Assembly (NCBI GenBank): GCA_018883425.1
Contig: VFQY01000011.1
Span: 1 to 41,790 of the forward strand
DNA length: 41,790 nucleotides
Reading direction: 5' to 3'
Source: Candidatus Omnitrophota bacterium
GTDB lineage: Bacteria > Omnitrophota > Omnitrophia > Omnitrophales > Aquincolibacteriaceae
How positions within the stretch are numbered: the stretch's first letter is position 1; each line of letters starts with the position of its first letter. The position numbers were made by a program, and so were the translations under genes. Shown here piece by piece: positions 1 to 41,790 of this stretch. The notes under the pieces are model-generated. The model saw nothing but the letters and a program-made list of their open reading frames with translations, was not told the DNA's origin and searched no databases.

Positions 1-2215
1 TTCTAGGGGCCGAGAAGGAAGACCTCGAACCGCTCTTGAGGTTAATCTGGGGGTAGTCTTTCATGCGGAGCTGGAAGAAGAGTTCTTTGTTGTTCGAGTT
101 AATATCCGAATTGCGTACGTTGTAGCCGAAATCGAAAAGAAGGCAGTACATGTCGCGCGTCGCCATAACCTGCCACTCGTCGAGCTGGGCACCCTGAGCT
201 TGCCATCGGATATAACCCCCGAGGGTCCAGAGCTTGTTGAGCTTATAGCTTGTATCGAAGACGAACTGCGTTCCCCCTTCGATGTCCTCTTCTTCGATGT
301 CGGCGATGTAGCGGTGTCCGAAGATAAAATAGAGTTTTTCGCTGGCACGGATCAGGATGTCCTGATTGAAAAGAGTGGCTTCGCTCTTCAGAAAGCTGTA
401 TTCCGTGCGGACCTGATATTGCAGCCAATCGTAAGGCCGCAGTGTGAGTTCTTGGTCGAGCGTTATGAACGACGCGCCGTGTTCGACATTATGCGGATTA
501 GGAGAAAAGTTAAGAAACGTGTTGTAGCTGACAATGTCGACGCGCTGGGTTTTCCCGCTGACAACCCGCTTGGTCTGAAGGCGGTTTTCCATGCCGAAGG
601 AGACAACATCCTCATCGTCAATACGGTCAATACGGTCGAAGCGAGTCAGTTTTTCGTCACTCACCGTGGATCGAACTGCGCTGTACGCAGCCACAGGTTC
701 GAAGATATGACGCAGGCGGTTGACTTCGACGCCCCATTTGTCGAAGGATGCTTCATAGGTCTTATAATACTGGTTTCTGACGTCCACACCGCTTCCGGCC
801 ACCATTCTAAAGTGATCGTTGTCGGATTCCCGCTCGCGGCTGTAGTACGTCCCGCGGGTGTTGACATAGGGCGTCACTTTAAGATCTTTGAGCTTAACCG
901 GGTAGGTCCATTCATTCCACTGGTCGGCGCGATTCACATCTTCATTTTTCTCACTGCGGCTCAATCGTTTAGCAAGATTTGAATAGCTGGTTTCGCTCTC
1001 CATGTAAAGGCCGTCTTTGAGAATCGGCTGATTCTTGAGATTAAAGCGAGCCTCGGGCAAGCGCTCAATGGTGGACTCAAAGGTGTTCATCTTCTTAGTG
1101 GCATGAACAAGAAAACCGTATTTCTCCCCGTTTTTGGTCAGGGTGACAAAGGACTGCGGTTCAACTTCGCCCCGGTGCTCTTTTTCGAAGAAATCCTGAA
1201 GGAAATATTCGTCGGCCAGGCGGTGATACCGAAGCTGGATGTGAGAGTATTCGTCGATGTCGGTACGGTGCCACCAGGAAAGCCTTCCGCGGTCTCTTTC
1301 TTCGCGTTCGCCGTAGGGGTTCAGCATGCCAGGCGTCGGAGCGCGTTCATCTTGCGTCCAGTACCCTTTGATCAGTCCGTGTCCGGCTCGGCCCAGGTTA
1401 TAGTTCAGATCGGCTCCCGTAGCGAATCCGCGCTTGGCGCGCCAGTCGAAATGCACTTTGCCGTAGACCTGTTTGGTGATGCTGAATCCTTTGGAGGTTT
1501 CAATGTAGGCTCCGTCCTCAGAATTGTAACCGGCGCTCAAGCTGATCGGCGCATTATTCCTCTGCAAGGGAATCACGAGGTACGGCCACCAAAAAATGGG
1601 TTTACCCAGGGAATAGATCGTGACATGGCGTGCGATCATTTTGTCATCCTGATGAATCGTCACTTTCTTTGCGTGCACCTCGTACGGAGGGTTTTCGCCG
1701 CGGCAGGTCGTGAATGCGGCATTCGAAGCCTCGGTGGTTCCGGCATTCAGCTTGTTGATCTGGCTAGCGTGACAATTCCATGGATAAGCGAGCACCGTTC
1801 CTTGAGGAAAGTTTCCGGATTCCTGATTGAAATCGTAATAGACCTCTTCGCCGCGAGCCACCGCTTTTTGGCCGCTGAAAATGATCACGTGCCCTCGCGC
1901 ATAGGCCTTCTTGGTTTCGGTTTCTACCTCGGCGTAATCCGAGGTGATTTTTTCATCGCCATAGCTAATGACCACGTTGCCCTTTGCGAGAACTTTCTTT
2001 TCGTCCTTGAGATATTCGAGACTGTCAGCAACCGTTTCAACCTTGGGCTTAACCTGAGTGTAGGTATCTTTAGCCGGGATCGGCCGGGATGCTTTCTGGG
2101 GGGCTTCAGGGGCTTTTTCGGCGGCAGTGGCGGCCGGGCTCAAAAAACTCGTGGATAGCACAAGAAAACTTGCGGCCGAAATCACAGCTAAAGCTTGGGG
2201 ATATTTTAAACGCAT
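1..2215 (-). CDS. lptD: LPS-assembly outer-membrane protein LptD (3' end beyond window)
   Basis: The frame is open from an ATG at 2215 to the left edge, about 738 codons, so the C-terminus is missing. LptD forms the outer-membrane beta-barrel that, with LptE, inserts lipopolysaccharide into the outer leaflet. Residues 1-32 form a signal peptide (basic start, hydrophobic core, ATAA-like cleavage site). Residues about 45-130 form an OstA/LptA-like jellyroll with the pattern DSLEYLKDEKKVLAKGN and DYAEVETETKKAYARG. The rest alternates aromatic and polar residues as in barrel strands, for example DWLQYQVRTEYSF and KELFFQLRMKDYP. It lies 18 bases after a GGEEF gene and may end the accD transcript. 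No good Shine-Dalgarno is seen. The long plus-strand frames here are shadows. A generic OstA-family porin is the alternative. Confidence 0.85.
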   Translation of the reverse strand, partial: MRLKYPQALAVISAASFLVLSTSFLSPAATAAEKAPEAPQKASRPIPAKDTYTQVKPKVETVADSLEYLKDEKKVLAKGNVVISYGDEKITSDYAEVETETKKAYARGHVIIFSGQKAVARGEEVYYDFNQESGNFPQGTVLAYPWNCHASQINKLNAGTTEASNAAFTTCRGENPPYEVHAKKVTIHQDDKMIARHVTIYSLGKPIFWWPYLVIPLQRNNAPISLSAGYNSEDGAYIETSKGFSITKQVYGKVHFDWRAKRGFATGADLNYNLGRAGHGLIKGYWTQDERAPTPGMLNPYGEREERDRGRLSWWHRTDIDEYSHIQLRYHRLADEYFLQDFFEKEHRGEVEPQSFVTLTKNGEKYGFLVHATKKMNTFESTIERLPEARFNLKNQPILKDGLYMESETSYSNLAKRLSRSEKNEDVNRADQWNEWTYPVKLKDLKVTPYVNTRGTYYSRERESDNDHFRMVAGSGVDVRNQYYKTYEASFDKWGVEVNRLRHIFEPVAAYSAVRSTVSDEKLTRFDRIDRIDDEDVVSFGMENRLQTKRVVSGKTQRVDIVSYNTFLNFSPNPHNVEHGASFITLDQELTLRPYDWLQYQVRTEYSFLKSEATLFNQDILIRASEKLYFIFGHRYIADIEEEDIEGGTQFVFDTSYKLNKLWTLGGYIRWQAQGAQLDEWQVMATRDMYCLLFDFGYNVRNSDINSNNKELFFQLRMKDYPQINLKSGSRSSFSAPR

Positions 2216-2233
2216 GAACAACTTTCGCTTTTT

Positions 2234-3607
2234 TTAAAGATCCTGATAACGCATGACCCGGTTTCTTCCCTCTTCTTTCGCACGATAGAGAGCTTGATCA
2301 GCCTTGCCGATCAAATCGTTGGACAGAACCGAGAGATCTGAAGCCGCGATTTTTTCAGAGCTGTAATCCGAGGGGAAAACCGCAACTCCGATGGATGCGG
2401 TCACCTTCGTACTCACATCATAAACTTTGAAGACATGTCTTGCGATACTCGAGCGAATTCTCTCTGCGACGTCAAGGGCGCCCGCAGAATTCGTTTCCGG
2501 CAACGCCATGATGAATTCTTCACCCCCGAAACGTCCCACAAGATCTACTTTGCGGAGACTGGAACGCAGAATTGCAGCGGTTTCGCGCAGCGTAGCGTCT
2601 CCCACCAGGTGACCGAGTTCGTCATTATATCTTTTGAAGTGGTCGATGTCTAACATTAATAATGCCAACGAGAAGCCGTGTTTTTGACTCCGGCGAAGTT
2701 CATCCATGAAAAGTGTCATAAAATGCCGCCGCACGAAAACTTTGGACAGATCGTCAATGATGGAGAGCGAACGGACGGTGTCATAGAGCTTGATTTTCTT
2801 GATCTGAAGAACGAGATGAGCGGCAAGCACTTCGAACTTCGCCAAATCCGACCCTTGAGCGCCCTCCACGAATAAATAAGCCAGACGCTCCTGCTGAATC
2901 GTTAAGGGAAAAATCCACTGAGATTCCCCCGCCTGAACGTTTTTTTCCTGCATAACAAACTTGATGTGCTTGCGTTCAATTTCGCTAAGAACCCGGTTGG
3001 TTTCACGGCATGAATTTTCGTCAATCGATAGAACATGAAACGTTCCGTCTTCATTCCCGCCTGCATCCTGAAAAAGCGCAAGGTCCATGGACGCGAAGGG
3101 CAGTTCCGGCAGGACTTTTTTCTGGAGAGCATCGGCGAGGGAAGCGTAGCTGAGGCATTCGCTGAAGTCTCTGGCGATTTCGAACAAGTCCATGAGGCTG
3201 GATGCCTGTTTCTCGAGGTGCTGAAGATTGTCAAGCCGATGCTGATGCTTGTGCTTGAGAACCTCCCATTCCCGGAGGATATCTTTGTTGACCAGGCTCT
3301 CTTCCTCGAAGCGCTTTTCCCACTCATGACGGTACGCCATGAACGCGGCGAGAAGCCCTGCGTGCATCAGCAGAAAAAGAACCATCTCGGGATGAAAATC
3401 TCCGGCGATGTAAAAAAACTGGAAGCCGGCAAAAGAGAAGGCTGTAAAGGCCAAAAGACGGCGATTATTTTCAGCACAAAAGTAGTAGAGAGGCAAGGCC
3501 AGCAGCATCGAGAAAACGTAATACGCCAGCTCAAGATCGCGTGTTTTGAAGTACACGACAGGCATCATCAGCAGAAAAACGCCCAGGATCAGATTGCGCT
3601 GGAGCAT
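2234..3607 (-). CDS. Membrane-anchored diguanylate cyclase (GGEEF, I-site present)
   Basis: Predicted to make cyclic di-GMP from two GTP. Residues 1-95 hold about four hydrophobic membrane segments. A coiled-coil stretch rich in E, K and H follows (about 95-140), then a GAF-like region (about 140-270), then the GGDEF domain to the C-terminus. The signature is GGEEF, with metal-binding Asp in MLDIDHFKRYND. RKVD sits exactly five residues before GGEEF, matching the RxxD inhibitory site, so product inhibition is expected. The usual DxLTGLxNRR reads DDLSKVFVRR here, a mild deviation. The start at 3607 overlaps the end of the upstream cyclase gene by 19 bases, so translation is probably coupled. 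What the GAF-like region senses cannot be told. Confidence 0.9.
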   Translation of the reverse strand: MLQRNLILGVFLLMMPVVYFKTRDLELAYYVFSMLLALPLYYFCAENNRRLLAFTAFSFAGFQFFYIAGDFHPEMVLFLLMHAGLLAAFMAYRHEWEKRFEEESLVNKDILREWEVLKHKHQHRLDNLQHLEKQASSLMDLFEIARDFSECLSYASLADALQKKVLPELPFASMDLALFQDAGGNEDGTFHVLSIDENSCRETNRVLSEIERKHIKFVMQEKNVQAGESQWIFPLTIQQERLAYLFVEGAQGSDLAKFEVLAAHLVLQIKKIKLYDTVRSLSIIDDLSKVFVRRHFMTLFMDELRRSQKHGFSLALLMLDIDHFKRYNDELGHLVGDATLRETAAILRSSLRKVDLVGRFGGEEFIMALPETNSAGALDVAERIRSSIARHVFKVYDVSTKVTASIGVAVFPSDYSSEKIAASDLSVLSNDLIGKADQALYRAKEEGRNRVMRYQDL

Positions 3608-5031
3608 ACGCGGTTCCTTCCTGATCGTTTGGCTTTGTAAAGCGCTTCATCCGCTTTCTGGATGAGAGTCTCAGCATCGAGCGTATCTTGAGGGATGGTG
3701 GCCGTGCCGATCGAAACGCTCATGCGCACTTCTTCGCGGCGTATTTGAAAGGGCTCCTGCTCCACACAGACCCGGATTTTTTCAGCGAGCGCGAGAGCTT
3801 CGGCGCTTGAGGTTTCGGGGAGCAGCACCGAAAACTCTTCGCCCCCGTAGCGGGCAGCCACATTATTTTCGCAGAGAGTGCGCAGAATGTGCGCGAACCG
3901 GGTCAGCATCAGGTCGCCGCCGCCGTGTCCGAACCGGTCATTGAAGTCTTTAAAGTGATCGATATCGCACATCAAGACCGAGAGAGGCCGCTGGGTCAGA
4001 AGCGCTCTGCCATGCTCCTGCTTGAGCCTTTCGAAAAAATAGCGTCTCACATAAAGGCCGGTGAGCGAATCCTTGATCGCAAGCTGTTCGGTTTTTTCGT
4101 AAAGCATGGCATTGGAGATAGCGGAGGAAGAGAGAGCCGCGATCGCGTCGAGAAGGCGCAGGTCGTCATTGGAAAAAGTATTCGCCTCCGACGAGTTGAC
4201 GCGAAGGGTTCCGATGACTCGCCCCTCATGAAGAATCGGCGCCATGATCAGACTTCGTATATCCAGCTGGCGGGTTGTCTCGGTCACATCGAAGCGGAAA
4301 TCCTGATGCGAGTCGGCCACGATAAAGCGCTTACGGTTCTTGATGGACCATTGGTCGAACAGATCGCCTTGCTTGGAGCTTACCCCAGCCTCGGTGCGGC
4401 TGCGCTTCGATGCGACGACCGACAGGTTTCTTCCCTCGGGATCGGCAAGACTGAGAAGCGCGGCATTGCCTCTGGGAATAAAATCCGCGGTGCGTTCAAC
4501 CACCATGCGGCCAAGCTCCGAAACGAGCATGGTTGTAGCGAGCTCTTCGGCGAGTTTTCTCAAGTTGTAATACGTCGAATATTTTTCAAAGAGGATGCTG
4601 ATCCCCTCCCCCTTGATTTTGTAGGAAACTTCGAGATCGTTTCTTTCGTTCTGAAATTTTTCGCGGTCCACGCCTAATCCCGCGATTTGGTTATTAAAAT
4701 TTTCATCCGTGCGGTGAAGCAGATAGCAGAGAATCCCGTAAGCGGCCGCGAACCAGACAACCACCGCGGAGCCCGATACCCCGTAAACAAAAAAAACCAG
4801 AACTGTCGCGAAGAAAGCAAAAAGCCCGCCCCCGAGAAGTCCGAAGGCGGTCCAGCCGCCCAGAATAGGAAAAAGGAAGCAGGCGAGAAACAGAAATGTG
4901 CGGCGGAGGTAGACCTCGGGGATGAGCGTCGTTTCTAGAAACGAAAGCGCATGGAGAATCTGATGCGTCAGAAAAAAAGAAGTGACGAGCGCAAGAGCGA
5001 GACTAATGCGGCGGCGGGTTGTTGAACCCAT
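3589..5031 (-). CDS. Membrane-anchored GAF-GGEEF diguanylate cyclase (no I-site)
   Basis: A 480-residue predicted c-di-GMP synthase. The N-terminus has several membrane segments (about residues 10-110), followed by a charged linker. A GAF domain covers about 160-310, with typical pieces such as FIVADSHQDFRF and SLIMAPILHEGRVIGTLRV. The GGDEF domain shows DSLTGLYVRR, MCDIDHFKDFND and RYGGEEFSVLLPE, so catalytic and metal residues are intact. The position of the RxxD inhibitory site reads CENN, so product inhibition through that site is not expected. This contrasts with the partner cyclase just downstream, whose start codon it overlaps. It lies 7 bases after the ABC ATPase gene, so it is probably on the accD transcript. 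Confidence 0.9.
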   Translation of the reverse strand: MGSTTRRRISLALALVTSFFLTHQILHALSFLETTLIPEVYLRRTFLFLACFLFPILGGWTAFGLLGGGLFAFFATVLVFFVYGVSGSAVVVWFAAAYGILCYLLHRTDENFNNQIAGLGVDREKFQNERNDLEVSYKIKGEGISILFEKYSTYYNLRKLAEELATTMLVSELGRMVVERTADFIPRGNAALLSLADPEGRNLSVVASKRSRTEAGVSSKQGDLFDQWSIKNRKRFIVADSHQDFRFDVTETTRQLDIRSLIMAPILHEGRVIGTLRVNSSEANTFSNDDLRLLDAIAALSSSAISNAMLYEKTEQLAIKDSLTGLYVRRYFFERLKQEHGRALLTQRPLSVLMCDIDHFKDFNDRFGHGGGDLMLTRFAHILRTLCENNVAARYGGEEFSVLLPETSSAEALALAEKIRVCVEQEPFQIRREEVRMSVSIGTATIPQDTLDAETLIQKADEALYKAKRSGRNRVCSSAI

Positions 5032-5038
5032 GGACCTC

Positions 5039-6142
5039 TCAGACGATCGCTTTTTCCGTCACAGGATCGAAGAAGTGAGCTTTGCTCATATCAAACACGA
5101 CTTGAAGATCCTGATTCACGGCGGCTGTATCCTGGTTTGACACTCGCGCGACAAAGCTGTTTCTGCCGCAGTTGAGATAGAGGTAGATTTCCGACCCCAT
5201 AGGCTCCACCACGTCGACAGTCGCCGTAATCGTGAACTCAGGGCGTGCATCCTGAGCAAAAATCTTGTCATAGATGTCTTCGGGCCTGATGCCGAGCACC
5301 ACTTCCTTGTCCTTGAACGGGAGGATTCTGCTGTAGGACTGCGGCAGGAGCCTGAGCTTGAAGCCTTTGTCCTGGAAGTAATAATCGTTTTGTTCTTTCA
5401 CGACCTTGCCCTGAAGAAAGTTCATCGGCGGAGAACCGATGAAGCCCGCAACGAAACGATTGGCCGGAGTTTCGTACAGGCTCACCGGATCCGCAACCTG
5501 AAGGATATGTCCGCCCCGCATGACCACGATGCGGTCACCAAGAGTCAGGGCTTCCACCTGATCGTGCGTCACGTAAATCATGGTGCACTGAAGACGATTG
5601 TGAAGCTTGTGAATCTCTTTGCGCATCTGAATTCGAAGCTTTGCGTCAAGGTTGCTCAGCGGTTCATCAAAAAGAAAAACCTTGGGTTTGCGGACAATCG
5701 AACGGCCGACGGCTACGCGCTGTCTTTCACCGCCGGAAAGTTCCTTCGGCTTGCGCTTCAGCATTTCGGATAAACCTAGAATGTCGGCAGCCTCACCGAC
5801 ACGCCGCTCGATTTCTTTGTTGGGATACTTGCGCAGTTTAAGGGCGAAGGCCAAATTTTCGTAGACAGTCATGTGCGGGTAGAGCGCATAGTTCTGGAAG
5901 ACCATCGCAATGTCGCGGTTTTTAGCCGGAACATCGTTCACCAGCTGATCGTCGATGAAAATTTCTCCCGAGCTAATCTCTTCAAGACCAGCGATCATGC
6001 GCAGAGTCGTCGACTTACCGCAGCCGGAGGGGCCGACGAAAACCATGAACTCCTTGTCTTTGATCTCGAGATTGACTCGATCGACCGCAGGTGTATTGTT
6101 GCCGTAGACTTTCGAAAGGTCTTTCAGGACGACTGTTGCCAA
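5039..6142 (-). CDS. ugpC: Sugar-type ABC transporter ATPase, UgpC/MsmK/MalK family
   Basis: ATP-binding subunit of a CUT1 carbohydrate importer, cytoplasmic, of family length (367 aa). Walker A is GPSGCGKST near residue 38, the Q-loop is in VFQNYALYP, the ABC signature is LSGGERQR, Walker B is VFLFDEPLSNLDAKLR, and the switch His is in YVTHDQVEAL. The C-terminal third is the TOBE/regulatory region with GIRPEDIYD. No permease or binding-protein gene lies beside it, so it may be a shared ATPase serving several importers, as known for MsmK. It follows accD by 24 bases. The symbol reflects family naming; glycerol-3-phosphate specificity is not shown. Confidence 0.9.
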   Translation of the reverse strand: MATVVLKDLSKVYGNNTPAVDRVNLEIKDKEFMVFVGPSGCGKSTTLRMIAGLEEISSGEIFIDDQLVNDVPAKNRDIAMVFQNYALYPHMTVYENLAFALKLRKYPNKEIERRVGEAADILGLSEMLKRKPKELSGGERQRVAVGRSIVRKPKVFLFDEPLSNLDAKLRIQMRKEIHKLHNRLQCTMIYVTHDQVEALTLGDRIVVMRGGHILQVADPVSLYETPANRFVAGFIGSPPMNFLQGKVVKEQNDYYFQDKGFKLRLLPQSYSRILPFKDKEVVLGIRPEDIYDKIFAQDARPEFTITATVDVVEPMGSEIYLYLNCGRNSFVARVSNQDTAAVNQDLQVVFDMSKAHFFDPVTEKAIV

Positions 6143-6166
6143 AGGGATACTCCTTTTCTGAAGATC

Positions 6167-7036
6167 TTAGGGAACGCAATCGAGAATTTTATGAAGGGAA
6201 CTACGCAGTGCGCTGCGCGCAACGACCTGATCGATCATGCCGTGCTTGAGCAGAAACTCTGAAGTCTGAAAATCTCCGGGCAGCTTTTGACGAATGGTCT
6301 GCTCGATCACGCGGGGACCGGCGAAACCAATCAGCGCTTTGGGTTCCGCAAGGATGATGTCCCCTAGCGAAGAGAAGCTGGCCATCACCCCGCCCATGGT
6401 CGGATTCGTGAGGATGGAGATGAAGGGCTTGCTGCCTTTCTGATATCGTGAAAGCGCGACAGAAGTCTTTGCCATCTGCATCAAACTGAGAGCGCCTTCA
6501 TACATGCGCGCGCCGCCTCCCGATCCGGAGACAATGATCAGCGGGAGTTTTCTCTCGAGAGCGTATTCGACGAGCCGGGTAATTTTTTCGCCTACCACCG
6601 AGCCCATGGATCCCATGATGAAACGCGAATCAGTCACGCCGAAGGCAACGCTGCGTCCCTCGATCTTGCCCTCACCCGTCACGCAGGCTTCTTTGAGGCC
6701 TGTCTTTTTTTGATCCGCCTTGAGTTTATCAAGGTAAGATTTCGTACCCTCGAAGCCTAACGGGTCTTGAGAAACAAGGTCAGGATTGATCTCTTTGAAA
6801 GATTTGGGATCGAGAATGTGCTGGATTCGGTCTTGGGCACCCATGATGAAGTGGTAATCGCACTTCTGACACACGAGCAGGTTTTCTTTGAGGGACTTGT
6901 TGAACATCACGTGAGAACAGCTGGGACACTTGGTCCACAGCCCTGCAGGAATGCTCTTCTTTTTCAGACCGCTGGTTACAGGTGTTACGGCAGCTTTCAG
7001 TTCCATATCGGGCTTACTCTCATCCTTGGCAGCCAC
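6167..7036 (-). CDS. accD: Acetyl-CoA carboxylase carboxyltransferase subunit beta
   Basis: Transfers the carboxyl group from carboxybiotin to acetyl-CoA to make malonyl-CoA, as a complex with AccA; first step of fatty acid synthesis. The N-terminal zinc ribbon is visible as CPSC (residues 38-41) and CQKC. The crotonase-like core follows, with SGSGGGARMYEGALSLMQMAKTS (split here as SGSGGGARMYEG and ALSLMQMAKTS) and the oxyanion region NPTMGGVMASFSSLGD. Length is normal at 289 aa. The start is a GTG at 7036 with an AAAGG very close upstream; an in-frame ATG ten codons later is possible. It is the first gene after a strong promoter (TTGACT and TATAAT boxes at 7108-7137). accB and accC lie in a separate unit near 15-17 kb; accA is not in the window. 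Confidence 0.96.
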   Translation of the reverse strand: MAAKDESKPDMELKAAVTPVTSGLKKKSIPAGLWTKCPSCSHVMFNKSLKENLLVCQKCDYHFIMGAQDRIQHILDPKSFKEINPDLVSQDPLGFEGTKSYLDKLKADQKKTGLKEACVTGEGKIEGRSVAFGVTDSRFIMGSMGSVVGEKITRLVEYALERKLPLIIVSGSGGGARMYEGALSLMQMAKTSVALSRYQKGSKPFISILTNPTMGGVMASFSSLGDIILAEPKALIGFAGPRVIEQTIRQKLPGDFQTSEFLLKHGMIDQVVARSALRSSLHKILDCVP

Positions 7037-7107
7037 GGCCTTTGTCCACGGTGATCGATCCGGAAGGAATCGTCGTTGGCGTTACAAACCCTGTTGAAAA
7101 GCGGGGC

Positions 7108-7137
7108 ATTATAAAAAAAAGGGCCTGGCAAAGTCAA
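7108..7137 (-). promoter_or_regulatory. Sigma-70-type promoter for accD
   Basis: On the minus strand a TTGACT -35 box (7132-7137) and a perfect TATAAT -10 box (7108-7113) are separated by 18 bases. The predicted transcript begins near 7100, giving a leader of about 64 bases before the accD start at 7036. No other gene lies between. Confidence 0.75.
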
Positions 7138-7166
7138 TGTCTTTATAACTCACGCTTTATCAATCC

Positions 7167-7195
7167 TTTACAACAAAAATGCTTTATGGTATGGT
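7167..7195 (+). promoter_or_regulatory. Sigma-70-type promoter for rpoN, possibly leaderless
   Basis: TTTACA (7167-7172) and TATGGT (7190-7195) are spaced by 17 bases. The A of the rpoN ATG (7202) lies seven bases after the -10 box, which is where transcription would be expected to start. No Shine-Dalgarno precedes the ATG. The boxes are moderate matches, so this is a proposal. Confidence 0.5.
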
Positions 7196-7201
7196 TCCTG
7201 C

Positions 7202-8656
7202 ATGGACCAGCGCCTTTACCAGCAGCAGAGTCAGAAGCTCGTGCTCTCGCCCCAGATCCGGCAGTATCTGAAGCTTTTGCAGCTTCCGCTCACAGAGCTT
7301 TCCCAGGCCATAGAAACTGAACTCGTTGAAAATCCCCTGCTCGAGGAAAAATCGACCGACGAGAGCGATATCACAGACAGCATGCGTTCTCAAGAGCCTT
7401 CCGAGCAGGACACTCCCAAACCGGCCACTGAAGAACTCAGGCCGGGTGAGAGTTTTGAGGATCTGCCTCAGTGGCTCGCGGATTCCGAGGGGTATTCTCA
7501 TTACTCCGAAGGGCGCCACGAAGACATCGACGAGCTGCAGAAGAACAAAGATTATTCCGAAGGACTGCTGACTAAACCTGAAGCGCTATCGGATTACTTG
7601 CTTTGGCAAATCCGTTTTTTGGATCTCTCGGAGGCACAGAGGACGGCCGCCGAAGAGATTATCGGCAATATTGACGAGAACGGATTTCTTCAGGCGAATC
7701 TCGATGAAATCGCTTCAGCGGTGCACGCCGAGCCCGGCGAAGTGCTCGCCGTTCTCCACAAGATCCAGGGCCTGGAGCCGCCCGGCATCGGTGCCCGAAC
7801 GCTCCAAGAAGCTCTGCTCCTGCAGATTGAGCGGAAGAAATCTCCTGAGGCGCCTGTAGCTCGGGAAATTGTCGAAAAACACCTCCCCTTGCTTGAGAAA
7901 AGGGATTGGCCGCAGCTGGCGCGCCTGATCGGCTGTGATCTGGAAAAAATCCGCAAGTCAGCGGATTTGATCGCGCGGCTCGAGCTCCGCCCCGGCCGAA
8001 GCTTTTATGCCGAAGAGACGATTGCCGTGACCCCCGATGCGATTGTCACCCTGCAGGAAGACGAGACGCCCCGGCTCAAGGTTGAAATCGTTAATGAAAA
8101 AATTCCCGAGCTTCGCATCAACGCTTATTACCGAAGCATGCTGCGCAAGAAGGATCTTGATGAAAAAACGAAAGTTTTCCTGAAAGAGAAACTGCAGGCC
8201 GCAATCGACTTTATGAAAGCACTGCAGCAGCGCAAAAGCACGCTGCACGGGATCACCGATGAACTCGTCAAAGAACAGGGCGAGTTTTTCGAAAAAGGAT
8301 TCTCGCATTTGAGGCCGCTGCGTCTGAAAGATATCGCCGGCAATCTTGGCATCCATGAATCTACCGTGAGCCGCGCAATCAGCGGCAAACATATGCAAAC
8401 GCCTCAGGGAACGATTCCCTACCGGAGTTTTTTTTCGACCAAACTCGAAACCACGACCGGAGAGGAAGAATCGCAAAAGAGCATCATGATGAAGCTGAAA
8501 AGTCTCATCGAGGCTGAGAGTCCTGAGAAGCCGCTCAGCGATCAGGAGCTCGTTGTCAAACTGAAGGCGGAAGGAATTGTCATTGCCCGGAGAACTGTGG
8601 CGAAATACCGTGATCTCCTTAAGATCTTACCCTCGCATCTCAGAAGAAAACGTTAA
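7202..8656 (+). CDS. rpoN: RNA polymerase sigma-54 factor
   Basis: Sigma-54 directs RNA polymerase to -24/-12 promoters and needs AAA+ activators. Residues 1-50 are the glutamine-rich activator-interaction region (DQRLYQQQSQKLVLSPQIRQ, LPLTELSQAIETELVENPLLEE). An acidic linker spans about 55-120, followed by the core-binding domain. The DNA-binding HTH is near residues 375-400 (IAGNLGIHESTVSRAISGK). The C-terminal RpoN box reads ARRTVAKYR (462-470). At 484 aa it is full length. It is the only long plus-strand gene in the first 34 kb apart from the Nudix gene 17 bases after it. The canonical lptB/hpf/ptsN neighbours are absent. Confidence 0.97.
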   Translation: MDQRLYQQQSQKLVLSPQIRQYLKLLQLPLTELSQAIETELVENPLLEEKSTDESDITDSMRSQEPSEQDTPKPATEELRPGESFEDLPQWLADSEGYSHYSEGRHEDIDELQKNKDYSEGLLTKPEALSDYLLWQIRFLDLSEAQRTAAEEIIGNIDENGFLQANLDEIASAVHAEPGEVLAVLHKIQGLEPPGIGARTLQEALLLQIERKKSPEAPVAREIVEKHLPLLEKRDWPQLARLIGCDLEKIRKSADLIARLELRPGRSFYAEETIAVTPDAIVTLQEDETPRLKVEIVNEKIPELRINAYYRSMLRKKDLDEKTKVFLKEKLQAAIDFMKALQQRKSTLHGITDELVKEQGEFFEKGFSHLRPLRLKDIAGNLGIHESTVSRAISGKHMQTPQGTIPYRSFFSTKLETTTGEEESQKSIMMKLKSLIEAESPEKPLSDQELVVKLKAEGIVIARRTVAKYRDLLKILPSHLRRKR

Positions 8657-8673
8657 TCAAAGAAGGTTTCCGC

Positions 8674-9213
8674 ATGAAGTCTGCTTCCTATCAGGTCAAA
8701 AAACGCAAAGTTGTCTATTCCAAGGGGCCGATTCATTTGGTGGACTGCGAGGTAAAGCTTTCCTCGGGACGCGTCCTTTCTCGTCAAATTATCGAACACC
8801 CCGGCTCGGTGGTGATCATTCCTAAATTCGGCGCGGAGCAATTCGGTTTGATCCGTCAGTTCCGCTTCGCGGCCCGAACGGACCTCTGGGAATTTCCAGC
8901 AGGAGGTATTGAGCCCTCCGAGAATCTGCGTCAAGCGGCTGCCCGCGAGCTCTCCGAAGAAATCGGATATCATCCCCGCAAACTCACCCGCCTCATGAGT
9001 TTTTACCCGTCACCCGGTATCTCGAGCGAAGTGATGCATCTTTTCTTGGGAGAAAATCTGACCCCGCGCAAGGGTGAACCGGATGACGATGAGGAGATCG
9101 AGCTGCAAGTGTTCTCGGCGCCGGAGATTTTTAAAATGATTCAGCGCAAAAAAATCGTGGATGCCAAGACGCTTCTCGGCATGCACTTTCTAAAGAGTAC
9201 GGGAAAAATTTAG
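8674..9213 (+). CDS. Nudix hydrolase, ADP-ribose pyrophosphatase-like
   Basis: Likely hydrolyses a nucleoside diphosphate linked to a sugar, such as ADP-ribose, to two monophosphates. The Nudix box is complete at residues 77-99: G, five residues, E, seven residues, then RELSEEIGY. Upstream sequence SVVIIPKFGAEQFGLIRQFR is typical of the NudF/ADPRase branch, as is the Pro region after the box (FYPSPGISSEVMHLFLGENL). Length 179 aa is normal. The ATG at 8674 has GAAGG seven bases upstream, and the gene probably shares a transcript with rpoN. Substrate is inferred from family only. Confidence 0.9.
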   Translation: MKSASYQVKKRKVVYSKGPIHLVDCEVKLSSGRVLSRQIIEHPGSVVIIPKFGAEQFGLIRQFRFAARTDLWEFPAGGIEPSENLRQAAARELSEEIGYHPRKLTRLMSFYPSPGISSEVMHLFLGENLTPRKGEPDDDEEIELQVFSAPEIFKMIQRKKIVDAKTLLGMHFLKSTGKI

Positions 9214-9230
9214 CGCTTCTGAAATAACGC

Positions 9231-9258
9231 TTGGATGAAGAAGCGTCTTTGCTATAAT
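9231..9258 (+). promoter_or_regulatory. Sigma-70 promoter for tRNA-Thr
   Basis: TTGGAT (9231-9236) and TATAAT (9253-9258) with a 16-base spacer lie just before the tRNA. The expected start is near 9265, about 12 bases before the mature 5' end. Confidence 0.8.
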
Positions 9259-9276
9259 ACCCACTCTTCGCTGCGG

Positions 9277-9352
<76 letters not shown>

Positions 9353-9399
9353 TTCTCCCGCTCAAGAAATCCCTGCCGAAACTTTCAGGATCTTTCAAT

Positions 9400-9552
9400 C
9401 GCAACCCGAACCTAACCCGCAAATCTCTGAAGCCCTGTCCCCAGAGGGGACTGTCCCCTTTTCCCCCGCAACCCGAACCTAACCCGCGAATCTCTGAAGC
9501 CCTGTCCCCAGAGGGGACTGTCCCCTTTTCGAGTGGGGACTGTCCCCTTTTC
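9400..9552. repeat. Tandem 64-bp repeat with GGGGACTGTCCCC palindromes
   Basis: Two 64-base copies (9400-9463 and 9467-9530) differ at one position (9421 versus 9488) and are separated by CCC, a period of 67 bases. Each ends in GGGGACTGTCCCCTTTTC. A third, partial copy of only that end lies at 9533-9552. The 13-base palindrome occurs at 9446-9458, 9513-9525 and 9535-9547. In each full copy an upstream GTCCCC can pair instead with GGGGAC across an AGA loop, so alternative hairpins exist. The block fills the 225-base gap between tRNA-Thr and the end of cysQ. It resembles REP-type intergenic elements; no transposase is present nearby. Confidence 0.9.
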
Positions 9553-9577
9553 GCTTTTTGCTTTTCGCTTGGCGCCT

Positions 9578-10384
9578 TTACGCTTTTACGGGGTAGCGGG
9601 GATGACCGAAGGCGAGGAAGCCGGGGTTGTGCAGGTCCGGCTTATTGTAGGTGAGCTCGCTTCCATCCCATGCGGTCACGGAACCGCCTGCCTCATTGAG
9701 GATGCAATGCGCGGCTGCAGTATCCCACTCCATGGTGGGGCCAAGACGCGGGTAAAGATGCGCAGCTCCTTCCGCGACCAGTCCCATCTTAAGAGCGCTC
9801 CCGCGGTAGATGACTTCACGAGGCTTCCACTCGTTCAACAGGTCCGCCATTTTGTCCCGGTCATGAGAACGGCTGGCGGCCACCACGAGCCCGTCATGGA
9901 AGCTTGAAACATGGATGCCGGCCGTGCGATGCTGCTCATCCCGCTTCATCGCGCCCAACCCTTGAGCTGCCGCATAGAGGATTTTGAGTGCGGGTGCGGC
10001 CATCACTCCGAGAATAGGTCGGCCGTTTTCAACCAGTGCGATGTTGACGGTGAACTCCCCATTACGGCTGACAAACTCCTTCGTACCGTCAAGCGGATCC
10101 AGAAGCCAAAGGCGTTTCCACGACCTTCTGGTTTCCCATGGCGGGGTCGCAGATTCCTCTGAAATGACCGGTATCGCGGGCGTCAGCCGGCCCAGACGCT
10201 CGGTGATATGCTCATTCGAGCGCGCATCGGCAAGCGTGAGAGGCGATCGATCGTCTTTAAAGGAGACTGTAAAATGAGGGTCATCGTAGACTTCCAGAAT
10301 GATCCGGGACGCTTCATCGGCGACCGTGATAATTTCCGGGAGCAGTAACTCGAGATTCACGCGATCATTCGCCGGCGGATGCAT
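9578..10384 (-). CDS. cysQ: 3'(2'),5'-bisphosphate nucleotidase CysQ
   Basis: Dephosphorylates 3'-phosphoadenosine 5'-phosphate to AMP, recycling a by-product of sulfate assimilation and sulfotransfer; a member of the Li+-sensitive inositol monophosphatase superfamily. Metal-binding motifs are clear: EES, then WLLDPLDGTKEF, then WDTAAAHCILNEAGG near the C-terminus. FKDDRSPLTLADARSN is typical of CysQ rather than of SuhB. The frame can begin at 10405, but the ATG at 10384 has GGGAGG about ten bases upstream and is preferred. Length is then 268 aa, normal. It is convergent with tRNA-Thr and lies downstream of tRNA-Gly on the same strand. No sulfate genes are adjacent. Confidence 0.92.
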   Translation of the reverse strand: MHPPANDRVNLELLLPEIITVADEASRIILEVYDDPHFTVSFKDDRSPLTLADARSNEHITERLGRLTPAIPVISEESATPPWETRRSWKRLWLLDPLDGTKEFVSRNGEFTVNIALVENGRPILGVMAAPALKILYAAAQGLGAMKRDEQHRTAGIHVSSFHDGLVVAASRSHDRDKMADLLNEWKPREVIYRGSALKMGLVAEGAAHLYPRLGPTMEWDTAAAHCILNEAGGSVTAWDGSELTYNKPDLHNPGFLAFGHPRYPVKA

Positions 10385-10448
10385 GCAGGTGACGCCTCCC
10401 GGCATCGGCTACTGGTTTAGGTGCGGATTAAAGCAGGCACGGTAAAAC

Positions 10449-10522
10449 TGGAGCGGGATACGGGAATCGAACCCGTGTATCCAGCTTGGGAAGCTGGCGT
10501 ACTACCATTGTACTAATCCCGC
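10449..10522 (-). tRNA. tRNA-Gly (anticodon CCC), CCA encoded
   Basis: Reverse complement folds as a standard tRNA: acceptor GCGGGAT/ATCCCGC, D arm with AATGG, anticodon stem CCAGC/GCTGG with loop TTCCCAA (anticodon CCC, reads GGG), T arm ACGGG/CCCGT with TTCGATT, discriminator T and encoded CCA. It lies 48 bases after the PfkB kinase gene, with only weak promoter-like boxes (TAGAAT), so co-transcription is possible. Confidence 0.96.
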
Positions 10523-10570
10523 ATGCCGCTATTCTACTCAGGGCAGATGAAAAGAAAAGCCCGTTTTGAA

Positions 10571-11500
10571 TTAGAAATGACTCACCTGCTTAAAAAGATG
10601 AAGGCGCTCATCTAAATCGGCCCGGCTGATCTTTCTAAGTTTTTCGAGACCGAATTCTTCGACGGCAAAAGAGGCCATCACGGAGCCGTAGGCAGCGGCT
10701 CTTTTCAGGTTTTCGAAGCTTGTATCTCCAGTGACACTGAGGTAGCCCATCATCCCCCCTGCAAAGCTGTCCCCGGCTCCCGTGGGATCGAACACCGTTT
10801 CTAGGGGAAATGCAGGTAAGGCAAAAAAACGGTTATAGGCGTTGACGAGAACGCCATGCTCACCTTTTTTTATGATGACGCATCCGGGTCCATAGCCGCG
10901 GATGATCTGTGCGGCGCGCACAAGATTGGGTTCGCCGGTCAGCTGCCTAGCCTCGGCGTCATTCAGAACGAAGCCGTCGACACGGGCTAGAACCTTGAGA
11001 AGATCCTCTCTCTTGCTCGCAATCCAGTAATTCATGGTGTCGCATGCCGTGAATCGCAGGCTGGGTTTGGCCAGCTGGTCGAGCACTTTCAGCTGCAGCA
11101 CGGGGTCCACATTCGCGAGAAACACAAACTCAGGATCGTGGTTGAGCGATATTTCCGGATCGAAAGAAGCCAGGACGTTCAGATGCGTCTCAAGCGTCTT
11201 CGCCGAATTCATATCGTCCTCGTAGAATCCTTTCCAAGCGAAGGTTTTACCTGAAACAGTTTTCAGATTACTCAGATCGATCGTGCGTTCTTGAAGCACA
11301 CGGCGGTATTCGGGCGGAAAGTCTTCCCCGACGACTCCGACCAGCGACACCTTGTGAAAGAAACTGGCCGCGTAAGAAAAATACGAGGCTGACCCCCCAA
11401 ACACTTGTTCGCGTTCTCCGAACGGCGTCCGGATAGAATCGATGGCGACCGTTCCCACTACGACGAGAGGTTTACCCGAATAAGGATCTTCATGCTTCAT
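10571..11500 (-). CDS. PfkB/ribokinase-family sugar or nucleoside kinase
   Basis: ATP-dependent kinase of the PfkB family, 309 aa, substrate unknown. The N-terminal signature GGSASYFSYAASFF binds substrate. The C-terminal signature DPTGAGDSFAGGMMGYLS carries the catalytic Asp and anion hole, and NDAEARQLTGE lies in the middle. It overlaps the RfaE2-ThiE gene by 11 bases and closes a tight set after pfkA and gmhA. It does not show the typical RfaE1 (heptose-7-phosphate kinase) start, so calling it the missing heptose kinase would be guesswork, although position makes that worth testing. Confidence 0.85.
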   Translation of the reverse strand: MKHEDPYSGKPLVVVGTVAIDSIRTPFGEREQVFGGSASYFSYAASFFHKVSLVGVVGEDFPPEYRRVLQERTIDLSNLKTVSGKTFAWKGFYEDDMNSAKTLETHLNVLASFDPEISLNHDPEFVFLANVDPVLQLKVLDQLAKPSLRFTACDTMNYWIASKREDLLKVLARVDGFVLNDAEARQLTGEPNLVRAAQIIRGYGPGCVIIKKGEHGVLVNAYNRFFALPAFPLETVFDPTGAGDSFAGGMMGYLSVTGDTSFENLKRAAAYGSVMASFAVEEFGLEKLRKISRADLDERLHLFKQVSHF

Positions 11501-12656
11501 GGGATTCTATCCTTTCTTTCATACGTCCGGCTGTCTCTGCGGGATTTTTTGCGTCGAAAAGAGCGCGCACTGCGGCGATGCGCCTTGCGCCTGCCTTGAG
11601 AACCTGATCCAAATTGGACTCGTTGATCCCCCCGATGGCGACGAAAGGTTTCGTGATTTCACGCGACGCCATGCTGACTAATGCCAAACCCGCTGGGATG
11701 TAATGAGGCTTTGTCGGTGTTTCGTAAACGGGCCCGACGCCGATGTAATCAACGTCCTCTAGAACTGCGGCTCGTGCTTGTTTTTCGGAGTGAGTGGATT
11801 TTCCAAGGTAAAGGCGCTTTCCGCTTTTGCTCATGAGCGAGCGCGCTGCGTCCACGGGGAGATCGTCTTGACCGAGGTGGACGCCATGCGCACCGGAGGC
11901 TAAGGCGAGATCGACCCTGTCGTTGATAAAAAAAAGTTTTCTGTGACTCTCTGCGAGAGCGGTCATGCGGCAGGCCGTCTGATAGAGAAGTCCGTCTGAG
12001 CAATGCTTTGAACGAAGCTGGATAATATCCACTCCTGCCCGGTAAAGAGCGTCCGATTTTTTTAGGAAGTCGCGGGCGCTCTGCGCATCGCGCAGATCCG
12101 AAACCGCGTAGAGTTTAAAGTTTTGAAATACGACTGAGCGCCAGTCGCTCATCTGCGTGTTTGTCTTGATCCCCGATTCGGGATGCGCCAGAATTTTTTC
12201 GATAACGCCGGTTGTCGAGCGGCCTTTGAGAAAGCTGATGCGCCGGACCTTGCCGCCCCAGGATAGAACTTCGCTTGCCCCCACAATGTCGCCGGTTTTC
12301 CAATCTGCGCCTTTGACAAGTGTATTGGGCCGGATGCTTCGGATGAGCTTGATCGGAGTCGGTTCAGAAAACAGAATGACGTGATCCACGCATGAAAGAG
12401 CTGTCAGAAGCCTCGCTCGGTCCTGCTGGGAATTGACGGGGCGATGCGGCCCTTTGTAGGCACGCACTGAGGCGTCTGTGTTCACGCCGAGAATGAGCAC
12501 GTCTCCGAGCGCCCTCGCCTTTTCTAAATATTGAACGTGTCCGGCATGAAGAATATCAAACGCGCCGTTCGTGAAAACAATGCGCCTTTTCCTGCGCCGG
12601 TGAAAATTCAAGGCGTTTTGCAGAGTGCCTGGAGTTAGAAGCTTGCGCGGACTCAT
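11490..12656 (-). CDS. Fusion: RfaE2-type nucleotidyltransferase + thiamine-phosphate synthase (ThiE)
   Basis: A single 388-residue frame. Residues 1-160 are a cytidylyltransferase-fold adenylyltransferase of the RfaE2/HldE-C type: FTNGAFDILHAGHVQYLEKA with the HxGH motif at 37-40, ILGVNTDASVRAYKGPHRPV, and LVKGADW. This activity makes ADP-heptose for LPS. Residues about 181-388 match ThiE, which joins HMP-PP and thiazole phosphate to thiamine phosphate: YAVSDLRDA, IIQLRSK, FFINDRVDLALASGAHGVHLGQ, YIGVGPVYETPTKPHY and VAIGGINESNLDQVLKAGA. An internal ATG at 12149 has no Shine-Dalgarno, so a fused product is expected. The start overlaps gmhA by four bases (ATGA). gmhA and RfaE2 belong to one pathway; thiamine synthesis does not. 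Confidence 0.9.
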   Translation of the reverse strand: MSPRKLLTPGTLQNALNFHRRRKRRIVFTNGAFDILHAGHVQYLEKARALGDVLILGVNTDASVRAYKGPHRPVNSQQDRARLLTALSCVDHVILFSEPTPIKLIRSIRPNTLVKGADWKTGDIVGASEVLSWGGKVRRISFLKGRSTTGVIEKILAHPESGIKTNTQMSDWRSVVFQNFKLYAVSDLRDAQSARDFLKKSDALYRAGVDIIQLRSKHCSDGLLYQTACRMTALAESHRKLFFINDRVDLALASGAHGVHLGQDDLPVDAARSLMSKSGKRLYLGKSTHSEKQARAAVLEDVDYIGVGPVYETPTKPHYIPAGLALVSMASREITKPFVAIGGINESNLDQVLKAGARRIAAVRALFDAKNPAETAGRMKERIESHEA

Positions 12657-13228
12657 GCGGAAAAAAGCTGATTTTCCACGACCTCGGAAACAGCATGCAG
12701 CGCTGTGATGTGGACTTCTTGAATGTGGGGCGTTTTCTTCGTTTGAGCTCGAAAGGTCATCCGGCAGAGCCCGGCAAGCGCACCGCCGCTCTCTCCCGTG
12801 AAGCCAATCACGGTCAGACCCTGCGCGGCGGCAGTCTTCGCGGCCTCAATCACATTCTTGGAATTGCCGCTTGTGGACAGCCCGATCAGGATGTCTCCCG
12901 GGTTTCCGAGGCCCTCGATTTGCCTCGAGAAAACGCGTTCGAAGCAGTAGTCGTTGGCGATCGCCGTCAAAATCGATGTGTCCGTCGTCAGTGCGATTGC
13001 AGGAAGACTTTTACGCTCGAGTTTGAAGCGGGCTATGAACTCCGCCGCAATGTGCTGTGAATCGGCGGCGCTGCCCCCGTTACCGCAGAGAAGCAGCTTG
13101 CCGCCGTTCTTGAAGCAATGAATGATCGCTGCCGAGATATGCTCGAGAATCTCCAGCTGACCCTCAGAAAAACTTTTCTCGAAGGCTTCGCGGTGATCCT
13201 GAAGAATGGGAAGAAAGTGATCCTTCAC
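12653..13228 (-). CDS. gmhA: Sedoheptulose 7-phosphate isomerase GmhA
   Basis: Converts sedoheptulose 7-phosphate to D-glycero-D-manno-heptose 7-phosphate, first step of ADP-heptose synthesis for LPS. SIS-domain motifs are clear: LLLCGNGGSAADSQHIAAEF, ALTTDTSILTAIANDY, FSRQIEGLGNPGDILIGLSTSGNS and the late HITALHAVSEVVE. The open frame extends to 13312 inside pfkA, but the extra residues are a shadow of pfkA. A GTG at 13228, five bases after the pfkA stop, gives 191 aa, normal for GmhA; no strong Shine-Dalgarno is visible, so coupling to pfkA is likely. The next step, an RfaE2 domain, is encoded immediately downstream. Confidence 0.93.
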   Translation of the reverse strand: MKDHFLPILQDHREAFEKSFSEGQLEILEHISAAIIHCFKNGGKLLLCGNGGSAADSQHIAAEFIARFKLERKSLPAIALTTDTSILTAIANDYCFERVFSRQIEGLGNPGDILIGLSTSGNSKNVIEAAKTAAAQGLTVIGFTGESGGALAGLCRMTFRAQTKKTPHIQEVHITALHAVSEVVENQLFSA

Positions 13229-13233
13229 AGGGC

Positions 13234-14259
13234 TTAGCCGAAAAAGATCTTGGCCATCTCGTAGAGATCCGGCGGAACCGTCTTGAGTTTGCCCACAGCC
13301 TCTTCGAGACAAACGTCGACGACATTGCGGCCCTGCAGACTCACCATGTGACCGAATTTCTCAGCCTTGACCAGCTCAACAGCTTTCACGCCGAAACGTG
13401 TTCCGAGGACACGGTCAAAGGCCGTAGGGGTTCCGCCTCGCTGGATATGCCCAAGCACCGTCACGCGCGTTTCGAAACCCGTTTTCTTCTCGATCAAGTC
13501 CCCGAGCCGGTTGCCGATTCCGCCCAGACGGACGTGACCGAAAGCATCCAGCTTCTCTTCAAGAACGATGTTTTGGTTTTCCATGGCTGCACCTTCAGCA
13601 ACGGCGACGATACTGAAGGTCTTTCCGCGGGAATGACGGTTGCGGATCAATTCGCAGACTTCATCCACATTAATCGGAACCTCAGGAATCAAAATTACGT
13701 CCGCCCCGCCCGCGATACCAGCCTCGAGAGCAATCCAACCGGCGTGACGTCCCATGATCTCAACGACCATGACGCGGTTATGCGATTCTGCCGTCGTGTG
13801 GAGACGGTCAATGCATTCCGTGGCGATGTTAACGGCCGTGTCGAATCCGAAAGTGTAATCCGTGGCATTGAGGTCGTTATCGATCGTTTTAGGGCAGCCA
13901 ATGACCTTCACGCCTTCTTTATGAAGCTTGTTGGCGGCTCCGAGCGTATCTTCCCCGCCGATCGCTATCAGCGCGGCGAGATTATTCTTCTGCATCGTTT
14001 CTTTGACTTTGGCGATATGCTCGGGCTTCTTGCAGGGGTTCGTCCTTGACGTGCCTAGAATGGTCCCGCCCTTCGGAAGAATTCCGGATACTGAGTTTTG
14101 ATCCAGCACCACGAAATCGTTCTCAATCATACCGCGCCAGCCGTAGCGGAAGCCCAGAGTTCTCCAATTGTAACGCTGAGCCGTCTTGACAACCGCACGG
14201 ATTACCGCGTTAAGTCCCGGGCAGTCTCCCCCGCCTGTTAAAACACCGATCTGCGTCAT
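13234..14259 (-). CDS. pfkA: 6-phosphofructokinase, residues suggest PPi-dependent type
   Basis: Phosphorylates fructose 6-phosphate at C1. Motifs: GVLTGGGDCPGLNAVIRA at the start, GTSRTNP, PKTIDNDLNATDYTFGFDTA, EIMGRHAGWIALEAG and the late GHIQRGGTPTAFDR. Numbering coincides with the E. coli enzyme: position 104 is Asp (IGGEDTLG) and 124 is Lys (CPKTIDND). ATP-dependent enzymes normally have Gly at both. Asp104 with Lys124 is the known signature of pyrophosphate-dependent enzymes of the group III type. That would make the step reversible. The ATG at 14259 has GGAGG eight bases upstream. Length (341 aa) is normal. It sits between the AmaP-like gene and gmhA; sugar phosphates link it loosely to the latter. 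Confidence 0.93.
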   Translation of the reverse strand: MTQIGVLTGGGDCPGLNAVIRAVVKTAQRYNWRTLGFRYGWRGMIENDFVVLDQNSVSGILPKGGTILGTSRTNPCKKPEHIAKVKETMQKNNLAALIAIGGEDTLGAANKLHKEGVKVIGCPKTIDNDLNATDYTFGFDTAVNIATECIDRLHTTAESHNRVMVVEIMGRHAGWIALEAGIAGGADVILIPEVPINVDEVCELIRNRHSRGKTFSIVAVAEGAAMENQNIVLEEKLDAFGHVRLGGIGNRLGDLIEKKTGFETRVTVLGHIQRGGTPTAFDRVLGTRFGVKAVELVKAEKFGHMVSLQGRNVVDVCLEEAVGKLKTVPPDLYEMAKIFFG

Positions 14260-14291
14260 TTTAAATCCTCCTCAACTGCGATTTTTTTGTT

Positions 14292-14864
14292 TTATACGCC
14301 GACTTTATTGAGCTCTTGACCCTGAGGTTCAGCCTCATGATCTTCAATTCTTTGAACATCGCACAAGATTTCGAACCGGTTGTCCGTGCCCAGCATTTTT
14401 TTCAAGCGCTCGCTAATCTCGTCCTGGATCGCGGCCAAAAGGACAGGTACGCCGCCTCCGGCCCACAGAACAAGACGCAGACGAATCTCAAGGTCTTTGC
14501 CCTGAATGATCGTTTTCGCGCGCCAATCCTTAACCAAATGAAATTTTTTCAGGACTTTCCGCAGAATATCCTCGATAGCATTGACCGACACCACCATCGG
14601 CCCGGATTCGCCTTGGTAAATGATGGCGTCTTGACCGCGCCCTTTCTTCACGAGTTTCCGCGAAAAGATGATACCGAAAACTATGAAGACGAAGCCCAGG
14701 AAACCGAGATGGAAAGATTGGGTGGGATTCTGATAGACCTCACGGACCTTGAAGAGCGCGTCTTCCAGACTCAGAACATGAAACGCCACAATCAGGAAGA
14801 AACTTCCCAGCGTCAGAAACGCAAAAATGGCGAAGATCTGCGCGAAAACGTTGACGACCTTCAT
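14292..14864 (-). CDS. AmaP-like alkaline shock response membrane anchor / Asp23-related protein
   Basis: A 190-residue protein. Two membrane segments lie at about 8-30 and 50-67, then a basic stretch and a cytoplasmic Asp23-like domain (VSVNAIEDILRKVLKKFHLVKDWRAK, LEIRLRLVLWAGGGVPVLLAAIQDEISERLKKMLG). In Gram-positive bacteria AmaP anchors Asp23 to the membrane; the role in a Gram-negative is not established. The C-terminus is charged and disordered. It begins three bases after accC and precedes pfkA by 32, so it belongs to the acc transcript. No separate asp23 gene is visible. Confidence 0.78.
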   Translation of the reverse strand: MKVVNVFAQIFAIFAFLTLGSFFLIVAFHVLSLEDALFKVREVYQNPTQSFHLGFLGFVFIVFGIIFSRKLVKKGRGQDAIIYQGESGPMVVSVNAIEDILRKVLKKFHLVKDWRAKTIIQGKDLEIRLRLVLWAGGGVPVLLAAIQDEISERLKKMLGTDNRFEILCDVQRIEDHEAEPQGQELNKVGV

Positions 14865-14867
14865 AGC

Positions 14868-16244
14868 CTAGGCTTTCTTTTCCTGCGACTTGTTTTTTTC
14901 CGGATCCAGCATATGAGTTTCGATAAAATTCGTACTGACGGCACCCTGGCGGAACCTCGGGCGATTGAGAATTTTTTCGTGAATAGGAATCGTCGTCTTG
15001 ATGGGGCCGATACTGGATTCCTTCAGAGCTCTCAGCATGATGTTGATAGCTTCGTTGCGGTCGCGTCCGTAGGCGATAAACTTGGCAATCATCGAATCGT
15101 AATACGGCGGTATCGAGTAACCGGCATACCCCTGGCTGTCGACACGAACATTCGGACCGCCCGGTACAATCCAGGTGTCGATTTTGCCTGGAGACGGACG
15201 AAATTCATTATCCGGATCCTCCGCGTTGATGCGGCACTCGATCGCATGTCCTTTAAACTCAACTTTATCCTGAGTAAAACTCAGCTTTTCACCGGCTGCA
15301 ATCGCGATCTGCTCTTTGACAATGTCGATGCCCGTGATCATCTCCGTGACCGGGTGCTCAACCTGCAGACGCGTGTTGATCTCCATGAAGTAGAAATTCT
15401 GATCTTCATCTACCAGAAACTCAACGGTACCGGCATTTTCATACTTAAAGGCCTTTGCAGCTTTAATCGCCGCATCGCCGATTTTACGGCGAAGCTTCGC
15501 ATCGAAACCTACGGCAGGGGCTTCCTCGATCAGTTTCTGATGGCGCCGCTGCACTGAACAATCCCTCTCCCCGAGATGAACGACATTCCCCTTGCTGTCG
15601 GCGATGATCTGCACTTCAATGTGACGAGGATTCTTCACGAGTTTTTCGATATAAACCTCTTTGTTGCCGAAAGCTGCTTCTGCCTCAGTCTGCGCAGTCA
15701 AGAATGCGCTGATGAGCTTACCGTCATTGTGCGCAGGCTTGATCCCCTTGCCTCCCCCGCCGGCCGCGGCTTTGACCATCACCGGATACCCTATTTTTTT
15801 GGCGAGTTTGAGTGCCTCTTCCTGATCCTTCACGCCGCCCTGGCTTCCGGGAATGATCGGCACGCCCGCTTTGCGCATTTCTTCACGCGCGATAGATTTG
15901 TGGCCCGCCATACGGATTGAATTGGGTTTCGGGCCTATGAACTTGATCTGACAAGATTCACATATCTCAGCAAAGTGCGCGTTCTCTGAGAGAAAACCGT
16001 AGCCGGGATGGATCGCTTCGACATCCGCGATTTCAGCTGCGGATATGAGAGCTGGAATGTTGAGGTAACTCTGGCTGGAGGGGGCCTCTCCGATGCAGAT
16101 GGCTTCATCGGCGAGCTTGACATGAAGCGATTCGCGATCGGCTTTAGAGAAAACAGCCACTGTCCGAATTCCAAGATCACGGCAAGCCCTGATGACGCGG
16201 ACCGCTACTTCCCCTCGATTGGCAATAAGAATTTTGTGAAACAT
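14868..16244 (-). CDS. accC: Acetyl-CoA carboxylase, biotin carboxylase subunit
   Basis: ATP-grasp enzyme that carboxylates the biotin on AccB. Full length (458 aa). Motifs: [20 protein letters not shown] at the start, [14 protein letters not shown], the glycine-rich ATP loop [12 protein letters not shown] (near 160-170), [35 protein letters not shown] and EFRPSPGKI. It follows accB by 53 bases and precedes the AmaP-like gene by three. The unusual point is KPAHND after the glycine loop, where many homologues have MRVVRNE-like sequence. Confidence 0.97.
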
Positions 16245-16297
16245 AGGCTCCCGCCGGTAATTTCTGTGAACGCTTCGTTGATAGGTTCTCTGGAGGC

Positions 16298-16762
16298 TTA
16301 ACTCTTACGGATTCGGAAAAGAGGCTGATCAAACTCGAGAGGCTCTCCGTTCTTGACGAGAACTTCCTCGATGACGCCCCCGACATCCGCTTTAATTTCA
16401 TTCATGAGCTTCATGGCTTCGATGATGCAGAGCACGTCCCCGGGCTTTACAGTCTTGCCGGGCGCCGTATACGCCGGCTGATCGGGCGCAGGGGCGGCAT
16501 AAAATGTTCCTACCATGGGTGATCGAATAAACGTTCCGGCGGGTGCGGCCTGCGCAGCGGGCGCAGGAGCGGCTGCCGGCACATCGGACTGAGGAAGTGA
16601 GCGGACTGCCGAACGCACCGTCTGAACGATCGGCTCAGCTGCGAACTGTCCCGCAGAGTCTTTCTTAAGCTTCAGCTTAATGCCCTCTTTTTCGATCTCG
16701 AGTTCGCAGAGATCGTTTTCCTTCATGAGTACGAGTATTTCTTTGATTTCCTTAATGTTCAT
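16298..16762 (-). CDS. accB: Biotin carboxyl carrier protein of acetyl-CoA carboxylase
   Basis: Carries the biotin that shuttles CO2 between AccC and the AccA/AccD transferase. The N-terminal helix region [27 protein letters not shown] is typical. A Pro/Ala-rich linker (about 60-80) follows, then the biotinyl domain with SPMVGTFY and the modification motif EAMKLMNEI, whose Lys is biotinylated. Length is 154 aa. The ATG has AGGGG eight bases upstream. A promoter lies about 100 bases upstream, so this is the first gene of the accB-accC-amaP-pfkA-gmhA-rfaE2/thiE-pfkB run. Confidence 0.96.
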
Positions 16763-16858
16763 CGATTTTCCCCTGTTGGGACTTGCTTAGCTGATTTCTG
16801 CTTGGTGAAGAGCTTTCGATAATGAAGACTGCCCCTGCCGGGGCGGGTATGGGGAGTT

Positions 16859-16887
16859 ATACTAATGACTTTGACGATGAAGGTCAA
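16859..16887 (-). promoter_or_regulatory. Sigma-70-type promoter for the accBC run
   Basis: Minus-strand TTGACC (16882-16887) and TAGTAT (16859-16864) with a 17-base spacer, in the 147-base gap between aroQ and accB. Transcription would start near 16852. A small hairpin GCCCC-GGCA-GGGGC lies in the leader; it has no T-run. Confidence 0.55.
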
Positions 16888-16909
16888 AAAAATTCTTCAC
16901 GGGTCAATC

Positions 16910-17353
16910 TTAAATCAATTCAGCGGCGGCTCTTAGGCCCAAGAGATAGCTCTGGACGCCGAAGCCTGAGACGATGCCGGCGCAGGCCGCAGCCGTCAGC
17001 GATTGGCGCCTGAAATCCTCCCGCTTGTAGATATTCGAAAGGTGGACTTCGATACAGGGCAGCGAACATCCCAAAAGAGCATCCCTCAAGGCGACGCTCG
17101 TATGCGTATAGGCGGCCGGATTAATCACGATCGCTTGATAAGCCTTTGAGGCCGTCCCGATTCTGTCTAGAATTTCTCCCTCATGGTTGGATTGAAAAAA
17201 GTCTACTCCCACCTTGAGCTTTTTGGCCTCCGCCGCCAGGGCCTGATTGATTTCCTTTAAAGTCAGCCGGCCGTACACATCGACTTCACGCTGACCGAGC
17301 AGCTGGAGGTTGGGCCCATGAAGAACGAGGATGTTTTTTTTCATCTCACTCAC
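16910..17353 (-). CDS. aroQ: 3-dehydroquinate dehydratase, type II
   Basis: Third step of the shikimate pathway: dehydroquinate to dehydroshikimate. Dodecameric type II enzyme. Seen: LHGPNLQLLGQREVDVYG (catalytic Tyr in VYG, Arg in GQRE), FFQSNHEGEILDRI, INPAAYTHTSVALRDAL and CIEVHLSNIYKREDFRRQS with the conserved His. Length 147 aa is normal. It overlaps the flippase-like gene by eight bases. In many bacteria aroQ and accBC are neighbours with efp between; efp is absent here. Confidence 0.95.
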   Translation of the reverse strand: MSEMKKNILVLHGPNLQLLGQREVDVYGRLTLKEINQALAAEAKKLKVGVDFFQSNHEGEILDRIGTASKAYQAIVINPAAYTHTSVALRDALLGCSLPCIEVHLSNIYKREDFRRQSLTAAACAGIVSGFGVQSYLLGLRAAAELI

Positions 17354-18335
17354 CTTCCTTTAAGGCTTCCGCGGGTTGGAAGCTTTTCGACTTGAGGCCG
17401 CCGGCGAACGCATACCAGAGACCCGAGAGAAACCCGATGCCGTAAATCAGAAAATCCGTCAAGAGGGATAGAGCCAAGGCTCTTTCCGTGTCCATGTAAT
17501 GTGAGAAGAAATAAACGGATCCCGCCTCGCGCACGCCCAAACCGCCGAGAGAGGGGGCCATGCTCAGGATCGAAACCAGCGGGATGATCACGAAATAGAC
17601 CCCAGCGGGAACTTCCGCACCGAGACTTATGCCGAGCCAATACGTGGAAATGATCACCAGGCACTGCCCTGCTATCGACAGCGCGAGGGCGGATACAAGC
17701 GTAGGAACATGATTTTTGCAAGCATAGAGTGCGTGATAGAGTTCCAAGAATTTTTCCCGAATCGCCTGCGAGGGAACTAATGCCCCCACCCACTTGAATT
17801 GCCTGGCAAAGCGCCTGCTCGCGAAGAAAACGGTCACGGATCCGATAAGAAACAGAAAGAAATAAAAGATGAACGAGACGCGAGGATCTTCGAATTCCTT
17901 GTGATAAAAAAACATCGCCGTCATGGCGATGAGCATGATCGCGATGAGGCCTAAAAGGCGGTCGAGAATGACTGAGGTTGTCGAAGCGATTTTCTTGCCC
18001 GAGTATTTATAGGCGTAATAAATCTTGGCCACGTCCCCGCCCACGGCTGACGGCAGGAAGAGATTGAAGAAAAGTCCGACGACGCACAGCGAGAGCGTCT
18101 TGAGGTAGCTGACACCGACCCCCTGGATGAGGAAAATACGCCAGAGTCGGGCCGCCATGATCACTTGGACAATCGCATAAGCAGCGAAAGCTGCTCCAAA
18201 CCAAACCCAGTTCACCTCTTCGAGAACGATGTGGACGGCCTCGCCCAGTTTGTCGTGAAGGAAATAGATCACGAAACCTATGGCGATCAGGCTTACGGTG
18301 ATCCTGAAGGCAGGACTGCTGAGGATTTTCTTCAT
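17346..18335 (-). CDS. Flippase-like integral membrane protein (UPF0104 / LPG-synthase TM family)
   Basis: A 329-residue polytopic membrane protein with about eight hydrophobic segments. Family marks: LPSAVGGDVAKIYYAY, SVILDRLLGLIAIM and PSLGGLGVREAGSVYFF. Members of this fold are the membrane part of MprF and the AglD/GlfT-linked flippase-like proteins; the activity of stand-alone bacterial members is mostly unknown, with lipid flipping suggested. No cytoplasmic transferase domain is attached. Start overlaps the DUF1844 gene by four bases (ATGA), indicating coupled translation. Confidence 0.85.
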   Translation of the reverse strand: MKKILSSPAFRITVSLIAIGFVIYFLHDKLGEAVHIVLEEVNWVWFGAAFAAYAIVQVIMAARLWRIFLIQGVGVSYLKTLSLCVVGLFFNLFLPSAVGGDVAKIYYAYKYSGKKIASTTSVILDRLLGLIAIMLIAMTAMFFYHKEFEDPRVSFIFYFFLFLIGSVTVFFASRRFARQFKWVGALVPSQAIREKFLELYHALYACKNHVPTLVSALALSIAGQCLVIISTYWLGISLGAEVPAGVYFVIIPLVSILSMAPSLGGLGVREAGSVYFFSHYMDTERALALSLLTDFLIYGIGFLSGLWYAFAGGLKSKSFQPAEALKEGE

Positions 18336-18733
18336 GCGTGCTGCGTGAACTTCATCTGAAGTTCCGGAAGCGCCCCGCTGAGCATTCCGCTCTCCTGTTT
18401 GCTCAAATTGCCCTGTGTTTTAACCTGAAGAGCCCGTAAAAGCTCGATGGCTTCGCGGGCCGCATCAAGGTTGACGTCAGAACCCTGAGCCTCAGGGAGT
18501 TCACCGAGGTGGAAGAGCGCTTGGTAGACCAGCGTATTGATGAGGTTCAAAAATTCGGGAGAACTTGGCAATTCCTGAGTCGGGCGCGATGCCGGAGCCT
18601 GTGCGCTTGAGGCCGCTTGACTTGAAGGAGTCTGCGAAGCAGGCGCTGCCTTGGAGCGGTCTCTATCAATTTGTTCTTTCCAGCTTTCGTCGACTTTCTT
18701 GTCACTGAAACGGATGTCTTTTGACTGATCCAT
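18332..18733 (-). CDS. DUF1844 domain protein
   Basis: A 133-residue soluble protein of unknown function. The first half is hydrophilic (charged, then Ala/Ser/Pro-rich). The C-terminal 65 residues match DUF1844: SPEFLNLINTLVYQALFHLGEL, then the DAAREAIELLRALQVKTQGNL pattern. The frame opens at 18757, but the ATG at 18733 has GGAG six bases upstream and is preferred. It is the first gene of the unit running to the flippase-like gene and aroQ, and it lies just after the terminator of the STAS-PilZ gene. Confidence 0.85.
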   Translation of the reverse strand: MDQSKDIRFSDKKVDESWKEQIDRDRSKAAPASQTPSSQAASSAQAPASRPTQELPSSPEFLNLINTLVYQALFHLGELPEAQGSDVNLDAAREAIELLRALQVKTQGNLSKQESGMLSGALPELQMKFTQHA

Positions 18734-18765
18734 GAAGAACTCCGCGGGGTTGTGCATGAAACGGT

Positions 18766-18806
18766 ATAAAAAGAAAAATTCCCGTCCGCTTAAGAGCGTC
18801 CGGGAA
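18766..18806 (-). terminator. Rho-independent terminator after the STAS-PilZ gene
   Basis: On the minus strand, TTCCCG/CGGGAA (18779-18806) encloses an inner CGCT/AGCG stem with a four-base loop, followed by TTTTTCTTTTT (18768-18778). It separates the STAS-PilZ gene from the DUF1844 gene. Confidence 0.85.
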
Positions 18807-18881
18807 CTTTCGCTGTCGTAAGAGGCGCGCTCAGGCCGTATTTAAACATGCCCCCCTGTGAGTGTCAACCTGGGCAAGCTT

Positions 18882-19610
18882 TTAGAGTTTAGCCTCGCCG
18901 AGAAATTCGATGGCCAGCCCTAACTGCTTCTTTCTCATTTCTTTACGGTTTACTCTTCCCTGAAGACTGTACTCCTGCTGGAAATTCGCGGAGGAAAAAA
19001 TGTGAATCTCGACAAGGAGTCCCTCCACCGCAAGCGCATCGATCTGATTTGCGACCCGAAGATCCAGGTATTCCGTGAAGATACCGCCCTCGCTGATATT
19101 CGTCGTAATCGCCCTCGATGCGAGAACGTCGCCATTCTTGAGTTTGATCATCAGCTCGACGGGAATGGCGACATGCATGCGTTTGCTGCGGCGCCGCTCC
19201 ACCTGAAGGCCGATGGAATCCTCGGGTCTGACGTCCACCTCGAATTCTTTCTCTTTATCTTTTTCCAGGAGAAAGGGGCCGAAATCTTCAGCGACCTCTT
19301 TCTCTGATTCGCAGACCCGTACATTCTTAGGAACGTAGGTTTCCCGCAGACTATTACGAATCCCCTCGGAGGCACCGAAAATTAGACTTTTCTGCGGTCT
19401 TATGCAGGCCGCCATGAGCTTTCTCATTCCCAAGGCATCGACGTCGGCCATTCCCTGAACATTGAGGATGACGCGCTGCAGCCGATGCCGGCGAATATTT
19501 CGCTGAATCTTGTCTGCAACATCCTCTACTGAATCCTGAGTCGGTATTCCTTCCAAATCGAACACGCAAACACTTCCAATTTCTCGAGTCGAGACTTTGA
19601 GTTTGCTCAT
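18882..19610 (-). CDS. STAS-PilZ protein, probable c-di-GMP effector
   Basis: Residues 1-110 form a STAS (anti-sigma-antagonist-like) domain: VCVFDLEGIPTQDSVEDVADKI, ILNVQGMADVDALGMRKLM. Where SpoIIAA-type domains carry a phosphorylated Ser in DSSG-like sequence, this one has DALG, so phospho-control by that residue is lost. From about residue 135 there is a PilZ domain with RRSKR (RxxxR) and NISEGG (N-x-S-x-x-G), the two c-di-GMP contact motifs. It may therefore read out c-di-GMP made by the two GGEEF proteins. The frame is open to a TTG at 19706. The ATG at 19610 is preferred because STAS homology starts there, though its nearest AAGGAGG lies 28 bases upstream across a small CGGGA-GAAA-TCCCG hairpin. 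Confidence 0.85.
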   Translation of the reverse strand: MSKLKVSTREIGSVCVFDLEGIPTQDSVEDVADKIQRNIRRHRLQRVILNVQGMADVDALGMRKLMAACIRPQKSLIFGASEGIRNSLRETYVPKNVRVCESEKEVAEDFGPFLLEKDKEKEFEVDVRPEDSIGLQVERRRSKRMHVAIPVELMIKLKNGDVLASRAITTNISEGGIFTEYLDLRVANQIDALAVEGLLVEIHIFSSANFQQEYSLQGRVNRKEMRKKQLGLAIEFLGEAKL

Positions 19611-19782
19611 GATGGGTTTCGCCGGGATTTCTCCCGCGCCTCCTTCGTTATTTTCACAATAATCGCGGCAGAGTTTTGATTCAGGTTTCTTCTCTACTTG
19701 AGTCAAAGGTAGCTTAGAAAAACACTTATTTCAAATCTTTAAGAAAAAAAACTGCTCAATAGAAAGCAATTACTATCAGGAT

Positions 19783-19826
19783 ATAAAAAACTAACCTAAG
19801 ATGTTTTCTAGATGCGACTTAGGTTA
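19783..19826 (-). terminator. Rho-independent terminator after rarA
   Basis: A nine-base perfect inverted repeat TAACCTAAG/CTTAGGTTA (19792-19800 and 19818-19826) with a 17-base loop, followed on the minus strand by GTTTTTTATAT. The first arm contains the rarA stop codon. Confidence 0.8.
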
Positions 19827-21152
19827 TTTTATAGGTAGGGTGGGCCATCGCTGCCGGAGACGTTCTGAAAAAATTTTTTCATCCCCCTGGTCCGAAGGGG
19901 CATAAAATTTTTGGGGACGAGGCATGTAGGATTGTGCGATAAAGTGACCCGGAAAATCGTGGGGATAGAGGTACCCCTCCCCGCGCCCCGCCTGTTTGGA
20001 TCCTGACGCATGACTATCCCGCAGGTGCTCAGGAACTTCTTGCAACGAGTCACTTTTGACATTTTCCAAAGCTTTGAGAAGGCCTCGATACGCCGCATTG
20101 CTCTTGGGCGCCATCGCCAAGTAAACCGTCACATGAGCCAGCGTGATTTGGCTTTCCGGCATTCCCACAAATTCGAGCGTTTGAAGTCCTGAGGCGGCGA
20201 GAATGAGCGCTTTGGCATCGGCCGTCCCTATGTCTTCGCTGGCAAGAATGAGCAGGCGTCTCATAATGAAACGGGGATCTTCGCCGGCATGGAGCATTTT
20301 TGCGAGCCAGTAGAGGGAGGCATCAGGATCCGAGCCGCGCACGCTTTTGATGAAGGCGCTGATCGTGTCGTAGTGAACATCGCCGTCGCGGTCATAGTAA
20401 ACGGCCTTATGACGGCAGCACTCCAAGACGTTTTGAAGCGTCAGCCTATAACCGCCATCCGCACCGGGCCGGCTTGTCATCACAGCCGCTTCAAGAGCGT
20501 TGAGAGCCCGCCGTGCATCGCCTGCCGCCAGCTGAATGATCGGTTCGAGCGCCCCCTCTTCCGCGCAGACGCTCAAGCGTCCGAGGCCTCGGTCCTCATC
20601 GGCCAGAGCCCGCATGAGAATCGTTCTGATAGCTGCTTCATCGAGCGGTTTCATCTCAAAGAGCATTGATCGAGACAGCAAAGGTCCGTTGACCGAAAAG
20701 GAGGGATTTTGCGTTGTGGCGCCCAGCAGAATGATCACCCCTTCTTCAACTTCAGGCATGAGGACGTCCTGCTGAGACTTGCTGAACCGGTGAATCTCGT
20801 CAACAAACAAAACCGTTTGTCCCTGGGATCTTCGGCGAGAAGCTTCCTCGATTATTTTGCGCAGCTCGGCGACATTCGAGGTGACCGCATTGACGGCTGA
20901 AAAGGAAGATCCCGTGGCTGACGCGATGGCCCGGGCAATCGTGGTCTTACCGCAGCCCGGAGGCCCCCAAAAAAGCGCTGACATGAGCCGGCCGGACTCC
21001 AGGAATCGCCGGAGCGGCTTGTCGGGGCCGAGCAGAGCCTCTTGACCTGTAATTTCATCGAGACTTCGAGGACGCATGCGCGCCGCAAGAGGCTGGTGAG
21101 CAGACTCAGCATTCCGGGAATTCTGAGACGAATCGTTGTCGAATAGGTCCAT
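19824..21152 (-). CDS. rarA: Replication-associated recombination protein A (RarA/MgsA AAA+ ATPase)
   Basis: AAA+ ATPase acting at stalled replication forks, related to clamp loaders and to Mgs1/WRNIP1. Seen: PLAARMRPRSLDEITGQ at the start, Walker A GPPGCGKTT at 63-71, Walker B LFVDEIHRF with DEIH at 118-121, sensor 1 GATTQNPSF, and the family-specific C-terminal part (RGSDPDASLYWLAKML, EDIGTADAKAL, YPHDFPGHFIAQSYMP). Length 442 aa is normal. It starts 63 bases after pheT ends; whether it reads from the pheT transcript or its own promoter is unclear. It ends at a strong terminator. Confidence 0.95.
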   Translation of the reverse strand: MDLFDNDSSQNSRNAESAHQPLAARMRPRSLDEITGQEALLGPDKPLRRFLESGRLMSALFWGPPGCGKTTIARAIASATGSSFSAVNAVTSNVAELRKIIEEASRRRSQGQTVLFVDEIHRFSKSQQDVLMPEVEEGVIILLGATTQNPSFSVNGPLLSRSMLFEMKPLDEAAIRTILMRALADEDRGLGRLSVCAEEGALEPIIQLAAGDARRALNALEAAVMTSRPGADGGYRLTLQNVLECCRHKAVYYDRDGDVHYDTISAFIKSVRGSDPDASLYWLAKMLHAGEDPRFIMRRLLILASEDIGTADAKALILAASGLQTLEFVGMPESQITLAHVTVYLAMAPKSNAAYRGLLKALENVKSDSLQEVPEHLRDSHASGSKQAGRGEGYLYPHDFPGHFIAQSYMPRPQKFYAPSDQGDEKIFSERLRQRWPTLPIK

Positions 21153-21215
21153 TTTTTTCAGGATTGGATTAGCTGGCGAGACGTTTTTTCGCCCTGAGCG
21201 ATGTCTCGGCTTTAC

Positions 21216-23270
21216 TCAGGACTGGAAGGTCGCCGAAAACTTGCGCGAAACCTGCTCTGCGATTTCCGCATGAAGCTTTTGCACATCCTCAGACAGAAGC
21301 GTCTTTTCCATCGACTGATAGAGAACCCTCAAGGCAATATTTTTTGAACCTTGCGGGATGCGGCCCCCGCGAAAGACGTCGAACACGTCCACCCGCTTGG
21401 CGAGGCCGCCCGCGAGCTTCATCACCTCATCGCGGATCTCTCCCGCATGAATTCTTTCCGGCACGACAACCGCCAAATCTCTCTCTGTCGCCGGAAAACG
21501 CGGCAGAGGCTGGTATTTCCGAACCGGGATGACCGATTCAGCAAGGGCCACAAGACTCAGTTCAGCAGCGAAGACCGGTATGTCAATGTCCCAAAGAGCG
21601 GCCGTTTCAGAGCTGATTCTTCCCAAGACCCCCAGGGAGCGCTCTCCGGCGGTCAACGTCATTGCGGAGCCGCACTCCATCATCGGGTGATCGGAGGGAC
21701 GAAACTGAATATCGCGCACCCCCAAGTGATCGCAAAGAGATTCGACGATGCCCTTCAAATCAAAAAAAGTCACGTTCCGCTCTTCGTCCATCCAGGACTT
21801 CCGGCGAAACTGACCCGCTAAGGCGAGCCCTGCCACGCGGTGTTCCTGAACAGCTTTGTCAGAGGCGCTTGCGCTGTAAACCTGCGCCGTTTCGAAAATG
21901 GGAATGCGCCGGGAGCCGGCATCTAAATTTTTTTTCACGACATTTAAAAAACTCGTAAGCAGGGTCGGCCGCATCCACCGAAGATCCTGATGCATGGGGT
22001 TAGTGATGCGTACGGTATTTTTAAGGTCGCGCTCGTTCAGACCCGTGTTTTTGATCAGGCTGAACGTGATGGTCTCAAAGAGCCCTGCCCCGCAGAGGAA
22101 TGTCCGCAGACAGTCTTCAGTCTTGAGGATCGGGTTCGGCTCATAAGGAACCGGGGCTCGAACAGGCAGAATTTCGGGAATCTGATCATAGCCGTAAATG
22201 CGCGCAATCTCTTCGATCAGGTCCACGCTGTCCAGCAGGTCCGCACGCCAGCTGGGCACTCTGATTTCCCAGGATTCTGCAGAGAGAGCCTTGGGTTCCA
22301 GTCCCAATCGGGTCAGGATCGAATGAACTGTGTGAGGCTTGATCTCCGCCCCTAGAACGCGTCGAATCTCGGGTGCGCTGACGGCAAGCCTCGCGCCTGA
22401 AGTCCTGGGAACATCGCCCGCTTTGATGACCGAGAAAACGGATCGGGGCTTGGCGTATTTGCGTATCAAATAAAGAGCGCGCTGACGGGCTTTGTCTGCC
22501 CCTTCCGGGTCCACGCGCCTCTCGAACCGATAGGAGGATTCGCTTTGAAGCGCGTGACGCCTTGAGCTTTGGCGGACACATCGGGGATCGAAGAGAGCAG
22601 ACTCGAGAAAAATATTTCGCGTGCGCATTCCTACTTCAGTTTCCTTGCCCCCCATGACACCCGCGAGAGCCACCGCGCTGTGATGGTCGGCAATGACGAT
22701 GTCCCGGGAATCAAGTTCTAGGGCACGTCCGTCAATGGCCAGCAGAGATTCTTTAGGACGGGCAAACCGAATATGAATTTCTTTTCCCTTCAGAAGATCG
22801 GCATCGAAAGCATGAAGCGGCTGGCCCATTTCGATCAGCACATAATTCGTGATATCGACAATCAGGTTAATCGATCTGAACCCGCACGCTTCCAGCCTTT
22901 CGCGCATGAAATCGGGGGTTGGATTCATTTCGATTCCTTCGATCAGAACACCTGAATAATAGGGACAGGCCTTGAGTTCCCGCAGATGTATTTTCCAGCC
23001 CGCCGGTGCTTGCCGAGGATCCGCGGTATCAAGTTCAGGCATTTTGACACCCTGGTTCTCCACAGCGGCAATTTCTCTGGCGACGCCAAGATGCGAAAGC
23101 CAATCCGGCCGATTCGACGTGATTTCGATCTCGAAGACCGTGTCTTTATGATCCTGACTGGGTTTGACGGTCTTGACTTCAAGCCCGGCAAGCGTCAGAC
23201 GCTCGGCTGTTCCTTCCAGAGGAGGTTTGATGGTGATGAAATCTTTGAGCCACGAAACGCTGATCTTCAT
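21216..23270 (-). CDS. pheT: Phenylalanine-tRNA ligase beta subunit, lacking the tRNA-binding (EMAP) domain
   Basis: Editing and tRNA-binding subunit of the alpha2-beta2 PheRS. 684 aa, about 110 short of the common length near 795. The N-terminus MKISVSWLKDFI is followed after only about 45 residues by FEIEITSNRPDWLSHLGVAREIAA; the OB-fold EMAP-like domain that normally lies between is missing. Remaining parts are present: B3/B4 editing region (about 140-330), B5, the catalytic-like core, and the C-terminal anticodon-binding FDX-ACB domain (RFPATERDLAVVVPE to the end). The start overlaps the pheS stop by one base (TGATG). Confidence 0.95.
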   Translation of the reverse strand: MKISVSWLKDFITIKPPLEGTAERLTLAGLEVKTVKPSQDHKDTVFEIEITSNRPDWLSHLGVAREIAAVENQGVKMPELDTADPRQAPAGWKIHLRELKACPYYSGVLIEGIEMNPTPDFMRERLEACGFRSINLIVDITNYVLIEMGQPLHAFDADLLKGKEIHIRFARPKESLLAIDGRALELDSRDIVIADHHSAVALAGVMGGKETEVGMRTRNIFLESALFDPRCVRQSSRRHALQSESSYRFERRVDPEGADKARQRALYLIRKYAKPRSVFSVIKAGDVPRTSGARLAVSAPEIRRVLGAEIKPHTVHSILTRLGLEPKALSAESWEIRVPSWRADLLDSVDLIEEIARIYGYDQIPEILPVRAPVPYEPNPILKTEDCLRTFLCGAGLFETITFSLIKNTGLNERDLKNTVRITNPMHQDLRWMRPTLLTSFLNVVKKNLDAGSRRIPIFETAQVYSASASDKAVQEHRVAGLALAGQFRRKSWMDEERNVTFFDLKGIVESLCDHLGVRDIQFRPSDHPMMECGSAMTLTAGERSLGVLGRISSETAALWDIDIPVFAAELSLVALAESVIPVRKYQPLPRFPATERDLAVVVPERIHAGEIRDEVMKLAGGLAKRVDVFDVFRGGRIPQGSKNIALRVLYQSMEKTLLSEDVQKLHAEIAEQVSRKFSATFQS

Positions 23271-24244
23271 CAGAATTGCTCCAAGAACCGCAGGTCGTTT
23301 TCATAGAAATGGCGAATGTCGTCAATGCCGTGGCGAAGCATCGCTATGCGCTCGACCCCGAGTCCGAAAGCAAATCCCTGGACACGCTTCGAGTCATAGC
23401 CTGCCGCGTCAAACACGCGCGGATTGACGGATCCTGCTCCAAGAATTTCAAGCCATCCCCGGCTCCCCCAGCTAATGTCAACCTCGACACTCGGCTCGGT
23501 GAAAGGAAAAAAATGAGGCCTGAAGCGCACCTTAGTTTTGGGACCGAAAAATTCTTTGAGGAAGAGATACAGCGTCCCTTTCAGCTCTGCAAACGTGGTC
23601 TCTCCGTCGACCATAAGCCCTTCGATCTGATGAAACATGAAGGAGTGGCTGGCATCCACGGTGTCGGGCCGATACACGCGTCCAGGCGCAATCACCCTGA
23701 GAGGAGGCTTGCGGGATTTCATCACTCTCACCTGAACGGTCGATGTCTGAGTCCTCAGAAGGTGACCGCTCTCGGTGTAGAAAGTATCGACATCATCCCG
23801 GGAAGCATGGTCCGGCGGAATATTCAGCGCCGTGAAATTGTGGAATTCGGTTTCGATTTCAGGGCCGGTAACCGATTCGAATCCGAGGCGCCCGAATATA
23901 GCAGAGATCTCGCGAATCGTCTGCGTGATGGGATGAAGTCTTCCGACCGGAGGGCGAAGGCCGGGCAGCGTATGGTCAACGGAGTCTCGCGAGGCGTTGG
24001 GTCTTGAAATCTCCGCCGTCTTGGCGTCAAAAGCCTGCTGAACTTCATTCTTGAGGCGATTCACATCGGCCCCGAACGCGCGCCGCTCCTCGGGTGCAAG
24101 GTCTTTGAGACGCTGCATCTGGAGCGTCAGCTTGCCTTTTTTTCCAAGGTAAGTGACGCGGAACAACTCGAGGGATTCAGCATGGGCGATGCGTGCGATT
24201 GCTTCTCTGACTTCATCCTGCAGGAGAGCGAGCTGAGAATCCAT
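23270..24244 (-). CDS. pheS: Phenylalanine-tRNA ligase alpha subunit
   Basis: Catalytic class II subunit that charges tRNA-Phe. 324 aa, slightly short of 327-340. An N-terminal coiled-coil (about 1-90) contains VTYLGKKGKLT. Motif 2 region FRPDTVDASHSFMFHQIEG appears here as YRPDTVDASHSFMFHQ; motif 3 is FAFGLGVERIAMLRHGIDDIR. HPITQT and RTQTSTVQVR are typical. It follows rplT by 59 bases, which hold a perfect 12-bp inverted repeat, and is coupled to pheT. Confidence 0.96.
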   Translation of the reverse strand: MDSQLALLQDEVREAIARIAHAESLELFRVTYLGKKGKLTLQMQRLKDLAPEERRAFGADVNRLKNEVQQAFDAKTAEISRPNASRDSVDHTLPGLRPPVGRLHPITQTIREISAIFGRLGFESVTGPEIETEFHNFTALNIPPDHASRDDVDTFYTESGHLLRTQTSTVQVRVMKSRKPPLRVIAPGRVYRPDTVDASHSFMFHQIEGLMVDGETTFAELKGTLYLFLKEFFGPKTKVRFRPHFFPFTEPSVEVDISWGSRGWLEILGAGSVNPRVFDAAGYDSKRVQGFAFGLGVERIAMLRHGIDDIRHFYENDLRFLEQF

Positions 24245-24261
24245 AAAGGCCGGATGGGTGA

Positions 24262-24296
24262 ATGCAGCCCGGCAGGCCGCGCCCGCCGGGCTGCAT
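24262..24296. other. Perfect 12-bp inverted repeat between rplT and pheS
   Basis: ATGCAGCCCGGC (24262-24273) and GCCGGGCTGCAT (24285-24296) flank an 11-base loop. In the minus-strand mRNA this is a very stable hairpin just after the rplT stop and about 18 bases before pheS. No T-run follows on either strand, so it is not a standard terminator. It may be an mRNA-processing, pausing or stability element. Confidence 0.8.
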
Positions 24297-24303
24297 AATG
24301 AAG

Positions 24304-24675
24304 TTACTTAGACGCTTTCGTCAGGGTTCCGCCCATGACGAACTGAACGATTTCCTTGAAAGCGGCTGCATCACGCACCGCGATTTCAGCGAGAGATTTA
24401 CGGTCGAGACCGACTTTCTTCTTCTGAAGAGCGTTGATGAACCGTGAGTAGCTTACGCCAAGCTCGCGGCAGCCCGCATTAATGCGCACCGTCCAAAGCT
24501 GACGGAACTCGCGCTTGCGAACCTTACGGTCACGCGTCGCGAAGCGCATAGCGCGCATCACAGTTTCTTTGGCAGTCCTGAAGAGCTTACGGCGTCCGCC
24601 AACGAACCCCTTGGCTCTCTTTAAAACTTTTTTTCTACGCGCCCTTGAGGCGACGTTATTGGTTGATCTCGGCAT
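24304..24675 (-). CDS. rplT: 50S ribosomal protein L20
   Basis: Primary 23S rRNA-binding protein needed for early 50S assembly. 123 aa with the basic N-terminus MPRSTNNVASRARRKKVLKR, AKGFVGGRRKLFRTAKE, and the globular end RQLWTVRINAGCRELGVSYS. Its place after infC and rpmI is the classic order; L20 represses this operon in E. coli and Bacillus, but an operator structure was not identified here. It follows rpmI by 27 bases. Confidence 0.97.
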   Translation of the reverse strand: MPRSTNNVASRARRKKVLKRAKGFVGGRRKLFRTAKETVMRAMRFATRDRKVRKREFRQLWTVRINAGCRELGVSYSRFINALQKKKVGLDRKSLAEIAVRDAAAFKEIVQFVMGGTLTKASK

Positions 24676-24702
24676 GAAAAACTCCTTTCAAATCGTGAAT
24701 GA

Positions 24703-24900
24703 TTATCCGTAGGGCAGAGATTTCTTGACCCGGTGCGCGTCCGTTTTGTCGACGACGTGCCAGCCGCGGGATTGGCGTTTCATCTTGGAGGAGCGATCCG
24801 CCATCATGTGCCGCCGTTTGGATTTGGGAGAAAGAACCTTCCCGTTCTTCGTGACCTTAAAACGCTTACGTATCGATTTATTGGTTTTCAGTTTTGGCAT
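24703..24900 (-). CDS. rpmI: 50S ribosomal protein L35
   Basis: Small basic 50S protein, 65 aa: MPKLKTNKSIRKRFKVTKNG, then KSKRRHMMADRSSKMKRQSRG. It starts 23 bases inside the end of infC, a tight overlap consistent with coupled translation, and precedes rplT. Confidence 0.96.
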   Translation of the reverse strand: MPKLKTNKSIRKRFKVTKNGKVLSPKSKRRHMMADRSSKMKRQSRGWHVVDKTDAHRVKKSLPYG

Positions 24901-25465
24901 CGATCGATCCTTTTTCAGCGGTTTTTGCCGAAGCCGGCTTTTTGGCGGAGGGCTTCGATGTAAAATAAAGGTGCATTGCGTTTCCTTCCAGACCGTCGTT
25001 GCGCTCGACTTCGCCGATATCGGATGTCTCTTCGATGAAGCGCTGAATGAGACGTAACCCGATTTCCTTGTGCGTAATCTCGCGGCCGCGGAAGAATAAA
25101 GTCAATTTGACTTTGTCACCGCGCTCGAGGAACTTACGCGCGTTCCGCAGTTTCGTCTGAAAGTCGTGATCTTCGATCTTCGGGGTCATTTTGACCTCCT
25201 TGACGTTGATCACTTTTTGTTTCTTGCGGGCTTCTTTTTCCTTCTTACTTAGGGAGTAAATGTATTTGCCGAGATCCATGAGACGGCACACCGGAGGTCT
25301 GACCGTCGCGGCGACTTCTACAAGATCCAGCCCCTGTTCCTGCGCCATTCGCAGCCCATCGCGGGTCTGCACGATCCCCAGCTGGGAACCATCGGCTCCG
25401 ATCAGCCTGATTTCGGGCACGCGGATTTGCTCGTTCGCTCGTACTTTTTTACTCGTCTTGTCCAA
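24878..25465 (-). CDS. infC: Translation initiation factor IF-3, TTG start
   Basis: Binds the 30S subunit, prevents premature 50S joining and checks start codons. Residues 1-75 are the N-domain (VRANEQIRVPEIRLIGADG, GIVQTRDGLRMAQEQGLDLVE). A Lys-rich linker has KEARKKQK. The C-domain starts at VKEVKMTPKIEDHDF and includes GDKVKLTLFFRGREI. The C-terminal 20 residues (Lys/Ala/Ser-rich) extend past the usual end. The start is TTG with AAGGAGG four bases upstream. IF-3 genes commonly use weak start codons so that IF-3 limits its own synthesis; TTG here fits that idea. Confidence 0.95.
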   Translation of the reverse strand: MDKTSKKVRANEQIRVPEIRLIGADGSQLGIVQTRDGLRMAQEQGLDLVEVAATVRPPVCRLMDLGKYIYSLSKKEKEARKKQKVINVKEVKMTPKIEDHDFQTKLRNARKFLERGDKVKLTLFFRGREITHKEIGLRLIQRFIEETSDIGEVERNDGLEGNAMHLYFTSKPSAKKPASAKTAEKGSIDAKTENQ

Positions 25466-25534
25466 TTCCCCTCCTTAAGACTTTAAAGCCAGCGCGGCAT
25501 GCTAACACATCCCGCCCCGGTTGGAAACCCGTTT

Positions 25535-27262
25535 TTACTGGTATTGGCGAATCTCGCCCGTAATCCGTTCGATGAAAGCTCCTTCAGTCATGAGTCCTAA
25601 ATCGCGTCTTCCTCTCGCGCGGACGGCTAACTGACCCGACTCAATCTCCTTATCACCCAAGACCAGAGCGTAGGGTATCTTGGAGGTTTCTGCTTCGCGG
25701 ACCTTGTAGCCGATTTTTTCCGGCCGATAATCTTCTTCCACTCGGATACCTGCGTTCCGCAGGCGCGATGCTAGCGCCCGGGCGTGGTCAGCGTGAGATT
25801 CTGCAAGCGTGAGGATCTTCACCTGCACCGGGCTAAGCCACACAGGGAATGCCCCAGCGTAGTGTTCAATAAGAATTCCTAAGAATCTTTCAATCGATCC
25901 GTAAATCGCGCGATGAACCATGACCGGCCGCTTACGCGATCCGTCCGCGGCGACGTACTCAAGCCCAAAACGCTCGGGCATCGAAAAATCAACCTGAATG
26001 GTTCCGCACTGCCACTCGCGGCCCAGACTGTCGAAAATCACAAACTCAATTTTGGGGCCGTAAAAAGCTCCCTCCCCTTCATGAATTTCGAACGCGATGC
26101 CTTTGGCGGTAAGCGCTTGTTTCAACGCTTCGGTCGCTTTATTCCAAACTTCCGGGGAGCCCATCGAGAGCGGCGGACGCGTCGACACTGCGACTTGATA
26201 ATCGGTGAACCCGAAGGTCTGATAAACCTCGTGGGTGAAATCGATGAGATCCTCTATTTCGCATTGAAGCTGATCCTCCGTGCAGAAGTGATGAGCATCG
26301 TCCTGGGTGAAGGCCCGCACCCTCATCAGCCCATGCGTCACACCCGAACGCTCGTAGCGGTGGACCTTGCCGAATTCGGCAATCCGCAGAGGCAGGTCGC
26401 GGTAAGAATGCTGATGCGTTTGAAAGATCAGTGCATGACCGGGACAATTCATCGGCTTGACCGCATACTCGCGGTTCTCCTGCTTGGTGAAATACATGTT
26501 CTCGCGGAAATTATCGTAATGTCCGCTCTTCTTCCATAAATCATCCGTCAGAACCGTGGGCGCCTGAACTTCCTGATAATCCCGAACACGCAGTTTTTGG
26601 CGGAGATAATCGATGAGTGTGTTGAAGAGAAAGAATCCCTTGGCGTGAAAGAAAACCATGGCGGGTGATTCGTCATGAAAACTGAAAAGATCCAGCTGTT
26701 TGCCCAGCTTGCGGTGATCGCGCTTCTTGGCTTCTTCCAGCCTCGTCAGATGAGCCTTGAGCTCATCCTGCGTGAAAAAAGCGGTGCCGTAAATTCTCTG
26801 AAGCATCTTGTTCTTTTCATCGCCCCGCCAGTAGGCACCGGCGATGGTCAGAAGTTTGAATGCTTTGAGTTCACGCGAGTTCTGAATGTGACCGCCCTCG
26901 CAGAGATCCGTAAAAGGCCCATTGGTGACGATCGTGATCTCACCGTCCTTCAAATCCCGCAGCATTTCGATTTTGTAGGGCTGAGCGAGTTTCTGAAAAA
27001 GGGCTTCGGCGTCAGCTTTCGAGATCGCCTCTTGGCGGAACTCCTGTCCCTCTTTGACGATCCGCGCCATCTCTTCTTCGATCCGGGTTAAATCTTCTTC
27101 CGTGAACGCCGTGTCCCGGTCCAAGTCGTAATAGAAGCCTTCCTTGATAGCAGGCCCAATTGTGATCTTTGTTTCCGGAAAAAGCTTCAGGACAGCCTGC
27201 GCCATGATGTGCGCGGCCGAGTGCCTGAGGTGATGTAACGCTTCAAGGTTTTGAGTCTGCAT
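25535..27262 (-). CDS. thrS: Threonine-tRNA ligase without TGS domain
   Basis: Class II synthetase charging tRNA-Thr. 575 aa versus about 640 in E. coli: the N-terminal TGS domain (about 60 residues) is absent. The frame begins directly at the editing domain, whose HSAAH (14-18) and DLCEGGH hydrolytic motifs are intact. The catalytic core has PTVLTDDLWKKSGHYDNFRENMYF (shown in part), MNCPGHALIF with the zinc-binding Cys, and KVHRYERSG. The anticodon-binding domain follows from SPVQVKILTLAE. It precedes infC by 69 bases, as in the classic thrS-infC-rpmI-rplT-pheST order. A basic 29-residue gene lies just upstream. Confidence 0.96.
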   Translation of the reverse strand: MQTQNLEALHHLRHSAAHIMAQAVLKLFPETKITIGPAIKEGFYYDLDRDTAFTEEDLTRIEEEMARIVKEGQEFRQEAISKADAEALFQKLAQPYKIEMLRDLKDGEITIVTNGPFTDLCEGGHIQNSRELKAFKLLTIAGAYWRGDEKNKMLQRIYGTAFFTQDELKAHLTRLEEAKKRDHRKLGKQLDLFSFHDESPAMVFFHAKGFFLFNTLIDYLRQKLRVRDYQEVQAPTVLTDDLWKKSGHYDNFRENMYFTKQENREYAVKPMNCPGHALIFQTHQHSYRDLPLRIAEFGKVHRYERSGVTHGLMRVRAFTQDDAHHFCTEDQLQCEIEDLIDFTHEVYQTFGFTDYQVAVSTRPPLSMGSPEVWNKATEALKQALTAKGIAFEIHEGEGAFYGPKIEFVIFDSLGREWQCGTIQVDFSMPERFGLEYVAADGSRKRPVMVHRAIYGSIERFLGILIEHYAGAFPVWLSPVQVKILTLAESHADHARALASRLRNAGIRVEEDYRPEKIGYKVREAETSKIPYALVLGDKEIESGQLAVRARGRRDLGLMTEGAFIERITGEIRQYQ

Positions 27263-27322
27263 CTCGTTGTCGGAAGGATTAAGTCAGCATGCGGAATGAG
27301 AATTCATCGATGCGGGCGCCGT

Positions 27323-27412
27323 CTACTTCCCTTTTCGTCCGGCTAATTTTCTGCGCTCGTTGCGAGCATCTCTTCTTTTGCGCTTCAGTCTTTTTTTTCT
27401 GTCTCTTCCCAT
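27323..27412 (-). CDS. Tiny Arg/Lys-rich protein, possible ribosomal small protein
   Basis: A 29-codon frame from an ATG at 27412 with GGAG six bases upstream, ending TAG at 27323. It reads M G R D R K K R L K R K, then RRDARNERRKLAGRKGK; 17 of 29 residues are Arg or Lys. The size and charge recall ribosomal mini-proteins such as bTHX and the AURKAIP1/COX24-type (bS22) proteins, but it matches neither clearly. It leads the thrS-infC-rpmI-rplT-pheST operon, 60 bases before thrS, which suits a ribosome-linked role. It might also act as a leader peptide, though it has no run of Thr or Phe codons. Confidence 0.7.
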   Translation of the reverse strand: MGRDRKKRLKRKRRDARNERRKLAGRKGK

Positions 27413-27446
27413 GAATAACTCCTTATTTTGATCAATCGAAATAACA

Positions 27447-27488
27447 TAACTTCCCTTTTTTTTCAACTCTTTTTAGGGAAGGAAGTTA
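27447..27488. other. Inverted repeat with two exclusive pairings upstream of the 29-aa gene
   Basis: TAACTTCCCT (27447-27456) can pair either through its TAACTTCC with GGAAGTTA (27481-27488) or through CTTCCCT with AGGGAAG (27475-27481). The two hairpins share bases. It lies 35-76 bases before the start of the 29-residue gene, in the likely leader or promoter of the translation operon. No clear sigma-70 promoter was found here. Confidence 0.55.
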
Positions 27489-27570
27489 CGGCCGCTGGAC
27501 TGTGCATCGGCTAAACGGCCCGGAACTTGATGTTCGCGCAGCGGAATTTCAGCGGATTGCGGCAAAAAAA

Positions 27571-27647
27571 TGGTGGGCGGTAGAGGAGTCGAACCTCTCA
27601 CCTCTTCCATGTCAAGGAAGCGTTCTAACCAACTGAACTAACCGCCC
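27571..27647 (-). tRNA. tRNA-Val (anticodon GAC), CCA encoded
   Basis: Reverse complement folds normally: acceptor GGGCGGT/ACCGCCC, D stem GTTC/GAAC, anticodon stem CTTCC/GGAAG with loop TTGACAT (anticodon GAC, reads GTC), T stem AGAGG/CCTCT with TTCGACT, discriminator A, encoded CCA at 27571-27573. Confidence 0.97.
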
Positions 27648-27663
27648 GCTGTGAGGAGTGCAC

Positions 27664-27692
27664 ACTATAAAGGCCTCACGGTGATTTTTCAA
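27664..27692 (-). promoter_or_regulatory. Sigma-70 promoter for tRNA-Val
   Basis: TTGAAA (27687-27692) and TATAGT (27664-27669) with an exact 17-base spacer, ending 16 bases before the mature 5' end of tRNA-Val. Confidence 0.75.
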
Positions 27693-27722
27693 CATAATTT
27701 CAGGCGCGCCCCGTTCGACGGT

Positions 27723-28334
27723 CTAACGGGGTGCTGATTGCAGGAATTCTTCAAAGAAAGTCCGCACCGATTTCAAGGCCTGCGCGCGGTGCGAGACGGC
27801 ATGCTTCAGCTCGGGTGAAACCTCTGCGAATGTCTTGCCGTAGGGCGGATAAAAAAATAAAGGGTCGTAGCCGAATCCCCCCGTCCCCCTCGCCTCGGTC
27901 AGGATCACTCCGTAAACTTCTCCCTGCATGGTCTTGAGAAGTTCGCCCGGACGGGCCACCGCCACCGCGGATGTGTAGTGCGCGCCGCGGCAGTTATCGG
28001 GCATGCTGCCGAGCACTCTGAGAAGCTTCGCGTTGTTTTCCGCATCGCTTTTTCCAGCTCCGGCAAAACGCGCCGAATAAACTCCGGGCGCTCCGTCGAG
28101 AGCATCGCATGACAGCCCTGAATCCTCGGCCAACGTCAGGCACCCGGTTTGCCGGGCGTATCCCATCGCTTTGAGGACGGCGTTTTCCTCGAAAGTCTTT
28201 CCGGTTTCTTCGACCTCTGAGGTTTGGAAATCCCCCAGAAAAAGCAGTTCGAGATCAAGACCTGCAAGAAGCTCTTTGAGTTCGCGGAGTTTTTTTACGT
28301 TGGTGCTGGCAACCAGCAGACGCGTGGGCTTCAT
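27723..28334 (-). CDS. rdgB: Non-canonical purine NTP pyrophosphatase (RdgB/HAM1)
   Basis: House-cleaning enzyme that hydrolyses dITP, ITP and XTP to monophosphates. 203 aa. Seen: LLVASTNVKKLRELKELL, EETGKTFEENAVLKA, LTLAEDSGLSCDALDGAPGVYSARFA (in pieces) with the metal-binding EDSG, GGFGYDPLFFYP and the late SHRAQAL. The ATG overlaps the rph stop by one base (TGATG). The rph-rdgB pairing is common. Confidence 0.95.
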   Translation of the reverse strand: MKPTRLLVASTNVKKLRELKELLAGLDLELLFLGDFQTSEVEETGKTFEENAVLKAMGYARQTGCLTLAEDSGLSCDALDGAPGVYSARFAGAGKSDAENNAKLLRVLGSMPDNCRGAHYTSAVAVARPGELLKTMQGEVYGVILTEARGTGGFGYDPLFFYPPYGKTFAEVSPELKHAVSHRAQALKSVRTFFEEFLQSAPR

Positions 28335-29053
28335 CAGGAAGCCCTGAGAACTTTCTTTTGAAAAGCCTGAAGCTGACGGATCCCTTTTTCGGCAAGCGTC
28401 ACAAGCTCAGTCATTTCTTTCTTGGAGAAAGGCTGTCCTTCGGCTGTACCTTGAACCTCGATAAAAGCTCCGCTGCCGTTCATCACGACATTCATATCCA
28501 CCTCAGCCTTCGAATCCTCGGCGTAGCAGAGATCCAGAAGCGGGCGTCCCCCGACGATACCGACGCTCACGGCGGCGATCGAATCCAGAATCGGAGTTTC
28601 ACTGAGAATGCCTTTTTGCAGAAGCGCCTTCACGGCATCCGAAAGCGCCACATAGGCGCCCGTGATTGCGGCTGTCCGGGTTCCTCCGTCTCCTTGGAGG
28701 ACGTCAGCATCGATCAGAAGAGTCCGCTCACCAAGCTTGGTCAGATCGCAGATCGATCGGAGGCTCCGTCCGATGAGCCGCTGGATTTCCTGAGTGCGTC
28801 CCGACGGCTTCCCTTTCGAAGACTCGCGCTGGATCCGTTCATTACAGGATGCGGGAAGCATGCCGTATTCGGCTGTCAGCCAGCCCTTGCCGGTGCCCTT
28901 AAGAAATGGAGGCGCCTTTTCCTGAAGGCTGGCGGTGCACAGCACCTTGGTATTGCCCATTTCCACAAGACATGACCCTAAAGCATATTTTAAATAACTG
29001 CGCTTGATCTTCACGGGACGAAGTTCACTCGGTTTACGGCCGTCAATTCTCAC
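28334..29053 (-). CDS. rph: Ribonuclease PH
   Basis: Phosphorolytic 3'-5' exoribonuclease trimming tRNA 3' ends; forms a hexamer. 239 aa. Seen: [85 protein letters not shown] and [18 protein letters not shown]. The start is a GTG at 29053 with AGGGGG nearby. It follows queE by 8 bases. Confidence 0.96.
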
Positions 29054-29061
29054 ACAACCCC

Positions 29062-29775
29062 CTAGCGTATTTTTAAAATTCGATGCAGTCTTGGAATGAT
29101 TCTTACATCTTGGACTTGTTGGAGGGCTAGCGTCTGAAGTTCGCCCAAAAGCTTCATCAGCTGATCATCTTCATGCCCTTCGCGTTCGGATGAAAGCGGC
29201 TGAAGAACCACGGGTACCTCAGGAGCCGTCCGTTTCACGACGGCCACCAGTCTCTCGAATTCAGGAATATCGATATCCTTCGAGAGGACGAATTTGACGT
29301 ACGTTTCGCGGCGCCGGGCAATCTGCAGAAATTTCTCATGCTCTGCTTCGAAATTCTTTTCGCCGGTCACGCTGGACGGTTTCATATCCATCGAGATACA
29401 GTCGCAAAGATCAATGACCTGCTCGAGAGCGGGCCAAAGAATGCCGTCCGTTTCCAGATAATTCTTCATGCCCCGCTCCCGGAGTCTCTGCATCAGCGGC
29501 TTAAGAAATTTAAGATACAGAAGCGGCTCGCCGCCTGTAAAACTCACGAAGCGGTGGGGCCCCTCACGCTTTTCCAACTCCGCGATCTCGGCCAGCAGAG
29601 CGTCAAGATTTCTCTCCTCACCCGGTTTGCCGAGCTCATCGCAATAACGGCAATGGATATGACATTCTTCGAAGCGCACGAAAAGGTGCCTCTCCCCGGC
29701 GTGAATTCCCTCTCCCTGAAGAGAAGAGAAAACCTCGGATAGACGCGCGCGCTCAGCGCTTGGAGGATACTTCAT
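29062..29775 (-). CDS. queE: 7-carboxy-7-deazaguanine synthase QueE
   Basis: Radical-SAM enzyme that contracts the 6-carboxytetrahydropterin ring to 7-carboxy-7-deazaguanine for queuosine. SAM cluster motif CHIHCRYC (CX3CX2C) follows [32 protein letters not shown] is the SAM-binding GGE segment, and MDMKPSS comes later. Position after the third Cys is DE rather than the common DT. The frame opens at 29784, but the ATG at 29775 has AGGTGA about five bases upstream. It overlaps the end of queC. queD is not in the window. Confidence 0.93.
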
Positions 29776-30460
29776 AAGTTTCACCTGGGTCCTGAAGACC
29801 TGCTTCCAGAAATCCTTTCTTGCGCAGCCCGCAGGAGTCGCACACTCCGCAAGGCCGCGTTCCGCCCTGATAACAGGACCAGGTCCACTCGAGGGGAACG
29901 CCCAAGGACTGCGCCAAGAGAACGATCTCTTTCTTCGAGAGCTTGATCAGGGGCGCTTCGATGCTCAGCGGATGTCCGTTCACACCCGCCCGAGTTCCCG
30001 TGGCGAGGACCTGCTCCATCTTGCTGAGAAAATCAGGCCTGCAATCCGGATACCCGCTGTAATCCACTGCGTTGGCTCCGATGAGAATCACCTGCGCATC
30101 GAGAGCTTCTGCAAGCGATCCCGCAAGAGAGAGAAAAATCGTATTGCGCGCCGGAACGTAGGTGGATGGGATCTTGTCATCCGCGGGGGGATCTGCGAGG
30201 GCTTGAGGAATCGCGAGGGATGAGTCTGTCAAGGAACTCCCTCCCCAGGGCATTTCAATCGTAATCTCGTGGCTTCTGACACCCAAGGGCTGAAGAATGC
30301 GCCGGGCCGATTCAATTTCGCGGGCGTGTCTTTGACCGTAGGAAACTGTCAGCGCAGTAACATGGTAGCCTCGGCGCAGGGCGTCATAAAGAACGGTCGT
30401 AGAATCCAGGCCGCCGGAGAATAGGCATACGGCTCGAGTCGCTTGTGTCGGGCTTTTCAT
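29753..30460 (-). CDS. queC: 7-cyano-7-deazaguanine synthase QueC
   Basis: ATP-dependent conversion of 7-carboxy-7-deazaguanine and ammonia to preQ0, in queuosine synthesis. 235 aa. PP-loop LFSGGLDSTTVLYDALRRG near residue 14, SYGQRHAREIESARRI, YVPARNTIFLSLAGSLAEA, and the C-terminal zinc site CYQGGTRPCGVCDSC. The ATG lies about six bases after a TGTAGAAT extended -10-like box, so a leaderless transcript is possible. No preQ1 riboswitch was recognised upstream. Confidence 0.95.
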   Translation of the reverse strand: MKSPTQATRAVCLFSGGLDSTTVLYDALRRGYHVTALTVSYGQRHAREIESARRILQPLGVRSHEITIEMPWGGSSLTDSSLAIPQALADPPADDKIPSTYVPARNTIFLSLAGSLAEALDAQVILIGANAVDYSGYPDCRPDFLSKMEQVLATGTRAGVNGHPLSIEAPLIKLSKKEIVLLAQSLGVPLEWTWSCYQGGTRPCGVCDSCGLRKKGFLEAGLQDPGETYEVSSKR

Positions 30461-30513
30461 GGGCGCATTCTACACGAGGGGTTGAGAAAAAAGAAGGCTT
30501 CCATCGGGATGTG

Positions 30514-31371
30514 TCAGCGGACGACGGTAACCCGGCCTAATTTCTCCTGCAGAAAATTCTCTCCGAGCCGCGTAAAACTCCGCGGCAGGTCACTGACAAA
30601 GACATGGAGACGCCCGCGTTTTTTGAGCGGCGCCGCAAGCCCTGATTGCTCTAAATGTGCCCGAAGCTTTGCGACGCAGGGACGGGCTGAATCCACAAGT
30701 GTTACTCGGGGCCCCACCGCGGCTTGAAGGACCTTCTTGAGCATCGGGTAATGCGTACAGCCGAGGATGAGCGTATCCATGCGGTGTTTTTTTAGCGGCG
30801 CGAGATAATGCTCCACAGCGGCTTTTTGGATCTTCTGAGGCACCGCCCCTTCCTCGACGATGGGAACCAGGAGCGGACAGGCCGCGCTGACGACAGACAG
30901 TTTCGGGTTTTTTGCCCTTAAAGCTTTTTGGTATGCTCCGCTGTCAATCGTAGCCTGTGTCCCGATGACGCCGATCCGCCCCGAGCGCGTGACCCGCAGG
31001 GCCTCCTCGACCGCCGGGGAAATCACATCAACAACGGGCAGGTCGGAGGTGCGCCTAAGGAAATCGTACGCCGCGCTCGCCGAGGAGTTGCACGCAATGA
31101 CCAGCGCTTTGATCCCTTTGTGCAACAGGAACTGCGTGTTTTCTACTGAAAACCGCAGAATCTGCTCCTTCGACTTGGTGCCATAAGGCAGGCGCGCAAT
31201 ATCGCCGAAGTAGAGGATGGATTCCTGCGGAAGCAATTTCCGCATGGCGCGGACAATGGTCAGCCCTCCCAAACCAGAGTCAAAAACTCCTATCGGAAGA
31301 TCCGGCGAAATTTTTTGCGGTCGCTTAAGAGGCAAGGTCGCTGCTTCGTGTGGATGGGTGTGAGGCTGCAA
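30514..31371 (-). CDS. murI: Glutamate racemase
   Basis: Makes D-glutamate for peptidoglycan. 285 aa including about 25 extra N-terminal residues. Catalytic cysteines lie in VIACNSSASAAYDFL and LILGCTHYPMLKK; IGVFDSGLGGLTIVRAM and DIARLPYGTKS are also typical. The only start upstream of the conserved part is a TTG at 31371. It follows the lipoyl-like gene by 12 bases, probably on the lipA transcript. Confidence 0.95.
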   Translation of the reverse strand: MQPHTHPHEAATLPLKRPQKISPDLPIGVFDSGLGGLTIVRAMRKLLPQESILYFGDIARLPYGTKSKEQILRFSVENTQFLLHKGIKALVIACNSSASAAYDFLRRTSDLPVVDVISPAVEEALRVTRSGRIGVIGTQATIDSGAYQKALRAKNPKLSVVSAACPLLVPIVEEGAVPQKIQKAAVEHYLAPLKKHRMDTLILGCTHYPMLKKVLQAAVGPRVTLVDSARPCVAKLRAHLEQSGLAAPLKKRGRLHVFVSDLPRSFTRLGENFLQEKLGRVTVVR

Positions 31372-31383
31372 TCATGATTCTCG

Positions 31384-31656
31384 TTATTCTTCGGACTCCT
31401 CGTCCTCGGAATCTCCGTCGATTTCATCGTCGATACAGCAAAGCAGCTCGCCTTTGGCTACGATCTCGCCTTCATCATAGTAAACCTCGGCAAGTATTCC
31501 CGACGTGGAAGCGCTGATCGTAAAACTGCCCTCTTCTGTCGATAACTCTACAAGATCGTCGCCTTCCTGAACCGGGTCACCTTCTTCAACGTACCAAACC
31601 TTGACGGTTGCCTCATCCATATGTTTGGGCAATCCCTCGAGACATACTTCAACCAT
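31384..31656 (-). CDS. Lipoyl/biotinyl-like domain protein lacking the modifiable lysine
   Basis: A 90-residue stand-alone domain with the E2/H-protein-like hammerhead fold pattern: GLPKHMDEATVKVWYVEEGDPVQEGD in pieces, then GILAEVYYDEGEIVAKGELLCCID. Where E2 lipoyl domains read ETDKA at the beta-turn, this protein reads STEEG, so the lysine that carries lipoate or biotin is replaced by Glu. The last 13 residues are almost all acidic. The frame opens at 31740 inside lipA, but the ATG at 31656 has GGAGG nine bases upstream and begins the domain. It overlaps the lipA stop by eight bases. No dehydrogenase E1/E2/E3 gene is nearby. It could be a scaffold or a decoy; function unknown. Confidence 0.8.
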   Translation of the reverse strand: MVEVCLEGLPKHMDEATVKVWYVEEGDPVQEGDDLVELSTEEGSFTISASTSGILAEVYYDEGEIVAKGELLCCIDDEIDGDSEDEESEE

Positions 31657-32539
31657 GTTGCGGATCCTCCATCGATTTCGAATTAAGAAATGTTTCGCCG
31701 GCATGATAAGAACTGCGGACATACGGTCCAGCAAAGACATCCCGGAATCCTAAGGCCCTCAATTCATCGGCAAGTGTTTTAAAAACTTCTGGGGAAATAT
31801 ATTCGTGAAGCGGAAGATGGTCTTTCGACGGCGGAAGATACTGCCCCACCGTTAGAATATCGCAGTCCACTGAACGCAGGTCACGCGCCGCCTCCAGGAT
31901 CTCCTCACGCGTTTCCCCGAGCCCAAGCATGAGGCCGCTTTTGGTCAGCGTTGAAGGGCGCAGTTCCTTGACCAGGCGTAAAACCTCGAGAGACCGCTCG
32001 TATCGGGCCTGGGGGCGAATCAGCTTCTGAAGACGCTTGACCGATTCGAGATTATGGTTGAAGACGTCAGGACAGGCCTCGAGGACCTTGGCAATAAGCT
32101 CAGGACGTCCGTGGAAATCAGGGGTCAGAACTTCCACTTTAGCCTCGGGAATCCTTTGATGGATTGCCGCGATGGTTCGACGGAAATGATCCGCTCCCTC
32201 ATCTTTGAGATCATCACGGGCTACGGATGTCACGACCACGTAACGGAGTCCCATCTCAGCAGCGGCATCAGCCACTCTTTCAGGTTCGTCATTTTCCAGC
32301 GGCAGACCCCTGCCTGTCTTGATCGCGCAGAATCCGCAGCTGCGGGTGCAAACGTCCCCCAGAATCATAAACGTCGCAGTGCGGTGGGAATAACATTCAG
32401 AACGGTTCGGACAAATGGCCGATTCGCAAACCGTATTCAGACGGTTCTTCGTCAGGGCGCTGTGCGTTGCTTCGGCTGATCGCTCAGGCAGCGAACGTCT
32501 CAGCCATTCAGGCAGTCTTTTCCGGGATGTTTCGAGCAC
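31649..32539 (-). CDS. lipA: Lipoyl synthase
   Basis: Radical-SAM enzyme that inserts two sulfurs into octanoyl groups on lipoyl domains. Auxiliary cluster CESAICPNRSEC (CX4CX5C), radical-SAM CTRSCGFC (CX3CX2C) and the C-terminal RSSYHA, whose Ser binds the auxiliary cluster, are all present. The frame can be read back to 32707. A GTG at 32539 has AAAGGA five bases upstream, starts at the usual LETSRKRLPEWLRRSL, gives 296 aa, and lies just after a promoter that would fall inside a longer version. No lipB lies beside it. Confidence 0.94.
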   Translation of the reverse strand: MLETSRKRLPEWLRRSLPERSAEATHSALTKNRLNTVCESAICPNRSECYSHRTATFMILGDVCTRSCGFCAIKTGRGLPLENDEPERVADAAAEMGLRYVVVTSVARDDLKDEGADHFRRTIAAIHQRIPEAKVEVLTPDFHGRPELIAKVLEACPDVFNHNLESVKRLQKLIRPQARYERSLEVLRLVKELRPSTLTKSGLMLGLGETREEILEAARDLRSVDCDILTVGQYLPPSKDHLPLHEYISPEVFKTLADELRALGFRDVFAGPYVRSSYHAGETFLNSKSMEDPQHG

Positions 32540-32585
32540 GTGAATCCTTTTCGTCTGGAGTTTACGGGGGGCTTTTTTGGGAAAG

Positions 32586-32614
32586 CTTCTAACAAAATAC
32601 GCGGGGTGTGTCAA
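32586..32614 (-). promoter_or_regulatory. Sigma-70 promoter for lipA
   Basis: A perfect TTGACA (32609-32614) and TAGAAG (32586-32591) with a 17-base spacer. The start would be near 32579, 40 bases before the lipA GTG. The 265-base gap between lipA and the small kinase otherwise holds nothing I recognise. Confidence 0.65.
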
Positions 32615-32804
32615 GGGTTCTTCCCTCGGAGAAAAGCGCTCCAAGAGATTGAGCCGGCGCATTGATTCATCCGCATCCTCAGCGGCGTCTGCGTGGGTCT
32701 TTCCCATGAATCAGACATCGATTGGCTGGGATCCTCCGCATGAAGTCGCCCTTGTGCCGCCCCTCTGCACGCTCAAGCCCGAAACGCTTGAGCTGAGGCT
32801 CCGA

Positions 32805-33515
32805 CTATTTCGATTCCAGAGTTTGAAGACACTCTTCTGCCGTTCGGAAAAGCATCGTGAAAGTGGATCCGCACCCCACGAAACTCGAGGCTGAGACCGA
32901 ACCTTCGTTGCGCCGCACCAGCCCCTTAACGAGGCAAAGGCCCAGACCGTTGCCCGATTCTTCCCCTCTTGTCGAAAAGAATGGATCGAAAAGAGCGTTC
33001 AAATGCTTGACGGGCACGCCCGGCCCCGTATCGGACACACTCAAGACAGCCATGGGCATATCCTCGCGTCCCCATTGAAGGCTTGCCCTGAGAATCAGTT
33101 TTCCGCCGCCCTTCATGGCTTGCAAGGCATTTTCCGCAAGTGCGTAAAATGCGGCTTGAAGATCCGGCGCCGCACACCGAACCCGGGGAAAATCGGGGGG
33201 CACATGCTCGATGACCTCGATAGGATCAAGACCGTGATGTACCTTCAATCTTCTGACCGCTTGCCTCCAGCACTCGCGGACATGTGCGGTGCTGCCCGCA
33301 TCGCCCGAATCATCGCAAACTCGCATCAGGCCGCCGATCTTTCGCGTAATCTCGATAGCTCGGTTCGCGAAATCGTAAATTTTCTTCAGGCTGTAGCGGG
33401 CATCAGCCAGAGCCTCATCATCGCCGCAAAAACATCCTTCACGGCTCTTGTCTAGATGAAGTTCGACCCTGAGTTTAATAGCGTAGAGAATGTTCACGAC
33501 GTTATGCTGAAGCAT
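32805..33515 (-). CDS. Small histidine kinase with intact ATPase domain and altered H-box
   Basis: A 236-residue soluble kinase-like protein with no sensor domain. The start MLQHNVVNILYAIKLRVELHL resembles a dimerisation helix, but the residue after the His is Asn rather than Glu/Asp (HNVVN). The ATPase domain is complete: N-box ALAENALQAM, G1 DTGPGVP, F-box FDPFFSTRG, G2 GNGLGLCLVKGLV. Its start overlaps the unknown 166-residue gene by 14 bases. No stop lies close upstream in its frame, yet no other start codon is available, so the short N-terminus looks genuine. It may use another protein's His, such as that of the degenerate kinase at 36217-37701. Confidence 0.85.
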   Translation of the reverse strand: MLQHNVVNILYAIKLRVELHLDKSREGCFCGDDEALADARYSLKKIYDFANRAIEITRKIGGLMRVCDDSGDAGSTAHVRECWRQAVRRLKVHHGLDPIEVIEHVPPDFPRVRCAAPDLQAAFYALAENALQAMKGGGKLILRASLQWGREDMPMAVLSVSDTGPGVPVKHLNALFDPFFSTRGEESGNGLGLCLVKGLVRRNEGSVSASSFVGCGSTFTMLFRTAEECLQTLESK

Positions 33516-34002
33516 GTCTGGTTTCCGGCGCCTCCTTTTCTTTCGAATTGGAATCCGCGATCTGAGCCTTGAAGATTGACGGGGTTCTTTTTGAATCCAG
33601 CGCGAGCTGCTCGAAAACCGAAGGACATCGCAGACCGACGCCCCGGTACACTCTCATTTGCATCTTGAACGCGGCAGAGATCCGCCCATAGGTCCGTGAT
33701 TCGGGATACCTTTCGAAGTAACGCTTGAGCCAGGTCAAGGCGCGGTCAGCCTCGCGGCTCCTGTCTTCCGCTCGGAAAAAATGGTTCTTTATGTCTTCCA
33801 GAAACGAGAGCTGGCGGATGCGGACCTCCCGCCAATCCCTGCCCGTGCCTTTTCTAGGGTGAAACAGAAGCATCATGACCATCATTTTATTGTTAAACCA
33901 CCCCTCAAGAAGGGATCTTGATTCCTGCAGAGTTAATTCCTGCCAGCCCCCTTTTTCGCCTTCTGCTTGGTCATCGAGTCCCTGATTCGTATCGAGCGTC
34001 AT
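33502..34002 (-). CDS. Unrecognised 166-residue protein in the signalling locus
   Basis: No family recognised. The protein is soluble, charged and probably helical. The N-terminus is acidic (MTLDTNQGLDDQAEGEKGG). The middle has MMVMMLLFHPRKG and WREVRIRQLSFLEDIKNHFF, then WLKRYFERYPESRTYGRIS, which looks like a helical repeat piece. The C-terminus is polar. It overlaps the small kinase gene, so the two are probably made together, and it faces the HTH-cupin regulator across a 171-base divergent region. It could be the sensory or dimerisation partner of that kinase. Confidence 0.7.
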   Translation of the reverse strand: MTLDTNQGLDDQAEGEKGGWQELTLQESRSLLEGWFNNKMMVMMLLFHPRKGTGRDWREVRIRQLSFLEDIKNHFFRAEDRSREADRALTWLKRYFERYPESRTYGRISAAFKMQMRVYRGVGLRCPSVFEQLALDSKRTPSIFKAQIADSNSKEKEAPETRHASA

Positions 34003-34046
34003 ACCTTGGGAGATACCCTAACGACACGAGACGATCAAGGGAAGCT

Positions 34047-34071
34047 GTTAAGATTATTCATGGTTAAGATT
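34047..34071. repeat. Direct repeat GTTAAGATT x2 upstream of the regulator promoter
   Basis: GTTAAGATT at 34047-34055 and 34063-34071, a period of 16 bases, directly before the -35 box of the HTH-cupin gene and within the divergent region. It could be a tandem binding site for a response regulator; no protein is assigned. Confidence 0.5.
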
Positions 34072-34079
34072 TCGTGCGT

Positions 34080-34108
34080 TTGACTAAGTCCAAAAGGGCT
34101 CTTATCCT
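34080..34108 (+). promoter_or_regulatory. Sigma-70-type promoter for the HTH-cupin regulator
   Basis: TTGACT (34080-34085) and TATCCT (34103-34108) with a 17-base spacer. Transcription would start near 34115, leaving a leader of about 59 AT-rich bases before the ATG at 34174. Confidence 0.6.
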
Positions 34109-34131
34109 TTATGTTAGGCTTAATTAATTTA

Positions 34132-34150
34132 AAGTTAGTTTAAATAACTT
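34132..34150. promoter_or_regulatory. Operator-like inverted repeat before the HTH-cupin gene
   Basis: AAGTTA (34132-34137) and TAACTT (34145-34150) form a six-base inverted repeat with a seven-base spacer, next to a TTAATTAA palindrome. It lies just downstream of the expected transcription start, a usual place for an autorepressor to bind. Confidence 0.5.
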
Positions 34151-34173
34151 AACGGGAAGGAACTCAAAACGCC

Positions 34174-34815
34174 ATGTATGACGACTTCGGTAAAGACCTT
34201 CGCGATCAGTTCAAAGGCTCGGAGCGCGTCAAGACTGCACGCTGGGACCTCGCCATAAAATCCCTCCTGAACGAAAAATCGGACTTGCCGGGTGAGCCTC
34301 TTCCAGTCAGCTGGCTTGCGAAGAGAACGAAGTTGAGCGTGCCGTATTTATCGAATGTTCTCTCCGGCAAAATTAAAGACCCGCCCTCGGAAAAGCTGAT
34401 CAAGATAGCCGAAGCCTTCTCAATCTCGTACCCCGAGCTTGCGAGCCGTGCCATGAATGAATTCGAGGGTACCTTCTTCAAAACCGGGTTCGGTCAGCGA
34501 GGGCTCATCGATTACAGCCAGCACGGATTCGTGCTCCAGTCGCTCAGCCCCCCAGGGGCGGGCGGGCGCGACTTTTTTCTGGGAATCATGACGATAAGAC
34601 CGCTGCAGGAATTGAAGAGATGGAAGTTTCAAACGTCAGCGATGATCGCTGTGTATGTCCAGCAAGGCACTCTTGATATTTCCTTCGGCTCAAAAAGGCA
34701 CCGGTTACTCGCTAACGAATCGGCTTATTTCGACGGAAGCGTTCCGCATCGATTCAAAAACGCGGATACACTGGAAGCCAAAATTTTCATCGCAACGAGA
34801 CCGCCTCTGCACTAG
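34174..34815 (+). CDS. XRE-family HTH regulator with C-terminal cupin
   Basis: A 213-residue one-component regulator. Residues about 45-95 are an XRE HTH: PVSWLAKRTKLSVPYLSNVLSGKIKDP in pieces, then SEKLIKIAEAFSISYPEL. Residues about 130-210 are a cupin (MIAVYVQQGTLDISFGSKRHRL, ESAYFDGSVPHRFKN), which usually binds a small ligand. The metal-binding pattern is reduced: SVPHRF keeps one His. It is the only plus-strand gene after 9.4 kb, divergent from the 166-residue gene and kinase, with an operator-like repeat before it. It could be the transcriptional output of a locus whose receivers have no DNA-binding domains. Ligand unknown. Confidence 0.88.
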   Translation: MYDDFGKDLRDQFKGSERVKTARWDLAIKSLLNEKSDLPGEPLPVSWLAKRTKLSVPYLSNVLSGKIKDPPSEKLIKIAEAFSISYPELASRAMNEFEGTFFKTGFGQRGLIDYSQHGFVLQSLSPPGAGGRDFFLGIMTIRPLQELKRWKFQTSAMIAVYVQQGTLDISFGSKRHRLLANESAYFDGSVPHRFKNADTLEAKIFIATRPPLH

Positions 34816-34933
34816 CTTGGAAAAGGGCCGCGAACTTCATCGGGCCAGCCGGGAGTTATCCGAAGTCCTTGCGGCCTTAAGAAAAAGCGGCGTCGGCAGC
34901 GGCCTCCGGAGGGGCGCCTGCTCCCATCGAGGT

Positions 34934-35731
34934 TTAAACTTTCACACGGGTGAGTCCATGCTCGAGACACTTCGTTCGAAGAATTTCCAGGACGCTCTCG
35001 ATTCGGAAGGGTTTGGTGAACAAAATGAACCCGCGGCTTTCGATATCCTCAACAATCGCTTGATACCCATCAGCTGAAAGCGCAACATAAACCTTAGGCT
35101 GATGGCCGGCTCGGGACTGAATTGCTGAAACCATTTCAAGTCCGCTCATGTGGGGCATTTTGATGTCAAAAAAAAGGATATCCGGTTTGAATTGCTCGTT
35201 CATGATCAAGCCCTGCTGCCCATCCCCCGCGATCTCGACATCATAGTCGCTCATCGAATCCTCGAGAAGCCAGTCCTTCAGCGCTTCACAAATTTCAGGT
35301 TCATCATCGACAATCAGAATTTTTGCCCGCGTTAGGCAGCCCGTTTCGGGCGGCTGCGCGTTCACGGCACTCCCGCACGCCGACAAGACGCTTCGGGTGA
35401 AGAAGGCCTCGTCTAGAGGTTTCTCGATGATCTTGTCGAGACGGGCATGCTGATAGCGCTCCTGATACCGTTCGTAAAAGCCGGTCACGACGATGACTTT
35501 GATGTGAGGCTGCTTTTTCCTCACTTCTTCCAGAACCTGAAAACCATCGAGCTTGGGCATATGCAGATCCAGTACAAGCAGGTCATAGGCGTAACTGCGC
35601 GACAGATCAACAGCGCGCTGAGGATCCGTAGCCTCAAGCACAAGGTACTGCAGCCTTTCCTTCAGAAGATCTTTGATGACGGCGACAATACCCGGGTCAT
35701 CATCAATGACGAGTGCTATTTTTTGCGGCAT
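34934..35731 (-). CDS. Tandem receiver (REC-REC) protein without output domain
   Basis: 265 aa. REC1 (about 3-120) has VIDDDPG, phospho-acceptor Asp in LLVLDLHMPKLDG, VIVVTGF and the switch Lys in IIEKPL. REC2 (about 135-255) has ILIVDDEPE, acceptor Asp in ILFFDIKMPHMSG, YVALSADGY and FTKPF. All key residues are intact in both. There is no DNA-binding or enzymatic domain, so it is likely a phosphorelay shuttle or acts by protein contact. The ATG at 35731 has GGAGG eight bases upstream; the gene overlaps the single-receiver gene by 29 bases. It ends facing the HTH-cupin gene. Confidence 0.9.
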   Translation of the reverse strand: MPQKIALVIDDDPGIVAVIKDLLKERLQYLVLEATDPQRAVDLSRSYAYDLLVLDLHMPKLDGFQVLEEVRKKQPHIKVIVVTGFYERYQERYQHARLDKIIEKPLDEAFFTRSVLSACGSAVNAQPPETGCLTRAKILIVDDEPEICEALKDWLLEDSMSDYDVEIAGDGQQGLIMNEQFKPDILFFDIKMPHMSGLEMVSAIQSRAGHQPKVYVALSADGYQAIVEDIESRGFILFTKPFRIESVLEILRTKCLEHGLTRVKV

Positions 35732-36119
35732 GGCGATCGCCTCCCTCGCTTACTTTTAAGAGTTCCCGCACCAGGCGGGCTAGTTGACCCGATGAAACGG
35801 GTTTTTCCAACAGTGCATCGGTCCCCCAAGGGGGCGATTGTTTTAGATGATCCTCGAGAAATCCGGAAAGCAGAACGGTTTTTACAGCGGGATCCATACT
35901 GCGGATTCGGCGGATAAAATCTGTGCCCTTTTCTTCTGTTCCGAGTTCGAGATCGACAAAGACAATGTGGGGACGATTCTGAAGGAAGAGGTCAAAACCT
36001 TGACTAGCGCTGAGAGCGCTTGAGAATCGAAATTCGAATCCGGGCATGGCTTGCGCAAGTATGTCGGCAAAACACTCGCAGATCCCCCGTTCGTCGTCGA
36101 TCAAGAGCACGCTGACCAA
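35703..36119 (-). CDS. Single-domain response regulator
   Basis: 138 aa, one receiver domain: VLLIDDERGICE, acceptor Asp in HIVFVDLELG, TVLLSGF, and Lys in LLEKPVSSG. The tail after residue 120 is polar with no output domain. The start is a TTG with GGGGAGG four bases upstream. It lies 97 bases after the degenerate kinase gene and overlaps the tandem-receiver gene, so the three are probably co-transcribed. Confidence 0.88.
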   Translation of the reverse strand: MVSVLLIDDERGICECFADILAQAMPGFEFRFSSALSASQGFDLFLQNRPHIVFVDLELGTEEKGTDFIRRIRSMDPAVKTVLLSGFLEDHLKQSPPWGTDALLEKPVSSGQLARLVRELLKVSEGGDRHAAKNSTRH

Positions 36120-36216
36120 ACAGCCTCCCCGTCAACCGTCGAATTCAATCTTAAATCAACTATAGCTTCCGAATTCTCGGGCGTCCAAATTCGCGCTATT
36201 TTTTTGATGAACAGGT

Positions 36217-37701
36217 TTACAACGGCGGGACTTCGTCTTGCGCCGCACAAGGCAGACGCAGAACGCATCGAAAGTCGGCCGGAGCGGCCGGAAAACGCTC
36301 ATAAAGAAAAGAACCCTCAAGAGCACTTTCAATAACATTCCTAACATCGGCGATTTCTGAGGGCTCCGGCGACATGAACTCAAGCGAGGATGTGTTGACG
36401 GCCGCTGAGGACTGGCGACTCGGAGGCTGCTCGCCCTGCAGGGAGGTGCATGCGAACTCAACCGTCACCGAGCCTAGTCGCTCCGGGCAAACTTTTGCAG
36501 TTAAAGAAATCCTGCGGGCAGAGTTTTCTGGGTGCACGGCAGCAGCGGCTTTGAATAATGATGCAAAAACCCCCTGGAGATCGTGACTCACGCCCCGCAG
36601 CAGAGGCAAATCACACGAGATGCCTTTCAAACAAAGTTCGGGCTGAGTCAGCGTATTTTCAAACCCCTGAAAACGGAACTCCTCCCATGCGCAGGTAATG
36701 ATCAATTTCAGCTGAACAGGCTTTTTCTCCCCTGTTCTTGATTTCACGAGATCCCGCAAGGTGTCGGTGATACCTCGGATGCGCACAGCGCCGGATGCGG
36801 CCATGAGCAGCTTGCGCCGTATGCCCAGAAACTTTTCCTCGCCGGCTTTCAGAGCATCCCTTCTTGCGGCCCCATCGGTCTCCATCTGTTTTGTGAACAG
36901 TTCCTCCAAAGAGTGAAGAGCCATTTGAACGTTCGGCAAAACGAGCGTCAGCGGATTAGTGATCTCATGAGCTATCGCGCGCCCGATCCCAGAGAGAAGT
37001 TCTCGAGGTTTTTCTTTCTGATACCGCTCGAGCCTCGCCTCCGTCTCATGAAGCCTGTCGATCAGACGTTCCTTTTCCGCGAAAATTTTTTCATGTTCTT
37101 GACCGGAGGATTCGATCTCGGCCTTCACTCCCCCTGCCTCGATGGCCCGAGAAACCAAAGCGGCCAAGCGAAGAGCGTCGGCCGCACAATCGGCGCGATC
37201 GGCAGCAGACCATCTTCGGCTCTGGCCCTCAGCACCCAACAGAACGACGGACGTTACACCTTTGTTGATAGGGCTGTGACGGCACGCAGGATCTTCCTGG
37301 CGGCTGGCAATCAGCGCCGTAAAGCCCGCTTGAATCAGCTCAGCGAGGAGAACCCCAAGCCCCTTGTCCCGCAGGCTGGAGTGCGAGCCCGGCAAACCCG
37401 GATTCAGGGACAGGAAATCACCGGGTTCGTTGCGGCTGCAGAGACTCTCCAGTAACGCGAACGGCAGCTTTGCAGGAGGGATGCGCCGAGGCGATGTTCT
37501 TGAAAATGATCCCGCGAGAAGAAAGTCATCTCCGCCCTGCCCGGCCGGCCGATAATACGCGGCGCTTCTCACTCCCCGGCTCAAGGCCAGTTCAAGAAGG
37601 CCGCGCGTGACGGTTCTGCGGAAATCCTTGGATAACAGGAGTTTTGCGGTGGGAAATCGCTGAGAAGGGCTGGGATTGAAGAATAATTTCGGTAATCTCA
37701 A
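36217..37701 (-). CDS. Histidine-kinase-like protein with intact H-box but decayed ATPase domain
   Basis: 494 aa, soluble. Residues 1-185 resemble a sensory GAF-like domain with weak similarity. A coiled coil spans about 190-230 (EHEKIFAEKERLIDRLHETEARL in part). The dimerisation domain has a good H-box, GRAIAHEITNPLTLVLPNVQ. The C-terminal part keeps only the outline of an ATPase domain: the N-box Asn is lost (SLFKAAAAV), the G1 box is replaced by FACTSLQGE, and no G2 GxGxG exists. The frame is uninterrupted and codon use looks ordinary, so this is a pseudokinase rather than a pseudogene. The start is a TTG with GAAAGG six bases upstream. It heads the receiver genes. Confidence 0.82.
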   Translation of the reverse strand: MRLPKLFFNPSPSQRFPTAKLLLSKDFRRTVTRGLLELALSRGVRSAAYYRPAGQGGDDFLLAGSFSRTSPRRIPPAKLPFALLESLCSRNEPGDFLSLNPGLPGSHSSLRDKGLGVLLAELIQAGFTALIASRQEDPACRHSPINKGVTSVVLLGAEGQSRRWSAADRADCAADALRLAALVSRAIEAGGVKAEIESSGQEHEKIFAEKERLIDRLHETEARLERYQKEKPRELLSGIGRAIAHEITNPLTLVLPNVQMALHSLEELFTKQMETDGAARRDALKAGEEKFLGIRRKLLMAASGAVRIRGITDTLRDLVKSRTGEKKPVQLKLIITCAWEEFRFQGFENTLTQPELCLKGISCDLPLLRGVSHDLQGVFASLFKAAAAVHPENSARRISLTAKVCPERLGSVTVEFACTSLQGEQPPSRQSSAAVNTSSLEFMSPEPSEIADVRNVIESALEGSFLYERFPAAPADFRCVLRLPCAAQDEVPPL

Positions 37702-37841
37702 GATGAACCTTTCTGCTCCGCCGCAGGAATCACCGGAAATTTATTCGGGATAGAACCGTTCCGCCGTCGAGCGATTCAAACCGGGGATTCGGCATGCCGG
37801 TCCAAAGCATTCACCAGACCTGCCGACCGCACTGTTTCTCC

Positions 37842-39263
37842 CTAAGAGACTGTTCCGGTGAAGGTTTCGTGAGTCAGCTTGTCCAAACGTACTTTCACGA
37901 ATGACCCGATCCTGCTTGGAGCCGCTTCAAATACAACTTTCATCTCATGGATGGTCCGCCCCACAAGCTTGCCGGGGTCTTTCGTACTCGGACTCTCAGC
38001 AAACACTTCGACCTCGCGGCCCAGCCACGCCTGCCGGTTTTCTGCTTCGATAGCCTTCTGCAGTGTGAGAAGTTCCTGATTGCGCTTTTCTTTGACATCC
38101 AGAGGCACATCATCGGCCAGCTTGGATGCGGGCGTGCCGGGTCTGACCGAGTATTTATAAATATAGGCACCGTCGAATCTCAATTCTTCGAGTGCCTGCT
38201 TGGTCGCTTCATGATCGGCCTCGGTCTCACCTGAAAACCCAGCAATAATATCCGTTGTGATGGAAACATCTGGGATCATTCCGCGCATAGCTTTGATTTT
38301 TTCACGGTATTCAGCGAATGAGTGAAGACGTTTCATGCGTTTGAGCATGCGGTCGGATCCCGATTGCAAAGGAAGATGGAATCGTCTGGATATTTTGGGA
38401 TTGCGCTCAATGACCTCATAGAGTTCGGGTGTGGCATCGTGCGGATGAGATGTCGTAAAAGAGAGCGCTTTGAGCCCATCGATTTGACAGAGTGACTCGA
38501 GGAGTTCCGGAAAAGAAACATTTCTGGCCGCAAGACCCTTTTCAGCTGTCTGAGCCCGGTCCACCGGGCTTATGCCGTTGTAGCTGTTTACGTTTTGGCC
38601 TAGGAGCGTGAGCCACTGAACTCCCTCTTGGACGAGGCGGGAGGCTTCCCGGTAAACATCCCGGGCCGGCATCGAAACCTCGCTGCCCCGGGTGATCGGC
38701 ACGATGCAGAAGGTACAGACTTTGTTGCATCCGGTCATGATCGGCAGCCATGCGTGAAACCGGCCCTCGCGGCGGATCTGATCCGTGTATTCAATGGATA
38801 TGCCTTCCTGCTTGATTTGAGCAACCTGCCTGCGCGTGCGCCTCACTTCCTCAATCAATCGCGGAAGGTCGGCCACATTGCGCGTTCCGACCATGAGATC
38901 CAGCTGCGGGAAGCGTTTGAACAATTTGTCCTTGTGCTCTTCCACCATGCACCCCATCAGACCGATGATGAGATCAGGGTTCTTTTCTTTGGCTTTACCC
39001 AGCATTCCCATTCTTCCGTAAACGCGCTCCTCTGCATGCTCACGCACCGAACAAGTGTTCATTAGGACAATATCGGCCGTCGGAACACCCGTGTCGTCCT
39101 GCCGGTCTTTGGTGAAATCTTCCTGCAAAATCTTGTACCCCTGATGCTGGAGCAGCCCTCCTGCCACTTCGCTGTCGTACATATTCATTTGGCAACCGAA
39201 GGTCTTGATGGAAACGGCCATGGACTTCTGCGGGGCAGCGAACTCTTGGTCATCGGATTTCAT
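37842..39263 (-). CDS. miaB: tRNA-2-methylthio-N6-dimethylallyladenosine synthase MiaB
   Basis: Radical-SAM methylthiotransferase that modifies A37 of tRNAs reading UNN codons. 473 aa. The N-terminal domain supplies the auxiliary cluster cysteines (KTFGCQMNMYDSE, MNTCSVREHAEERV, LMGCMVEE). The radical-SAM motif is CNKVCTFC. A TRAM domain ends the protein. AWLPIMTGCNK and RGSEVSMPARD distinguish MiaB from MtaB and RimO. The ATG at 39263 has AAGGAGG about ten bases upstream. A 7-bp hairpin (39349-39365) lies upstream. It is separated from the kinase gene by 140 bases holding nothing I recognise. Confidence 0.96.
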   Translation of the reverse strand: MKSDDQEFAAPQKSMAVSIKTFGCQMNMYDSEVAGGLLQHQGYKILQEDFTKDRQDDTGVPTADIVLMNTCSVREHAEERVYGRMGMLGKAKEKNPDLIIGLMGCMVEEHKDKLFKRFPQLDLMVGTRNVADLPRLIEEVRRTRRQVAQIKQEGISIEYTDQIRREGRFHAWLPIMTGCNKVCTFCIVPITRGSEVSMPARDVYREASRLVQEGVQWLTLLGQNVNSYNGISPVDRAQTAEKGLAARNVSFPELLESLCQIDGLKALSFTTSHPHDATPELYEVIERNPKISRRFHLPLQSGSDRMLKRMKRLHSFAEYREKIKAMRGMIPDVSITTDIIAGFSGETEADHEATKQALEELRFDGAYIYKYSVRPGTPASKLADDVPLDVKEKRNQELLTLQKAIEAENRQAWLGREVEVFAESPSTKDPGKLVGRTIHEMKVVFEAAPSRIGSFVKVRLDKLTHETFTGTVS

Positions 39264-39801
39264 ATGGATTGTCCCTCCTTTCCGGTGAAGATTCAGCGCT
39301 CGCGGCTGATGATTTTTAAAAATTGCGCTCCCTCGGCACTGAAGAGCGAATCCGCTTGGCGGATTTCATAACGGCGTCTCAGGGCTGCTGGTATCCGCGA
39401 CTTTTGAGTTCATCGAGCAGTGCGGAGAAGAGCTTTGTCAGCAGGAAGCCCCTTCAAGCTCTCGACTCTCACCCTGATTAACGTTCATATGAACTCGTTT
39501 GCAAATTTATCAAAAAGGGCTCGGTATGACAATGTCTTCGGCCGGGGCCGCTGCTCACCGCCTGCAAAACCGTCAGTTGAAGCTCACCGGGCGCTCTGAT
39601 GATCCTTACCAGCCTTTCTTTAAACGCAAGACAGCCTAAGGAATCAGAGCTAAGGCCGGCTCGACGACTTTGAGGTCTTCGAGTTCCGGATTATAACTGA
39701 AAGGCGGCGCAGCCTTAAGGAGAAAATCAGAAAAACGATATCCCGGCAGTCCTGCGGGCTTATGCGCGGGGTTGTAAGTCAGGCCCGACTTGTGAGCGAG
39801 C
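39264..39801. other. Gene-poor decayed stretch between miaB and the M50 pseudogene
   Basis: 538 bases without a complete gene. On the minus strand a 64-codon open frame (39636-39830) ends in TAG and reads like the end of a protein (NPAHKPAGLPGYRFSDFLLK, then NPELEDLKVVEPALALIP) but has no start and overlaps the M50 remnant in another frame; family not recognised. Below it another short frame contains RLVRIIRAPGELQLTVLQ. A perfect hairpin AATCCGC-TTG-GCGGATT lies at 39349-39365, 86 bases before miaB. Confidence 0.6.
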
Positions 39802-40432
39802 TCAAAACCCCATGATCGTCCGAAGGAGAGCTAAAATTAGGCCTTCCGCCCCCTTCAAAAGGGGGGCCATCACACCTGAGGCTATCATCAGGACATGCAG
39901 ACCCAGACCTAGGGCTCCGACCCTGCGAGAGGCGCCCCTTGGGCATTGGGCAAGATGCTCATGCGAACTATCGAGCCATCTAGGGGAGGAATCGGCAGAA
40001 GGTTATAAAGCTCCGAGCATAAGTTTGACACGCGCAGTCCAAGCAAAGATCAGGAATGGAAGCGACCCGCCGGCTACTGCACGCGATTGCAGCACCGCCA
40101 TAGCCATCCGGGGCGATTCCCATATTCACAGCGGCGCCTGCGATAGCCGCGCAAAACATTCCGACTCTGTTGCCGGCGAAAAAACTTATCATCGATGGGC
40201 ACTGGCCCCTTGCCCATCCGAACCTAACCGGAATGAGCATTAGGAATCCGAGGGAAACCAGATGCCGCAGTGGGTTTAGACTAAGCCGGCCCGATCGTTT
40301 GGCGGTATCGTCTCTGAAAAGCAGCGCGGCAGCTCCCTGAGCGTTTTCGTGAAGAATCATCGAATCCATCAGCGGGATGAGTAGGGCAATGAGGGCCGAG
40401 GGTTGGGCAAAGAGCAAAGCTAGAAGTCCCAC
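39802..40432 (-). pseudogene. Frameshifted site-2 (M50) protease pseudogene
   Basis: The remnant spans about 210 codons, the usual size of small Rip/SpoIVFB-type proteases, but uses three frames. Frame 1 from a GTG at 40432 has LIALLIPLMDSMILHENAQG, then DTAKRSGRLSLNPLRHL. The metal-binding HExxH reads HENAQ, so the second His is lost. Frame 2 holds the conserved LYNLLPIPPLDGS (first base 40010). Frame 3 carries the C-terminal membrane segment and ends TGA at 39802. Two frameshifts plus a lost zinc ligand argue for decay rather than sequencing error. It follows the mgtA-like gene by 45 bases. Confidence 0.8.
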
Positions 40433-40477
40433 GGTGTCTCTCCCCTCTTTAAAAATGGCGCGGCAAAAAAAACAATC

Positions 40478-41790
40478 TCAGCGGAAGGATTCCTCGCGCC
40501 CTTGGCGCCGCTGCTGAACGCACTCGACGCAGAAAAGATACGCCCCGACGATCAGACATAAAATCCAATAATATGCGGGGGGCAAACTTGTAAATCCTAA
40601 AGAAGTTCCCGCAGGCAGGATTGTCAGCCCGAAGCCCAAGCATAAGGCCATGGAGGTCGTCAGAATCAGAAGAGGACTCGGCATCGTTTGCAGAAAAGGA
40701 ATTCTGCGGCTCCGAATCACATAAATGACCAGTGTTTGCGTTGCCAGTGACTCCAGAAACCAGCCGGTCTGAAAGGCATGTTCGGTGAGACGCAAAACAC
40801 CGACCATGATCCCGAAGGTGAGGAAATCAAAAGCGGAACTCAGCGTGCCGAAGATCAGCATGAATTTCTTTAAACCCTGAACATCCCAGGGCCGGGGTTT
40901 TAAGATGTATTCCTTTTCGACCCGGTCAGCGGGAATCGCCATCTGCGACAGGTCATAAAGCATGTTATTGAAGAGGATTTGAATCGGCGTCATGGGCAAA
41001 AAAGGCAGAAAAACACTTGCCGCGGTCATGCTGATCATGTTGCCAAGATTCGAGCTGGATGCCATCTTTAAGTATTTCATCACGTTGCCTGATATTTTTC
41101 GCCCTTCGAGAATCCCCCGTTCAAGAACAATCAGGCTTTTCTCCAGCAAGAGGATGTCCGCCGATTCCTTGGCGATATCCGCAGCGCTGCTGACCGATAT
41201 GCCGATATCCGCGGCTTTCAAGGCAAGCGCATCGTTGATACCGTCACCGAGGAATCCCACCGTATGCCCTAAATCCCGGAGATGGCTCACGATTTTTTCT
41301 TTTTGATGGGGAGAAAGCCTTGCAAAAACCGACTGTTTTTGCACGAGCCCCGAGATTTCGCTCTCCGTCATAGTCTCGAGCATGATGCCTGTGACAGCCT
41401 GTCCGCACTTCAGCCCTACTTCACCGCAAATTTTCTTTGTAATCCATTCGTCATCACCCGAGAGAACTAGCGTGCGCACGCCTAAACGTTCCAGACGGCC
41501 GATAACTTCCCGGGAATCGTGCCTGGGCGGATCCAGGAAGGCTAAATAACCGCGGAGAACCATTTCACTCTCATCGGATTTCGAATAGGCCTCTTTTTTT
41601 TCAACCAATTCCTTTGTCGCAAGGGCTAGAACCCGGAATCCCTGAGCACTCAGCTTCTCGTACTCCTCTTTGAGGTCCGCGAGAACAAGAGCGCTCAAAT
41701 CATTGACTTCGTCATCGATCGCATAATAAGCGCAATTGCGGAACACGGTTTCAGGAGCACCCTTGGTGATGAGCCGGTGCTTGCCTGCGT
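40478..41790 (-). CDS. mgtA: Mg2+-importing P-type ATPase, MgtA/MgtB type (5' end beyond window)
   Basis: The frame is open to the right edge; the visible 437 codons are the C-terminal half. It begins inside the nucleotide-binding domain (HRLITKGAPETVFRN, the KGAPE motif). It continues with LRGYLAFLDPPR, LVLSGDDE, the hinge GDGINDALALKAADIGISV, and six membrane segments. FLPFLPMTPIQILFNNMLYD and RVEKEYILKPRPWD are typical of MgtA/MgtB rather than of Ca2+ or H+ pumps. The phosphorylation motif DKTGT lies outside the window. A GTG at 41746 is internal, not the start. The function is Mg2+ import across the inner membrane at low Mg2+. Confidence 0.93.
   Translation of the reverse strand, partial: AGKHRLITKGAPETVFRNCAYYAIDDEVNDLSALVLADLKEEYEKLSAQGFRVLALATKELVEKKEAYSKSDESEMVLRGYLAFLDPPRHDSREVIGRLERLGVRTLVLSGDDEWITKKICGEVGLKCGQAVTGIMLETMTESEISGLVQKQSVFARLSPHQKEKIVSHLRDLGHTVGFLGDGINDALALKAADIGISVSSAADIAKESADILLLEKSLIVLERGILEGRKISGNVMKYLKMASSSNLGNMISMTAASVFLPFLPMTPIQILFNNMLYDLSQMAIPADRVEKEYILKPRPWDVQGLKKFMLIFGTLSSAFDFLTFGIMVGVLRLTEHAFQTGWFLESLATQTLVIYVIRSRRIPFLQTMPSPLLILTTSMALCLGFGLTILPAGTSLGFTSLPPAYYWILCLIVGAYLFCVECVQQRRQGREESFR

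Follow-up and report, generated by a model that had tools for sequence, protein, structure and literature searches.

The signalling locus and its genes

The stretch of DNA analysed here (the window, 41,790 nucleotides) belongs to a 2.18-Mb, 156-contig Omnitrophota genome. Flanked by housekeeping genes, which read as miaB- and lipA-like from their open reading frames, lies a signalling locus in which all the open reading frames of the first-pass annotation were recovered in place:

36217–37701, minus strand: HK494, a homologue of histidine kinases that is ATP-dead, made up of a GAF-like N-terminus, a coiled coil, DHp and a degenerate CA domain
36736–37014, minus strand: DHp helices of HK494, residues 230–322 (His245 codon at 36967–36969; Glu246, Asn249)
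36220–36606, minus strand: degenerate CA domain of HK494, residues 366–494 (N-box Asn changed to Lys, G1 and G2 motifs absent)
35703–36119, minus strand: REC138, a single-domain receiver
34934–35731, minus strand: REC265, a tandem receiver with no output domain
34174–34815, plus strand: HTH-cupin regulator, convergent with REC265
34080–34108, plus strand: putative promoter of the HTH-cupin gene, TTGACT-N17-TATCCT, read by eye
33502–34002, minus strand: P166, an orphan order-specific protein, predicted to be a helical bundle
32805–33515, minus strand: HK236, a sensorless kinase-like protein with an H4-N5-x-x-N8 box and an intact CA domain (His codon at 33504–33506)

On the minus strand the order of transcription is HK494, REC138, REC265 and then P166 and HK236, REC265 and P166 being separated by the plus-strand HTH-cupin gene. 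The presence of this regulator had been seen correctly but its layout needs correction: the gene faces that of the tandem receiver with its 3′ end (tail-to-tail) and that of P166 with its 5′ end (head-to-head), and this arrangement is conserved. HK494 and HK236, with the convergent gene between them, form separate transcription units. The start ATG of HK236 at 33515 is preceded by AAAGGAGG and overlaps the 3′ end of the P166 gene. Elsewhere the window encodes a GGDEF protein (2234–3607), sigma-54 (7202–8656) and a PilZ protein (18882–19706).

REC138 contains one PF00072 domain and REC265 two, and, as described earlier, all of them keep their Asp (VDLEL, LDLHM, FDIKM) and Lys (EKP, EKP, TKP) motifs and have no output domains. 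In the plus-strand gene both HTH_3 and Cupin_2 exceed the Pfam cut-offs. No part of the module is better conserved than its product, the HTH-cupin protein, which is 74% identical to its counterpart in the closest matching module, that of Candidatus Omnitrophus fodinae (G038). Since the layout is conserved even though tail-to-tail neighbours share no promoter, a functional link between this regulator and REC265 is suggested, and, judging from gene neighbourhood only, the HTH-cupin protein is the probable output partner of the output-less tandem receiver. The promoter-like TTGACT-N17-TATCCT element is conserved between the intergenic region of the window (34003–34173) and the matching ones of L088 and L091, and its spacing is identical in G038. 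Some relatives have an inverted repeat, TTAGTCAAA/TTTGACTAA, around the −35 element ahead of the HTH-cupin gene, a possible autoregulatory operator. Many modules have a longer HTH-cupin form of about 425–460 residues (L095 4961–6328, L097 8637–9995, L100, L109–L111, L115, L116, L121 and L198–L201); the one that was scanned, from L095, contains two HTH and two cupin parts.

Conservation of the module

The locus represents one instance of a multi-protein phospho-signalling module that belongs to a single Omnitrophota order. Separate searches from P166, HK236 and REC265 converge on the same neighbourhoods, made up of a 7TM-GAF kinase, a single receiver, a tandem receiver, a convergent HTH-cupin gene, a divergent P166 gene and sometimes HK236. 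When only REC265 was used for the search, a convergent HTH-cupin gene was found within ~850 bases in 19 of the 26 assessable places. The HTH-cupin protein occurs in 29 and P166 in 24 of 285 genomes of the phylum, all within the order, so a module extending beyond the order was rejected, and all 21 named loci with an HTH-cupin relative belong to Omnitrophota.

P166 had been called unrecognised, and indeed no known domain was found in it by comparison with Pfam, NCBIfam or PDB sequences, but it forms a conserved order-specific family with invariant N38, F67, H74, L92 and A111. Its predicted model is a helical bundle, for which Foldseek returned nothing significant, only middling helical-bundle matches; one of these, amid bundles of unrelated proteins, is a weak match to AHP1 (Z 5.8, rmsd 5.1 over 92). 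Despite the invariant H74 the HPt sequence motif is not seen, and on these comparisons the assignment of P166 to HPt proteins is doubtful, as is its assignment to any known domain.

The two kinase homologues

The first-pass annotation described HK494 as a protein with a sound H-box (HEITNPL, residue 245) and a dead ATPase domain, and both parts of the description hold. Aligned with its relatives, the phospho-acceptor box reads H245-E246-I-T-N249-P-L, in agreement with the DHp pattern H-E/D-x-x-N/T, while the N-box Asn is Lys and G1 and G2 are missing, so that the ATP-binding boxes of HisKA kinases are not in place. Although a Pfam scan gave no match, HK494 shares 40% identity with the G038 kinase over residues 209–418 (E 1.8e-34) and, on this alignment, is a true histidine-kinase homologue related to the complete kinases of the order. 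Its predicted model has a Bergerat-like fold at residues 324–487 (Z ~14–15 to many kinases, rmsd ~3; among the matches listed, the CA domain of NtrB gave Z 15.6 and rmsd 2.5 over 128 residues). The 50 structure matches listed for HK494 include neither ChpT nor Spo0B, which speaks neither for nor against a likeness to them. HK494 thus combines an acceptor histidine in a DHp hairpin with a Bergerat-like domain that is ATP-incompetent, the motifs being absent and the fold being seen in the model. The 7TM region that Pfam detects in the relatives is missing, with a gap of only ~140 bases to the upstream gene, and the N-terminus is GAF-like according to a mid-confidence model (mean pLDDT 68.6) and homology.

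A frameshift or assembly break concealing the CA domain was rejected: the reading frame is open, the codon usage of the CA remnant is coding-like, and the other two frames are full of stops and hold no hidden CA domain or CA similarity. All 16 relatives compared have an intact CA domain and therefore the dead kinase is particular to the window genome. In several relatives of the same family the main kinase has H-Q (AHQ[IV]NNRF) instead of H-E, with the CA domain intact (L093 9614–11818, L102 8839–11046, L104 3021–5219, L112 4103–6301, L106 8017–9657, L113 8660–10876); within the same module, this loss of the acidic residue is a second one and of a different kind. At L101 (8201–10454) the main kinase is split into overlapping open reading frames of 562 and 228 residues, probably through a frameshift or an error in sequencing. 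The gene immediately upstream of the L093 main kinase (11831–12862) encodes a methyltransferase with weak CheR similarity, and genes of similar size occupy this place at other loci.

Is HK494 then a gene in decay? In relative-rate tests of the window branch versus the G038 branch, with G041 as outgroup, the CA domain shows 42 changes against 3 (p 6e-9) and the DHp with linker 24 against 16 (p 0.21), p-values that are indicative, since G041 and G027 served as single outgroups and the CA remnant aligns poorly in its middle region. The window branch as a whole evolves somewhat faster (28/12, 25/16, 21/9 and 28/14 changes, window/G038, in the other module genes); the DHp is in line with these genes or below them, and the GAF-like part of HK494 is faster (28 against 13). 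Identity between HK494 and the G038 kinase in the DHp (43/38%) equals that among intact relatives (43/40%), and in the CA domain it is 17% compared to 51%. These comparisons indicate an acceptor helix under normal constraint next to a CA domain whose constraint has collapsed, which makes a working phosphotransfer protein likelier than a decaying gene, as far as can be judged from the single genome that supplies the constraint evidence for a dead kinase. Conservation of the DHp could, however, be explained by phosphatase activity or dimerisation alone, which counts against a role in a relay.

HK236 has a complete ATPase domain, as had been reported (HATPase_c PF02518, 2.6e-16; N, G1, F and G2 boxes present). 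Its H-box is indeed the non-standard HN box, but its reading as a damaged, altered box does not stand, because the trait is family-wide. In the 15 close homologues, which come from 13 genomes of the order including that of the window, H4-N5 is invariant and all the ATP-binding boxes are present; the phospho-acceptor His is thus followed by Asn rather than an acidic residue in every one of them, and the residue at +4 from the His is N in 5, T in 1 and S in 9. More distant Omnitrophota kinases that match HK236 have the box H-E-x-x-N-P, so the replacement of E by N, now fixed in the family, is probably derived. Since the stand-alone length and the box are conserved at 15 loci, HK236 was rejected as a broken piece of a full kinase. 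In four HisKA kinases, replacing the acidic residue after the His kills the autokinase and spares the phosphatase activity, which needs T or N at +4 (PMC3510030). By analogy with these mutants HK236 probably charges its own His only poorly; it may act as a phosphatase, and a role as donor in trans is less likely. In G041 a receiver-GGDEF-EAL protein is encoded directly downstream of HK236 (L089 13793–15505), with cyclic-di-GMP as a possible output.

Proposed phosphate flow and known systems

The reading that we rank first, although we hold it only tentatively and give it somewhat less than an even chance, is by analogy to known relays: HK494 would have turned into a phosphotransferase (or phosphatase) between receivers, similar to Spo0B, ChpT or PhyT, with the HTH-cupin protein as output. 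In most relatives an ATP-competent 7TM-GAF kinase stands beside the single and tandem receivers; in the window genome this main kinase has lost the membrane sensor and the ATP-binding motifs and kept a constrained and chemically complete H-E-x-x-N acceptor helix. Phosphate would enter a receiver, probably REC138, from HK236 (if active) or from other kinases of the genome; His245 of HK494 would take it over from there and hand it to REC265, which would then control the HTH-cupin regulator, and HK494 could also drain phosphate. The direction of flow, the choice of partners and the output are those that we infer. HK236 need not be the only donor, since intact kinases with neighbouring receivers are present elsewhere in the window genome.

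The original interpretation was of two complementary half-kinases defining the system. Its elements hold (an ATP-dead protein with a sound His, an ATPase with a defective H-box, output-less receivers), but the complementary halves as the definition of the system do not, and pairing as a general rule fails the check on co-occurrence. Across modules the two ‘half-kinases’ assort INDEPENDENTLY: HK236 adjoins an ATP-competent main kinase in G041, G033 and G014 and one with an intact CA domain and an HQ box in G016, has no main kinase beside it in the modules of G028 and G013, and is missing from many modules. HK494 and HK236 are therefore not an obligate split kinase. It is still chemically possible, on the sequences, that in the window genome HK236 phosphorylates His245 in trans before the receivers take over, as CheA4 does with CheA3, since HK494 offers the His and the acidic base and HK236 all the ATP boxes, with Asn for the base; the constrained DHp next to an unconstrained CA domain would fit, and the halves of EnvZ are likewise active on separate chains (PMC3591291). 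HK494 does lack a working catalytic domain as one partner of a split kinase should, but the other partner would be expected to lack the acceptor His, whereas HK236, unlike CheA4, retains its own invariant H4. With the irregular co-occurrence and the separate transcription units also against it, we consider this reading unlikely. Still less probable is an order-wide version of it, in which HK236 would be a sensorless ‘free catalytic subunit’ whose own His is no longer charged and which acts on the DHp of the module's main kinase in trans; if so, the main kinase could have shed its own ATPase here with function kept.

Similarly unlikely is a scheme of phosphatases only, with HK236 as the dedicated receiver phosphatase (or kinase-poor regulator) of the order, HK494 as a phosphatase or sink, and other kinases charging the receivers. 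The mutants agree with it in that, once the acidic residue is gone, autokinase activity disappears and phosphatase activity stays (PMC3510030), HK236 has HN in 15/15 homologues and one of N, T and S at the +4 position, and the genome does have other intact kinases with adjoining receivers; however, the Ser found in 9/15 is outside the tested phosphatase residues, and HK494 retains a Glu that a pure phosphatase could do without. Least likely, in our estimate, is that HK494 is decaying or a mere scaffold, a pseudokinase like DivL or ChrS that no longer handles phosphate. The loss of the CA function and the 7TM region and the faster GAF-like part (28 vs 13) point that way, but the DHp evolves at a normal rate with H-E-x-x-N intact, the CA remnant has no stops and coding-like codon usage, and the remaining module genes are all intact. 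DivL is without a phospho-acceptor His, unlike HK494.

The locus offers a comparison of before and after made by nature: the main kinase of the module is ATP-competent in the relatives, and in the window genome it is ATP-dead with its acceptor helix constrained. This makes the conversion of a histidine kinase into a phosphotransferase, and the supply of the catalytic domain by another protein, testable. The fixed His-Asn box of a sensorless family and the output-less tandem receivers linked to an HTH-cupin regulator are further test cases in an uncultured phylum. The parts and the principle are already known. No literature on Omnitrophota two-component modules was found, the main paper on the phylum (PMC10066038) being silent on them, and, as far as the literature searched goes, there is no earlier account of the order-specific module, of a kinase family with a fixed HN box, of the orphan P166 family or of a module whose kinase is disabled.

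Among solved structures the top sequence match of HK236, across DHp and CA, is to CckA-type HisKA kinases (PDB 5idj, 5idm), from which it differs by having no sensor, no receiver and Asn instead of the acidic residue after the His. In CheA3/CheA4 of Rhodobacter sphaeroides, as here, one protein has the His without an ATPase and the other the ATPase, but the His domain is missing from CheA4 (PMC3591291), whereas the His of HK236 is retained, and HK494 and HK236 do not regularly co-occur. DivL and ChrS are, like HK494, histidine-kinase homologues without autokinase activity that modulate partners (PMC9430884, PMC9491836); the ChrS variant arose by a frameshift in laboratory evolution, unlike HK494 (PMC9491836). 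Spo0B and ChpT share with HK494 a DHp and a Bergerat-like domain that does not bind ATP, but they are established families with demonstrated transfer (PMC3433190), and HK494 differs in its extra GAF-like N-terminus and recent origin from an ATP-competent kinase family. A matching cast is that of the Pak-SdrG-PhyT-PhyR relay, with a kinase, a single receiver, an ATP-dead DHp protein, a second receiver and a regulator (PMC5898713). PhyT (PhyP) of Sphingomonas melonis is a documented phosphotransferase that, like HK494, is kinase-derived, with a sound His, a degenerate ATPase and an adjacent regulator, and the phosphate that it takes from a single-domain receiver is passed to another regulator; it is, however, a membrane-bound HWE/HisKA_2 protein with HRxxN and a sigma-factor output (PMC5898713), whereas HK494 is HisKA-type with HExxN, has no membrane part and likely acts towards an HTH-cupin output.
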